Shown here: positions 1 through 64,000 of the stretch, piece after piece
Position numbering within the stretch: the first letter of the stretch is position 1
Layout: every line of letters begins with the position of its first letter
Assembly: GCF_021129305.1 (NCBI RefSeq)
Contig: NZ_JAJOMB010000020.1
Coordinates: forward strand, 1 to 64,000
From: Kineosporia babensis
GTDB lineage: Bacteria; Actinomycetota; Actinomycetes; Actinomycetales; Kineosporiaceae
Length of the DNA: 64,000 nucleotides
Direction of reading: 5' to 3'
Notes under the pieces: generated by a model
Seen by the model: the letters and a program-made list of their open reading frames with translations, nothing else
The model's database searches: none
Told to the model about the DNA's origin: nothing
Made by a program: the position numbers and the translations under genes

Positions 1-9
1 GCGTACCCA

Positions 10-873
10 GTGATCGAGGAACGCGGCATCGACGGCCCCCACGGCACGATCCCGCTGCGCATCTACCTGCCCGACGGGGAATCGAGCGATCTGGGCCTGG
101 TCTGGTGCCATGGCGGCGCCTTCTTCGCGGGCGACCTGGACATGCCCGAGAACGACTGGGTGGCCCGCCGGCTCGCACAGCGAGGCATTCGCGTGGTCAC
201 CGTCGACTACCGGCGCGTGCCCAAGCCCGAGGGACCGCGCTGGAAGGACCTGGCCGCCGACAACGACCTCGAGCGGCCGAACCATTTCCCGGTCGCGTCC
301 GAAGAAGTCACCGCAGCCTGGGTCTGGGCCAGCAACCACGACACCGCCCGATCCTGGGCACTCGGTGGGGCCAGTGCCGGAGCCAACCTGGCCGCCGGCG
401 CCACCCTCCGCCTACGCGACCGGGGCGGGCCCGTCCCCCGTGCCCTGCTCCTGGCCTACCCCGTGGTCCACGCCGAGCTACCGCCGCTGTCGGCCGAGCT
501 CCGGGCCAAGGCCGAGGCCCTGCCGGACGAGGCCGCGTTCTGGCCGGACTCGGTGCGCTCGATGAACCTGAACTACGTCGAAGACCCGGCCCTGCTCAAA
601 CAGCCCTACGCCTTCCCCGGTGGCCACGACCTCAGCGGCCTACCACCCACGTTCATCATCAACTGCGACCACGACACCCTGCGCGCCTCCGGCGAGCAGT
701 TCGGCGCCGAACTGCTCGCCGGAGGCGTGGACGTCACCGTGATCCGCGAACCCGACACCGTCCACGGCCATCTCAACACCCCTGACGTCCCTCAGGCCCA
801 GGCCAGCATCACGCGCATGGCCGACTGGCTGACCTCCACCACCCTGCTCGGCAGCGCCCACGAGCGAAACTGA
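10..873 (+). CDS. alpha/beta hydrolase (HSL-type esterase), possibly 5'-partial
   Basis: Probable carboxylesterase or acetyl-hydrolase of the hormone-sensitive-lipase group, acting in the cytoplasm. The oxyanion motif HGGAF is at residues 34-38, the nucleophile elbow GASAG has Ser122, an acid Asp lies at about 220-222 (NCDHD) and the His is at 252 (VHGH), so the triad is complete. The GTG at position 10 can be a start, but the reading frame stays open to the window edge. Many relatives carry 30-60 more N-terminal residues, so the true start may lie outside. A TSUP permease gene follows 23 nt downstream on the same strand. The substrate cannot be read from the sequence. Confidence 0.85.
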   Translation: MIEERGIDGPHGTIPLRIYLPDGESSDLGLVWCHGGAFFAGDLDMPENDWVARRLAQRGIRVVTVDYRRVPKPEGPRWKDLAADNDLERPNHFPVASEEVTAAWVWASNHDTARSWALGGASAGANLAAGATLRLRDRGGPVPRALLLAYPVVHAELPPLSAELRAKAEALPDEAAFWPDSVRSMNLNYVEDPALLKQPYAFPGGHDLSGLPPTFIINCDHDTLRASGEQFGAELLAGGVDVTVIREPDTVHGHLNTPDVPQAQASITRMADWLTSTTLLGSAHERN

Positions 874-896
874 ACTCGACTACGTCCCCCATTTGG

Positions 897-1685
897 TTGT
901 TGGCTCTGGGGGTGACGGTCAATCTGATCCTGGTCGGCGTCGGCGTGCTGCTCGGCGTGAGCACGGTGTGGTTCGGCTTCGGCGGTGGTTTCGTCGCGGT
1001 GCCGGTGATCGCCTGGGCGCACGGCGGCGACGGGGCCCAGGTGCTCGGCATCGCCACCGCCACCTCGCTGCTGATCATGCTGGTGAACGCCCTGGTCGCC
1101 ACGCTGGCCTCGCGCCGCGAACTGCTGGCCCGGATCAAACCCGCCCTGATCATCTACCTGGCCATCGGCGGCGCTCTGGGCGCCGCCGCCAACCCACTGG
1201 TCGACGGCCGGGTGCTGAAGTGGGCGTTCGTGACCTACATCGGGCTGACGGTGCTGGATCTGCTCTTTCGCCCAGGCTTCGTCCACCCCGACTCCCCCAA
1301 CCCCCGCCAAGCACCGCCCTCCCTAGGCATCCCCATCGGCGCCGTCGCCTCTTTCCTCGGTGTAGGGGGCAGCGTGCTCACTGTGCCGGCCATGCGCCGC
1401 TCTGGCGTCTCCATGGCCGACGCGACAGCCTTGGCCAACCCCCTCACCTTCGCCATCGCGCTCCCCGCAACCCTCGTAGCGCTCCTGACCACCCCCGACG
1501 CCGACGACTCCGGACGTCTACTGGTGGGCTCGGCCGACATCGGGGCCGCCGCATGTCTATTGGTCTCCGCGATTCCCGTCGTCATCCTGCTCCGACGCCG
1601 CCGCGTTCCCGTCCCCGACACCGTTCATGCCTGGGCCTACCTCGTGCTGCTGGTCATTTCAGGCGCGGCCGTGGCTCTGCGCTGA
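897..1685 (+). CDS. TSUP (TauE/SafE) family membrane transporter
   Basis: Polytopic membrane protein of about 262 residues with roughly eight hydrophobic segments and the Gly-rich pattern FGFGGGFVAVP near the N-terminus. The pattern reappears in the second half as FLGVGGSVLTVPAM, the internal two-fold repeat typical of the sulfite exporter TauE/SafE family. Members export or import small sulfur-containing or organic anions; the substrate here is unknown. The start is uncertain: TTG at 897 opens the frame, and GTG at 912 is an equally good candidate just before the first hydrophobic segment. It sits 23 nt after the esterase gene and is probably co-transcribed with it. Confidence 0.85.
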   Translation: MLALGVTVNLILVGVGVLLGVSTVWFGFGGGFVAVPVIAWAHGGDGAQVLGIATATSLLIMLVNALVATLASRRELLARIKPALIIYLAIGGALGAAANPLVDGRVLKWAFVTYIGLTVLDLLFRPGFVHPDSPNPRQAPPSLGIPIGAVASFLGVGGSVLTVPAMRRSGVSMADATALANPLTFAIALPATLVALLTTPDADDSGRLLVGSADIGAAACLLVSAIPVVILLRRRRVPVPDTVHAWAYLVLLVISGAAVALR

Positions 1686-1731
1686 GGTCACCGTGACCGG
1701 CTCGATCAACGGCCGATTGTGCCTCACCCCC

Positions 1732-1737
1732 TACGAT
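1732..1737 (+). promoter_or_regulatory. putative -10 box of leaderless tetR-type gene
   Basis: TACGAT matches the actinobacterial TANNNT consensus and ends 8 nt before ATG 1746. No Shine-Dalgarno sequence lies in between. No convincing -35 hexamer is visible. Confidence 0.4.
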
Positions 1738-1745
1738 CGGTGGCC

Positions 1746-2369
1746 ATGAGCGAGCAGCCGGGCCTGAGGGAGCGCAAGAAGCAGCGCACGTATCGCGAGA
1801 TCTCGGATGCGGCGATCGCCCTCTTTCTGGCCGACGGGTTCGACAAGGTGTCAGTGGAACAGGTGGCGAGCGCGGCCGGGGTCTCCAAACCCACGTTGTT
1901 CCGGTACTTCCCTGCCAAGGAAGATCTCGCGTTGCACCGTCTGGCCGATCATGAGGACGAGGCCGCCCGGGTGGTGCGCGAACGGTTGACGGACCAGTCA
2001 CCACTGGATGCGTTGCATCACCATTTCCTCGACCGGCTGCACGCCCGGGATCCGGTAACCGGGCTGAACGACGATCCGCAGGTGCTGGCCTTTCATTCAC
2101 TGCTGTACGGAACGCCCCGGCTGGTCGCCCGCCTGTACGAGTACACGATGCGTGCGGAATCGGCGCTGACCCAGGCACTGGATGAGAACGGTGCGATCGC
2201 GTCCCGGTTGGCCGCCGGCCAGATCGTCGCGGTGCAAAGGGTCCTCGCGCTGGAGAATTGGAGACGTGTGTCCGCTGGGGAGGCGGCGGACGCGATGGTT
2301 TCTGACGCGGTCGCCTCAGCAGATCTTGCCTTCGGTCAGCTTCGGCAGGGACTGACCGCACTCTCCTGA
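1746..2369 (+). CDS. TetR/AcrR family transcriptional regulator
   Basis: DNA-binding repressor of about 207 residues. The N-terminal helix-turn-helix is clear: REISDAAIALFLADGFDKVS, then VEQVASAAGVSKPTLFRYFP, the TetR recognition-helix signature. The C-terminal half is the variable ligand and dimer domain. ATG 1746 is chosen because the HTH starts right after it and because a TACGAT box (1732-1737) sits 8 nt upstream, suggesting a leaderless transcript. The esterase and TSUP genes upstream and the helicase gene downstream are the candidate targets; ligand unknown. Confidence 0.9.
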   Translation: MSEQPGLRERKKQRTYREISDAAIALFLADGFDKVSVEQVASAAGVSKPTLFRYFPAKEDLALHRLADHEDEAARVVRERLTDQSPLDALHHHFLDRLHARDPVTGLNDDPQVLAFHSLLYGTPRLVARLYEYTMRAESALTQALDENGAIASRLAAGQIVAVQRVLALENWRRVSAGEAADAMVSDAVASADLAFGQLRQGLTALS

Positions 2370-2405
2370 AAACACAACTCAGTAACATTTGATACTCGGT
2401 TGCGC

Positions 2406-2411
2406 TATCCT
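2406..2411 (+). promoter_or_regulatory. -10 box of leaderless helicase gene
   Basis: TATCCT ends 6 nt before GTG 2418, which places the transcription start on the start codon. The same hexamer at the same spacing precedes the FadR-type gene at 28601. Confidence 0.5.
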
Positions 2412-2417
2412 TGTGGT

Positions 2418-4421
2418 GTGAAGTCGTTGGATCACGCTCTGGACCAGGAACGGCGATACCACGATCGATGCCGCACAGCACTGGCGGCGACGATCACCGA
2501 CAGCACCGAGCAGGTGGTCGCCGGTGAAGGGGTGGCGGCCTCCGGCGCAGACGCCGAAGCGCTGGGGTACGTGCTGCGCAGCCGGGCCAAGGCACTGAGC
2601 GAGGAGCCGGATCGTCCGTTGTTCTTCGGGCGTGTGACGTTTGACGAGTCATCGGCAGCCGGCGACCACCTCGGGCAGAGCTACCACATCGGTCGCCGCC
2701 GGCTCGCCGAACATCCCGAGGCGCCACCCCTCGTCGTCGACTGGCGAGCGCCGGTATCACGCGCCTTCTACCAGGCCGGCGCTCACGACCCGAAGGGTGT
2801 GGCGGTACGGCGTCGGTTCGGCTGGACTCCCGGAAGCAGCGGGGCATCCGAGGATCTGAGCAGTCTGGAGGACGAACACCTGGCCGCCGGCGAGTCGGCA
2901 CCAAGCCTGACGGTGGCCAGAGAACTCGAACGACCTCGTGTCGGCCCGATGCGTGACATCGCGGCCACGATCCAGCCCGAGCAGGACGATCTGGTGCGGG
3001 CACCGCTGAGCAAGTCGGTGTGCGTGCAGGGAGCGCCCGGCACCGGCAAGACCGCCGTCGGCCTGCACCGGGCCGCCTATCTGCTTTACACCTATCCCGG
3101 CCGGGTCCAACGCAGCGGGCTTCTGATCGTCGGCCCCAACCGGGCCTTTCTGCAGTACATCTCCGATGTCCTGCCTTCGCTGGGCGAGCTCGAGGTGCGG
3201 CAGTGCACGATCCAGGACGAGATCGCCCGCCACCCGGTGCGGGCCCAGGATCCGCAGGCCACCGCATTGGTGAAACACGACGCCCGGATGGCCCAGGTAC
3301 TGCGCCGCGCGCTGTATGCGCGGGTCACCGAACCCACCTCATCCGTTGCCGTGGTCGACGGCTCGTACCGCTGGCGTGTCTCGCTCGACGAACTGCGCGA
3401 AGTGGTGGCCGGCGTCCTGGCTCAGGATGCCCCGTACGCCGTGGGTCGCGAGCGGGTCCGGACCCGGGTGGTGAATGTGGTCCGGCAGCAGGCCGAGCGG
3501 CGGGCCGGGCCGAAGAACAACGAATGGATGCGTAAGACGGGTCGTTCCATCGCGGCGTTCGTCGACTCGGTCTGGCCCAAGGTTCGTCCTGAAGAGATCG
3601 TGGCCGCGGTACTCACCTCCCCGACCGCCCTCGCCGCCGCAGCCGACGGCAGGCTGACCGCCGAGGAGCAGAAAGCCCTGCTCTGGCCGAAGCCGCCCCG
3701 CTCCTGGAAGAGTGCCCGCTGGTCCGACGCGGACCTGGTGCTCATCGACGAGGTGGCTGCTCTGGTGGAACGCCCTCCTGGGTACGGGCACGTCGTGATC
3801 GACGAGGCTCAGGATCTTTCACCCATGCAGTGCCGCGTACTCGGCCGACGTGTCGACCTGGGCTCCGTCACCGTGCTCGGTGACCTCGCTCAGGGCACCA
3901 CGCCCTGGGCCGCCCGCACCTGGCCTGAACAGCTGGCTCACCTAGGCAAACCAGAGTCCCAAATCTTGTCCCTGACGACCGGTTTTCGCGTACCCGCCAC
4001 CATTCTGGCCTACGCCAACCGGCTCCTGCCCTCGCTCAACGTCAGCGTCCCTCCCTCGCTATCCTTCCGCACGGACGGCCATCTGGCGGTCCAAGCCACC
4101 CCCGACCTCACGCGGGCAACCCTCAAAGCCGTGCAAAGCGCCGTGAAATTGCCGGGTTCCATCGGCGTCATCGCCGCGCCCGGCGAGGTCGGCCGCCTCC
4201 AACGGATGGTCTCGGCAGCCGGCCTCAACACGTCACCACCACGAGTGAGCGTGCTGCCCGCCGCCACGGCCAAAGGCCTGGAGTTCGACCATGTCATCGT
4301 GGTCGAACCGGCTGCCATCGTCGAGGGGGACGCCCGCGGCCTGAACCACCTGTATGTTGCACTCACCAGAGCAGTCACCCGTCTGGAAATTCTGCACCGT
4401 CGCCCCTTGCCGATCGATTAG
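2418..4421 (+). CDS. HelD/HelR-like UvrD-family ATPase (RNA polymerase-associated)
   Basis: SF1 helicase-like ATPase of 667 residues. It has Walker A GAPGTGKT (205-212), Walker B VIDEAQD (about 460-466), a late motif GLEFDHVIVVEP near 620 and motif VI LYVALTRA near 645. The N-terminal segment before Walker A is long and helical, as in HelD-type factors that clear stalled RNA polymerase rather than unwind DNA. HelR members of this family protect polymerase from rifamycins. GTG 2418 is preferred over an upstream in-frame TTG because TATCCT (2406-2411) lies 6 nt before it, a leaderless arrangement. No copy of the rifamycin-associated palindrome was seen upstream, so a link to rifampicin is only an inference from the family. 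Confidence 0.85.
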   Translation: MKSLDHALDQERRYHDRCRTALAATITDSTEQVVAGEGVAASGADAEALGYVLRSRAKALSEEPDRPLFFGRVTFDESSAAGDHLGQSYHIGRRRLAEHPEAPPLVVDWRAPVSRAFYQAGAHDPKGVAVRRRFGWTPGSSGASEDLSSLEDEHLAAGESAPSLTVARELERPRVGPMRDIAATIQPEQDDLVRAPLSKSVCVQGAPGTGKTAVGLHRAAYLLYTYPGRVQRSGLLIVGPNRAFLQYISDVLPSLGELEVRQCTIQDEIARHPVRAQDPQATALVKHDARMAQVLRRALYARVTEPTSSVAVVDGSYRWRVSLDELREVVAGVLAQDAPYAVGRERVRTRVVNVVRQQAERRAGPKNNEWMRKTGRSIAAFVDSVWPKVRPEEIVAAVLTSPTALAAAADGRLTAEEQKALLWPKPPRSWKSARWSDADLVLIDEVAALVERPPGYGHVVIDEAQDLSPMQCRVLGRRVDLGSVTVLGDLAQGTTPWAARTWPEQLAHLGKPESQILSLTTGFRVPATILAYANRLLPSLNVSVPPSLSFRTDGHLAVQATPDLTRATLKAVQSAVKLPGSIGVIAAPGEVGRLQRMVSAAGLNTSPPRVSVLPAATAKGLEFDHVIVVEPAAIVEGDARGLNHLYVALTRAVTRLEILHRRPLPID

Positions 4422-4542
4422 CACTCCCACCCCAAGCACCGATTCCCGTTCGGATCGACTGGCAGATGCCGCCCTGGCAGCAGGCCTTCCGATCGACGTT
4501 CCGCTCACTGAAGATCAGTGAGGGTCTGCCGACAACCAGAAG

Positions 4543-4971
4543 TCAGGGCCTGGCGTACATCAGGATCAGCACCACGAACCACAGCAGGTTGAACACGCCG
4601 GCGAAAGCCGCCGCCTGACCTCGCAGCTTGCTCAGCCCAGCAGACTCGGCCGTCAGCATCTTCTCCTGCTGGGGAATGATTTTCAGCAGGAGCATCAGCC
4701 AGGCCACAGCGACCAGCACGATCGACAGCCAGATCCAGGTCTCGCCCAGAATGCCGTACCGCACCGCCAGAATCGCCCCGGCCGCCGGGCAGATCAGCGC
4801 CAGCAGACCGTAGAGCTGCGTGATCCGGTGCATCGCCACGGCAACCGCACGCCCACCCTCGGCTGCGTCGTCCGCCGCCGCGTACCTCGGGAATAAGCTG
4901 GTGGCCACCATGACCGCGCCGATGAACATGATCGCGGTGGCGACGTGGATAAACAGATAGACGTCGTTCAC
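4543..4971 (-). CDS. small integral membrane protein, DUF2269-like
   Basis: Membrane protein of 142 residues with four predicted helices: VYLFIHVATAIMFIG near the N-terminus, a segment after MHRITQLYGLLALI, WIWLSIVLVAVAWLMLLL, and a C-terminal AAFAGVFNLLWFVVLILM. The His in the first helix and the overall layout resemble DUF2269 proteins, whose function is not established. GTG 4971 is chosen because AGGAGA lies 7 nt upstream; the frame could extend to 5025 but without a ribosome site. The gene is monocistronic in appearance, downstream of the ChrB-MFS pair on the same strand. Confidence 0.7.
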   Translation of the reverse strand: MNDVYLFIHVATAIMFIGAVMVATSLFPRYAAADDAAEGGRAVAVAMHRITQLYGLLALICPAAGAILAVRYGILGETWIWLSIVLVAVAWLMLLLKIIPQQEKMLTAESAGLSKLRGQAAAFAGVFNLLWFVVLILMYARP

Positions 4972-5061
4972 AGGGAGATCTCCTAGTCGGTCAGCGCACT
5001 CACGCCCTCGCACGATAACGAGCATCGATCAGGGACGAGTGGCCCGGGCCTTTGGTCCCGA

Positions 5062-6246
5062 TTACCTCGCCGTCTCCGGCCGGTCCGCCACCGACTGCGC
5101 TGGAGCCCGGCGCCCGCCGAGCGAAGCGATCAACGCGCCCAGCCCCACGATCACGGCAAGCGCCGCCCACCCCCAGACCAGAGCCGAAGCGGCGGCCACC
5201 CCGGCCACCAGAAGGGGACCTCCCGCGTCTCCAAGTTCGCGACCGAGTTCGGCCGAGCCCATGGTCTGTCCCATGCGTTCTTCCGGTGTAGATGCAGCCA
5301 GCGCGGCGAAGCCCAACGGCGTGACCATGCCGGTGCCGGCGCCGATCAGAGCGGCCGCGATCAGGATGCCGGTCAGACCGGGCACCATGGCGAACGCGAG
5401 ACCGCCCGCGGTGATGAACAACCCGGTCAGCAACCCGAAGCGCACCGTGAGGCGCCCCTCGTCCATCAGTCGGCCCGTCCTTGGCTGGACCACTGCCGCT
5501 GTCGCCGCGAGGACCGAGACCGCCGCACCGGTCGCGATCGTCCCCAGACCAGCCGCCGCACCCGAGACCGGCAAGAAACCGACACCGGCCGAAAGCGCAG
5601 CTGTCGCAGCCGCAAGCGCGGCAGTGGGGGCCAGAAACGCCCGGTCAGAAAGGCGCCTGGCCAGATCGGCCAGGGTTTGACGCTTGCTTGCCTTGGGTTT
5701 CACGTCGGGCACCTCGCGCCAGGCCCAGAGCGCCACGAGCGCACCGCACAACGCCATGACCAGGAAGAGCAGGCGCAGGCCACCGAGCCAGACCAGCACA
5801 CCGCCCAGCAGCGGGCCGAGGGTGTAGCCGATGGACTTGTAGAACCCGTAACTGCCGAAGGCCCGGCCTCGTTTCGCCGCCGGGTTGATCAGCGCGACCA
5901 GGGCCGAGGCCGACGGGGAGAAGGCCGAGGCGGCCGCGCCCTGACCGAGCCGGGCGGCCCAGAGCATGGCCTGGGTGTCGGCGATCACGTACAACGACGA
6001 GGCCGCGGCGAAGGCGATCAGGCCGCCCAGCAGCACCGGCCGGGCGCCGATCCGGTCGGACAGCGCACCGAAGACCGGCTTCAGGACGACCTCGGCGCCG
6101 TCGTACAGGGCCAGCAGGGCGCCGAGCACGAGCAATGAGCTGACCATGTCGTCGGAGAATCCGCCCAGGTTGGCGGCGATGCCGTGGGCTCCGAAGGCGG
6201 TGGTGAATCCGGCCGCGTACAGCGGCCACATCGAACGTTGCATCAT
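5062..6246 (-). CDS. MFS efflux transporter coupled to ChrB
   Basis: Major facilitator of about 394 residues with 12 hydrophobic helices. The loop after helix 2 carries GALSDRIGARPVLLGG, the MFS motif A (GxLaDrxGrrxxl), and a second weaker copy (GRLMDEGRL) lies in the C-terminal half. ATG 6246 overlaps the TGA of the upstream ChrB-like gene as ATGA, so the two are translationally coupled. That pairing suggests export of chromate or another toxic ion or compound sensed by ChrB, but the canonical ChrA transporter is not present here, so the substrate is an inference. The longer frame to 6306 would run into chrB and is rejected. Confidence 0.85.
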   Translation of the reverse strand: MMQRSMWPLYAAGFTTAFGAHGIAANLGGFSDDMVSSLLVLGALLALYDGAEVVLKPVFGALSDRIGARPVLLGGLIAFAAASSLYVIADTQAMLWAARLGQGAAASAFSPSASALVALINPAAKRGRAFGSYGFYKSIGYTLGPLLGGVLVWLGGLRLLFLVMALCGALVALWAWREVPDVKPKASKRQTLADLARRLSDRAFLAPTAALAAATAALSAGVGFLPVSGAAAGLGTIATGAAVSVLAATAAVVQPRTGRLMDEGRLTVRFGLLTGLFITAGGLAFAMVPGLTGILIAAALIGAGTGMVTPLGFAALAASTPEERMGQTMGSAELGRELGDAGGPLLVAGVAAASALVWGWAALAVIVGLGALIASLGGRRAPAQSVADRPETAR

Positions 6247-6788
6247 CGGTTCCCGTGCAGGGCGGCGAAAACCTTCTCCGCGTAGTCCTCGCAGGCCTCG
6301 GCGCACTGCTTGAGCCGTTCACCGGCCTCGGCGGCGGCCGGGGCGCCGAACACGTCCCGCGCCGAGATGTCCCGGTGCCAGCGCCGTAGCCGCTCCAGGC
6401 TCTGCTCTTCCTCTTCCAGTTCCGCCAGGGTGAACTTGGCGACCCGGATCTCCTTGGCGATCTCCTGCTCGAACTTGAAGCAGTCGGCCAGGAACTCTTT
6501 CCACTCGTCGGCCCGCTCGGCGGTGAACATCTCCCGGAAGCGCTCGGCGTCCAGCGCGGTGCGCCCCGAGGCCTGCAGGGTCACGCTCACCCCCTCGGCC
6601 CGCTCGGTGAGGGCCAGCGCGCGTTCGACGCCCTCGGCGAAGACCGGGACGTCGGGTGCCGCCCAGATGCCCTGCCCCAGCGACAACGCCCCCACCTTGC
6701 GCAGCTCCCGCCACACGGCAACCCGGTGGCGGGAGGGCTCGGCGGGGAGTTTGACCACCAGGATCAGCCAACTCACGTCGTCCGTCAC
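6243..6788 (-). CDS. ChrB N-terminal domain protein (chromate-resistance regulator-like)
   Basis: Protein of 181 residues matching the ChrB N-terminal family: opening VSWLILVVKLPAEPSRHRVA, then VWRELRKVGALSLGQGIWAA, and a coiled, charged C-terminal half rich in Glu and Arg. ChrB is thought to sense chromate and control the linked exporter. The C-terminal ChrB rhodanese-like half found in longer members is absent. GTG 6788 is chosen because the conserved domain starts 4 residues later and TACATT (6801-6796 on this strand) ends 7 nt upstream, so translation is probably leaderless. It overlaps the MFS gene by ATGA. Confidence 0.8.
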   Translation of the reverse strand: MTDDVSWLILVVKLPAEPSRHRVAVWRELRKVGALSLGQGIWAAPDVPVFAEGVERALALTERAEGVSVTLQASGRTALDAERFREMFTAERADEWKEFLADCFKFEQEIAKEIRVAKFTLAELEEEEQSLERLRRWHRDISARDVFGAPAAAEAGERLKQCAEACEDYAEKVFAALHGNR

Positions 6789-6795
6789 AGCAGTG

Positions 6796-6814
6796 AATGT
6801 AGCAGGCGTTACAT
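6796..6814 (-). promoter_or_regulatory. leaderless chrB-like promoter with inverted repeat
   Basis: The -10 box TACATT (6801-6796) is part of an inverted repeat: ATGTA at 6797-6801 and TACAT at 6810-6814, with 8 nt between. A further TACAT lies near 6844-6848 beside the divergent kinase gene. Autoregulation by the ChrB-like protein is a reasonable guess, not shown. Confidence 0.4.
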
Positions 6815-6963
6815 CGCGACGTGCGAGTTGGCGATCGAGCTCACTACATGCCAGGTTTGTGGTGTTCACCCGATCTCGGATACAAGACCGGTGGGAGAGA
6901 TTCGCCCGCGGTTGAGCGGGCTTCGGCGAACGGACGGAAGGAGCGCGGGGTGAGTACCGCGTC

Positions 6964-9900
6964 ATGAGTACGTCCGACTACCGGTCCGGCGAGAAGCTGC
7001 TGGCCAACCGCTACCGCATCGGTGAGTTGCTGGGCCGCGGCGGGATGGGCGCGGTCTGGACCGGCTTCGACGTGCTGCTGCACCGTCCGGTCGCGATCAA
7101 GGAACTGCGCCCCGCGGCCGGGGTGAACCAGCAGCAGCGCGACGACCTGAACCTGTGGATGCTGCGGGAGGCCCGCGCGGCCGGCCGGATCGACCACCCC
7201 TCCGCGGTCACCATCTTCGACGTGTTCCAGGCCGACGGCCGGCCCTGGATCGTGATGCAGCTGCTGTCCGGCAAGACGCTGTCCGACCTGATCAAGCAGG
7301 ACGAGCCGATCCCGCTGGACCAGGCGATCGGCATCGGCCTGGACCTGCTGGACGCCCTGGAGGCCGCGCACCGGGCCGGGGTGGTGCACCGCGACGTCAA
7401 GCCGGGCAACATCATCGTCACCGACAGCGGGCGAGCGGTCCTCACCGACTTCGGCATCGCCCGGATCACCGACGAGACCACGCTCAGCACCAGCGGCATG
7501 TTCGTCGGCTCGCCGGGCTACATGTCCCCCGAGCGGGCCCGCGGCGAGTCGCCTGGCCCGGCCTGCGACCTGTGGTCCCTGGGGGCCACGCTGTTCGCGA
7601 TCACCGAAGGTCTGCCCCCGTTCCGCCGCGAGTCCGCGGTGCTCACCCTCACCGCTGTGGTCAATCAGCCCACGCCGCCGACCGTGAACGCCGGTGCCCT
7701 CGGCCCGGTGATCGCGCAGATGCTGAAGAAGGACGCCTGGGCGCGGCCCGACGCGGCCGGCACCCGGCAGTTGCTGCTGCGGGCGCGGACCAAGCTGGCC
7801 GAGGCGCAGACGCGGGTGGTGCCGCCGATCCTCGGGCTGCCTTCCAGAACGGCTGCGCCGGGTAAGAGCGAACCAAAGGACGGTGTGCTCGCCTCGGGCA
7901 CCCCCGGTCCGGTCCGCGGTGGCGCACCTTCGGAGCCGCTCGCCGCCGAACCGGCCGAGACCGCTTTGGCCGGCGATTCCGCTGCCCCAAAGACCGGTGA
8001 AGCACAAGTCGATGGGGCAGACGTTGCTGCCCCGGATGCCACGCCAGACGGCCCTTCGGTACCGAGCGCTTCGGTACCGGGCGTTTCGGTGGCGGGCAGC
8101 GGGGCATCGGTGGGCGAGAAGCCGGCTGAAGCAGAGTCGGCTCAGGTCGAGCCGGTTGGCGCCGCGCAGTCGATCGAGGAAGCCGGGCGACCGGGTCAGG
8201 ACTCCGCCGAGGCTGACGAGCAGGCGGCTGCGGGCGCCGCGCCAACGGCCCCAGAAGGCAGCGCTCAAGGTGAAGGCGCAGCCGAGTCCAGTCCCGAGAA
8301 CGAGTCTGACGCCGAGGCCAAGGGTCAGGCCGGAGCCAAGCTCAGCCCCGATGTCGAGCCTGCCGATGGCGATGCCAAGTCTCAGGCTGGACCCGGCTCC
8401 CAGGGCAAGCCCGCATCCGAGGCAGCGGCCACCAAGACTCAGGCCAGTTCCACGGCAGAGCCTGCTTCCAGCCCCGAAACCGCTTCCGAGGCCGAGCCCA
8501 CCTCCAGCGGCGAGGCAGCTTCCCGAGCCGAGCCCGCCTCGAAGACCGAGCCGAGCTCGGAAGACGAATCCGCTGACAAGGCCGCGGCTTCCAAGCTGAG
8601 CGGCGTTACCGCCGCAGGCTCCACGGGAGACTCTGGCCAGGAGCCAGAACCCGAATCCGCCAAGTCTTCTGGCGACAAACCGGCACCCGACGCCGAAGCA
8701 AGCTCCGGCAACGCGGCGAAGAAAGACACCGACGCAACACCCGGTGACCCGTCAACCCCGGACCTGGACCCGGCCTCGTCCGGGAGCGCCACGTCCGAGG
8801 GCGCTGCACCCGGCACCGCCACGCACGACAGCGCACCCGCCAAGGGCACGCCTGGTAGCAGCACAACACCCGCCCAGGGCCAGCCTGGCACCGTGATGCC
8901 CGGCAGCACCACCTCCGACAGCGCGACGTCCGACAGCGCGACGTCCGACAGCGCCACGCCTGCCAGCGCTGTACCCCGCGTGACGCCCACCAGCGATGCG
9001 CCCGGCAGCTCTGCATCGAGAACTCCAGCTCCCGGCAGCCCCACGTCCGAGAGCACCACGTCCGCCAGCGCTGCACCCGGCACTGCCAAGCACGACGGCA
9101 CACCCGGCGGCAGCACAACACCCGCCCAGGGCACACCCGGCACCGTGACGCCCACCAGCGGCACATCCGGCAGCTCTACATCGAGCACTCCAGCACCCGG
9201 CAGCACCACACCCGCTGATGCCGCATCTAGTCCCGCAACACCCACCAGCGTCACCGCCGCATCCGCCAAAGCTGCTCCTGGCAGCCCCACTCCCGACGGC
9301 ACCACGAAGCCGGGCCGCCCCACGAAGGCCAGCGCCGAAGCAGCTCCTACCCCCGCGGCGGCACCGTCCGTAGATACCGCTACGCCGAGCGCCCCGCAGG
9401 CATCCACGGCGAAGACCTCGGCGGCGTCAGGCTCGGCCGCGGCACCGTCGAGTGCCGCCTCTACCCCGGCGGAACCTGCTGCCACGGAAGCTATCCCGTC
9501 CGCACAGGTCCAGCCCGCGCCCACCGAAGCACTGGACGCCTCGCCGCCCGCTCCAACCACCCCGTCGACAATTACCCCGTCGCAGAACACCCCGTCGTCG
9601 AGCACCCAGCCCACCACGCACTCCCCCGCGGCACCGCTGCAACCAGCTACCCCACCGCAGCCACCGCGCGACCGGCCACCGCTTTCGCACCGGCTACGTA
9701 ATCTTCCCCCGGAGGGCCGCCGGCTGGCCGTGGTCGCGGCGCTTGCCGTGGTCCTGGTCTCCATCGCCCTGATCCTGGTCCAGACCCGCGGAGACGATCC
9801 GGCCGACCAGGCCACACCCCCGCAGCCCACACCCAGCGCGTCGGCGACCGAAGGGGCCGAGCCCTCGGCCGAAGAGACGGAAGGCGCCGACCCGACCGAG

Positions 9901-10413
9901 GCCCCCACCGAAGCGCCCACTCAGGAGACCCAGGAGCCTGAGGCGACCGAACCGTCCTCTGATCCGAATGCTCTTCCCGACGATTTCGAGGTGCGGCGGG
10001 ACTCGACCGGGTTCAGTGTGGCGCTGCCGAAGGGCTGGGAGCGCTCGACGCGGAACAGCAGCGTGTATTTCCGCGATTCTCGGAGCGGGGCATACCTGCA
10101 GGTCGACACCACCACCGAGCCCAAGCCGAACGCGCTGAAGGACTGGCAGGCCAACGAGCCGTCGGCCCGCAACCGGTTCTCCGGGTACAAGCTGATCAGC
10201 CTGGAGGAGATCAAGTACCGGAACTACGACGCGGCCGACTGGGAGTACACCTGGCGCACGTCGAACGGCAACCAGCTGCACGTGATCAACCGGAACATGC
10301 GGATCAGCGACTCCCGAGCCTACGCCCTGGTCTGGTCGATCCCGGCGGACGACTGGGAGTCCCGGCAGGACGACTTCGACATCGTGATGCGGACCTTCAA
10401 GCCCGCCAAGTAA
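6964..10413 (+). CDS. transmembrane serine/threonine protein kinase with very long repetitive linker
   Basis: PknB-type (Hanks) kinase of 1149 residues. The kinase domain spans about 15-275: glycine loop GRGGMGAVW near 24-32, Lys46 in VAIKEL, HRDVKPGN with catalytic Asp144, DFG at 162-164 and activation-loop SPGYMSPERARGE. Residues about 290-900 are Ala/Ser/Thr/Pro/Glu-rich low-complexity sequence. A transmembrane helix (about 920-942, LAVVAALAVVLVSIALILV) is followed by another Pro/Thr/Glu stretch and a folded extracytoplasmic domain of about 140 residues. The usual PASTA sensor repeats are absent. ATG 6964 is the only start that fits, because the upstream GTG runs into a stop. The 3' end overlaps a convergent gene by 17 nt. 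Confidence 0.93.
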   Translation: MSTSDYRSGEKLLANRYRIGELLGRGGMGAVWTGFDVLLHRPVAIKELRPAAGVNQQQRDDLNLWMLREARAAGRIDHPSAVTIFDVFQADGRPWIVMQLLSGKTLSDLIKQDEPIPLDQAIGIGLDLLDALEAAHRAGVVHRDVKPGNIIVTDSGRAVLTDFGIARITDETTLSTSGMFVGSPGYMSPERARGESPGPACDLWSLGATLFAITEGLPPFRRESAVLTLTAVVNQPTPPTVNAGALGPVIAQMLKKDAWARPDAAGTRQLLLRARTKLAEAQTRVVPPILGLPSRTAAPGKSEPKDGVLASGTPGPVRGGAPSEPLAAEPAETALAGDSAAPKTGEAQVDGADVAAPDATPDGPSVPSASVPGVSVAGSGASVGEKPAEAESAQVEPVGAAQSIEEAGRPGQDSAEADEQAAAGAAPTAPEGSAQGEGAAESSPENESDAEAKGQAGAKLSPDVEPADGDAKSQAGPGSQGKPASEAAATKTQASSTAEPASSPETASEAEPTSSGEAASRAEPASKTEPSSEDESADKAAASKLSGVTAAGSTGDSGQEPEPESAKSSGDKPAPDAEASSGNAAKKDTDATPGDPSTPDLDPASSGSATSEGAAPGTATHDSAPAKGTPGSSTTPAQGQPGTVMPGSTTSDSATSDSATSDSATPASAVPRVTPTSDAPGSSASRTPAPGSPTSESTTSASAAPGTAKHDGTPGGSTTPAQGTPGTVTPTSGTSGSSTSSTPAPGSTTPADAASSPATPTSVTAASAKAAPGSPTPDGTTKPGRPTKASAEAAPTPAAAPSVDTATPSAPQASTAKTSAASGSAAAPSSAASTPAEPAATEAIPSAQVQPAPTEALDASPPAPTTPSTITPSQNTPSSSTQPTTHSPAAPLQPATPPQPPRDRPPLSHRLRNLPPEGRRLAVVAALAVVLVSIALILVQTRGDDPADQATPPQPTPSASATEGAEPSAEETEGADPTEAPTEAPTQETQEPEATEPSSDPNALPDDFEVRRDSTGFSVALPKGWERSTRNSSVYFRDSRSGAYLQVDTTTEPKPNALKDWQANEPSARNRFSGYKLISLEEIKYRNYDAADWEYTWRTSNGNQLHVINRNMRISDSRAYALVWSIPADDWESRQDDFDIVMRTFKPAK
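8760..9230 (+). repeat. degenerate Ser/Thr/Pro-coding repeats within the kinase linker
   Basis: The linker contains tandem 15-bp units (TCCGACAGCGCGACG, three copies from about 8913 to 8957, the last diverged) that encode SDSAT. A larger module encoding HDxxPxGxxGSTTPAQGxPGTV-type sequence occurs twice, near 8822-8893 and 9090-9150. Base composition stays typical of the flanks, so this looks like in situ expansion rather than insertion. Confidence 0.7.
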
Positions 10414-10981
10414 CCACCGGAAGGGCGTTCAGGGCGCTGTCCTGGGTCATGGTCACCACCAGCCAGATCAGGCTGACGACCACCAGCAGCGCCCCGATCA
10501 GGAAGGCCCAGGTGATCAGGGTGCTGACGAGGTCCTGGGCCCAGTGCGGGATTCGACGCCGCCCAGCGGCCATGCCGGCAGGGGCTGCGGAACGCTGACG
10601 CGGCAGATCTTCGGCCACGCTGCCGCTGCAGAGCTCTACGGCGGGGTCGTCCTCGGTGCGGGGACGGTTGTGCTCCGGGAAGTACTGCCCGTCCTGCGCT
10701 CCGTAGAACATCTGGACGGGGATGGAACAGACCGGGCACGGAGGCTGGTACGGCGTGAACTGAACTGTCTGGGCGCCTGGGCAGGTCTCGCCGTCTACCC
10801 CCACGTGCAGGGGCAGCACGCTTCCCGAGTCGTCTCCGGCGGGGAAGCGGCGCTCGCAGACCTCACAGCGGACCACCGGACGTCCGCCGCGCTGCCGGGG
10901 GATGGCCGAGTTGGGTGCCTGGTCGGCCGGGGATGCCTTAGGTAAGGCGGAGTTGGGCGGCATTGAGCCGTGGGACGTCAC
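10397..10981 (-). CDS. uncharacterised zinc-ribbon-like single-pass membrane protein
   Basis: Predicted protein of about 194 residues, not recognised. It has one CxxC (CEVCERRF) and, about 50 residues later, a second (CPVCSIPV), with another Cys (GETCPG) between them. This suggests a zinc-binding module in the cytoplasmic part. One hydrophobic helix near the C-terminus (LITWAFLIGALLVVVSLIWLV) should anchor it. GTG 10981 has GGAGG 4 nt upstream; ATG 10963 is the alternative. Its last codons overlap the 3' end of the convergent kinase gene (10397-10413). Confidence 0.6.
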   Translation of the reverse strand: MTSHGSMPPNSALPKASPADQAPNSAIPRQRGGRPVVRCEVCERRFPAGDDSGSVLPLHVGVDGETCPGAQTVQFTPYQPPCPVCSIPVQMFYGAQDGQYFPEHNRPRTEDDPAVELCSGSVAEDLPRQRSAAPAGMAAGRRRIPHWAQDLVSTLITWAFLIGALLVVVSLIWLVVTMTQDSALNALPVVTWRA

Positions 10982-11085
10982 CGGGCCTCCGTGGCACCTC
11001 AAGGGCCAGCGGTCTTCCGGCCTGTTGCGAATGCCGGTCGGCGGGCCGGAAAGCGGTGTGAGGGGCGCCTACCCGAACGGGCGTG

Positions 11086-11460
11086 TCAGATGTAGCCGTC
11101 CAGGCTGATGCTTCCGTCCGGGGTGCTGGAGATGGTCGGTGGCATCAGCGGTTCGCCGCGCCCCATTCCGGGCGCCATCGTCATGTAGTTGAGGGCCAGG
11201 TTCAGGAACTGGGCGTCGATGATTCCGCTGTTGTGCATGGCGTACAGGTCGGCCGAGGTGATGTCGTCCCAGGGAATTGCGGCCAGGGAGGCGCCCTGCC
11301 GGGCAGCGGCGAGCTGGGAGGCCATGATCGGGAACTTGTCCCCGGCCGAAGGGCCTGCCGACTCGCCCGATCCGCGGGTCAGGGTCTGGACCGCGACCGA
11401 CGAAGAGGGTGGTACCGGCGCCGGCATCGGAGCCGGCGCGACTGACACTTTTACGTCCAT
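11086..11460 (-). CDS. hypothetical protein, 124 aa
   Basis: Not recognised. The first 40 residues are Ala/Pro/Val-rich (VSVAPAPMPAPVPPSSSV); the C-terminal half looks folded, with WDDITSADLYAMHNSGIID followed by LNLALNYMTMAPGMG. No signal peptide or membrane helix. ATG 11460 is chosen over the open frame to 11586 because GAGG lies 9 nt upstream and the extra N-terminal part looks like translated non-coding sequence. Flanked by intergenic gaps of about 100 and 200 nt, so probably transcribed alone. Confidence 0.5.
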   Translation of the reverse strand: MDVKVSVAPAPMPAPVPPSSSVAVQTLTRGSGESAGPSAGDKFPIMASQLAAARQGASLAAIPWDDITSADLYAMHNSGIIDAQFLNLALNYMTMAPGMGRGEPLMPPTISSTPDGSISLDGYI

Positions 11461-11664
11461 ACCGCTGAGCCTCACATCCGGGAGATGCTTGATTGCGCGG
11501 TGGAGGGGCAATCTTGAGGCCTCAGTCGGCCGTCCCCAGTAGGACATGAGAGGTTTCGGCGAAATCCTGGTGCCAGGCGTGTCCAAGCTTACCGATCAGC
11601 AGACTCACGCTGTACTTGCCGCCGGAAACGGGACGAACCAGATCCGCCCGCCCGCTCACCGAAT

Positions 11665-12096
11665 CTAGTCCAGGCAGAACTCGTTGCCCTCGATGTCCTG
11701 CATGACCAGGCAGGACTCGTTGTCCTCATCGGCCACCATCAGCCGGACCTTCTTGCCGCCGAGCTTCTCCAGCCGGGCGCACTCGGCCTCGAGCGCAGCC
11801 TGACGTTGCGCCCCGACCATTCCGGTCCCGACCCGCACGTCCAGGTGCACCCGGTTCTTCACCGTCTTGCCCTCGGGAACCCGCTGGAAGAACAGCCGCG
11901 GGCCCTTCCCGGCCGGGTCCACACAGGCATAGTGCGAGCCGCGGTCCTCGGGCGGCAGAGTCTGGTGGTACTCGTCCCAGCTCGCATACCCGCTGGGCGG
12001 CGGCGCCTCGTAACCCAGCACCGCGCACCAGAATCGCGCCACCATCTCCGGCTCCGCACAGTCGAAGGTGACCTGAACCTCGCGTACCGTCGCCAT
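11665..12096 (-). CDS. VOC (glyoxalase/bleomycin-resistance fold) family protein
   Basis: Small protein of 143 residues with the vicinal-oxygen-chelate fold: opening VQVTFDCAEPEMVARFWCAV, LGYEAPPPSGY, then RLFFQRVPEGKTVKNRVHLD and C-terminal DEDNESCLVMQDIEGNEFCLD. The His in VHLD and the Glu in GNEFCLD sit at the usual metal positions of this superfamily. The specific reaction is unknown. A TAGGAT box overlaps the stop codon of the upstream membrane-protein gene and ends 6 nt before ATG 12096, so this gene can be expressed alone from a leaderless mRNA in addition to read-through. Confidence 0.88.
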   Translation of the reverse strand: MATVREVQVTFDCAEPEMVARFWCAVLGYEAPPPSGYASWDEYHQTLPPEDRGSHYACVDPAGKGPRLFFQRVPEGKTVKNRVHLDVRVGTGMVGAQRQAALEAECARLEKLGGKKVRLMVADEDNESCLVMQDIEGNEFCLD

Positions 12097-12102
12097 GCGC
12101 CG

Positions 12103-12108
12103 ATCCTA
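12103..12108 (-). promoter_or_regulatory. -10 box of leaderless VOC gene overlapping upstream stop codon
   Basis: TAGGAT on the minus strand begins with the TAG stop of the preceding gene and ends 6 nt before ATG 12096. No ribosome-binding site is visible. Confidence 0.45.
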
Positions 12109-12666
12109 GCGAGCGCCCTTGGTATCGGCTGAGGTGTTCTCGGCATCGCTGAGCAGTTCGATCCGCCGCTCGATCCGGCGCGGGGCAGTCCAGGTCAGCG
12201 CCGCGATCAGGAAGAAGAGCGTCGCGACCACGGCGAACCAGAACGACCAGACCACCGCGGCGGTGAAGGCCAGCCCGAGCAGAATCTCGAAGCACACGGC
12301 GAAAGGACGCAGCATCAGCTGTTTCTCACGCAGATCAAGAGCCAGATTCCGGGCTGCCGCCCGCAGTCGGGGATCGCTCGGCACCGGACCTTTCTGAGTC
12401 GCGCGCTGGACAACGCGCAACTCGTCACGGTCCTCGATACCGGTGACTTCACGGGCCCGGCGGTGGTAACGGGCCAGAATGATCACCGTGACCGGGCCGA
12501 TGCTCAGCCCGCGTATCGCCGCATCGATCGCCAGGTCTGCGAAGCTCTTCTGCACACCGATGAAAGGGTTGACCAAGAGACTGGCCGCCAGAACGCAGAC
12601 CGTGACAAATGGCCAGGCGAGCAGCGCCGTGACCCACAGCGGTAGAGCCTGAAGTTTGCGGCGCAT
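12106..12666 (-). CDS. hypothetical multi-pass membrane protein, 186 aa
   Basis: Not recognised. Hydrophobic segments at about residues 7-33 (VTALLAWPFVTVCVLAASLL), around 50-65, and a long C-terminal hydrophobic stretch (GLAFTAAVVWSFWFAVVATL) that probably forms two helices. The central loop is charged (RYHRRAREVTGIEDRDELR). The C-terminus is cytoplasmic-looking and basic or acidic. ATG 12666 lacks a good ribosome site. It precedes the VOC gene by 9 nt on the same strand. Confidence 0.65.
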   Translation of the reverse strand: MRRKLQALPLWVTALLAWPFVTVCVLAASLLVNPFIGVQKSFADLAIDAAIRGLSIGPVTVIILARYHRRAREVTGIEDRDELRVVQRATQKGPVPSDPRLRAAARNLALDLREKQLMLRPFAVCFEILLGLAFTAAVVWSFWFAVVATLFFLIAALTWTAPRRIERRIELLSDAENTSADTKGAR

Positions 12667-12734
12667 TGCCGCATTTTGACCCGGCTCTCCGGCGAGCGCC
12701 TCCCGACCGGGCCATCAGGTCGCTCGCTCCCGGC

Positions 12735-12752
12735 CGATAGCGTGCCCTATCG
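12735..12752. promoter_or_regulatory. short inverted repeat in divergent intergenic region
   Basis: CGATAG (12735-12740) and CTATCG (12747-12752) with a 6-nt spacer lie between the membrane-protein gene and the divergent TetR gene. The position fits a TetR operator, but the arms are short. Confidence 0.3.
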
Positions 12753-12902
12753 TTCCCGGGACGGCTGGAAGCCTCCGCGCCCCGATCAGGCGCCCACAAC
12801 GTCCTTAATTGCGGGTTTAGATCGCCCCAGTGCGCATGGTCCTGTTTTCGCACGGACCTTTGCCCTGAAAACCGTTGTGGGGTTCGGGTGTTGGATAGTG
12901 CA

Positions 12903-13487
12903 ATGATGATCGCCGAGCCGCTCGACCCCCGCGTCAAGCGCACCCGCGCTCAACTGGGCAGCGCGGTGCGCGAACTCCTGCGCGAGCGGGATCCGGCGGG
13001 CATCTCGATCACCGACATCACCAGCGTGGCCAAGGTCAGCCGGCCCACCTTCTACCTGCATTACACCAGCCCGGACGATCTGCTGGCCGAGACCGTGCGG
13101 CGTGACCTCGACGTCCTGGCCGGCAGCGCCGCGGTGCCCCGCCCGGAGGACACCGGCCCGCCGCAGGCCCTGCTCGAACTCATCGGCGAGCTCAACCGGG
13201 TGCGCTGGCTGTACCGCTGCCTGGTCAGCCAGACCACGTCGTTCGGGCAGAGCCGGGGCGAGGTGGTCAGCTACCTCACCGAGCACGTGCGCGACCTGAT
13301 CCTGCTGCGCCAGCCCGAGGTGCCCTACGATCGCGCACTCGAGGCCGCGCACTTCGTCGCCGGGGGCACCCTGGCCCTGCTTTCCACCTGGCTGGCCGAC
13401 CCCGAACCGGCCGGTGAGGACGAGGTCCGGGCGTTCGGCGAACGGGTCTGGGGGCTGCTGTCGGGAGTGCTCGAAGGGCTCGTCTGA
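12903..13487 (+). CDS. TetR family transcriptional regulator
   Basis: Repressor of about 194 residues. The HTH region reads ITDITSVAKVSRPTFYLHY, typical of the TetR family, followed by SPDDLLAETVRRDL. The C-terminal domain resembles the TetR_C group with a conserved Phe/Gly pattern (AHFVAGGTLALLSTWLADP). ATG 12903 or 12906 is chosen over the in-frame upstream TTG because the basic arm KRTRAQL follows directly. The GH42 beta-galactosidase gene starts only 38 nt downstream, so it is the probable target and operon partner. Confidence 0.88.
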   Translation: MMIAEPLDPRVKRTRAQLGSAVRELLRERDPAGISITDITSVAKVSRPTFYLHYTSPDDLLAETVRRDLDVLAGSAAVPRPEDTGPPQALLELIGELNRVRWLYRCLVSQTTSFGQSRGEVVSYLTEHVRDLILLRQPEVPYDRALEAAHFVAGGTLALLSTWLADPEPAGEDEVRAFGERVWGLLSGVLEGLV

Positions 13488-13492
13488 CCGAT

Positions 13493-13533
13493 GGGAGCAG
13501 TTGTTTAAGCTTGCCGGGCAAGTAAATGCTCCC
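13493..13533 (+). promoter_or_regulatory. nested inverted repeats spanning the GH42 start codon
   Basis: GGGAGCA (13493-13499) pairs with TGCTCCC (13527-13533), and the second arm includes the ATG at 13526. Inside lies CTTGCC-G-GGCAAG (13510-13522). The two palindromes have different centres, so they are alternative rather than one helix. They could be an operator or could hide the start codon in RNA. Confidence 0.4.
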
Positions 13534-15586
13534 GAGTGGCAAGGACGCTGACGTACCCATGCTCTACGGTGCCGACTACAACCCCGAGCAGTGGCCGGAA
13601 CACGTCTGGGACGAGGACGTGAAGCGGATGCGCGAAGCCTGCGTGACCACCGTCAGCCTGGGCATCTTCTCCTGGTCCCGGCTGCAGCCCGCGCCCGGTA
13701 CCTGGGACTTCGACTGGCTCGACCGGATCATCGGCAAGCTGCACGCGGGCGGTATCGGGGTCAACCTGGCCACCGCCACCGCCTCGCCCCCGCCCTGGAT
13801 GAGCGTGGAGCACCCCGACACGCTGGCGGTGGACGAGAACGGCGCCACCTACTGGCACGGCTCGCGTCAGCACTACTCCCCCGCCTCGCCCACCTACCGC
13901 CGCCTGGCCGCCGAGCTGGTCGGCAAGCTGGCCGAACGGTACGCCGACCACCCCGCCGTAGTGATGTGGCACGTCAACAACGAGTACGGCTGCCACCTGC
14001 CGGTCGAGTACTCCGACGCCGCCCAAACCGCCTTCCGGGACTGGCTGCAGAAGCGGTACGGAGGCATTCCCGAGCTGAACGAGGCCTGGGGCACCGCGTT
14101 CTGGTCGCAGCGTTACGGCCGGTGGGAAGAGGTCATGCCGCCGCGCAAGGCCCCCTACAGCCGCAACCCCGCGCAGCTCCTGGACTACCACCGCTTCATG
14201 TCGGACATGTGGCTGGAGTGCTATCTGGCCGAGCGCGACATCATCCGCGCCGCCGGGGCCACCCAGCCCATCTCCACGAACATGATGGGCGCCTTCAAGC
14301 CCGGCAACTACCAGTCCTGGGCGCCGCACATCGACGTCATCACCGACGACTGCTACCCCGACCCGCTCGACCCGAACCGCCCCCGCAACACCGCCTTCCA
14401 GCGCGACCTGATGCGCTCGCTGAAGCCGGGAACGCCCTGGCTGCTGATGGAACAGGCAACGGACGCGGTGAACTGGCGACGCACGAACGTCTCCAAGCAG
14501 GACGGCCAGTTGGCGGCCGAGACCGCGCAGTCGATCGGCCGCGGCGCCGACGGCATCTTCTACTTCCAGTGGCGGCAGTCGCGGGCCGGCGCCGAGAAGT
14601 TCCACTCGGCGATGCTCCCTCACGCGGGTACCCGCACCCGTACCTGGCAGGAAGCCTCCGCCCTGGGCAAGCAGCTGGCGGCGCTGCCGGAACTGCCTAC
14701 ACCAGGGGACGATGCCCAGGTCGCCTTGGTGTTCGACTGGGAGAACTGGTGGGCGATCGAGAACCCTGACCACCCGAGCACACTGGATTACCTCGCCCTG
14801 ATCCGGGAGTGGTACGGCGCGCTGCACCGGCGTGGCGTGATGGTCGACATCGTGCCCCCGGAGCAGGTTTCCGGCCGCTACAACCTGGCCATCGCCCCGT
14901 TCCTGTACCTGCTGCGCGACGACGGCGCTGCCGCCCTGAGCCGGTTCGTGGCCGACGGCGGTGTGCTGCTGACCGGCCCGTTCAGCGACATCGTGGACGC
15001 CAACGACCGCTTCCGCGAGGGCGGCTTCCTGACCCAACTCGGGCCACTGCTGGGCGTCGGCCTGGAAGACTTCCGCGCCCTGCCGCTGCCCACCTCCACC
15101 ACTGTCGCCGAGCGCGCCGGCGCGGCCGAAGCACAGGACGCAGAACAGGCCCCCGACGGCCTCGACCGCGTGACGCTTGAGTTGGCCAGCGGGGGTGTGC
15201 TCGGCGGCACGCACTTCGCCGAAGCCCTGTGGGCAGACTCCGCCGAGGTCCTGGGCACCTTCCGCTCCGGCCCCTCGGCCGGCCGCCCCGCCCTCACCCG
15301 GCGCGCCCACGGCGCCGGCCAGGCCTGGTACGTAGGCACCATGCCCGACCCCTCCGGCCTGAACGCTATCGTCGACCGTCTGCTCCGCGAGGCCTTCGTG
15401 ACTCCCCTGTTGGCAGATCTGCCCGAGGGGGTGGAAATTGCCAGCCGGGGAGATCTCATCACGGTGATCAACCACAGCGCTTCCCCGGCAACGGTAATGC
15501 TCCCTGGCGTGGAATTGCTGAGCGGGAAAGAATTCGGTACGCGTGAACTCGCCCCCCAGGAATTCGCGTTCATCAAGGCGGTTTAG
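13526..15586 (+). CDS. GH42 beta-galactosidase
   Basis: Intracellular glycoside hydrolase family 42 enzyme of 686 residues, expected to release galactose from short beta-galactosides. It opens with the family signature MLYGADYNPEQWPEHVW. The acid/base is Glu153 in WHVNNEYGCH and the nucleophile Glu309 in LLMEQATDAVNW. The C-terminal parts correspond to the trimerisation domain (from about 390, VALVFDWENWW) and a small beta domain with a secreted-like but non-hydrophobic end. No signal peptide. ATG 13526 and ATG 13559 are both possible; the latter begins exactly at the family signature. Preceded by a TetR gene and followed by a strong hairpin. Confidence 0.95.
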   Translation: MLPSGKDADVPMLYGADYNPEQWPEHVWDEDVKRMREACVTTVSLGIFSWSRLQPAPGTWDFDWLDRIIGKLHAGGIGVNLATATASPPPWMSVEHPDTLAVDENGATYWHGSRQHYSPASPTYRRLAAELVGKLAERYADHPAVVMWHVNNEYGCHLPVEYSDAAQTAFRDWLQKRYGGIPELNEAWGTAFWSQRYGRWEEVMPPRKAPYSRNPAQLLDYHRFMSDMWLECYLAERDIIRAAGATQPISTNMMGAFKPGNYQSWAPHIDVITDDCYPDPLDPNRPRNTAFQRDLMRSLKPGTPWLLMEQATDAVNWRRTNVSKQDGQLAAETAQSIGRGADGIFYFQWRQSRAGAEKFHSAMLPHAGTRTRTWQEASALGKQLAALPELPTPGDDAQVALVFDWENWWAIENPDHPSTLDYLALIREWYGALHRRGVMVDIVPPEQVSGRYNLAIAPFLYLLRDDGAAALSRFVADGGVLLTGPFSDIVDANDRFREGGFLTQLGPLLGVGLEDFRALPLPTSTTVAERAGAAEAQDAEQAPDGLDRVTLELASGGVLGGTHFAEALWADSAEVLGTFRSGPSAGRPALTRRAHGAGQAWYVGTMPDPSGLNAIVDRLLREAFVTPLLADLPEGVEIASRGDLITVINHSASPATVMLPGVELLSGKEFGTRELAPQEFAFIKAV

Positions 15587-15606
15587 TTCGCACTGGTTGA
15601 AACCTC

Positions 15607-15645
15607 CGATCGGCGGGCCGAGAGATAATCCCGGCCCGCCGATCG
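15607..15645. terminator. bidirectional hairpin between convergent genes
   Basis: Perfect 14-bp arms, CGATCGGCGGGCCG (15607-15620) and CGGCCCGCCGATCG (15632-15645), with an 11-nt loop. It lies between the GH42 stop and the convergent amine-oxidase stop. No U-tract, as is common in actinomycetes. Confidence 0.75.
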
Positions 15646-15655
15646 TGCGTTCATG

Positions 15656-16912
15656 TCACATTTGCCACGACGGACGGGTATAAAGGCCTGCTGCATGGAA
15701 GATCTGGGAGGCCGCGGCCGCCACCTCCGCGTCCGGGCCGGCCCAGATCCGCTCCAGCCAGGGTCCGGCGAAGAGGCCGACCAGCGTGGGCTTGCCGTCG
15801 GCTGAGGTGGCGTCGAGCCATTCGCTGACCGAGCCCTCGTCCGGGCCGTGCAGGCGGTAGTAGCCGGACGGGCTCTGCGGCCAGGAGCGTTCGGCGAAGC
15901 GCAGGATCACCTTTTCCACCCGTCCCATGCCGAGGTGGCCGAGGGCGACGCGGTGCTCTGCGGGCAGGGGCGGTGAGAACTCGATGACGTCGGCGGCCAG
16001 GACCGCGACGGGGGCGGTGACGATCACGGCGTCCGCTGAGAACTCGCCGGCTTCACCGGTCAGGGTCACGCCGTCGGTGCTGACGCGGATCGTGTGCACG
16101 GGATGCTCCAGGCGGATGTCCAGGCCCTGGGCCAGGTGGTCTACCAGGAGGCGGTAGCTGCCGGAGATCCACTGATCGCCCTCACCCACGCCGGCCTCGA
16201 AACCGTGCCGGGCGCTGAGCCATTCCAGCGGAACACCGGCGTCCATGGTGATCTCCGCGTCGATGAAGCGGCGGATGGCCGCGGGCGTCCAGGGGTGCGG
16301 GTTCGCGGTCCACTCGGTCAGCACATCGGCCACGGACGAGCCTTCCGCGGCGGTGGCCAGGCGATCGCGTAAGGCCTGATCAAGGCCGCTCGTGTGATCC
16401 GCCGCGCCCAGGACCAGTGGGGAGGTGAAATCGGTTGCGGTGGTGGTCAGCTGGAGCAGTTCGGCCAGGCGGGCCAGGACGTTCTGGTCGTACTGCTGCA
16501 GCCAGTTCGCGCCCAGGTCGAAGGTGAAGCCGTCGAGGTCGATGCCTGCCGTACGTCCGCCGACGCGGTCGCGGGCCTCCCACACCTGCGTGTCAAGGCC
16601 ACGATGCGCCAGCTCACGGGCCGCGCCGAGCCCTGCCATCCCGGCTCCGAGAACCGCCACCCGCCGATGCCCGAACTCTGCGGCCCAGGCCGCCGCCTCG
16701 ATGCCCTGCTCGTAGGCCCCGTGTGTCATACCCGAGCGAGTGGGGTGGGTCGCTTCGCCGGCGATCCGCAGCCGGGTGCCCACGGGCGTCCCCAGTTGGA
16801 TCCGGTCAGCAGCGCTCCCGTGGCGCCCGATCAGGCTCCAGGAACCGCGCGACCAGGGGTCTTCGCCCCAGCGCGAGACAGCGAAGGCGGTCGGCAGGGG
16901 TGGCGCGGACAT
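15656..16912 (-). CDS. circularly permuted FAD-dependent amine oxidase
   Basis: Flavin monoamine-oxidase family protein of 418 residues with its segments in an unusual order. Residues 12-78 carry SRWGEDPWSRGSWS, IAGEATHP (50-57) and MTHGAYEQGIEAA, which in normal family members form the C-terminal end and contact the flavin. Only then comes the dinucleotide-binding start VAVLGAGMAGLGAARE (86-100), with Glu112 and GGR 118-120. The substrate domain follows, and the protein ends with HAAGLYTRPSWQM, the point that normally leads into RWGxDP. All parts are present once, so the total length is normal. ATG 16912 is preferred over 17197 because TAGCTT ends 7 nt upstream. Substrate unknown; FAD binding should be intact if the fold closes. 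Confidence 0.85.
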   Translation of the reverse strand: MSAPPLPTAFAVSRWGEDPWSRGSWSLIGRHGSAADRIQLGTPVGTRLRIAGEATHPTRSGMTHGAYEQGIEAAAWAAEFGHRRVAVLGAGMAGLGAARELAHRGLDTQVWEARDRVGGRTAGIDLDGFTFDLGANWLQQYDQNVLARLAELLQLTTTATDFTSPLVLGAADHTSGLDQALRDRLATAAEGSSVADVLTEWTANPHPWTPAAIRRFIDAEITMDAGVPLEWLSARHGFEAGVGEGDQWISGSYRLLVDHLAQGLDIRLEHPVHTIRVSTDGVTLTGEAGEFSADAVIVTAPVAVLAADVIEFSPPLPAEHRVALGHLGMGRVEKVILRFAERSWPQSPSGYYRLHGPDEGSVSEWLDATSADGKPTLVGLFAGPWLERIWAGPDAEVAAAASQIFHAAGLYTRPSWQM

Positions 16913-16919
16913 AGGCCGA

Positions 16920-16925
16920 AAGCTA
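16920..16925 (-). promoter_or_regulatory. -10 box of leaderless amine oxidase gene
   Basis: TAGCTT on the minus strand lies 7 nt before ATG 16912, with no Shine-Dalgarno sequence in between. Confidence 0.4.
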
Positions 16926-17054
16926 GCAGTGGGGCTACCGGGATCCCAGCGAATATTCACGGCTGTCCGCGCCGATGGCTGAGCCACCCGAACCGGCGCT
17001 GCTGCCGCAAGCGTGATTGAGTTGCCTGACTCACCCACACCCTTCGGAGGGATC

Positions 17055-17795
17055 GTGCCACCCCGCTGGATCGCCTGCTCGGCCCTGGTAGCGCTCCTGG
17101 TGACCGGCTGCAGCGGCGACGAGGAGACGCCGGATCGGCCGACGACTACGTACGACGCGGCCTGCACCGAGGTTCTGGTCGTGACCGTACGCGGCACCGG
17201 TGAACCGTTGGACGAGACGAACCTGCTGAGCCCGGTGGCCGCGCAGATCTCGCAGGAGCACGCGGTCCGGCATTACGACGTGCCCTACCCGGCGAACGCG
17301 CAGTCGCTGAGCACTACCCCGGGCGATGCGTACTTCGGGGAGAGCGCCGACGAGGGTGTGCGGCTGGTGGTGCAGGAGCTGAATGCGGCGGCCCGGGCCT
17401 GTCCGGATCAGCGGTCGGTGGTGATGGGGTTCTCGCAGGGGGCGCTGGTGGTGGGCGATGCGCTGATCAGCCCGTCCGAACGCGATGCCGGCCAGGAAGC
17501 CGGAGAGCTCACCCCCAAAGCAAAGGACGATGTGGTTGCGTCGGTGCTCTACGGTGACCCGCGGTTCGTGGGTAGCGAACCGTTCAATGCCGGCACGTAC
17601 GACAGCAGCCTGAACGGGATGATGACGAACCAGCGTAGGGCCGGGGCTCTGGACGAGTTCGCAGATCGGCTGCGCAGTTACTGCGTGGCGAACGACTTCG
17701 TGTGCCAGGCGGGTGGGCAGTTCGACCCGCACGTGTCCTACTTCAACAACGGGATGCGCCAGCAGGGCGCCGAATTCGCGCTCGGCAAGTTCTAG
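17055..17795 (+). CDS. cutinase-family lipoprotein esterase
   Basis: Secreted, probably lipid-anchored serine esterase of 246 residues. The signal sequence ends in the lipobox LVTGC with Cys19. The nucleophile is Ser127 in GFSQGA; an Asp occurs in LYGDPRF and a second in the [15 protein letters not shown] end, where the His completes the triad as in cutinases and Culp proteins. Substrates in this family range from cutin to acyl lipids. GTG 17055 is preferred because GGAGGG lies just upstream and the n-region is then short. The stop TAG shares a CTAG palindrome with the convergent fusion gene, so the two genes overlap by 3 nt. Confidence 0.88.
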
Positions 17796-19717
17796 CCCGG
17801 GGCCAGGACGATGCCGAAGTGCACCTCGGTCCAGTCCTGACCACTCATTTCGCGCCCGTCCGGCGTCGGATGATCAGCCGGATGCGTGACGAAGTCCTGC
17901 ACCAGCGAATCCCGGACGCCGAACACGCTGTCGCTGCCGAGAAGTTCGTCGCCCCGGACGAAGATGTGCGTGACGAGCGTGCGCAGTCCCTCGGCGGTCA
18001 CCATGAAGTGCAGGTGGGAAGCCCGCATCGGTGAGCGCCCGGTCGCGGTCAGCATGGCTCCGACCGGACCGTCGTGCGGGATCGGGTAGGGCGTGGGAGT
18101 AACGGCCCAGAAGCAGAATTCGCCCTCGGCGTCACTGAACAGGTGGGCTCGGGCGGCGGTCCGGCCGTCGTCGTACTGCACGTCGTACAAGCCGTCGTCG
18201 TCGGCCTGCCACACCTCGATCCGGGCGTTCGGCACCGGCTGCCCGTTGGTGTCGCGGACCGTGCCGGCGACCCAGCACGGCTGGCCGGGGGCATCGGCCG
18301 CGATGTTGCCGCCGAGCGGGATGCGGGGCGAGTCCTCGACGAAGAACGGGCCGAAGACGGTTGCTTCCGTGGCGTTCTCGTAGGCTTCGTGGTTGATCGT
18401 GATGGTCTGCATCGAGACGCCGAGGGTGTCGGAGAGCAGGATGAACTCCTGGCGCCGGTCGTCGGTGATGTGGCCGACGGCGGTCAGGAAGTCGATGCCC
18501 TTCTGCCATTCGGCCTCGGTGAGGCGCACCGCGCGCAGGAAGGCGTGGGTGTGCCGGACCACCTGCTGCATGAGCTCTTTCAGGCGGGGATCGGGGGTTT
18601 GATCGAAGGATGCGACCACGCGCCGCACTAGATCGGCCTCACGGTGACGCTGCCGGCTGGTTTCCGCCGGCTGGTGACCGGACCAGGCGTTGTGCAGGAG
18701 CTCTTGCAGCGCAGCGGGAGTGACCGGCGCCGGGTTGGACGGTGGCACCACGGCGCTCAGAGCCTCGACGGCTGCGGGGATCTGCTCTTCGGTCAGGCCG
18801 AAGTCACGTAGCGCGGTCGGGGCGCCGATTCGGCGCCGCAGGTCTTGCAGGCCTTCCAGCGCGGTGGTGCTGCCGAATGCCTGGGCCAGCCGGTCGGCTG
18901 CGGCGGGAGCGTGCGGGGCGTTGAGGGCGAGCACGTGCGGCAGGATCACGGCGTGCGTGGGGGCGTGGGGCAGGTCGTAGAGGCCGCCGAGCACGTGGCA
19001 GATCTTGTGGTGCAGGCCAGAACCCGCTGAGGCGAAGGCCACCGCGGACAGATACGCCCCGTACAGGGCTTGCTCGCGGCCTGCCAGATCACTGGGATTC
19101 TGGACGATCTGCGCCAGGGCTGCGCTCAGGGCCCGGATGCCTTCGGTGGCCATGGCGGCGTTGATCGCATCGGCCCGCGGCGCCCAGAGGCTGTCCACGC
19201 AATGTGCCATGGCGTTCAGGCCGGAGGCCACGCTGAGGTCCAGCGGCAGCGAAAGGGTCAGCTCGGCGTCGTAAACCACTGACCGGGGCAGCACCCAGCG
19301 GTCGGCCCCGGTGGTCTTGGACCCGCCCTCGGTCAGCCCCCAGATATCGGTTGCCTCGGAGCCGGCGTAGGTGGTCGGGACGGCAACGATCGGCAGGCTG
19401 GTGCTGAGCGCCACTGCCTTCGCCAGCCCGGTGGAGGAACCGCCGCCGACACACACCAGGGCGTCCACGCGTCCGTTGCTGGCAGTTGCTCTGGCTCTTT
19501 CGGCCACGGCGACCGGAACGTGCCTGACGACTTCGTCGAACGTCTCCACCACCGGCAGGCCCGCCGTGATCCGTTGGGCGACAGCGGCTTCGGACGCACC
19601 AGCGATGAGCATGACCCGCGTGGCCCCGAGCGAGGCGATCTCCTCGGCCACCGCCTCGGCCGCGCCGCCGGTGGCGAACCGGACCCGCTGACCGAGTGTC
19701 TCGTGGGCGAACTGCAT
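17792..19717 (-). CDS. fused maleylacetate reductase / hydroxyquinol 1,2-dioxygenase
   Basis: One frame of 641 residues encodes two consecutive enzymes of hydroxyquinol breakdown. Residues 1-350 are an iron-type alcohol dehydrogenase fold of the maleylacetate reductase branch: [31 protein letters not shown], metal-site histidines in MAHCVDSLW and [12 protein letters not shown]. From about 360 an intradiol dioxygenase follows: [37 protein letters not shown] with the Tyr ligand, [15 protein letters not shown] and ASHLHFMV with the His ligands. The dioxygenase opens hydroxyquinol to maleylacetate, which the reductase turns into 3-oxoadipate. The upstream hydroxylase stop overlaps ATG 19717 as TAATG. 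Similar fusions exist in other actinomycetes. Confidence 0.93.
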
Positions 19718-21510
19718 TACGAACGCCCGAGAATCCGGCTCAATGCCTCGCGCAGAGCACCTTCCGGTTCGGCCGGCATCGCGCTGACCCGCCAGCCGAT
19801 GTGCTTGTCCGGCCGCACCAGCAGCGCGCCGCTCTCCTCGATCTCCCGAAGGCGCGACCAGTCGTAGTACAGGTCGGTGACCGCCCGGCCGGGCCCGATC
19901 ACCACCGTGGCGATCTCAACGTCCAGCGCGGCCGATACCTTCGCCGCCACGTCTTCCCAGCGCTCACCAGCGATCCCCGTGATCAAGGTAAAGCATTGGT
20001 AGGAGGCCAGATCCATCATCGCCAGCCGATGCCGGCTGTCCCCGACCCAGGCGTGCGGCAGGTGCGAACCGGGCACCGTGGAGGACTGGTAGTACAGGTC
20101 GGGGTCCCGTTCCGGATCCGGCCGCCGGGAACCGTCCGGCACCACCGCGTCCGAGGTGTAGAACTGGCCCAGTTCCACACCGTGCGCGTTGAACTCGTAG
20201 TGCTTCAGCTCCATCGCCTTGACCAGCGCCGCCCGCTTGGCCAGGCCGGCCGGCGAGTTCTCCTTGCGCTCCTCGATCCGGCGGACCATCTCGGCCTCGT
20301 CCGGAGCATCGGTCAGGCCCAGCGCCACGAAGAAGTCGACGAACTCCCGGCTGGAGCGGTTGGCCCGCTGGACGATGCGCTCGGCCACCGGTGCCCGCTC
20401 GGCCGAATACGTCTCCAGCAGCGACGGTCGGGCCTGGCCCTTGAGCACGGCCGCCAGCTTCCAGGCCAGGTTGTACGAGTCCTGGACGGAGGTGTTCGAG
20501 CCCAGGCCGTTCGAGGGCGGATGCCGGTGCACCGCGTCCCCGGCGCAGAACACCCGCCCGGCCTGCAGATGCGTCGCGTACATCTCGTTGTTGCCCCACA
20601 ACGAGGTGCCGGTGATCTCCACCTCGATCTCCGGCAGTCCGAGCAGGCTGCGCACGATCTGGGTGGCGGCTTCCTCGTCCACCACCGGCGGCGGGCCGGC
20701 GATGTCGTAGCCCCAGACGATCAGCCACTCGTTCCAGGTGCGCACCATCCGGACCAGCCCGGCCCCGATGCCGCCGACGTTCGAGCCCGGCTGAATCACC
20801 CAGTACAGCACCGACGGCCGGGGTTCGCAGTAGGCGCTCAGATCGGCCTTGAAGGTGATGTTCATGGAGCCGGCAATGTCCATCGCCCCCTCGAACGGCA
20901 GGCCGATGTCGGCCGCCACCTTGGACCGTGCCCCGTCCGCGCCGATCAGGTACTTGGCCCGGATGGTGTACGGGCGCCCGGTCAGCCGGTCGAGCACCTG
21001 CACGTCGACGCCGTCCGCGTCCTGGGTGTGCGAGAGGTATTCGGTGGAGAACCGGTTCTGGGCGCCGCGTTCGGCCGCGTTGCGCACCAGGATCGGCTCG
21101 AGATAGGTCTGCGGGATGTCCACGGTCAGGCAGGGCGAGGCCAGCTGGTAGTCGGCCTCGCGAGCGGCACTGGTCCCCCAGGTCTGGATCCGGCCGATCT
21201 CCTCCCCGGCGATCGAGGTGCAGAACACCGTGTCGCCGACCAGGTGGTGCGGGGTGGCGTCGGCCAGCACCTGCTCCTCGATGCCCAGGTCCCGGAAGAT
21301 CTCCATCGCCCGCTGGTTGGTGATGTGGGCGCGCGGGGTGTTCGCGGTCCAGCGGTACTTCGTGATCATGATGGTCGGTACGCCCAGGGTGGCCAGGAAG
21401 AGCGCGGCCGAGGCGCCGGCCGGGCCGGAGCCGACGATCAGCACATCGGTCTGCACCACGGCCGTGTCCGGAAGCTCGGTCTCCGGCTGGCCGTCGTCGA
21501 ACTCGGGCAT
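19717..21510 (-). CDS. FAD-dependent aromatic hydroxylase (resorcinol-hydroxylase-like)
   Basis: Class A flavoprotein monooxygenase of 597 residues, of the phenol/2,4-dichlorophenol hydroxylase size class. It has the FAD site [21 protein letters not shown], the DG motif region [20 protein letters not shown] and the second FAD motif [19 protein letters not shown]. The C-terminal thioredoxin-like domain ends with [20 protein letters not shown]. With the fused dioxygenase-reductase directly downstream, the likely job is para-hydroxylation of resorcinol or a related phenol to hydroxyquinol. ATG 21510 has GAAGAGG 5 nt upstream. It overlaps the next gene by one base, so expression is coupled. Confidence 0.9.
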
Positions 21511-21573
21511 CGCAACCTCTTCCTTGAGCCGGTGGATCAGCTCAGGAAGTATCTCGCAGGATGAGGCTTTTGC

Positions 21574-21597
21574 CGGTTTTGGAACCGTTTAGTTATA
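21574..21597 (-). promoter_or_regulatory. promoter and inverted-repeat operator of the hydroxyquinol genes
   Basis: On the minus strand TATAAC (21597-21592) is a good -10 box overlapping the stop of the regulator gene. Just downstream, at the expected start of transcription, lies the inverted repeat CGGTT-TTGG-AACCG (21574-21587). The minus-strand core CGGTTCCA resembles a site before the regulator gene (see 22187-22203). Confidence 0.5.
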
Positions 21598-22144
21598 GAC
21601 CCTGGACGCCGAACAGGATGAGCAGTTCCACCGCACGGGCGTCGGCACTGCCCAGCCAGTGCGGCTGCCTCGTGTCGAACTGGGCCACCTCACCGGCCGC
21701 AAGCGTACGGTCGCGCTCGGCCACCACCAGCCGCAGCCGTCCGCTGAGCACGTAGAGCCATTGGACGCCCTCGTGCGTCTGCAGGTCCGGCTCCAGCGGT
21801 TCAGGCCGGGCCGGGATGATCATCTTGAACGCGTGCACACCGCCCGGGTCCCGCGACAGCGGCACCAGCGAGACGCCGAACTGCTGCACCGGCTTCAGAT
21901 GGATCCGCGGATCGCCGGTGCGGGGCGCGCCGACCAGATCGTCGAGCGGGACGTGGTAGGTGCGCGCGAGCGGGAGCAGCAGTTCCAGGGTGGCCCGGCG
22001 CTGGCCGCTTTCCAGCCGGGAGAGCGAGCTTTGCGAGATGCCGGTTCTCTGGGCGAGGTCGGCCAGGGTGATGTTGCGCTGGCGGCGCAGGGTGCGCAGG
22101 CGGGGGCCGACGGCATTGAGGACGTCTTCGGTCGCGGGATCCAC
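21593..22144 (-). CDS. XRE-type regulator with cupin sensor domain
   Basis: Regulator of 183 residues. Residues 12-70 are a Cro/C1 HTH: LRTLRRQRNITLADLAQRTG, ISQSSLSRLESGQRRATLEL. Residues about 105-180 are a cupin barrel: LQTHEGVQWLYVLSGRLRLV, VAERDRTLAAGEVAQFDTR and PHWLGSADARAVELL. Regulators of this type sense small ligands and often control a neighbouring oxidation pathway. It lies 82 nt upstream of the hydroxylase gene on the same strand, so it probably controls the hydroxyquinol operon and itself. GTG 22144 is the first codon that keeps the whole HTH; no strong ribosome site is seen. Confidence 0.88.
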   Translation of the reverse strand: MDPATEDVLNAVGPRLRTLRRQRNITLADLAQRTGISQSSLSRLESGQRRATLELLLPLARTYHVPLDDLVGAPRTGDPRIHLKPVQQFGVSLVPLSRDPGGVHAFKMIIPARPEPLEPDLQTHEGVQWLYVLSGRLRLVVAERDRTLAAGEVAQFDTRQPHWLGSADARAVELLILFGVQGL

Positions 22145-22186
22145 ACGGGTCAGCTTGCCCGGTGGTCCGGCTCGCGGGTGGAACGT

Positions 22187-22203
22187 CTTGCTGGAACGGC
22201 AAG
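22187..22203. promoter_or_regulatory. putative operator upstream of XRE-cupin gene
   Basis: CTTGC (22187-22191) and GCAAG (22199-22203) flank TGGAACG. On the minus strand the core CCGTTCCAGCAAG resembles CGGTTCCAAAACC in front of the hydroxylase gene, so both may bind the same regulator. The divergent methyltransferase gene is also nearby. Confidence 0.35.
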
Positions 22204-22266
22204 TTTTCGTGCTTCCTCCGGCCCGAGGTGGTGAGACTTCTGCATCGCCGATACGAGGAGCTCACG

Positions 22267-22878
22267 ATGAACGACACCGATCCGCTCGGTTTCTGGGACA
22301 ACCTGTACGCCGGACGGCCCGCGGTCCGTGATCCCCGGCCGAACGCCCGCCTGACCGAGATCGTTTCCGGACTGCCAATCGGAGACGCTCTTGATCTGGG
22401 TTGTGGGGCGGGTGGAGACGCGCTGTGGCTGGCCCGGCAGGGCTGGAAGGTCACCGCCACCGACATCTCGCCGGTGGCGGTGTCGCGGCTGGCGGAGCTG
22501 GCGCGGTCGCTGAATCTGCCGATCACCGCCGAGCAGCACGAACTGGGCCAGACCTTCCCCGCCGGCCGGTTCGACCTGGTCAGCGCGCACTACTTCCACA
22601 CGCCGTTCGCGCTGGACCGGGTGAAGGTGCTGCGGACCGCAGCCGAGGTGCTGAACCCGGGTGGGCATCTGCTGATCGTCGATCACGGCTCGGTGGCTCC
22701 ATGGTCCTGGGACCAGGACGCGACCATTCCCAGCGTGGCCGCGAAGGTGGCTGAACTGGCTCTGGAAGCGCCCTGGACGGTGGAACGGGCCGCTGCCCTC
22801 AACCGCCTGGCCACCGGGCCCAACGGCCAGAGCGCCGAGGTGACCGACCACGTCATCCTGATCCGCCGCGTTCGCTGA
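22267..22878 (+). CDS. class I SAM-dependent methyltransferase
   Basis: Methyltransferase of 203 residues. Motif I ALDLGCGAGGDALWLA binds S-adenosylmethionine, followed by VTATDISPVAVSRLAELA (motif II region), FDLVSAHYF (motif post-I to III) and VLNPGGHLLIVDHGS (motif IV). The fold resembles small-molecule methyltransferases of the tellurite-resistance/thiopurine type; substrate unknown. ATG 22267 is supported by GAGGAG 6 nt upstream. A DinB-like gene follows 12 nt downstream and is probably in the same operon. Confidence 0.9.
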   Translation: MNDTDPLGFWDNLYAGRPAVRDPRPNARLTEIVSGLPIGDALDLGCGAGGDALWLARQGWKVTATDISPVAVSRLAELARSLNLPITAEQHELGQTFPAGRFDLVSAHYFHTPFALDRVKVLRTAAEVLNPGGHLLIVDHGSVAPWSWDQDATIPSVAAKVAELALEAPWTVERAAALNRLATGPNGQSAEVTDHVILIRRVR

Positions 22879-22890
22879 GAGAGGTTCTGC

Positions 22891-23349
22891 ATGCCCAGGC
22901 GCCGTGACACTCCCCCGCCCCGCACCGGTTCCAGCGAACTCGAGGTGTTGCGAGGCTTTCTCGACTATCTACGTGCCTCGATCGCCGAAAAGGTAGCCGG
23001 CACGCCCGAGCCCGAGGTTCGCAGGCCCGGCGTACCGTCGGGCACGAACCTGATCGGTCTGCTCAACCACCTCACCGAGGTGGAACGAGCCACCTTCCTG
23101 CGCGCGAACGTCCCCGATTGGTCGAAAACTTTCACCACGGACGCGTCCTTGCCGGATGTGGTGGCCCGGTACCGGGAAACGGTGGCCCGGGCCAATGAGG
23201 TGCTCGACGGGTTCGACGACGCGGCGGCGGTCCTGCCGGGTGGCCCGAGCGTGCGCTGGGCCCTGACCCACCTGATCGAGGAGACCGGACGGCACGCCGG
23301 GCACGCGGACATTCTGCGCGAGCAGATCGACGGCTCGACCGGGCGCTGA
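22891..23349 (+). CDS. DinB/DUF664-type (mycothiol transferase-like) protein
   Basis: Four-helix-bundle protein of 152 residues. A His in LIGLLNHLTEVERATF and the C-terminal ETGRHAGHADILREQIDG provide the three histidines of the DinB metal site. This family includes mycothiol- and bacillithiol-dependent S-transferases, and this version (DUF664-like) is common in actinomycetes. GAGG lies 6 nt before ATG 22891. Its TGA stop directly abuts the stop of the convergent permease gene as TGATCA, with no base between the two genes. Confidence 0.85.
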   Translation: MPRRRDTPPPRTGSSELEVLRGFLDYLRASIAEKVAGTPEPEVRRPGVPSGTNLIGLLNHLTEVERATFLRANVPDWSKTFTTDASLPDVVARYRETVARANEVLDGFDDAAAVLPGGPSVRWALTHLIEETGRHAGHADILREQIDGSTGR

Positions 23350-24138
23350 TCAGCGTTCGCCGTCGAGCCGCTGGGCGATCCAGATCGGGATGACGGAGAT
23401 CAGGATCAGCACCACCGCAACCACATTCACGATCGGCGCCTGGCTGGGCCGGAACAGGTTGTTCAGGATCCAGATCGGCAGGGTCTGCACGCCGCTGCCG
23501 GCGGTGAAGGTGGTCACGATGATCTCGTCGAAGCTCAGGGCGAAGGCCAGCAGGCCCCCGGCCAGCAACGCCGAGCGCAGCTGGGGAAAGGTGACCAGCC
23601 GGAAGGTGGTCCACGGCCCGGCCCCCAGGTCGGCCGAGGCCTCTTCCAGGCTGCCGCCCAGACGCCGCAGCCGGGCCTGCACGTTGTTGAAGACCGTCAC
23701 GATGCAGAAGGTCGCATGGGCCACCACCACGGTGAGCAGACCCAGTTGCAGGCCCAGGATGCCCTTGAAGGCGTTGTTCAGGGCGATGCCGGTGACGATG
23801 CCGGGCAACGCGATCGGCAGGATGACCAGCAGGTTCACCGCGTTCTGACCGAAGAAGGCGAAGCGCTGCAGGGCCAGCGACAGCAGTGTGCCCAGGATCA
23901 GCGCGATCAGCGTGGCCAGGGCGGCCACCTGGACGCTGGTGAGCACCGCGTCGCGGGCACCGGTGTTGCTTGCGGCGCGGCGCCACCATTCCAGGGTCAG
24001 GCCGCTGGGTGGCCAGGTCATCGCCTGGTCGGTGTTGAACGAGTTGATCACCACGACCATCAGCGGCAGGTAGATGCCGGTCAGGATCAGCCCGGTCAGC
24101 CCGGCCAGGACCCGGCGGGCGGTGCGGCTGAGGGTCAT
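23350..24138 (-). CDS. ABC transporter permease, PotC-like
   Basis: Inner-membrane permease of 262 residues with six helices and the EAA loop EEASADLGAGPWTTFRLVTFP, the site that contacts the ATPase. It resembles PotC of spermidine/putrescine importers. ATG 24138 overlaps the TGA of the PotB-like gene as ATGA. It is the last gene of the operon running from the FadR-type regulator. Confidence 0.9.
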   Translation of the reverse strand: MTLSRTARRVLAGLTGLILTGIYLPLMVVVINSFNTDQAMTWPPSGLTLEWWRRAASNTGARDAVLTSVQVAALATLIALILGTLLSLALQRFAFFGQNAVNLLVILPIALPGIVTGIALNNAFKGILGLQLGLLTVVVAHATFCIVTVFNNVQARLRRLGGSLEEASADLGAGPWTTFRLVTFPQLRSALLAGGLLAFALSFDEIIVTTFTAGSGVQTLPIWILNNLFRPSQAPIVNVVAVVLILISVIPIWIAQRLDGER

Positions 24139-24998
24139 AGGTTGTCCAGAGCTCCGGTGCGGCGGACCGCAGCGAGGTAGCCGAGCATGACCACGATCGG
24201 GATCAGCGCGATCGTGGCGGCCAGCGGCAGGTTGTTGGCCGCGCCGGCGTTGACGAAGACCAGGTTGCCGAGCATCTGGCTGGTGCCGCCGACGATGTTG
24301 ACGGTGATGTAGTCGCCCAGGGTCAGGGAGAAGCTGAAGATCGAGCCGGCGATGACGGCGGGCACCAGCAGCGGGAGCACGACCCAGCGCAGCGTGTGCA
24401 CCGGGCCGCCGCCCAGGTCGCCGGAGGCCTCCAGGAGCGAGTCCGGAACCCGTTCCAGCCCGGCGAAGATCGGCAGGATCACGTACGGCAGCCAGATGTA
24501 GGCCTGGGTCATCACCACCGCGCTCAGGCCGTAGCCCGGGCTCTGCAGGCCGATCGGGGTGCCCAGCCACTCCAGCAGGCCGCCGTCGGAAAGGGTTGCC
24601 CGCCAGGCGAACGCCTTCACCAGGTAACTGGCCCACAGCGGGGTGAGCACGGCGATCAGCAGGATCCGGCGCCGCCGCGGGGTGGCGACCTTGGCCATGT
24701 AGAAGGCGATCGGCAGGGCGATCAGCACGTCGATCACGGTGACCAGGGCCGCCACCCCGACCGTGCGCAGGGTGACGGTGCGGTACAGCTCGCCGGTGAG
24801 CACGGTCTTCAGGTTCTCCAGGCTGACCGTGCGCTCCAGGTCACCGGTGAAACTGTCGACCTGCCACAGCGCGGTCACCAGCAGCGCCGCCAGGGCCACC
24901 ACGTAGACCGCGACCAGCCAGGTCAGCGGCGCGGCGATGAGCAGGCCCAGGCGCAGGGCCGGGTAACGGCCGAGCAGTGCGCCGACGCGGTGACTCAT
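24135..24998 (-). CDS. ABC transporter permease, PotB-like
   Basis: Permease of 287 residues with six or seven helices. The EAA loop is LLEASGDLGGGPVHTLRWVV, and the early periplasmic segment ERTVSLENLKTVLTGELYRT is typical of PotB/PotH. ATG 24998 overlaps the stop of the binding-protein gene as ATGA, and its own stop overlaps the next gene in the same way, so the two permeases and binding protein are translated as a coupled unit. Confidence 0.9.
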   Translation of the reverse strand: MSHRVGALLGRYPALRLGLLIAAPLTWLVAVYVVALAALLVTALWQVDSFTGDLERTVSLENLKTVLTGELYRTVTLRTVGVAALVTVIDVLIALPIAFYMAKVATPRRRRILLIAVLTPLWASYLVKAFAWRATLSDGGLLEWLGTPIGLQSPGYGLSAVVMTQAYIWLPYVILPIFAGLERVPDSLLEASGDLGGGPVHTLRWVVLPLLVPAVIAGSIFSFSLTLGDYITVNIVGGTSQMLGNLVFVNAGAANNLPLAATIALIPIVVMLGYLAAVRRTGALDNL

Positions 24999-26158
24999 CC
25001 CTTGATCTCGGTCCAGGCGGCCGTCCACTGGGCGTAGTCGGTGCATTCGACGTCCCGGCCGTCCAGGCACTCCTTGATCGGGGTGCGCCAGTACCACAGG
25101 CTCTTGGAGAACTCCTCGTCACCGGCGTGGTAGGTCTCGCAGTGCTTCGGGTCGGTGGTCTCGGCGCAGGCCGCCTCGCTGTTCGGGGCCTCGCCGAAGT
25201 ACTCGGTGGCCTGGGCGTTGGCCTTCGGGCTGACGATGTAGTCGAGCCAGGCGTAGCCGCAGTTCGGGTTCTCGGCCTGGGCCGAGAGCATCCAGGTGTC
25301 GTTCCAGGCGGTCGAGCCCTCCTCCGGCAGGACCGCCCTGATGTTGTCCTTGCCGATCGAGTTCACGATCACCTGCCAGGTGGTGCCGACCACGGTGTCG
25401 CCGGTCTCCGAGGCGGAGATCAGCTTCAGGTAGTCCGACCAGTACTCCCCCACGTACTTGCGCTGGGTCTTCAGCAACTGCACGGCCGCGTCCAGCTGCT
25501 CCTGATCCAGCGCGTACGGGTTGGTGATGCCGCTGTCCGGGTCGTGCTTCATCAGGTACAGCGCGGCGTCGGCGATGTAGATCGGCGAGTCGTAGGCGGT
25601 GACCTTGCCCTGGTACTTGGCCAGTTCGGACTCCTCGAACACCGCGCTCCACGAGGTCGGCGCCTCGGTGACCACGTCGGTGTTGTACTGCAGCAGGTTC
25701 GCGCCGTAACCGTGCGGGATACCGTAGTTCACGCCGTCCACGGTGTTCCACTCGGTGTTCTTGAGGAAGTCGAACACCTCGGCGTAGTTCGGCACCAGAT
25801 CGGTGTTCACCGCCGCCGCCTCCTTCGAGGCGATCAGCCGCAGCGACAGGTCACCGGAGGCCGCGACCACGTCGTACTCGCCGGTCTTGGCCAGGTTCAG
25901 TGCCTCGTCGGAGGTGCCGTACGTCTTGCTGGTGACCTGGCAGCCGGTCTGCTCCTCGAACGGCGTCACCCAGTCGACCTCGGGATCGTTGGTGCCGTCC
26001 TCGACGTAGCCGGGCCAGGCCAGGATCGAGACCTGCCCCTCCTTCTCCCCGAGTTCTTCGACCGCTTGCGATGTCTCGGCGCTGTCACTACCGCCCCCGC
26101 AGGCAGCCAGGGCGGTCAGTGCCACCGCGGACACCAGGGCTGTGGCCAAGCTCTTCAT
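24995..26158 (-). CDS. polyamine-type ABC transporter substrate-binding lipoprotein, PotD-like
   Basis: Extracellular lipoprotein of 387 residues: signal MKSLATALVSAVALTALAAC with the lipobox Cys followed by Gly/Ser. The mature part has ILAWPGYVEDG, FEEQTGCQVTSKTYG and DVVAASGDLSLRLIA, the PotD/PotF pattern. Substrate in these proteins is bound by acidic and aromatic residues, but the exact ligand (putrescine, spermidine, an amino acid derivative) cannot be told. ATG 26158 is used; an in-frame TTG at 26167 overlaps the ATPase gene. C-terminal cysteine pairs (CAETTDPKHCETYH, CLDGRDVECTDY) suggest disulfides. Confidence 0.9.
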   Translation of the reverse strand: MKSLATALVSAVALTALAACGGGSDSAETSQAVEELGEKEGQVSILAWPGYVEDGTNDPEVDWVTPFEEQTGCQVTSKTYGTSDEALNLAKTGEYDVVAASGDLSLRLIASKEAAAVNTDLVPNYAEVFDFLKNTEWNTVDGVNYGIPHGYGANLLQYNTDVVTEAPTSWSAVFEESELAKYQGKVTAYDSPIYIADAALYLMKHDPDSGITNPYALDQEQLDAAVQLLKTQRKYVGEYWSDYLKLISASETGDTVVGTTWQVIVNSIGKDNIRAVLPEEGSTAWNDTWMLSAQAENPNCGYAWLDYIVSPKANAQATEYFGEAPNSEAACAETTDPKHCETYHAGDEEFSKSLWYWRTPIKECLDGRDVECTDYAQWTAAWTEIKG

Positions 26159-26163
26159 GGAAC

Positions 26164-27186
26164 TCAACTCGCCTTCTCGTCGGTCAGGGGGACCAGGTCG
26201 CGGCGGGACCAGGAGGCCACGACCTTCTCGCCTCGGTGCTCGGTGTGCTCGCCGGCCCGTTCCAGCACGATCAGCTGGGTGCCGTCGTCCAGCTGCAGGT
26301 GCACGCGGATCTCACTGCCCAGGTAGATCGACTCGGCGATCACGCCTTCCACGACGATCTCCGCGTCGGGAACGCGCTCGTGGTGCAGCTGAATCTTCTC
26401 GGGCCGCAGGCCATGACGCCGCGCGATCCCGAACAGCCTCTGCGACGTGGCGGAATCGAACAGATTGGACGTGCCGACGAACTGGGCCACGTAAGGACTG
26501 GCGGGCCGTTCGTAGATCTCGGCCGGGGTGCCGATCTGGACGATCCGGCCCTGGTCGAACACCGCCACCCGGTCGCTCAGGCTCAGCGCTTCTTCCTGGT
26601 CGTGGGTGACGAAGACGAAGGTGGTGCCGAGCCGGCGCTGCAACTGCTTGAGCTCGACCTGCATCTGCTCACGGAGCTTGAGATCCAGTGCCCCGAGCGG
26701 CTCGTCGAGCAGCAGCACCTTGGGCTGCACCACGATCGCCCGGGCCAGCGCCACCCGCTGCCGCTGCCCGCCCGAGAGCTGGTGCGGACGGCGCTCGGCC
26801 ACCTGCTCCAGCCGCATCAGGGCCAGCGCCTCGCGGGCCTTTTCGTGACGGCTGCGCTTGGGAACCCGCCGGACCCGCAGGCCGTAGGCGACGTTGTCGA
26901 GCACGCTCAGGTGCGGGAACAGCGCGTAGTCCTGGAACACGGTGCTCACGTCGCGCTGATGCGCGGCCGTGGCGGTGACGTCCTGGCCGTCGAGCTCGAT
27001 CGTGCCGGAGGTGGCTCGCTCGAAGCCCGCGATCAGCCGCAGCACCGTGGTCTTGCCCGAGCCGGAAGGGCCGAGCATCGAGAAGAACTCGCCGTCGTGA
27101 ACCGTCAGGTCAAGGCCGTCGACGGCCACGACCTCACCGAAACGCTTGGTCAGGGCGCGCAGAAGAACCGGGGGCGTGGGCTGCAC
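26164..27186 (-). CDS. ABC transporter ATP-binding protein, PotA-like
   Basis: ATPase of 340 residues. Walker A GPSGSGKT at 39-46, Q-loop VFQDYALFPHLSV, signature LSGGQRQRVALARA, Walker B VLLLDEPLGALD, switch His in FVFVTHDQEEA. The C-terminal TOBE region (LRPEKIQLHHERVPDAEI) is that of PotA/CysA-type ATPases. GTG 27186 has TAGGTT 6 nt upstream, so the mRNA should be leaderless. It begins the four-gene transporter unit and lies 52 nt downstream of the Cache-domain gene. Confidence 0.93.
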   Translation of the reverse strand: MQPTPPVLLRALTKRFGEVVAVDGLDLTVHDGEFFSMLGPSGSGKTTVLRLIAGFERATSGTIELDGQDVTATAAHQRDVSTVFQDYALFPHLSVLDNVAYGLRVRRVPKRSRHEKAREALALMRLEQVAERRPHQLSGGQRQRVALARAIVVQPKVLLLDEPLGALDLKLREQMQVELKQLQRRLGTTFVFVTHDQEEALSLSDRVAVFDQGRIVQIGTPAEIYERPASPYVAQFVGTSNLFDSATSQRLFGIARRHGLRPEKIQLHHERVPDAEIVVEGVIAESIYLGSEIRVHLQLDDGTQLIVLERAGEHTEHRGEKVVASWSRRDLVPLTDEKAS

Positions 27187-27192
27187 GCCTTA

Positions 27193-27222
27193 AACCTATG
27201 GGACCAGATGTTTAAACGTCCA
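27193..27222 (-). promoter_or_regulatory. potA-like promoter with operator inside the spacer
   Basis: Minus-strand -35 TGGACG (27222-27217) and -10 TAGGTT (27198-27193) are 18 nt apart. The spacer holds the palindrome GTTTAAAC (27210-27217), extended to GATGTTTAAACGTC (27207-27220) with one mismatched pair. The start GTG is 6 nt past the -10 box. A repressor bound here would block polymerase; the linked FadR-type protein is the natural candidate. Confidence 0.55.
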
Positions 27223-27238
27223 GAGCGACATTCGTTTT

Positions 27239-27901
27239 TTACATCCGCACCACCGACAGCGGCAGCGACCCGCAAGCGGCGCCCTCCCGGCACGCGTCCA
27301 GGTTGATCAATTTGCCTGCGGCGAGCCGATGGTCGGCCGAAGCGATCACCCGGCCGTGCCCGGAGACCAAGGTGGCGCCGGCTGCCCCCAGCCCCTCCAG
27401 CAGCACCTCCTCCAGCGTCTCGACCAGAGTGTCGGCGCCGACGATGCCCAGCATCCGCTCCTGCACCACCACCGGAACGCTGAGCGTGACCACGTACTCG
27501 TCCGTGCAGATGTAGTCGACGTACGGGCCGGTGACATGCCGCCGCCGGGTCTGCTCCGGCACCCGGAACCACTCGCGGCGGGTGTAGTCGAGCACGTCTG
27601 CGTCCGGCGCGCCCGCCTCCCCCAGGAACTGTCGGCGCTCCCCTTGCCACCAGGCCAGATACAACGACCGGTCGGCCAGGGCGTCCTTGGCCGAGACGAA
27701 TCCACAACCGAGGACGAGCCCCGCGTCCAGTCGCGCCCGGGCCCGCTCCTGCAGGACGCCGACCACAGCCTGAGCCGGGGCCGGCCCCAGGGCGAAGAGC
27801 CCGGCCAGGCACTCGCGCATGTCTTCGAGCGCTACGAAGAGGCCTTCGAAAAGGCCGGAGACATCGCGGGCAACAGCACCCAAAGGCGTCTCGGTGCGCA
27901 C
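27239..27901 (-). CDS. soluble Cache-domain protein
   Basis: Protein of 220 residues with a Cache-like PAS fold: LDYTRREWFRVPEQTRRRHV, TGPYVDYICTDEYVVTLSVP, VVVQERMLGIVGADTLVETL, ending with VISADHRLAAGK-type sequence. Cache domains normally bind amines or amino acids outside the cell, but here there is no signal peptide or membrane helix, so the domain should be cytoplasmic. GTG 27901 is chosen because it starts 8 nt after the stop of the FadR-type gene and keeps the full domain. The pair precedes the importer, so it may report the imported ligand to the regulator. That role is an inference. Confidence 0.75.
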   Translation of the reverse strand: MRTETPLGAVARDVSGLFEGLFVALEDMRECLAGLFALGPAPAQAVVGVLQERARARLDAGLVLGCGFVSAKDALADRSLYLAWWQGERRQFLGEAGAPDADVLDYTRREWFRVPEQTRRRHVTGPYVDYICTDEYVVTLSVPVVVQERMLGIVGADTLVETLEEVLLEGLGAAGATLVSGHGRVIASADHRLAAGKLINLDACREGAACGSLPLSVVRM

Positions 27902-27908
27902 CGCCGCA

Positions 27909-28601
27909 TCATCGCACCGCGCGGTGGAGCTCGGCCAGACCTGCGAGCGCTCCGTCCACATGGGCCTGAACGGTACGCCGGGCGGTGTCACCGTCATGTT
28001 TCGCGATCGCGTCGACCAGTGCTTCCTGATACGTCTGGGCGCCGAACCGCAGCAGGACGCCGAAGTCCGCCTCCTGCCGGATCATCTCGCGAGTCATCCG
28101 CGCCGACTGGGTCAGCGCGGCCACAGCCAGAGTGAACTCCACCCCCTGATGACCAGAGGCGTCGGGGGTGATCAGGCTGCGTAGTTCTTCCACGTCCTGC
28201 TCGTCGGCGTACTCCGCGGCCAGTTCCGCGCAACCGGCCAGGATCACCCGGTACAGGGTGCCCCGGTCACGCAGCTCGACCCGGGACATCCCGGCCAGAC
28301 GATGGCTCAGCGCCTGCTCGTCCATCTTGTGCGGACGGTGCACGAAGCTCCCGCCGCCCCGGCCCCGGACGGTGGTGACCAGACCCTTCTCGCGCAGGGC
28401 CTGCAACGCCTCGCGGGCGGTGACGGTGGCGACCCCGAGCATGGTGGCCAGCTCTTGTTCGCTGGGCAGCCGCTCACCGTCGGCCAGCAGGCCCACCCGG
28501 ATGGCGTCGGCCAGGCGCTGCTCGACCCGGACCGCCCTCCCCACGTCGCCGAGCGGCGCGAACACCGCCGAGCGCGAGCGCGATGCACGGCGGACAGACA
28601 C
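27909..28601 (-). CDS. FadR-type GntR family regulator
   Basis: Regulator of 230 residues. The N-terminal winged HTH reads LADGERLPSEQELATMLGVA followed by TVTAREALQALREKGLVTTV and RGRGGGSFV, the GntR signature. The C-terminal all-helical FCD domain carries the metal-type histidines and acids seen in ligand-binding FadR members (SHRLAGMSRVELRDRGTLYR, later AIAKHDGDTARRTVQAHVDG). GTG 28601 has TATCCT 6 nt upstream, predicting leaderless translation. First gene of the regulator-Cache-importer group. Confidence 0.9.
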   Translation of the reverse strand: MSVRRASRSRSAVFAPLGDVGRAVRVEQRLADAIRVGLLADGERLPSEQELATMLGVATVTAREALQALREKGLVTTVRGRGGGSFVHRPHKMDEQALSHRLAGMSRVELRDRGTLYRVILAGCAELAAEYADEQDVEELRSLITPDASGHQGVEFTLAVAALTQSARMTREMIRQEADFGVLLRFGAQTYQEALVDAIAKHDGDTARRTVQAHVDGALAGLAELHRAVR

Positions 28602-28607
28602 GGCTCA

Positions 28608-28613
28608 AGGATA
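28608..28613 (-). promoter_or_regulatory. -10 box of leaderless FadR-type gene
   Basis: Minus-strand TATCCT ends 6 nt before GTG 28601. Identical hexamer and spacing to the helicase gene at 2418. Confidence 0.45.
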
Positions 28614-28877
28614 CGGGGCCGAAACCACAGTCCCCCAGGAGCCTCGGCGACTCCCCCGCCCGAGGCGACCCACCCGTCCGTTGCTCTGCTCCCGACCGAG
28701 ACCGCCCCAAAGGGCACTCCCGTTCCCGGAACTGTTCTCAGAGTGCGGTTTTCGGATCACCCGAGGCACCTTTGCCGGGCTTTGCTCGTAGGGTGAATGG
28801 GGGACGGCCGGGCTGGGTACCCGGCTTCGTTCGCCTGTGTGTTTCCGGGTTTCTACCGCAAGGGAGCGTACCCGCAG

Positions 28878-30089
28878 ATGAAGCGATCCAGCAGTTCGCA
28901 CCGCCTGGGCCGGTCCGCCACCGCGGCCTTCGCCCTGGCCGCCGTGCTGACCGGCACCGTCCTCACGGCCGTCCCGGCCTCCGCGGCCGCCGGCGATCAC
29001 CACAACGATCTGCAGCATTCGGTCGACGCCCTGGTGAAGGCCGGCGCGGTCGGCACCCTGGTCCGGGTGGACGACGGCCACAAGCTGCGCACCGCCACGG
29101 CCGGCCTGGCCGATCGCGAGACCAAGCGGCGGCTGAAGAACAAGGACCAGTACGAGGCCGGGAGCCAGACCAAGACCTTCGTGGCCGTGCTGACCCTGCA
29201 ACTGGCCGCCCAGGGCAAGCTCAAGCTGGACGCCCCGGTGGAGAAGTACCTGCCGGGGGTGGTGCCGAACGGCCAGAAGATCACCGTGCGGATGCTGCTG
29301 CAGCACACCAGCGGCCTGTTCAACTACACCGAGGACGAGCAGGCCTTCAAGGAGATCCTGGCCGATCCCGAACGGGAGGCCACCCCGCAGGAACTGCTCG
29401 AGGTGGGCTTCCGTAACGACCCGTACTTCGCCCCGGGCCAGGGCTGGCACTACTCGAACACCGGCTACATCGTGCTCGGCGAGATGCTGCACCAGGTCAC
29501 CGGCCAGCCGGTGAAAACGCTGATCCAGCAGAAGATCGCCAAGCCGTTGCGGCTGCGCGACACCTATCTGGCCGACCCGAAGGTGGCGAACCCCGGGCCG
29601 GGCTTCGCACACGGGTACCTGACCGAGGTCGCGGACGGCAGGTTCAGCTACGCCGACACCTCGCAGTGGTCGTTGAGCTGGGCCGGGTCGGCCGGGGCGG
29701 TGGTCTCGACAGCCCGCGACCTGAGCACCTTCTACTCGACGCTGCTGGGTGGCGACCTGCTGCCGAAGGCGCAGCTGAACGAGATGAAGAAGACGGTCGA
29801 CCTGAGCGAGGAGTGGGGCGCTCCGATCGGCTACGGCCTGGGCCTGTACCGCCAGGAGACACCGTGCGGGACCGGCTGGGGCCACGACGGCGGCACCCTC
29901 GGGCACAACACGACGACGCTGGTCAGCAGCGACGGAAAGCGTTCCGTGGCAGGAGACGTCAACAACGCCTTCGTGTCTTCGGAAGCGCAGGAAGATCCGG
30001 CACTGGAACGTTTCGCCCTGGCACAGGGCCAGGTGCAGCTCGTGGCGGTGTGCGCGATGTTCGGCAAGGAGGTTCCGGCGCAGAAGTAG
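28878..30089 (+). CDS. secreted serine hydrolase (class C beta-lactamase / DD-peptidase fold)
   Basis: Exported protein of 403 residues with signal LALAAVLTGTVLTAVPASAAA-like sequence cut near residue 38. The penicillin-binding fold motifs are all present: SQTK (Ser96, Lys99), YSN (192-194) and HDG (336-338). Such proteins act as D-Ala-D-Ala carboxypeptidases, D-aminopeptidases or esterases outside the cell; true beta-lactamase activity is not implied. ATG 28878 is chosen because the signal peptide starts there; AGGGAG lies a little far upstream (about 13 nt). A 276-nt region before it holds no other gene. Confidence 0.92.
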   Translation: MKRSSSSHRLGRSATAAFALAAVLTGTVLTAVPASAAAGDHHNDLQHSVDALVKAGAVGTLVRVDDGHKLRTATAGLADRETKRRLKNKDQYEAGSQTKTFVAVLTLQLAAQGKLKLDAPVEKYLPGVVPNGQKITVRMLLQHTSGLFNYTEDEQAFKEILADPEREATPQELLEVGFRNDPYFAPGQGWHYSNTGYIVLGEMLHQVTGQPVKTLIQQKIAKPLRLRDTYLADPKVANPGPGFAHGYLTEVADGRFSYADTSQWSLSWAGSAGAVVSTARDLSTFYSTLLGGDLLPKAQLNEMKKTVDLSEEWGAPIGYGLGLYRQETPCGTGWGHDGGTLGHNTTTLVSSDGKRSVAGDVNNAFVSSEAQEDPALERFALAQGQVQLVAVCAMFGKEVPAQK

Positions 30090-30174
30090 CCCGGAAGGCG
30101 GCGCTGGTCAACCGGTTCCAGCGCCGCCACCCTTCTCCTAGTCGCGACACAGCCTGTTATCGCCGAATCTCAAT

Positions 30175-30219
30175 ATCGGGGCAACAAAGTTTGCCAGGGG
30201 CAGACTTTGTTGCCCCGAT
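30175..30219. repeat. long near-perfect hairpin
   Basis: Arms ATCGGGGCAACAAAGT (30175-30190) and ACTTTGTTGCCCCGAT (30204-30219) pair perfectly over 16 bp. Inside, T-TGCC (30191-30195) pairs with GGCA-G (30199-30203), leaving a 3-nt loop, so the RNA could form a 21-bp stem with one G-U pair. It lies 86 nt after the serine hydrolase and 57 nt before the CAP gene. It may be a terminator or an operator. Confidence 0.8.
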
Positions 30220-30221
30220 CC

Positions 30222-30255
30222 CGCACGCACGGCGAGCGCTTTGCTCGAGCGTGCG
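30222..30255. promoter_or_regulatory. second inverted repeat upstream of CAP gene
   Basis: CGCACGC (30222-30228) pairs with GCGTGCG (30249-30255), extended by CG/CG after one mismatch. An alternative short helix CGAGC/GCTCG (30233-30237 and 30243-30247) sits inside. Followed by TATACA at 30262-30267, a possible -10 box. Confidence 0.4.
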
Positions 30256-30275
30256 AAAAGGTATACAGAGGACGT

Positions 30276-30815
30276 ATGCCCAAGCGAGCCAAGCCGCGCA
30301 GCGGCCGGAAACGACCGCCGGACCGCCCGTCCGGTCCCCCGACGCGGCGGAGCCTGCCCACCGAAGAGCCTGACACCTGGGCCCCGGCAACCGTTCAGGT
30401 CCGGATCGAGAAGGGCAGCGCCACCGGGCAGGCGCGGCGCCGGCATCTGGAGGACCAGGTGCTACGGCTGGTCAACGCGGCCCGCCAGCGTGCCGGGAGC
30501 CCACCGCTGAAGGCCGACGAACGGCTGCGGGCAGCGGCCCGGCAGCACAGCGAGCGAATGTCTGATCTGCAGTTCTTCGACCACATGGACCCGGACGGCT
30601 CCGACCCGGGGCAGCGCATGCTGGCGGCCGGTCATCCCGCCCCAGGAGCCGAGAACATCGCCGCCGGGCAGGCCGCGGCCGAGCCGGTGATGCAGGCCTG
30701 GATGAACAGCCCGGGCCATCGGGTCAACATTCTCAACCCGGCGTTCGTCTCGCTCGGGGTGGGCGTTGACCTGCGGCCGGGCGGGCCGTTCTGGACCCAG
30801 AACTTCGGCTACTGA
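30276..30815 (+). CDS. CAP (SCP/PR1) domain protein without obvious signal peptide
   Basis: Protein of 179 residues. After a very basic, Pro-rich first 55 residues (KRAKPRSGRKRPPDRPS) comes a complete CAP domain: LVNAARQRAGSPPLKADERL, AARQHSERM, FFDHMDPDGSD, AENIAAGQAA, AWMNSPGHRVNILNPAF and WTQNFGY, including the two His and two Glu of the CAP cavity. CAP proteins are usually secreted, but no hydrophobic signal segment is seen from ATG 30276, which is well supported by AGAGGA close upstream. Either export is non-classical or the start lies elsewhere; the upstream frame to 30207 adds no signal either. Confidence 0.85.
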   Translation: MPKRAKPRSGRKRPPDRPSGPPTRRSLPTEEPDTWAPATVQVRIEKGSATGQARRRHLEDQVLRLVNAARQRAGSPPLKADERLRAAARQHSERMSDLQFFDHMDPDGSDPGQRMLAAGHPAPGAENIAAGQAAAEPVMQAWMNSPGHRVNILNPAFVSLGVGVDLRPGGPFWTQNFGY

Positions 30816-30836
30816 GCCCTTTCGGCCCCGCACAGC

Positions 30837-30871
30837 GAAGCGGCGCCGGGATCAGGGTCCGGCGCCGCTTC
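30837..30871. terminator. bidirectional hairpin terminator
   Basis: Perfect 13-bp arms GAAGCGGCGCCGG (30837-30849) and CCGGCGCCGCTTC (30859-30871) with a 9-nt loop, between the convergent CAP and GH16-like genes. Confidence 0.8.
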
Positions 30872-30884
30872 CTTCACAGTGGTC

Positions 30885-31637
30885 TCAGTTGATCGTGACC
30901 CAGTCGATCGACTCGGTGAAGCCCTGGGTCAGCGGCTGGCTGCCGGTGACCAGGCGCGGGCCGAGGATCAGGCTCATCGGGTCGGTCGGGATGACCGCCT
31001 GGTCGGTGATCGTCTCCAGCAGCTTGCCGTCGAGGTAGAACTTCACCGCGTTCCGGTCGTACTCCAGGGTGGCCTCGTGCCACTGCTGGTCGTACAGGTT
31101 CACGCCGGTGTCGACCTTGACCGACTTGTACTTGCCCCGCTTGGCGCTCTCGAACAGCAACTGGGTGTTGGTGAAGCTCTGGTTCGTGGTGTAGCCGAAG
31201 TTGATCTCGTTGAACTGGCTCCCGTCGGCCTTCGGACCGTCGTCCCACAGCGCGACGCCCCACCAGACGCCCTTCTTGTCGTCCACCTTCTTCTCCGGCC
31301 GGTCGGTCAGCGCGAAACGCACCGTGAACTTGCCCTCGGTGAACTTGCGCGCCTTGTACCTGGCCTTCGACCAGGAACCGTAGTTGTCCGGCGCAACCGC
31401 GGACTTCAGCCGGAACCGGGCCTTCTCACCCTCGATCGTCGGGCAGGTGTACTCGCAGCTCCACACGTTCTTGTCGAAGCTGGTGAAGTCGTCGCGGAAC
31501 TCCGGAACCGCCGCAGCGACGGCCTTTCCGGAGGTCTTGGCCGGCTCGGTGGCGCTCGCCTGCACCGCCGTGAAAGCGCCCACGGCCACCAGTACCGCAG
31601 AAACTCCACCGGCGATCCGCCAGCCCTTGGGTGTCAC
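30885..31637 (-). CDS. secreted GH16/concanavalin-like protein with degenerate catalytic motif
   Basis: Secreted protein of about 250 residues. The signal segment is WRIAGGVSAVLVAVGAFTAV, cut near ASA or AAA. The rest is a beta-jelly-roll resembling family 16 hydrolases: FRDDFTSFDKNVWS, WSKARYKARKFTEGKFTVRF, and at the position of the catalytic EIDxxE motif the sequence FNEINFGY. One Glu is kept, but Asp is replaced by Asn and the acid/base Glu is missing, so it may be a lectin-like binder or use another mechanism. ATG 31643 has GAGGAG touching it, whereas GTG 31637 has the same site at 6 nt, so GTG 31637 is the better start. Confidence 0.75.
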   Translation of the reverse strand: MTPKGWRIAGGVSAVLVAVGAFTAVQASATEPAKTSGKAVAAAVPEFRDDFTSFDKNVWSCEYTCPTIEGEKARFRLKSAVAPDNYGSWSKARYKARKFTEGKFTVRFALTDRPEKKVDDKKGVWWGVALWDDGPKADGSQFNEINFGYTTNQSFTNTQLLFESAKRGKYKSVKVDTGVNLYDQQWHEATLEYDRNAVKFYLDGKLLETITDQAVIPTDPMSLILGPRLVTGSQPLTQGFTESIDWVTIN

Positions 31638-31845
31638 ATCCATCTCCTCACAACGCCGCGAAAACCTCGCAGCCTCAACGTAACCGGCCGAATTCCGGCC
31701 AACAACCCGCGACGCTTAAGCTGCGGATAACTGCGCGATAGATGTTCTCCTGATCTCCCCGGCCGGGCATTTCCGTTGGTCCGAAAGCGCATTCAGGGCC
31801 CAGAAAGATGGGCCCCGGCTCTTCACGGAGCGTCCAACGGGCCGG

Positions 31846-32445
31846 TCACGGCTGGAGACCGAACCTTGTTTCACCGTTCTCCTCCACCGGGAGATCCGTT
31901 TCGTCCGGGCCGGCCAGAGGACCGTAGGACATGTTCAGCTCGACGGAGAACGGCCGGTATCGGCGGTCCTGGGACGCCGTCAAGAACCTCGAAAGGACAC
32001 CCAGCGTGCCGGGCAGGCCGAGTTCCTCGACCAAATCGGCGCGTCGAGGGGCGTATTCCGGCTGATGGCCGTACTCCTTCTCGTCGTTCTCGGCCATCAG
32101 CGCCGCCAGCGCTGCCTCGTCCGCCAGGCCGGTGTAACGCTCGGCATCGGCCACGTGTGGCACACCGACCACCAACGCCAGGGCCTCGCGCAGCGTAGGA
32201 GCCAGGAGCCCACCCCGGCCTTCGGTGTCGAGATAGACCACCGGGAAGTCGTCACCGGTGCCGACCAGCAGGTAGGCATCGCCGGAGGAGTCGCCGGCAA
32301 CCTTCTCCCACGGTGCGCCGATGGGTAGCACCAGCTCTTCCGGCAGGGGCTTTCCGGCTTGCGCCATGTCGAAACCGCATTCCGCAAGGTCTTCCTGCAT
32401 CCATGCGGTGGACCTGATCCGGGCCAGCACTTCGCGATCTGTCAT
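31846..32445 (-). CDS. uncharacterised soluble protein, SUKH/immunity-like appearance
   Basis: Not firmly recognised. A protein of 199 residues, acidic, without signal peptide or membrane helix. The middle part DFPVVYLDTEGRGGLLAPTL followed by REALALVVGVPHVADAERY resembles the core of SUKH/SMI1-type or related uncharacterised actinomycete proteins that display sequence about a bound partner. No toxin gene is adjacent. TAGCCT ends 7 nt before ATG 32445, so the transcript may be leaderless. A 208-nt gap separates it from the GH16-like gene downstream. Confidence 0.55.
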   Translation of the reverse strand: MTDREVLARIRSTAWMQEDLAECGFDMAQAGKPLPEELVLPIGAPWEKVAGDSSGDAYLLVGTGDDFPVVYLDTEGRGGLLAPTLREALALVVGVPHVADAERYTGLADEAALAALMAENDEKEYGHQPEYAPRRADLVEELGLPGTLGVLSRFLTASQDRRYRPFSVELNMSYGPLAGPDETDLPVEENGETRFGLQP

Positions 32446-32452
32446 GCGGGTC

Positions 32453-32458
32453 AGGCTA
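32453..32458 (-). promoter_or_regulatory. -10 box of leaderless gene
   Basis: Minus-strand TAGCCT ends 7 nt before ATG 32445; no Shine-Dalgarno sequence is present. Confidence 0.4.
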
Positions 32459-32482
32459 GTTCTGGTGACGTGGCGGCTCAGA

Positions 32483-33295
32483 TCACCAATTACCCACGCC
32501 CCGCTCCGGCGCCTCAGCCCTTTCCGGGCCAGGCACCGTGATCACCTGGATGCCCTGCTCCAGGAAAGGCTCGACCAGCTCGCCGGTGCCGGTGGTGACC
32601 AGCGTCCAGCCCGGGGCGAACCGGGTCCAGGCGTGGAACGGGCGGCGGCCCAGCTTGGCGGCGTGGGCCAGCACGTAGACGTGATCGCTGCGGGCGGCCA
32701 GCAGCTCCTTCAGCTGGGACTGGGACAGGTCGGCCTCGCAGATGCCGCGCTCGGCGTCCACGCTGTCGGCGCCCAGGAACACCCGGTCGAAGCTCATCCG
32801 GCTCAGGGCGATCTCGGCGATCGGGCCGACCAGGGCCTGGCTGAGCGGGCGCAGGGTGCCGCCCAGGCAGTGCAGGGTCACGCCCTCGGCGCCGGTCAGC
32901 TCCCCCAGCACGGTCAGGCTGGCGGTGGTCACGGTGACGCCGGAGCGCGAGCGCAGGCGGTGGGCCAGGGCGGCCGTGGTGGAGCCGGCGTCCAGCGCGA
33001 TCGACTCGCCGGGCTGGATCTGCTCGGCGGCCCAGGTGGCGATGGCCAGCTTCTCGCTGAACGCCTCACCGATGCGCTGCTGCAGCGACGGCTCGGTGTG
33101 GCTCTGCGCCACCATCGCCCCGCCGTAGGTCCGGGCCAGCTTCCCGGCGGACTCCAGCCGGGCCAGGTCGCGGCGGATGGTCGAGGGCGAGACCGCGAAG
33201 CGCTCGGCCATCTCGCCGACCTCGGCCAGGCCACGGGTCTCGGCCAGCCGGACGATCTCCTCGCGCCGGCGGCGGGAACTGAGCACCTGGACCAC
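32483..33295 (-). CDS. DeoR family sugar-operon repressor
   Basis: Regulator of 270 residues. The DeoR HTH is clear: RREEIVRLAETRGLAEVGEM, FAVSPSTIRRDLARLESAGK, then RTYGGAMVA. The C-terminal sensor domain (isomerase-like fold) has IALDAGSTTAALAHRL, LGGTLRPLSQALVGPIAEIA, FLGADSVDAERGICEADLSQ and YVLAHAAKLGRR. These repressors bind phosphorylated sugar intermediates. GTG 33295 is chosen for the GAGGAGG 4 nt upstream. It faces the acid-sugar operon across a 213-nt region rich in repeats, so it is the likely local repressor; effector perhaps a phosphorylated acid. Confidence 0.92.
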   Translation of the reverse strand: MVQVLSSRRRREEIVRLAETRGLAEVGEMAERFAVSPSTIRRDLARLESAGKLARTYGGAMVAQSHTEPSLQQRIGEAFSEKLAIATWAAEQIQPGESIALDAGSTTAALAHRLRSRSGVTVTTASLTVLGELTGAEGVTLHCLGGTLRPLSQALVGPIAEIALSRMSFDRVFLGADSVDAERGICEADLSQSQLKELLAARSDHVYVLAHAAKLGRRPFHAWTRFAPGWTLVTTGTGELVEPFLEQGIQVITVPGPERAEAPERGVGNW

Positions 33296-33351
33296 GGGGC
33301 CTCCTCGACTCTGAGGGACGGGCCGGCGGTTTCTCCGACGACCGAAGAACA

Positions 33352-33457
33352 GGTTGCGCGTTGTGCGCAGGTCAGCGCAAGAACTCCCCGGCGATGTTAA
33401 GCAGGTCACTCAATTGGCGCCCATTCTGCGCGAAAACCTGGCGCGGAACGCGCAACC
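33352..33457. promoter_or_regulatory. divergent regulatory region with repeated TTGCGCG-type motifs
   Basis: GGTTGCGCG (33352-33360) is the exact inverse of CGCGCAACC (33449-33457). Between them lie further GCGC-containing boxes: TGTGCGCAG, AGCGCAAG, TTGGCGCC and CTGCGCGAA. DeoR proteins often bind repeated boxes on either side of a promoter and loop the DNA, so these are candidate operators. Confidence 0.45.
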
Positions 33458-33508
33458 GGTGTGAAGGTTCCCGGCAAGCCCCTCACCCGTTGCGAGGAGT
33501 GGTCAACG

Positions 33509-35083
33509 ATGACCCCACCGAAACACCCCGGCGCGCTGAGCCGGCGGAGCCTGCTGAAGCTGGGCATGCTCGCCTCAGCCGCAGGCGCCACCGGAGGCCT
33601 CGCCGGCTGCGCCACCCCGACCGGCCTGCCCGGTCCGGGCACCCTGAATCTTGCGCTCAACCGTTCGCTGGTCAGCCTGGACAACAAGCTGAACCAGTTC
33701 GACGCGGCGGTGACCGTGCAGCGCGCGGTCCGCCAGAGCCTGACCCGGCTGACTCCCGACCTGAAGGTCCAGCCGGTCCTGGCCGAGAGCATCACCCTCA
33801 CCGCCCCCACCGAGTGGACCGTGCAGCTGCGCGAGGGCATCCGCTACTCCGACGGCAGCGCGGTGCAGGTCGACGACGTCAAGGTGGCGCTGGAGTCCTA
33901 CCGGGACACCGACGGCGGCTTCCTGGCCACGTTCTTCCCGGAGTGGCCGCGGGTGCAGAAGGTCGACGAGCGCACCTTCCGCCTGGTCACCGACCAGCCG
34001 CTGCCGATCCTGGACTACCTGCTCACCAACATCCTGATCACTCCGGCGCGGGCGAACCGGCCCGAGGAGCTGCAGACCGGCGTCGGCACCGGCCCCTACA
34101 CGGTGCTGAACTCCGACCGCGGGGCGGGCACCTACCGGTTGCAGGCCAACCCCAACTACTGGGGGACCAAACCGACGATCGAACAGGTGGACGTCCGTTT
34201 CCTGCCTTCGGAGTCGGGTCGGGTGGTCAGCCTGCGCAGCGGGGAGATCGACGTGATCGACTCGATCACCCCCGACTCGGTGGAGCAGCTGCGCGGGCTC
34301 AAGGGCGTGAGGATCGAGACCCGCCCGGGCACCCGGCTGACCCATTTCTTCTACAACTTCCGCAAGCCCGAGAGCAGCCCGCTGGCCGATGTCCGGGTCC
34401 GTGAGGCGCTCAGCTACGCGATCGACGGCGACTCGCTGATCAATGACGTGCTGCAGGGCGCGGTCGTACCCGTGCAGGGGGTGGTGGCGCCGGATCTGAC
34501 CGGCGCCGCCGCGGTCGGTGAGTACCGCTACGACCCGGCCAGGGCCCGTCAGTTGCTCAGCGACCTGGGCGTGCGCGACCTGCCGATGACGATCATCTGG
34601 GAGTCGGGCGAGTTCGCCGGTGACAGCCAGGTGATGGAAGCGGTCTACGAGATGCTCCGCGCGGTCGGGGTCCGGGTGAAGCTGCAGCAGTTCGAGCCCG
34701 GCGGCGACATCTCCACCTGGCGCCAGGGCAAGGGCGGCGACTGGGATCTGCTGGCCAACGGCTACGCCAGCCCCACCGGCCTGGCCGTGACCATGCTCCA
34801 GGGCATGTTCACCGGTACCCCGGAGAAGGAGAAGACCCGGGACACCTACCACGGGTACATCGTTCCCGAGGTCACGAAGCTGATCGGCCAGGCCTCCTCC
34901 GAGGTGGACGAGCAGCAACGCGAGGAGCTGCTGGTGCAGGCCCAGGAAGCGGTCTGGAAGACCTGGCCGGCGATGTGGGCGTTCGCCCCGAAGGCCGTGG
35001 TCGCCCGGCGCGACCGAGTGGGCGGAATGACGCTCGGCGCCAACAACTCCTACGACCTCACCACCGTGCGATTGGGGGCATGA
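33509..35083 (+). CDS. ABC transporter family 5 substrate-binding lipoprotein
   Basis: Dpp/Opp-type solute receptor of 524 residues. The signal carries twin arginines (SRRSLLKLGMLASAAG) and a lipobox ending GLAGC, so it is probably exported folded by Tat and lipid-anchored. The mature domain has the family-5 pattern: VRQSLTRLTPDLKVQPVLAE, EWTVQLREGIRYSDGSAVQV, NPNYWGTKPTIEQVDVRFLP and VREALSYAIDGDSLINDVL. Although the family is named for peptides, several members carry oligosaccharides and sugar acids, which fits the downstream genes. ATG 33509 has GAGGAG 9 nt upstream. First gene of a unit of eleven genes. Confidence 0.92.
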   Translation: MTPPKHPGALSRRSLLKLGMLASAAGATGGLAGCATPTGLPGPGTLNLALNRSLVSLDNKLNQFDAAVTVQRAVRQSLTRLTPDLKVQPVLAESITLTAPTEWTVQLREGIRYSDGSAVQVDDVKVALESYRDTDGGFLATFFPEWPRVQKVDERTFRLVTDQPLPILDYLLTNILITPARANRPEELQTGVGTGPYTVLNSDRGAGTYRLQANPNYWGTKPTIEQVDVRFLPSESGRVVSLRSGEIDVIDSITPDSVEQLRGLKGVRIETRPGTRLTHFFYNFRKPESSPLADVRVREALSYAIDGDSLINDVLQGAVVPVQGVVAPDLTGAAAVGEYRYDPARARQLLSDLGVRDLPMTIIWESGEFAGDSQVMEAVYEMLRAVGVRVKLQQFEPGGDISTWRQGKGGDWDLLANGYASPTGLAVTMLQGMFTGTPEKEKTRDTYHGYIVPEVTKLIGQASSEVDEQQREELLVQAQEAVWKTWPAMWAFAPKAVVARRDRVGGMTLGANNSYDLTTVRLGA

Positions 35084-35086
35084 GCC

Positions 35087-36046
35087 ATGTCGCGCAGACC
35101 TCAACTGCCGCCGCTGACCAAGTACGCGGGCAAACGCCTGACCCAGAGCGTGCTCACCGTGTTCCTCACCGTCTCCACGGTTTTCGTCCTGATCCGGCTG
35201 GCCCCCGGCGATCCGGCCCGGGCCTACGCCGGCCCGTTCGCCACCAACGAGCAGCTCGCCGAGGTCCGTGAGCGCTTCGGCCTGGACCAGTCGATCCTCT
35301 CCCAGTACTGGACCTTCCTGACCGGGCTCTTCCAGGGCGACCTCGGGACGTCCTTCAGTTACCAGGACTCGGCGCTGAGCGTGGTCCTGGACCGGATGCC
35401 CTACACGATCACCCTGGCCACCTCGGCGATCCTGCTGACCACGATCGTCTCGGTGCCGCTGGGGGTCTGGATGGCCCGGCACGCCGACAGCCGCCGCGAA
35501 CTGGGCGCGAACGTCCTCACCGTGGCCGGGCAGTCGATGCCGGAGTTCTGGACCGGCGTCATGCTGCTGACCCTGTTCGCCGTGCTGGTGCCGATCCTGC
35601 CGGCCTCCGGGTTCACCACCTGGGGCGGGCTGGTGCTGCCCACGGTCACCGTCGCCATCCTGCAGATCGCCCTGATCAGCCGGATGGTGCGGCGCGAGAT
35701 GGTGAACAACTTCGCCTCGCCCTACCTCACCGTGGCCCGCTCCCGCGGGGTCGGCGAACGCGCCCTGACCTGGCAGTACGCCATGGGCAACGCCGCCGTG
35801 CCGGTGATCACCGCGCTCGGCACCCGGTTCGCCGCGCTGCTGAACGGTGTGGTCGTGGTCGAGGTGGTGTTCGCCTGGCCCGGCGTCGGCTCCCTGGTGG
35901 TGCGGGCCCTGGAGACCCGCGACTACCCGCTGATCGTGGCCACCGTACTGGTCACCTCGGTCCTGTCGGTCACCGTGCAACTGCTGATCGATCTCCTGTA
36001 CCCGCTGCTGGACCCGCGGGTCCGCCTCGGAAAGGCCACCTCATGA
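35087..36046 (+). CDS. ABC transporter permease, DppB-like
   Basis: Permease of 319 residues with six helices. N-terminal YAGKRLTQSVLTVFLTVSTV is the DppB start, followed by RLAPGDPARAYAG and, in the cytoplasmic loop, YLTVARSRGVGERALTWQYA (EAA loop). The stop overlaps the next start as ATGA. Confidence 0.93.
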   Translation: MSRRPQLPPLTKYAGKRLTQSVLTVFLTVSTVFVLIRLAPGDPARAYAGPFATNEQLAEVRERFGLDQSILSQYWTFLTGLFQGDLGTSFSYQDSALSVVLDRMPYTITLATSAILLTTIVSVPLGVWMARHADSRRELGANVLTVAGQSMPEFWTGVMLLTLFAVLVPILPASGFTTWGGLVLPTVTVAILQIALISRMVRREMVNNFASPYLTVARSRGVGERALTWQYAMGNAAVPVITALGTRFAALLNGVVVVEVVFAWPGVGSLVVRALETRDYPLIVATVLVTSVLSVTVQLLIDLLYPLLDPRVRLGKATS

Positions 36047-36936
36047 GCGTCTCCGTCGAAAGGCCCAGTGCGGTCACCGCGGACGATCTCGCCCGCTCGG
36101 CCGTGGCGGGCAAGCACCGGGGCAACCGTTTCAAGACCGTCACCGGCGCGATCTGCACCCTGGTCGTGGTGATCCCGGTGGCGCTGGCCCAGGTGCTGCC
36201 GATCCCCGACCCGGACCAGCAGGACCTGTCCCAGCGCCGGCTGCCGCCGCTGACCGACGGGCACCTGTTCGGCACCGACGCCCTGGGCCGCGATCTGCTC
36301 TCGCTGGTACTGCACGGCGGCCAGGTCTCGATCGCCATCGGCCTGCTCGCGGTCACCGTCTCCGGCCTGATCGGGATCCTGGCCGGTTCGGCCGCCGGGT
36401 TCTTCGGCGGCTGGGTGGACACCGCGGTCTCCCGGCTGCTGGAGGCCCAGATGTCGCTGCCGCTGCTGATGATGCTCCTGCTCGTGGTCGCCCTGTTCGG
36501 CCCCTCGCTGCCGGTGATCACCCTGGTCATCGCGATCGCGCAGTGGCCCGAGGTGGCCCGGCTGACCCGCTCGCTGGTGCTGGTGGAGCGGGAAAAGCCT
36601 TACGTGGCCGCCGCTCAGGTCCTGGGACTGCGCCGGCTGCAGATCCTGTCGCAGCACGTGCTGCCCAACGTGATCCGCCCGGCCTCGCTGGTGGTGCTTC
36701 TGCTGCTGGCCCAGGCCGTGCTTCTGGAGAGCGCGCTGAGCTACCTCGGCGCCGGTCCCCAGCGTCCGTTCGCCACCTGGGGACGGATCATCTCCGACGG
36801 CCAGAACTACATCACCACCTCGTGGTGGCTGGTCACTCTTCCCGGCCTGGTGATCGTGCTGCTGGTGGTCGGGGTCAACCTGCTCGGTGACGGCGTGCGC
36901 GACCGGGTGCGCCGTCGGAAGGTGGTGCAGTCGTGA
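36043..36936 (+). CDS. ABC transporter permease, DppC-like
   Basis: Permease of 297 residues with the DppC features LFGTDALGRDLLSLVLHGG and the EAA loop YVAAAQVLGLRRLQILSQHV. Six helices. ATG overlaps the DppB-like stop (ATGA), and its stop overlaps the next GTG (GTGA). Confidence 0.93.
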   Translation: MSVSVERPSAVTADDLARSAVAGKHRGNRFKTVTGAICTLVVVIPVALAQVLPIPDPDQQDLSQRRLPPLTDGHLFGTDALGRDLLSLVLHGGQVSIAIGLLAVTVSGLIGILAGSAAGFFGGWVDTAVSRLLEAQMSLPLLMMLLLVVALFGPSLPVITLVIAIAQWPEVARLTRSLVLVEREKPYVAAAQVLGLRRLQILSQHVLPNVIRPASLVVLLLLAQAVLLESALSYLGAGPQRPFATWGRIISDGQNYITTSWWLVTLPGLVIVLLVVGVNLLGDGVRDRVRRRKVVQS

Positions 36937-37949
36937 AGCTTCTCGAAGTAGAGGACCTGCAGATCGAGCTGATGACCGAAGCGGGCGTGGTCCGCGCGGT
37001 CGACGGCGTGAGCTTCTGCGTCGGGGAGGGCGAGACCGTCACCCTGATCGGCGAGTCCGGCTCGGGCAAGTCGACCACCGCGATGGGTGTGCTGCGGCTG
37101 CTGCCGGCCGGCCTGGCGGTGCTGTCGGGCCGGGTGGAGCTGGCCGGTAAGGACGTCATCGCCGACCCGGACTCGATCGTGGACGTGCGTGGCCGCTCGG
37201 TCTCGCTGATCCCGCAGGACCCGATGACCGCGCTGAACCCGGTCTTCACGGTGGGGCGCCAACTGGCCGGGGCGGTGCGCACCCGGCATCCGGAACTCTC
37301 CCGTTCCCAGGCCCGGGACCGCGCGGCCGAACTCCTGGACAGCGTGCACATTCCCGACCCTTCGGCTCAGCTGCGCAAGTACCCGCACCAGCTCTCGGGG
37401 GGCATGCTCCAGCGCATCCTGATCGCGATCGCCCTGGCCGGCGAGCCCCGGCTGCTGGTGGCCGACGAGCCGACCAGTGCCCTGGACGTGACCGTTCAGG
37501 CGGGCGTGCTCGACCTGCTGCTGGAACTGCAGGAGCGCACCCGGATCGGCATCCTGATGATCACGCACGACCTCGGCGTGGCCCGGGTGGTGTCCGACCG
37601 CATCCACGTGATGAAGGCCGGCCGCTTCACCGAGAGCGGCGAGGTGGAGGACATCGTCGAGCGCCCCCAGACCGAGTACACCCGCAAGCTTCTCGCGGCC
37701 ATCCCCCAACTCGACGCGCCGTCCACCACCGCACCGGAAACCCCGGCCGGCCAGAACGTCCCCAAGCAGGAAAGCCCAACCCCCGCACCCCCGGCCGAGG
37801 CTCCCGCGGCCAGCCCTGCAGAACCAACCGCCACAACCCTCAAACCAGAGGACGCCCGCCGCCCCGCCGGGGCAACCGGCCTCTCGGCCGTCCCCGGCAC
37901 CGCAACCACTGCCACAACCGCTGCCCGGCCGGAAGGAGCACGCCCGTGA
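36933..37949 (+). CDS. ABC transporter ATPase, DppD-like, with Pro/Ala-rich C-terminal tail
   Basis: ATPase of 338 residues. Walker [10 protein letters not shown], signature [16 protein letters not shown], Walker [17 protein letters not shown] and H-loop ITHDLG are intact. In normal DppD the region after about 255 holds a short Cys-containing segment that binds an iron-sulfur cluster; here it is replaced by about 80 residues of Ala/Pro/Thr-rich sequence ([18 protein letters not shown]) without cysteines. GTG 36933 overlaps the upstream stop; the stop overlaps GTG 37946. Confidence 0.9.
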
Positions 37950-38794
37950 CCGAGCACCACAACACCGAGCACCGCGCCGACGTCGTTCTCCGCGTGGAAC
38001 ACCTCGTGGTCGACTACCCCACCCCCACCGGCATCCACCGCGCCGTGGACGATGTCAGCCTGAGCGTGGAACGCGGACGCACCGTGGCCCTGGTCGGTGA
38101 ATCGGGCTGCGGAAAATCCACCGTGGCGCGCGCTTTGGTACGCCTGGTCAAGCCGACTTCGGGATCAATCGTCCTCGCCGAGACCGATATCGCCCAATTG
38201 CCGGAGAAGAAGCTGCGGCCGCTGCGCTCGAAGATCCAGATGGTGTTCCAGGACCCGTACGGCTCGCTCGACCCGCACCTGACCGCGCAGCAGATCGTGG
38301 CCGAACCGCTGAAACTGCGCGGGGTTTCCACCGCCGAGCGGAACAAGGAGGCCGCGCACCTGATCGACCTGGTCGGGCTGCCGTCGACCGCGCTGAACCG
38401 GGGACCGGCCGAGTTCTCCGGCGGCCAGCGCCAGCGGATCGGCATTGCCCGGGCCCTGGCCAGCCGCCCTGAGGTGCTGGTCTGCGACGAGGCCACCAGC
38501 GCACTTGACGTGTCGGTGCAGGCTCAGGTGCTCAAGCTGCTGGCCGAACTGCAGCAGCAGACCGGGGTGAGCTACCTGTTCATCTCGCACAACCTCGGCG
38601 TGGTGCGGGAAATCAGCCAGGACGTGGTGGTGATGCGCCGGGGCCAGGTGGTCGAGGCCGGACCCACGCAGCAGGTGCTGTCCCAGCCGGCCGAGCCCTA
38701 CACCCGGGCGCTGCGAGCAGCCGCGCTCGACCCGGCCACGATTCGAGGACGCAAGCCCCGCAGCGTCCTCGCTGTACAGGGAAAGGTTGCGTAG
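37946..38794 (+). CDS. ABC transporter ATPase, DppF-like
   Basis: ATPase of 282 residues: Walker A GESGCGKST, Q-loop MVFQDPYGSLDPHLTA, signature FSGGQRQRIGIARALA, Walker B VLVCDEATSALDVSVQ, H-loop ISHNLG. The C-terminal segment EPYTRALRAAALDPATIRG is typical of the OppF side. Forms the heterodimeric motor with the preceding ATPase. The TAG stop overlaps the GTG start of the aldo/keto reductase gene (TAGTG), so the enzymes are in one operon with the importer. Confidence 0.93.
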   Translation: MTEHHNTEHRADVVLRVEHLVVDYPTPTGIHRAVDDVSLSVERGRTVALVGESGCGKSTVARALVRLVKPTSGSIVLAETDIAQLPEKKLRPLRSKIQMVFQDPYGSLDPHLTAQQIVAEPLKLRGVSTAERNKEAAHLIDLVGLPSTALNRGPAEFSGGQRQRIGIARALASRPEVLVCDEATSALDVSVQAQVLKLLAELQQQTGVSYLFISHNLGVVREISQDVVVMRRGQVVEAGPTQQVLSQPAEPYTRALRAAALDPATIRGRKPRSVLAVQGKVA

Positions 38795-39750
38795 TGCGTC
38801 CCCCATTCGAATTCAGCCGCCTCGCCCTCGGCACGATGACGTTCGGCGACACGGTGGACAAGGAGACGGCCGGGCGCATGCTCGACGTCGCCCTGGACGC
38901 CGGTGTCACGATGATCGACACGGCCAACGGATACGCCGGCGGGGCCACGGAATCGCTCCTGGGAGAGCTTCTTCCCTCCCGGAGCGGATTCGTGCTGGCC
39001 ACCAAGGCGGGCATCCCCCACCCCGATGCCGACGGCGCCCCGCCCCTTTCGGCCAAGGCCATCCGGGCCTGCGTCGAGGGCAGCCTGAACCGGCTGGGCG
39101 TGGAGCGGGTCGACCTGTTCTACCTGCACCAGCCCGACCGTTCCACCCCGCTGGAGGAGACTCTCGGCGAGGTTGCCCGGCTGGTCGCCGAAGGCAAGAT
39201 CGGTGCGCTCGGCGTCTCCAACTTCTCCGCCTGGCACATCGCCGCCGTGGATGCGGCCGCCGACGCCGTCGGCACCCCGCGTCCAGTTGTCGCGCAGCAG
39301 CTCTACAACCTGATCGCCCGCCGGATCGAGGAGGAGTACGCCGAGTTCGCCGTCACCAGCGGCCTTTCGACCATGGTCTACAACCCGCTCGGCGGTGGGC
39401 TGCTGGCCGGCCGGCACAGCTTCGGCGACCGGCCCGAGCACGGCCGGTTCGGCGACTCCCGGCTGGCCGCGATGTACACCGAACGCTACTGGAACGCCGA
39501 GATCTTCGACGCGATCGAGGCGGTGAACGACATCGCCGAGCAGGCCGGCCTGAGCCCGAGTGAGCTGGCTCTGCGCTGGCTGCTGAGCCGGGACGTGGTC
39601 GGCTCGATCCTGCTCGGCGGCTCCAAGGTCGCACACCTGGAGGCCAACCTGGCCGCCGCCGAGAAGGGCCCGCTGCCGCAGGACGTGGTGGAGGCCTGCG
39701 ATCAGGTCGGCGCGCAGCTGCGCGGCCCGATGCCTGCCTACCACCGCTGA
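38794..39750 (+). CDS. aldo/keto reductase
   Basis: NADPH-type oxidoreductase of 318 residues with the AKR barrel. Catalytic set: Asp in MIDTANGYAGG with the Tyr, Lys in FVLATKAG, His in DLFYLHQPD; C-terminal coenzyme loop GSILLGGSKVAHLEANLAAAE. The likely role in this operon is interconversion of an aldose or ketose and its alcohol, or oxidation of a sugar at carbon 1. GTG 38794 overlaps the upstream stop, and a ribosome site is supplied by coupling. Confidence 0.9.
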   Translation: MRPPFEFSRLALGTMTFGDTVDKETAGRMLDVALDAGVTMIDTANGYAGGATESLLGELLPSRSGFVLATKAGIPHPDADGAPPLSAKAIRACVEGSLNRLGVERVDLFYLHQPDRSTPLEETLGEVARLVAEGKIGALGVSNFSAWHIAAVDAAADAVGTPRPVVAQQLYNLIARRIEEEYAEFAVTSGLSTMVYNPLGGGLLAGRHSFGDRPEHGRFGDSRLAAMYTERYWNAEIFDAIEAVNDIAEQAGLSPSELALRWLLSRDVVGSILLGGSKVAHLEANLAAAEKGPLPQDVVEACDQVGAQLRGPMPAYHR

Positions 39751-39777
39751 AAGTCACCCCAGAAAGGAATTTCTCCC

Positions 39778-40545
39778 ATGACCGTCGCTGACTTCGCCGC
39801 CCGGCTGCGCAACCGCGAGACCCTGGTCGGGTACTGGGTCCTGCTGGACGCCCCGCCCTCGACCGAGAGACTGGCCCGCCTCGGCTACGACTACGTCGCG
39901 ATGGACGCCCAGCACGGCCTGTTCGGCTACGACGGCATGCTGGCCGGCCTCACCGCGATCGACGCCGGCGGCAGCTCGGCCGGGGTGATCCGGGTGAGCT
40001 CGAACGACCCGGGCACGATCGGCCGGGCCCTGGACGCGGGCGCCACCGGCATCATCGTGCCGCTGATCAACACCGCCGAGGACGCGGCCGCGGCGGTCGC
40101 GGCCGCACGCTACGCGCCCAACGGCATTCGCTCCTACGGTCCGATGCGCTCGATGCTCCGGGTCGGGCCGAAGCCGGCCGAGGCCGATGCCGCGGTGGCC
40201 GTGCTGGCGATGATCGAGACCGCGCAGGGCCTGGAGAACGTGGAGGCGATCGCCGCCACGCCCGGGCTGGACGGGCTCTACGTCGGGCCCTCCGACCTGA
40301 CTTTGGCCATCGGCGGCGCGACGTCGACCGATCCGGCCGTGGCCGACGCGTTCGAGGCCGCGCTGACCCGGGTGAAGCAGGCCTGCGAGGAGAACGGGAT
40401 CGCGGCCGGTCTGCACACCCCCTCCGGCGAGGTCGCGGCCAAGCGAATCTCCGAAGGGTGGACGGTCCTGACCGTCGCCTGCGACCTGGTTCACCTGGAA
40501 GTGGCTGCCCGTAATCACCTTTCGGTCGCCCGAGGTGAGGCATGA
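39778..40545 (+). CDS. HpcH/HpaI family class II aldolase
   Basis: Metal-dependent aldolase of 255 residues. Active-site parts are present: base His in MDAQHGLFGYDGML, Arg in VIRVSSNDPGTIGRALDAGA, metal ligands Glu in AMIETAQGLENVEAIAA and Asp in GLYVGPSDLTLAIG. The family splits 2-keto-3-deoxy acids into pyruvate and an aldehyde, or similar compounds. In this operon it could cleave the product of acid-sugar dehydration or oxidation. AAGGA lies 9 nt before ATG 39778. The stop overlaps the next ATG (ATGA). Confidence 0.92.
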   Translation: MTVADFAARLRNRETLVGYWVLLDAPPSTERLARLGYDYVAMDAQHGLFGYDGMLAGLTAIDAGGSSAGVIRVSSNDPGTIGRALDAGATGIIVPLINTAEDAAAAVAAARYAPNGIRSYGPMRSMLRVGPKPAEADAAVAVLAMIETAQGLENVEAIAATPGLDGLYVGPSDLTLAIGGATSTDPAVADAFEAALTRVKQACEENGIAAGLHTPSGEVAAKRISEGWTVLTVACDLVHLEVAARNHLSVARGEA

Positions 40546-41714
40546 GCGTCGACAAGGCGCTGCTGGACGGCCGGCTCCGGCCCGGCGACCCGGGCCGCTC
40601 CGACGCCTATCTGGACGTTCCCACGGTCCAGAGCCACGCGTCCTTCATTACCACGCTCCCCGACGGCGACCTCGGAATGGTCTGGTTCGGCGGCACGCAG
40701 GAGGGCGTCGGCGACATCAGCGTCTGGTTCTCCCGGCTGATCGAAGACGTCTGGACCGCACCGGTCCAGTTGTCCGACGATGCCCAGCATTCCGAGCAGA
40801 ACCCGGTCCTCTTCCCGACTCCCGGCGGTGACCTGTGGCTGCTGTGGACCGCGCAGCGCGCCGGCGATCAGGACACGGCCTCGGTGCGGCGCCGGATCTC
40901 GAAGGACTCGGGGCAGACCTGGGGCGAGGTCGAGACCCTCTTCCCGGCGGACGAGCGCAGTGGCGTTTTCATCCGGCAACCGGTCGTGGTCACCGAATCC
41001 GGCCGTTGGCTGCTGGGGATCTTCCGCTGTGTGAAGGTGCCCGGCGAACGCTGGAGCGGTGATGCGGACACCAGCTCGGTGATGCTGTCGGACGACCAGG
41101 GCACGACCTGGCGCGAGGTCGAAGTTCCGGCCAGCGTCGGCTCGGTACACATGAACATCGTTGACCTGGGCGGTGGTTCGCTGGTGGCCCTGTACCGCAG
41201 CCGGTGGGCCGACCACATCTACCTGTCCCGATCGTCCGACGACGGCTCGAGCTGGAGCGCCCCGCAGCCGACCGACCTGCCCAACAACAACTCGTCCATC
41301 ATGCAGACCCGCCTGTCCGACGGCCGCCTGGCCCTGGTGTTCAACGACTCCAGCCGGCTCGACGCCACCGAACGCCGGCTTTCGCTCTACGACGAGATCG
41401 ACGAGAACGGCATTGTGGAGGACGCTGCTCCAGCCGTGGTCGAGGTTGCGGAGCACAAGGCCTTCTGGGGTGCTCCGCGGGCGCCGATGACGCTGGCCCT
41501 CTCGCCCGACGGTGGCGAAAGTTGGCAGCGCGTGCTCAACCTGGACGAGGGCGACGGCTACTGCCTGACCAACAACTCCCGCGACGGCCTGAACCGTGAG
41601 CTGTCCTACCCGGCGATCCACCAGGGCGCGGACGGCCTGCTGCACGTGACCTACACGTACCACCGGCAGACCATCAAGCACGTCCGGCTGGACCTTTCCC
41701 GGATCGGCGTCTGA
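40542..41714 (+). CDS. sialidase-fold (BNR/Asp-box) protein
   Basis: Cytoplasmic six-bladed-propeller protein of 390 residues. Four Asp boxes (SxDxGxTW) are visible: SKDSGQTW, SDDQGTTW, SSDDGSSW and SPDGGESW. Sialidase-like arginines may be those in IRQPVVV, ALYRSRWADH and TYHRQTIKHVRLD. There is no signal peptide, so it works on an imported substrate. Position in an acid-sugar operon suggests a hydrolase or lyase on a uronic- or ulosonic-acid glycoside rather than a host-sialic-acid enzyme. No neuraminate lyase or kinase gene is present nearby. Similar proteins are often annotated only as BNR-repeat or exo-alpha-sialidase. Confidence 0.8.
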   Translation: MSVDKALLDGRLRPGDPGRSDAYLDVPTVQSHASFITTLPDGDLGMVWFGGTQEGVGDISVWFSRLIEDVWTAPVQLSDDAQHSEQNPVLFPTPGGDLWLLWTAQRAGDQDTASVRRRISKDSGQTWGEVETLFPADERSGVFIRQPVVVTESGRWLLGIFRCVKVPGERWSGDADTSSVMLSDDQGTTWREVEVPASVGSVHMNIVDLGGGSLVALYRSRWADHIYLSRSSDDGSSWSAPQPTDLPNNNSSIMQTRLSDGRLALVFNDSSRLDATERRLSLYDEIDENGIVEDAAPAVVEVAEHKAFWGAPRAPMTLALSPDGGESWQRVLNLDEGDGYCLTNNSRDGLNRELSYPAIHQGADGLLHVTYTYHRQTIKHVRLDLSRIGV

Positions 41715-41715
41715 C

Positions 41716-42390
41716 ATGGCCGTGCTGGTGACCGGTGTGAGCTCGGGGATCGGCCGGGCGATTGCCGAGAAGCTGATCGGGGACGGTCGGCGCGTGGTGG
41801 GCGTCAGTCGTCGCGATCCCTCTTTGCCCGGCTGTGAATGGGTCTCGGCGGATCTTTCCTCGGCCTCAGAGCTCGGCGCGGTGGCTGCGGATGTGGCCGG
41901 CCGGGGCGATCTGGATGCCGTGGTGCATGCCGCCGGGGTCCAGTTCAGTGCTCCGCTGGGCAAGCTGGACCACGAGGACGGCGCCCGGATGTGGGCGCTG
42001 CACGTGGACGCTCCGAGCCGGCTGGTCGATGCGGTGGTGGGCGGTCTGCCGGACGGTGCCCGAATCGTGCTGATCGGTAGCCGCACGGCCACCGGAGTTG
42101 CGGGCAAGAGTCAGTACTCGGCCACCAAGGCTGCGCTGATCGGTCTGACCCGCTCCTGGGCCATGGAACTGGCACCCCGCCGGATCACCGTGAATGTGGT
42201 GGCGCCGGGCCCGACGGCCACGGCCATGCTGCAGGACCCGAACCGCTCTGCCACTCCCCCGCGGGTTCCTGCGCTCGGACGGTTCGTGGAGCCTTCCGAG
42301 GTGGCCGGTCTGACGGCGTTCCTGCTGGGGCCGGACGGCGGTTCGATCACTGGGCAGCACCTGGTGATCTGCGGTGGGGCGTCGTTGTGA
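41716..42390 (+). CDS. short-chain dehydrogenase/reductase
   Basis: SDR of 224 residues: cofactor motif VTGVSSGIGRAIAEKL, Arg in VGVSRRDP favouring NADP, Ser in LIGSRTATGVAGK, catalytic YSATKAA, and PGPTATAML after the active site. A hydroxyl of the sugar acid is the likely target in this operon. It starts one base after the previous stop and its own TGA overlaps GTG 42387. Confidence 0.9.
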   Translation: MAVLVTGVSSGIGRAIAEKLIGDGRRVVGVSRRDPSLPGCEWVSADLSSASELGAVAADVAGRGDLDAVVHAAGVQFSAPLGKLDHEDGARMWALHVDAPSRLVDAVVGGLPDGARIVLIGSRTATGVAGKSQYSATKAALIGLTRSWAMELAPRRITVNVVAPGPTATAMLQDPNRSATPPRVPALGRFVEPSEVAGLTAFLLGPDGGSITGQHLVICGGASL

Positions 42391-43625
42391 AGCCATCGCT
42401 GCTGGGCATTGTCGCCGACGACCTGACCGGAGCCGCCGATTCCGCCGTGGTTTTCGCCGGGTGTGGCTTCTCCGTGCAGTTGTTGCTGCCCGCTGATCCG
42501 GCGGCCGAGTCATCTGTCTGGTCGGCGGCTGAGCCTGGGCTAGGTGCCGACTCCGGGGTGCTGGCAGTCGCTACCGGTGCTCGGGCCCTACCGGATGAGA
42601 AGGCTGCCTCGGTCACGTCTGCGGGTGTGCTGGATCTGCTGGCCCGGGGGTGCGACCGGGTGTTCGTGAAGGTGGACTCGACCATGCGGGGTTCGGTCGC
42701 CGGGCAGGTGCGTGGTGCGCTGGCTGCTTGGTCCACCGCTTTCGCTGATGCTTCGGTGGTGCTCTGCCCGGCGTTTCCCTCTCAGGGGCGGACTGTCGTG
42801 GACGGGGTGGTGCTGGTCGGTGGGGTTTCGTTGGCTTCATCGGCGGCTGCTTCGGATCCGGTGACGCCAGTCCGTGCGAGTCGGCTGTCGGAGCTGGTGC
42901 AAGGGTCAGTTGCCTGGGATTTGGCGACCGCACCGGGTCGGGTGCGATATAAGGGCACGCCTACGTCTCAACCTTTGCTCGGCGTGGCCGTGTCTCCCCG
43001 GGCGGGTGGGGTTTGCCCTGCGCCAAAAGCTGGTCAGCACGGCAGCGTGTTGACGGCGGATGCGGCGACCGAGTCCGACCTGGATGCACTGGCGGCCTTG
43101 ATCGACGAAGCCGGCCCAGCGGTCCTGGCAGCGGGTTCGGCCGGGCTGGCCAACGCCTTCGCTGAACTCTGGGCCGACAACACAAGCCAACCCGGGCCGG
43201 CACATCAGGCACCCGGGCGGATCCTGGTGGCCGTCAGCTCACTTCACCCGACCGCAGCGGCAGCCGTCGCCAACCTCACCGAGCCCGACACCGACGTCGT
43301 CACCACGCCCACCGAACGCCAGCCGAGCACCTCCGGGGCAGCTCAGCAGTTCGGCCAACGCGTGGCCGAGCAGCTCCGCCAGAACGACTACAGCGCGATC
43401 GTTCTCGTCGGCGGTGACGGCGCCGCCGCCACTCTCAAGGAGATCGGCGCCACGTCGGTGACGCTCCACTGCAACCTGCTGCCGGGCGTCCCGCTCGGCA
43501 CCGTGAACGGCGGCACCGCAGCCGGTCTGCGCATCGTGACCAGATCCGGCGGGTTCGGCGACAACGCCGGCCTGGCCCAGATCGTCCGTCGGCTGCGAAA
43601 CCCACCACCTCGTGAGCCGGGCTGA
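42387..43625 (+). CDS. DUF1537 (four-carbon acid sugar kinase) family protein
   Basis: Kinase of 412 residues. The N-terminal sugar-binding domain has the hallmark LGIVADDLTGAADSAVVFA and VFVKVDSTMRGSVAGQVRG. The C-terminal nucleotide-binding domain has AIVLVGGDGAAATLKEIGAT, LLPGVPLGTVNGG and VTRSGGFGDNAGL. The family is known to phosphorylate acid sugars such as D-threonate and D-erythronate at the terminal hydroxyl. Together with the PdxA-like enzyme next door, the threonate route to dihydroxyacetone phosphate is the best prediction. Longer C-terminal linker with lower-GC codons around 42800-43050 shows unusual Gly/Val-rich wording but the frame is intact. Confidence 0.92.
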   Translation: MKPSLLGIVADDLTGAADSAVVFAGCGFSVQLLLPADPAAESSVWSAAEPGLGADSGVLAVATGARALPDEKAASVTSAGVLDLLARGCDRVFVKVDSTMRGSVAGQVRGALAAWSTAFADASVVLCPAFPSQGRTVVDGVVLVGGVSLASSAAASDPVTPVRASRLSELVQGSVAWDLATAPGRVRYKGTPTSQPLLGVAVSPRAGGVCPAPKAGQHGSVLTADAATESDLDALAALIDEAGPAVLAAGSAGLANAFAELWADNTSQPGPAHQAPGRILVAVSSLHPTAAAAVANLTEPDTDVVTTPTERQPSTSGAAQQFGQRVAEQLRQNDYSAIVLVGGDGAAATLKEIGATSVTLHCNLLPGVPLGTVNGGTAAGLRIVTRSGGFGDNAGLAQIVRRLRNPPPREPG

Positions 43626-43689
43626 CCAGCGTCGCCAGCCACCCCGTCCGTAGTTCAAGAACCTGCACCGTCCTCGGAAAGGAACCCTC

Positions 43690-44754
43690 ATGCCTTCCCC
43701 CAGCAACTCGACCGGCCGACGTCCCGTGCTCGCCGTGACCCTTGGCGACGTCGCCGGGATCGGCCCCGAGATCACCGCCCGCACCCTGCTCAGCCACCCC
43801 GAACTGCGCGAGATCTGCGTGCCGGTGGTGGTGGGCGACGCCGACGCGCTGCGCAACGGTGCGCGTTACGCCGGGCTCGACCCGGAAGCGGTACGGGTGA
43901 TCAGTGATCCGCGGGAGGCGACCAACGACCCGAACACGATCGAGGTGCTGCAGACCGGCCCCTCGCTCGGGCACATCCCGGTCGGCGAGCTCAACGCTGC
44001 GGCCGGGGACGGGTCCTACCGCTTCGTGGTGGAGGCCTGCCGGCTGGGCCGCGAAGGGCTGATCGACGGCATCGTGACGGCCCCGCTGAACAAGGCCGCG
44101 ATGCACGCCGGTGGGCACAACTGGCCGGGCCACACCGAACTGCTGGCGCACGAGTTCGACGTGCGCAACTTCAGTCTGGTGCTCTCGGCCGGCGATCTGT
44201 ACTTCTTCCACCTCACCGGGCACATGTCCCTGGCCGATGCGGTGGAGAACACCACGCCGCAGCGGTCGGACGATCTGCTCTCGCTCGCCGGGGCGTTCGT
44301 GCGGGCGCTGGGCAAGCCGGACGAGCCGATCGGGGTGTGCGGCCTGAACCCGCACGCCGGGGAGAACCGGATCTTCGGTAACCAGGACGCGGACGTGCTG
44401 GCCCCGGCGATCGAGCGGGCCAAGGAGCGGGGCATCAACGCGCACGGCCCGATCCCGGCGGATGCACTGATTCCGGCTGCGGTGCGCGGAAAGTGGAACA
44501 TCGTGGTGGCCTGCTACCACGACCAGGGGCACGCGCCGTTCAAGGCGGTGTACGGCGACGACGGGGTCAACATCACGATCGGCCTGCCGGTGGTACGGGT
44601 CTCGGTCGACCACGGCACGGCCTTCGACATCGCCGGTCAGGGCATCGCCCGGGAAGCCAGCCTGGTGCTGGCCTGCGAGCGGGCGGCGGCGCTGGCCCCG
44701 GGCTGGGACGACGTGTACCAGGCGGCGATCGCCGGGGCCAGTACGCCTGCCTGA
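43690..44754 (+). CDS. PdxA2-like 4-phospho-sugar-acid dehydrogenase
   Basis: Dehydrogenase of 354 residues of the PdxA family: VTLGDVAGIGPEITARTLLS at the N-terminus, metal His in HNWPGHTELLAHEF, GLNPHAGENRIFG and VACYHDQGHAPFKAV. True PdxA makes vitamin B6, but PdxA2-type relatives next to DUF1537 kinases oxidise and decarboxylate 4-phospho-D-threonate or -erythronate. The adjacent kinase makes the second role more likely here. AAAGGAA lies 5 nt before ATG 43690. Last gene of the acid-sugar operon. Confidence 0.92.
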   Translation: MPSPSNSTGRRPVLAVTLGDVAGIGPEITARTLLSHPELREICVPVVVGDADALRNGARYAGLDPEAVRVISDPREATNDPNTIEVLQTGPSLGHIPVGELNAAAGDGSYRFVVEACRLGREGLIDGIVTAPLNKAAMHAGGHNWPGHTELLAHEFDVRNFSLVLSAGDLYFFHLTGHMSLADAVENTTPQRSDDLLSLAGAFVRALGKPDEPIGVCGLNPHAGENRIFGNQDADVLAPAIERAKERGINAHGPIPADALIPAAVRGKWNIVVACYHDQGHAPFKAVYGDDGVNITIGLPVVRVSVDHGTAFDIAGQGIAREASLVLACERAAALAPGWDDVYQAAIAGASTPA

Positions 44755-44763
44755 CAGATGCTT

Positions 44764-45012
44764 TCAGACGGCCAGGGTCTCGGTGCGCGGCAGCACGATC
44801 GGTGCGGGCGCGCTGAGGCTCTGGCCGTTGGGGGTGCAGTTCAGGCAGCTGACGATGCGGCGCTTCGGGGCCCTGGGGACCATGCCGATCGGGCCGGCGG
44901 TGGGCTGGACGACGGTCGCGTGCTCGAGACAGGTTGCGGCGCCGCAGTAGTGGCAGCAGCCGACGGCGGTGGCGTGGTGGCCGTTGTGCAGGGCACAGTC
45001 GAGGCAGTGCAT
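44764..45012 (-). CDS. small Cys/His-rich protein, DUF2180-like
   Basis: Protein of 82 residues with a compact zinc-binding start: MHCLDCALHNGHHATAVGCC followed by HYCGAATCLEHA and, later, SCLNC. The eight cysteines and several histidines predict a two-zinc treble-clef-like module as in DUF2180 proteins of unknown function. The C-terminal 30 residues are disordered. No ribosome site is seen before ATG 45012. Convergent with the acid-sugar operon, 9 nt after it. Confidence 0.75.
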   Translation of the reverse strand: MHCLDCALHNGHHATAVGCCHYCGAATCLEHATVVQPTAGPIGMVPRAPKRRIVSCLNCTPNGQSLSAPAPIVLPRTETLAV

Positions 45013-45191
45013 GGGTAGGGGGTTTCCGTTCTCGTGGGGAAGTCAGGCGAGAAGAGTGAAGGGGCAACCGGGTGCGCAGGTGGAGAACCGGCCGCATCCC
45101 CCAGGTTGCCGATGCTCAGGAAGGTACACGCAGCAAGGAGAACGGGCTACTTGATCCTTCGTAGGATGTGGCCGAGATCACGCAAACGTCG

Positions 45192-45228
45192 CGATGCCCC
45201 GCCGGCCGGAATGGCCTGCGGGGCATCG
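45192..45228. terminator. hairpin terminator downstream of the protease gene
   Basis: CGATGCCCCGC (45192-45202) and GCGGGGCATCG (45218-45228) pair fully; after one mismatch GGCC/GGCC continues the stem (45204-45207 with 45213-45216) to a 5-nt loop. It directly follows the minus-strand protease stop. Confidence 0.75.
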
Positions 45229-45238
45229 TGGTGTCGGA

Positions 45239-47635
45239 TCAGCCGTTGTCGGTGACCGTGAGGATCGCCTTGCTGGTGAACGCCAGGGGCGCGCCGGTGA
45301 AAGTGCCGCTCGGGGTGAACTTCACCTGGTAGATGCCCTCGGCCGAGGCCGGGACGGTGATCACGGCGGACTTGCCGTCGGCGGCCGGGGCGACGTCGTC
45401 GAGCTGGACTTCGGTGCCGGCGTTGAGGTTACGCAGGACGAAGGTTCCGGACAGGCCGTGACCGGTGAGCTTGACCGTGCCGCCGGTGGTCGGCAGCACG
45501 GCCTTGGAGCTGCCGGAGATCCCGGCGGTGTAGGTGAGAGTCACCGCCGGAGCCGCGATCCCGGATCGGTAGACGATGAGGTCGGCGTTCTGCCCGGGAG
45601 TACCGGCCGGGACGGTTGCCTCGGCGGTGGTGTCGGACAGCCACTTCAGCGCGACCGGGCGGGCGATCGTCCTGCCGTTGACCGTGCTCTCCAGCTTGGC
45701 CGTGATCTTCTTGGCGGTCATCTCCCGGGCGTTGGCGCCCAGACCGGTGGTGGTCAGGACCAGCTTGCCGCCGCCGGCCAGCAACCGGGTGCTGGAACTG
45801 GTCACCGCCGACACAGCTACGGCCTCGAGCTTGTCCAGGGTCCGGCCGGAGTCGGCGCTCTCGCCCAGGCCGCTCTTGAGCACCACCCGGTACTGACCCG
45901 CCGGGGCGGCCGGAGCGGTGAAGCCGATCTGGGTCTGGGTCTTCGAGGTGATGACGGCGTCGATGTCCTGGCCGCTGTTCACGCTGCTGCTGGTCGGCCG
46001 CAGCACGAGCGCGTCGGACTGGGTGGCGTCGAGCGCCGCGAGATCGGTTCCGGTGACGGTGATCGCCGCGCCTCCGGTGACCGCGAAGGCCGTGCTGGAC
46101 AGACGGCTGATTTTCGGCGCCGTGTACTTCACGTCCAGACGGGTGGCCGGGCTGAGGGCGGAGAAGCCGGCGCCCGAGGTGGGGGCGAACGAGACTCGCC
46201 AGGTACCGGCGCCGCCAGCGACCTGGGCCGGCAGCTTCACCTGCACCCGAGAGTCACTTTCGAGGAAGACACCGGCCGAGGCGGAGTTCAGCGCCGCCTG
46301 CGAAGCCACGATCGGCAGGCTGACCTCACCGCTGCCGGCGACCTCGCTCAGCTTCCAGTTCTGTGACTTCGACAGGCCGGTTCCGGTGATCGTGCCGTTG
46401 CGGGCGCCGGTCGCCGCGTCCACCTTCCAGGCGGCCGCGGTGACCCGGCCCAGGTAGGTCACGGTCACCGTCCCGGCCGACACGCCGTTCTTCTGGATCT
46501 CGATCGTGGCGTCGGTGCCGCCCTGGCCCGCGGGCAGGGCGATCCGCAGCGAGGAACTGGACACCCAGGTCGGCGAAACCTTACGAGTGCCGGTGCTTGT
46601 GGTGACGGTGGCGGTGTACTTGGCGCTGCGGAAGGCTGCGGCGGTGGCGCCCAGGCTGGTGCTCGAGGACAGCTCGAGCTTGGCGTTGCCGGTGGCCGGC
46701 TGCTGGCTCGAGCCGATCACGCTGAAGGTGCCGGCCGAGTCGTCCGGGTCCTGGTCGGTGACCGGGGTGTTGCTCTCGAAGCCGCCCAGGGTGGCGGCCT
46801 CGCGCACGTACTGGCCCACGAAATCCCAAGCCAGCGTGCCGTACCCGGCGTTACCCCAGCCCGTCCCCCATGAGTTCTGGATCTGGATGCCGGTGCTGTC
46901 GTAGCCCATCGCGACCACCGCGTGGCCGCCGCGCTCGCTCTGCCCGGCGACCTCGGAGGCCTCCAGGACGTTGTCGTGGCCGGGCGCGTTCAGGTAGTCG
47001 AACTCGTTGTAGATCGGCAGCGCCAGGTACACCGGGTCGCCACCGGCCAGGGCGGCCTTGATCGCGTTGTTCTTGGCGGTGTTGGTGCTGCCCGGGGAGG
47101 TGTTCCCCGCGTACAGCATGTTGAATCCGGCCATCTTGTACGGCGCTGCCGCGAGCCGGTCGCCCGAGGTCGGCGCGGTGCGGAAGTCGTAGTCGTCGCC
47201 GGAGTACTTGGCCTTGGGGGCGATGCCCTGGTCGTCCAGCAGTTGCAGGCCGTCGACCGAGTAGGCGCCGCCGCCCCCGCCGCTGTTGCTGACCTTGATC
47301 TGCGAGTACATGTACATCGGGGCGAACGGCTGACCGCCCTTGCCGTAGCGGTTGGCGTACCAGCCGGCGATCGCGTAGCCCTGCGACCAGGCGACGCAGG
47401 AGTCCACGGCGCCCTGGTTGCCCACCGGAACCGCGTACGCGCGCAGGTCCACCGAGGCCGGCAGCGGCGCGGAGGCGTAGAGGCGGTCGGCCTGGACGAC
47501 CTGGCTGGAGAACTTCAGCCCGCCGTAGTGCACCGGGCGGTCCTCGGCGGCCGCGGCGGGGGCGAACAACGCCACGCCCATCCCGGCCGCCAGGATGCTG
47601 CTCATCACCATGCGTTCAGTTCTCGCCCAACCCAT
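45239..47635 (-). CDS. secreted papain-like cysteine protease with IPT/TIG-like repeats
   Basis: Exported protein of 798 residues. A signal peptide ends near residue 30 (VALFAPAAAAED). Residues 55-280 form a C1A peptidase domain: Gln74 and Cys80 in VGNQGAVDSCVAW, His238 in RGGHAVVAMGY and Asn254 in QIQNSWGTGWG, so the catalytic set is complete. There is no recognisable pro-domain. Residues about 320-798 are a series of beta-sandwich units with IPT/TIG-like strands (GGAAITVTGTDLAAL, LTGHGLSGTFVLRNL, VTYLGRVTAAAWKV), likely surface or substrate binding. ATG 47635 is chosen for the signal peptide. C1A peptidases are relatively rare in actinomycetes. Confidence 0.85.
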   Translation of the reverse strand: MGWARTERMVMSSILAAGMGVALFAPAAAAEDRPVHYGGLKFSSQVVQADRLYASAPLPASVDLRAYAVPVGNQGAVDSCVAWSQGYAIAGWYANRYGKGGQPFAPMYMYSQIKVSNSGGGGGAYSVDGLQLLDDQGIAPKAKYSGDDYDFRTAPTSGDRLAAAPYKMAGFNMLYAGNTSPGSTNTAKNNAIKAALAGGDPVYLALPIYNEFDYLNAPGHDNVLEASEVAGQSERGGHAVVAMGYDSTGIQIQNSWGTGWGNAGYGTLAWDFVGQYVREAATLGGFESNTPVTDQDPDDSAGTFSVIGSSQQPATGNAKLELSSSTSLGATAAAFRSAKYTATVTTSTGTRKVSPTWVSSSSLRIALPAGQGGTDATIEIQKNGVSAGTVTVTYLGRVTAAAWKVDAATGARNGTITGTGLSKSQNWKLSEVAGSGEVSLPIVASQAALNSASAGVFLESDSRVQVKLPAQVAGGAGTWRVSFAPTSGAGFSALSPATRLDVKYTAPKISRLSSTAFAVTGGAAITVTGTDLAALDATQSDALVLRPTSSSVNSGQDIDAVITSKTQTQIGFTAPAAPAGQYRVVLKSGLGESADSGRTLDKLEAVAVSAVTSSSTRLLAGGGKLVLTTTGLGANAREMTAKKITAKLESTVNGRTIARPVALKWLSDTTAEATVPAGTPGQNADLIVYRSGIAAPAVTLTYTAGISGSSKAVLPTTGGTVKLTGHGLSGTFVLRNLNAGTEVQLDDVAPAADGKSAVITVPASAEGIYQVKFTPSGTFTGAPLAFTSKAILTVTDNG

Positions 47636-47706
47636 GGTCACCGAGTGTGGCCATCTGACACCGTTACGTGAACGGCCGACCGGGTGATGCCTCACGGTTC
47701 GCCACC

Positions 47707-47712
47707 TAGAAT
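47707..47712 (+). promoter_or_regulatory. -10 box of nucleosidase-like gene
   Basis: TAGAAT lies 46 nt before the GTG start at 47759, followed by a short leader with AAGGA 5 nt before the start. No clear -35. Confidence 0.35.
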
Positions 47713-47758
47713 CGCCCGGACGGACCAACCACCTGACCAAGCCTGACTAAGGACGTTT

Positions 47759-48343
47759 GTGAGCACCGAACAGCTGATCGGAACCATCAGTGCCGACAAG
47801 CCTTTGCTGGTGGTCGCGGTCAAGGAGGAGGCCCAGTTCCTGGACGCCGGGCTGCCGGTGCTGATCACTGGGATCGGCAAGATCAACGCCACCACCGCGC
47901 TGACCCTGACCCTGGCCGCCGGGGTGCGCCCGGCGAGCCTGGTCAATCTGGGGACGGCCGGAGCGTTGCGTTCCGGTCTGGTGGGCCTGCACGAGATCAG
48001 CACGGTGATCCAGCACGACCTGGACACCGATCTGCTGTTCCGGCTCACCGGTGAGACCTACGGTGCCCCGCTGCAGCTCGCGGCGCCCGGCGGCATCGCG
48101 CTGGCCTCAGGCGACACGTTCGTCGCGGGTGGGCCGCAGCGCGATGCCCTGGCCGAGCAGGCGCACCTGGTGGACATGGAGGGCTACGCCGTGGCCGCCG
48201 CCGCGGCCCGCCTGGACCTGCCGGTGCGGCTGATCAAGCTGGTCAGCGACGACGCCGACGAGAACTCCGCCCGCACCTGGCCGGAGACGGTGAGCGAGTG
48301 CGCCCGGGTGCTGGCCGACTGGGTGCAGCGCGAGCTCGCCTAG
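47759..48343 (+). CDS. nucleosidase-like (MTA/SAH nucleosidase fold) protein
   Basis: Protein of 194 residues with the purine nucleoside phosphorylase/MTAN fold. PLLVVAVKEEAQFL has the entry Glu pair, VLITGIGKINATTALTLTLA and LVNLGTAGALRSG the ribose and base region, LVDMEGYAVAAAAARL the Met-Glu that recognises the ribose, and LIKLVSDDAD the catalytic Asp. It may hydrolyse a modified nucleoside such as methylthioadenosine, adenosylhomocysteine or a futalosine-like compound. GTG 47759 is supported by AAGGA 5 nt upstream. Stands alone between two convergent or divergent genes. Confidence 0.85.
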   Translation: MSTEQLIGTISADKPLLVVAVKEEAQFLDAGLPVLITGIGKINATTALTLTLAAGVRPASLVNLGTAGALRSGLVGLHEISTVIQHDLDTDLLFRLTGETYGAPLQLAAPGGIALASGDTFVAGGPQRDALAEQAHLVDMEGYAVAAAAARLDLPVRLIKLVSDDADENSARTWPETVSECARVLADWVQRELA

Positions 48344-48351
48344 GACAGGGC

Positions 48352-50652
48352 CTAGACCTCGGCGCGGATCGCGGCCAGCAGGTCCTCGGCCTGCTGGTCG
48401 GTGAAGCTGATCCGGAAGCGCCGCTCCAGGGTGGCGACGATGCCGATGAACGAGTCCCGGCTGTACTCCAGCAGCCGGTCCACGTCCTCGGGGGTGCGGT
48501 TGAGGGTCTCGGCCAGGAACCGCACGGTGGCGCGGCGGGCGGCCGGGTTGTTCAGGATGAACACCGGTTGGGTGTCACGCACGACCGGGCGATGGCGCGG
48601 CGCCGATTCCTGCGTGACCACCTCGGCCGCCGAGACCAGGTCGCGGCTGGAGCGCCCGGCGTGCAGGCGCACGCTCTCGCCGTCCAGCACCCAGGCCTGC
48701 CGGGAGGTGTCCCAGAACCGGAGGTCGTCCACGGGGAAGGCGATCTCGAGCTCGGTGCTCTCGCCCGCGTCCAGCTCGACTCCGGCGAAGGCGACCAGTT
48801 CCAGCAACGGACGCTGCACGCGCGGGTTTTGGTGTTCGGCGTAGATCTGGACCGTCTCGCGCCCCTGACGTTCGCCCGTGTTCTTCACCGGGACAACCAG
48901 TTCTACCGTTTCGCCGACGACCGTGGCGGTGACGGAACCGATCTCGAACATGGTGTAGCCCAGGCCGTGCCCAAAGGCGAACAGCGGCTCGCGGCCGAGG
49001 GCGTCGTACGAGCGGTACCCGACGTGGATGCCCTCGGAGTAAACATGCCGGCCGTTCTCGCCGGGGTAGGTCAGGTAGCTCGGGATGTCCTCGATCCGGG
49101 CCGGGAAGGTGGTGGTGAGCCGCCCGGTCGGCTCGGCGATGCCGACCAGGACGTCGGCGATGGCCCGGCCCGCTCCCTGCCCGGCCAGGAAGGTGGCCAC
49201 GACCGCGGAAACCTCGTTCAGCCAGGGCATCACGACCGCGTCCGGGCTGGCCAGGAGCACCACTACGTCGGTTCCGGAGGCGGCCAGTTCCTGCACCAGC
49301 TGATCCTGCCCGGCGGCCAGATTCAGGGTGCGGCGGTCGGCGCCCTCACCGTCGTACTGCAGGTCGGTGTTGACGAAGACCAACACCAGATCGGCCTCGG
49401 CCGCCCCGGAGTCGTCGTCGGTATGCAGCACCTGCACGTCTTCGCCCAGCGCCCGGCGGATCTCCTCGAGCGGGATGTCAACCTGGGTGGGCATGGTGGT
49501 GGCGCTGCCGGAGCCCTGGATGATCGGCTGGACCGCGCCCGGGCCCACCACCAGAACCCGCTTCAGCTCAGCCGGGTTCAGCGGCAGCACCCCCGTGTTC
49601 TTCAGCAGCACCAGCGAGCGGGCGGCCATGCTGCGGGCCAGCTCGTGGTGCTCGGCCCGGTCGAACGCCTGCTGACGCAGCGGCCGGGCGGCGACCGCGC
49701 GGTGCACCAGTTCCAGCACCCGGCGGCAGGCCCGGTCCAGATCCTCGGTGCTGATCAGCTTCTCGTCGATCGCCCGGCGCAGGGCGGCCTTGCGGGCCGG
49801 GCTCTCGGGCATGTCCAGGTCGTTGCCGGCGCGGACCGAGGCGGCGCGGTCCTTGATGCCGTGCCAGTCGGACACCACCGCCCCGCGATAACCCCAGTCC
49901 TCGCGCAGCACCTCGCTCAGCAGCCACGGATCCTGCGACGTCTGAACCCCGTTGAGCCGGTTGTACGAGCTCATCACCGTCCACGGGTCGCTGCGCCCGA
50001 CCACCCGCTCGAAGGCCTTCAGGTAGATCTCGCGCAGCGCCCGTTCCTCGATCACCGAGTCCATGGTGGTGCGCTCGACCTCGCTGTTGTTGGCGGCGAA
50101 GTGCTTCAGCGAGGCCCCGACCCCGTTCTCCTGCAGGCCCTCCACCACGCCGGCCGCGATCTCGGCGGTGAGCAGCGGGTCTTCGGAGTAGTACTCGTAG
50201 CTACGCCCGCCCAGGGGGGTGCGGCGCAGGTTGATGCCCGGCCCCAGCAGCACGTCCACCCCGAACTCGCCGCACTCGGCGGCCAGCGCGGCACCCAGTT
50301 GCCGGGCCAGCGCCGGGTCCCAGGAGCAGGCCAGGGTGGCGCCGGTCGGGAAGCAGGTGGCGGGGCGGGTGCGGCCCCAGGCGGTGTCGGTGCCGTTGGC
50401 CCGGCGGTTGACCACCGCCAGGAAGTCGTCCAGGTCGAAACCGCCCTGCTGGTCGTTCTCGATCTGTTCCTCGGAGTAGCGCACGCCGTAGGTGCCGTCG
50501 GTCATCACGATGCTCGGCACGCCGTGCCGAGGCAGCGCCGCGGTCTTCCACATCCCCCGGCCGGAGAGCAGGTCGACCTTTTCCGGCTCGGTCAGCGCGG
50601 CGAGGACGGCCTCGACGTCGAAGAGGCCGGACGGGCTGGCGTTGTCGCTCAA
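48352..50652 (-). CDS. GH3 beta-glucosidase-type glycosidase
   Basis: Cytoplasmic glycoside hydrolase family 3 enzyme of 766 residues without signal peptide. The N-terminal barrel starts GRGMWKTAALPRHGVPSIVM; the nucleophile is Asp262 in VVSDWHGIKD. The second domain has VVLLASPDAVVMPWLNEVSA, and the acid/base probably lies in the loop near YDGEGADRRTLNLA. The C-terminal fibronectin-III-like domain ends with FWDTSRQAWVLDGESVRLHA, and about 50 extra residues (RTPEDVDRLLEYSRDSFIG) form a helical tail. Starts with TTG 50652 behind GGAG. It may share regulation with the LysR gene 199 nt upstream on the same strand. Confidence 0.93.
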   Translation of the reverse strand: MSDNASPSGLFDVEAVLAALTEPEKVDLLSGRGMWKTAALPRHGVPSIVMTDGTYGVRYSEEQIENDQQGGFDLDDFLAVVNRRANGTDTAWGRTRPATCFPTGATLACSWDPALARQLGAALAAECGEFGVDVLLGPGINLRRTPLGGRSYEYYSEDPLLTAEIAAGVVEGLQENGVGASLKHFAANNSEVERTTMDSVIEERALREIYLKAFERVVGRSDPWTVMSSYNRLNGVQTSQDPWLLSEVLREDWGYRGAVVSDWHGIKDRAASVRAGNDLDMPESPARKAALRRAIDEKLISTEDLDRACRRVLELVHRAVAARPLRQQAFDRAEHHELARSMAARSLVLLKNTGVLPLNPAELKRVLVVGPGAVQPIIQGSGSATTMPTQVDIPLEEIRRALGEDVQVLHTDDDSGAAEADLVLVFVNTDLQYDGEGADRRTLNLAAGQDQLVQELAASGTDVVVLLASPDAVVMPWLNEVSAVVATFLAGQGAGRAIADVLVGIAEPTGRLTTTFPARIEDIPSYLTYPGENGRHVYSEGIHVGYRSYDALGREPLFAFGHGLGYTMFEIGSVTATVVGETVELVVPVKNTGERQGRETVQIYAEHQNPRVQRPLLELVAFAGVELDAGESTELEIAFPVDDLRFWDTSRQAWVLDGESVRLHAGRSSRDLVSAAEVVTQESAPRHRPVVRDTQPVFILNNPAARRATVRFLAETLNRTPEDVDRLLEYSRDSFIGIVATLERRFRISFTDQQAEDLLAAIRAEV

Positions 50653-50752
50653 GAGGACTCCAGATCAGGTGGTGCAGGCTCGGTACGGAGCGGTGCTGGG
50701 GTTGTGCGGCAGTGTGCGGAGCCGGGCCGGATCTTTCAAATAGCTGATCCGG

Positions 50753-50785
50753 GTGAAGTACATCGACCGGTGCGATGTACTTCAC
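50753..50785. terminator. hairpin between LysR and GH3 genes
   Basis: Perfect 13-bp arms GTGAAGTACATCG (50753-50765) and CGATGTACTTCAC (50773-50785) with a 7-nt loop. It lies 67 nt after the LysR stop and about 100 nt before the GH3 start on the minus strand. It could end the LysR transcript or be an operator for GH3. Confidence 0.6.
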
Positions 50786-50851
50786 GTCCACCCCGGTGCG
50801 CGAAACCTCGTGGAAACATGAGAATCACACCGGCTCCACCCGTCCGCTGAT

Positions 50852-64000: not shown

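Follow-up and report, generated by a model that had tools for sequence, protein, structure and literature searches.

Is a flavin amine oxidase that begins with the segment on which its relatives end a genuine rearrangement of the chain, or a gene that has been misread? The question is raised by P0001, a protein of the soil-type bacterium Kineosporia babensis encoded in the window analysed here, a stretch of 64,000 nucleotides (NZ_JAJOMB010000020.1, positions 1 to 64,000). In ordinary members of the superfamily the chain runs from the Rossmann start through the substrate- and FAD-binding core to the C-terminal segment, whose GEAT motif contacts the FAD, and in enzymes of the LSD/PAO type a lysine lies near the flavin. 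We read P0001 as a naturally circularly permuted member of the monoamine oxidase/polyamine oxidase/LSD superfamily, predicted to form the usual two-domain FAD enzyme, and give this explanation as a whole a probability of about 0.87. Circular permutation is a well-known phenomenon. No natural permutant of a flavin amine oxidase appears among the matches listed in full-text literature searches, which covered few subscription journals and give weak evidence of absence. MAO, LSD and polyamine oxidases have been heavily studied, and the permutant is a new form inside a known superfamily.

Order of the parts in P0001

The minus-strand translation of the gene is a single unbroken frame (Table 1). It matches the Pfam family Amino_oxidase (PF01593) in three stretches (E 1.6e-52, 179.7 bits, cut-off 19.8) and NAD_binding_8 over residues 87-149 (E 1.2e-15). 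Both the GxGxxG start and the GE-T segment of PF01593 are there, with their sequence order reversed, and what the core profile recognises lies entirely downstream of the moved segment. The latter contains RWG-D-DPW--GSWS, GEAT and HGAYEQG, followed by a helix. The motifs lie where an earlier note on this DNA had placed them (RWGEDPWSRGSWS at residues 14-26, IAGEATHP at 50-57, HGAYEQG at 64-70 and GAGMAG at 89-94) and, as it also held, the parts occur once in one intact frame, the C-terminal segment being single in the ORF. The ATG is a presumed start codon, because the frame stays open upstream as far as a GTG at 17197; P0001 orthologues have a usable start codon at a roughly equivalent position. 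A cutinase-family esterase gene on the opposite strand begins within this open stretch.

Table 1. Features of the oxidase locus and its surroundings, in positions of the window.
Feature	Position	Strand	Residues	Remark
GH42 beta-galactosidase	13526-15586	+		Convergent to the P0001 gene
Circularly permuted flavin amine oxidase, P0001	15656..16912	-	418 aa	ATG at 16912, presumed start
Oxidase core	15683..16672	-	81-410	Profile match and BLASTP to L003
Lys334 codon (GRVEKVILRF)	15911..15913	-	334	Aligned with the LSD2 lysine (GIIEKIALQF)
Rossmann dinucleotide-binding start	16553..16663	-	84-120	N-terminal in ordinary members
GAGMAG of the Rossmann start	16631-16648	-	89-94	
Moved segment	16676..16900	-	5-79	C-terminal in ordinary members
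Cutinase-family esterase	17013-17795	+		
Iron-alcohol-dehydrogenase-type protein fused to an intradiol dioxygenase	17792-19717	-	641 aa	One frame
Aromatic-ring FAD monooxygenase	19717-21510	-		FAD_binding_3, Rng_hyd_C; immediately upstream of the fused gene

The rotation becomes apparent when P0001 is compared with L003, an ordinary-order amine oxidase from the window's family, in which the Rossmann start precedes the core, the segment is C-terminal and the N-terminus is signal-like by eye, a feature P0001 is without. BLASTP aligns the two proteins in two blocks, the core (85-383 to 55-367, 36% identity, E 1e-38) and the moved segment (5-74 to 398-467, 40% identity, E 4e-11). In the same comparison the P0001 C-terminus (PTLVGLFAGPWLERIW...AAASQIFHAAGLYTRPSWQM) stops where ordinary homologues continue into the RW-x-x-DP segment, as the earlier note had it. 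A profile of the segment matches P0001 (L068) with E 1e-31, P0001 itself being among the 19 sequences of the profile; the BLASTP comparison is independent of that profile, and given both values the match of the moved segment is not due to chance. Against the LSD2 chain 4gu0_A, phmmer places residues 58-155 and 247-351 at 311-410 and 527-632, and the moved block (5-78) at the end of the chain (701-774), a match that is weak taken alone (i-E 0.0034).

Where should the chain be cut to restore the ordinary order? With a profile built from 23 ordinary-order homologues and each second rotation scored, P0001 scores 243.5 bits as it stands and peaks at 309.6 with the cut at residues 78-82, where the model is covered from 1 to 421 in one domain; the earlier note had suggested a rotation of about 80 residues. 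A fixed rotation, with the part before the segment removed beforehand, was applied to the permuted and ordinary ORFs of the wider survey described below. It raises the score of 40 of the 47 permuted ORFs and leaves six unchanged at 0.0 and one at -0.3 (the 47 correspond to 37 distinct genes, some counted more than once). Conversely, 38 of 39 ordinary ORFs lose and one gains 0.2; 23 of these 39 had built the profile, and of the 16 outside it 15 lose. When N-termini are kept, 21 of 36 proteins scanned gain more than 10 bits: 20 of the 21 proteins of the window's kind that were scanned, but only one of the 15 signal-bearing proteins. In the signal-bearing kind the signal and linker fall between core and segment after rotation.

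Relatives and the two permuted kinds

The same order was sought in relatives through a contig scan with two peptide patterns, both lying within the moved segment and neither dependent on its place in the chain. Of the 20 loci recovered, 19 are permuted: one in Kineosporia rhizophila and 18 in Micromonosporaceae (15 Actinoplanes and one each of Symbioplanes, Nucisporomicrobium and Catenuloplanes). The ordinary-order exception (L130) comes from a MAG titled delta proteobacterium/Myxococcota. Among the permuted loci, L123 is missing the start of the segment and L126 has a masked tail. Together with the window and two further loci (L031, L032), the permuted order is present in 22 distinct genes of the window's subfamily, which agrees with the rotated two-block alignment in establishing P0001 as a circular permutant, and many more distant genes have it as well, in line with the distinct lineage that had been proposed. 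Since many related bacteria share this rearrangement, the permuted form is real and maintained, not an artefact.

The closest relative among 58 genomes is from the same genus, with a single match over residues 3-410 at 77%; the K. rhizophila protein is 77% identical and has the same permuted order. Loci L002 and L111 encode one and the same protein, which, given the same-genus match, places the window in Kineosporia. Over 408 codons the comparison with the latter gives dN 0.17 and dS 0.63 (dN/dS about 0.27), values that indicate purifying selection on the permuted protein. The distribution of the gene is patchy: it is intact in two of six genomes of the window's genus, with a fragment in a third, and in two of 11 genomes of the genus of G058. 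The fragment (L007, in the congener G004) retains only a short stretch like residues 365-408 (73%), the rest being absent, and represents a gene in the course of being lost. Searches of plasmids gave 12 and 8 matching records, of which one (H1) is near full length, in two pieces (89% of the query); a permuted copy on a plasmid is considered unlikely.

A wider survey combined overlapping draws of 396, 394 and 296 genomes, at the level of order, class and phylum, with the 58 genomes (loci L001-L110). Of its 110 loci, 96 have an ORF above the core threshold, 47 in permuted and 39 in ordinary order and 10 without a detectable segment. As distinct genes these are 37 permuted, including the window, L031 and L032, and 39 ordinary, counts that cover the retrieved loci and are not prevalences. 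Permuted genes occur in the coded families f1, f15, f19, f35, f37, f43, f48, f51, f72, f80 and f82, with f72, f80 and f82 outside the window's class, and both orders coexist in no fewer than two genomes (G063, with L047 ordinary and L067 permuted; G259, with L044 ordinary and L066 permuted). The Pfam and NCBIfam libraries classify permuted proteins without revealing the rearrangement.

The permuted genes fall into two kinds, one without a signal peptide and with Lys334 kept, to which the window's gene belongs, and one with a Tat-like signal, in which the lysine is often replaced. Four of the 37 are of the window's kind and 32 are signal-bearing, L071 standing beside them. A twin-arginine stretch precedes the segment in all 32 and a lipobox pattern was found in 26, in both cases by pattern and by eye, and these proteins would be exported folded, with their FAD, via the Tat route. 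Relatives of this kind (e.g., L004, L005, L070, L088) have the permuted order and the opened loop in common with P0001 but are only 26-35% identical to it (15 aligned). A lysine occupies the Lys334 position in 18 of 37 permuted genes, compared with 38 of 39 ordinary genes; the other 19 permuted genes carry T, L, R, V, S or A (e.g., L004, L005, L033, L042). Part of the signal-bearing kind may therefore have other chemistry, and some of its members may not be amine oxidases.

Did the permuted order arise once or several times? In a tree of the re-rotated sequences the permuted rows require four label changes, and they form one group in 0% of 200 bootstrap trees; an AU test with the permuted rows held as one clade gives p 0.0775, so that a single clade is not rejected. 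The branch of the window's subfamily in this tree is 1.22 changes per column long, which makes the placement of the window's kind unsure. In the alignment the opened loop is identical in both kinds, which would fit one origin; structural constraint would give the same result. It may be proposed, tentatively, that the permuted order either gave rise long ago to a flavoenzyme class that spans the phylum and evolves separately, or arose more than once at the same loop. Such a class would include Tat-exported lipoproteins with the membrane anchor at a new place on the fold, many of which would have lost the catalytic lysine in favour of non-amine chemistry.

As to mechanism, duplication followed by fusion and trimming, as the earlier note had suggested, is a plausible origin of the permutant. 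No intermediate with the segment at both ends, and no second copy of the segment, was found among 76 distinct ORFs examined (0 of 37 permuted, 0 of 39 ordinary). In Actinoplanes couchii (L120) another amine oxidase gene (6409-7920) lies on the same strand as the permuted gene (7989-9212) and stops some 65 bases before it. The possibility that it is left over from a tandem duplication was considered and rejected, since it is a distant paralogue with the parts in the usual sequence (segment E 2e-3, core E 3e-25; Pfam).

Fold, chemistry and competing readings

How might a chain so rearranged still bind FAD? In this reading the chain is opened in the loop that joins the last core helix to the RW-x-x-DP strand, and a linker of about 3-5 residues connects the former C-terminal helix with the strand that begins the Rossmann fold. 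By profile bounds, the join from moved segment to core is 1-12 residues long (median 2) in the 37 permuted genes, and the tail beyond the core 1-25. The moved segment is then expected to dock next to the Rossmann sheet and complete the FAD site, with Lys334 positioned by the flavin; an amine substrate, polyamine-like, would be dehydrogenated, its hydride passing to FAD, and the flavin would be reoxidised by O2 or another acceptor. The permuted family would be a natural experiment on fold connectivity, on the spread of permutations and on how FAD could still be bound once the last contact segment comes first.

The polyamine oxidase/LSD branch gives the best PDB match, both by sequence and with the model of the orthologue L127. 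The AlphaFold2 model of P0001 itself (18 sequences; mean pLDDT 68.9, pTM 0.60) reaches a TM of only 0.29-0.34 by query length to LSD2 and polyamine oxidase, among 50 matches listed, and was dropped as evidence of fold, being too poor (TM about 0.3). The L127 model (mean pLDDT 72.3, pTM 0.70) finds its best matches in LSD2 and maize polyamine oxidase, with TM up to 0.57 by query length among 50 listed, and moderately supports a core fold of this type. These TM values come from Foldseek, which follows sequence order and is silent on the docking of the moved segment. P0001 shares with the PAO/LSD (KDM1) branch (PF01593; maize PAO 1b37, LSD2 4gu0) its sequence blocks, the GxGxxG, GEAT and G-A motifs and the aligned lysine. 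It differs in having N-terminally the segment on which the other chains end, and in lacking, at 418 residues, the extra domains of LSD1 and LSD2.

The function suggested by these likenesses is an FAD-dependent amine dehydrogenation of the polyamine-oxidase/LSD type. Lys334 is invariant in all 18 aligned rows of the window's subfamily, as are G89/G91/G94, G52/E53/T55 and W15/D18/P19/W20. As we take them by eye, the residues of P0001 that correspond to the aromatic cage of MAO/LSD are Leu27 and Met62, and for this reason P0001 may act on something other than a typical amine. No curated equivalog cut-off was reached among the 25 NCBIfam families listed, out of 37 (E up to 0.001). That P0001 is a working protein, as the earlier note had proposed, is supported indirectly, by the purifying selection and the kept lysine.

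Three other readings have to be weighed against the permuted flavoenzyme. An assembly or frame error might have removed an ordinary N-terminus, or residues 1-80 might belong to a separate gene; the frame that stays open upstream of the ATG would suit such an artefact. However, the core profile follows the segment in the orthologous frames of K. rhizophila and of the 18 Micromonosporaceae loci, no orthologue was found with residues 1-80 as a protein of their own, and a gene fragment survives in a third congener. This reading is refuted by the orthologues, and we leave it almost no probability.

It is also conceivable that the protein folds as a permutant and serves another role, without flavin oxidase chemistry. 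The lysine missing from 19 of 37 permuted relatives and the long branch of the window's subfamily would agree with this, but in that same subfamily Lys334 and the Rossmann, GE-T and W/D/P/W residues are invariant in all 18 rows, and the dN/dS of about 0.27 also speaks against it, so that we consider it improbable. Slightly less probable still is a domain swap, in which the N-terminal segment would complete the FAD site of another protomer and make the protein an obligate oligomer: model confidence is low over the first 30 residues of the segment, which leaves its docking partner open, yet the short join suits local docking and no positive pointer to a swap was found.

Neighbouring genes

A conserved operon was considered as a clue to function and rejected, as the neighbourhoods vary among the 19 permuted loci and the window. 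When genes called by script around these 20 loci were clustered, no family besides the oxidase was present in more than five. The window and K. rhizophila have four neighbour families in common, including that of the GH42 gene, whose K. rhizophila homologue is in the equivalent place. Because neighbourhoods are unconserved and no signal is evident, the window's kind most likely acts as a stand-alone cytosolic amine oxidase or dehydrogenase, a role that we favour with some reserve.

The 641-residue frame beyond the esterase gene has Fe-ADH and ADH_Fe_C domains within residues 18-345 and Dioxygenase_N/C within 376-639. Its dehydrogenase half is presumably, from its appearance by eye, a maleylacetate reductase, and the fusion likely combines two consecutive steps of hydroxyquinol breakdown. 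A homologue of full length in one frame was found in one of 57 other genomes (G052, 59%), and the two halves are adjoining separate matches in G019, G029 and G045 (E up to 1e-60). The monooxygenase encoded immediately upstream probably hydroxylates the ring in this pathway.
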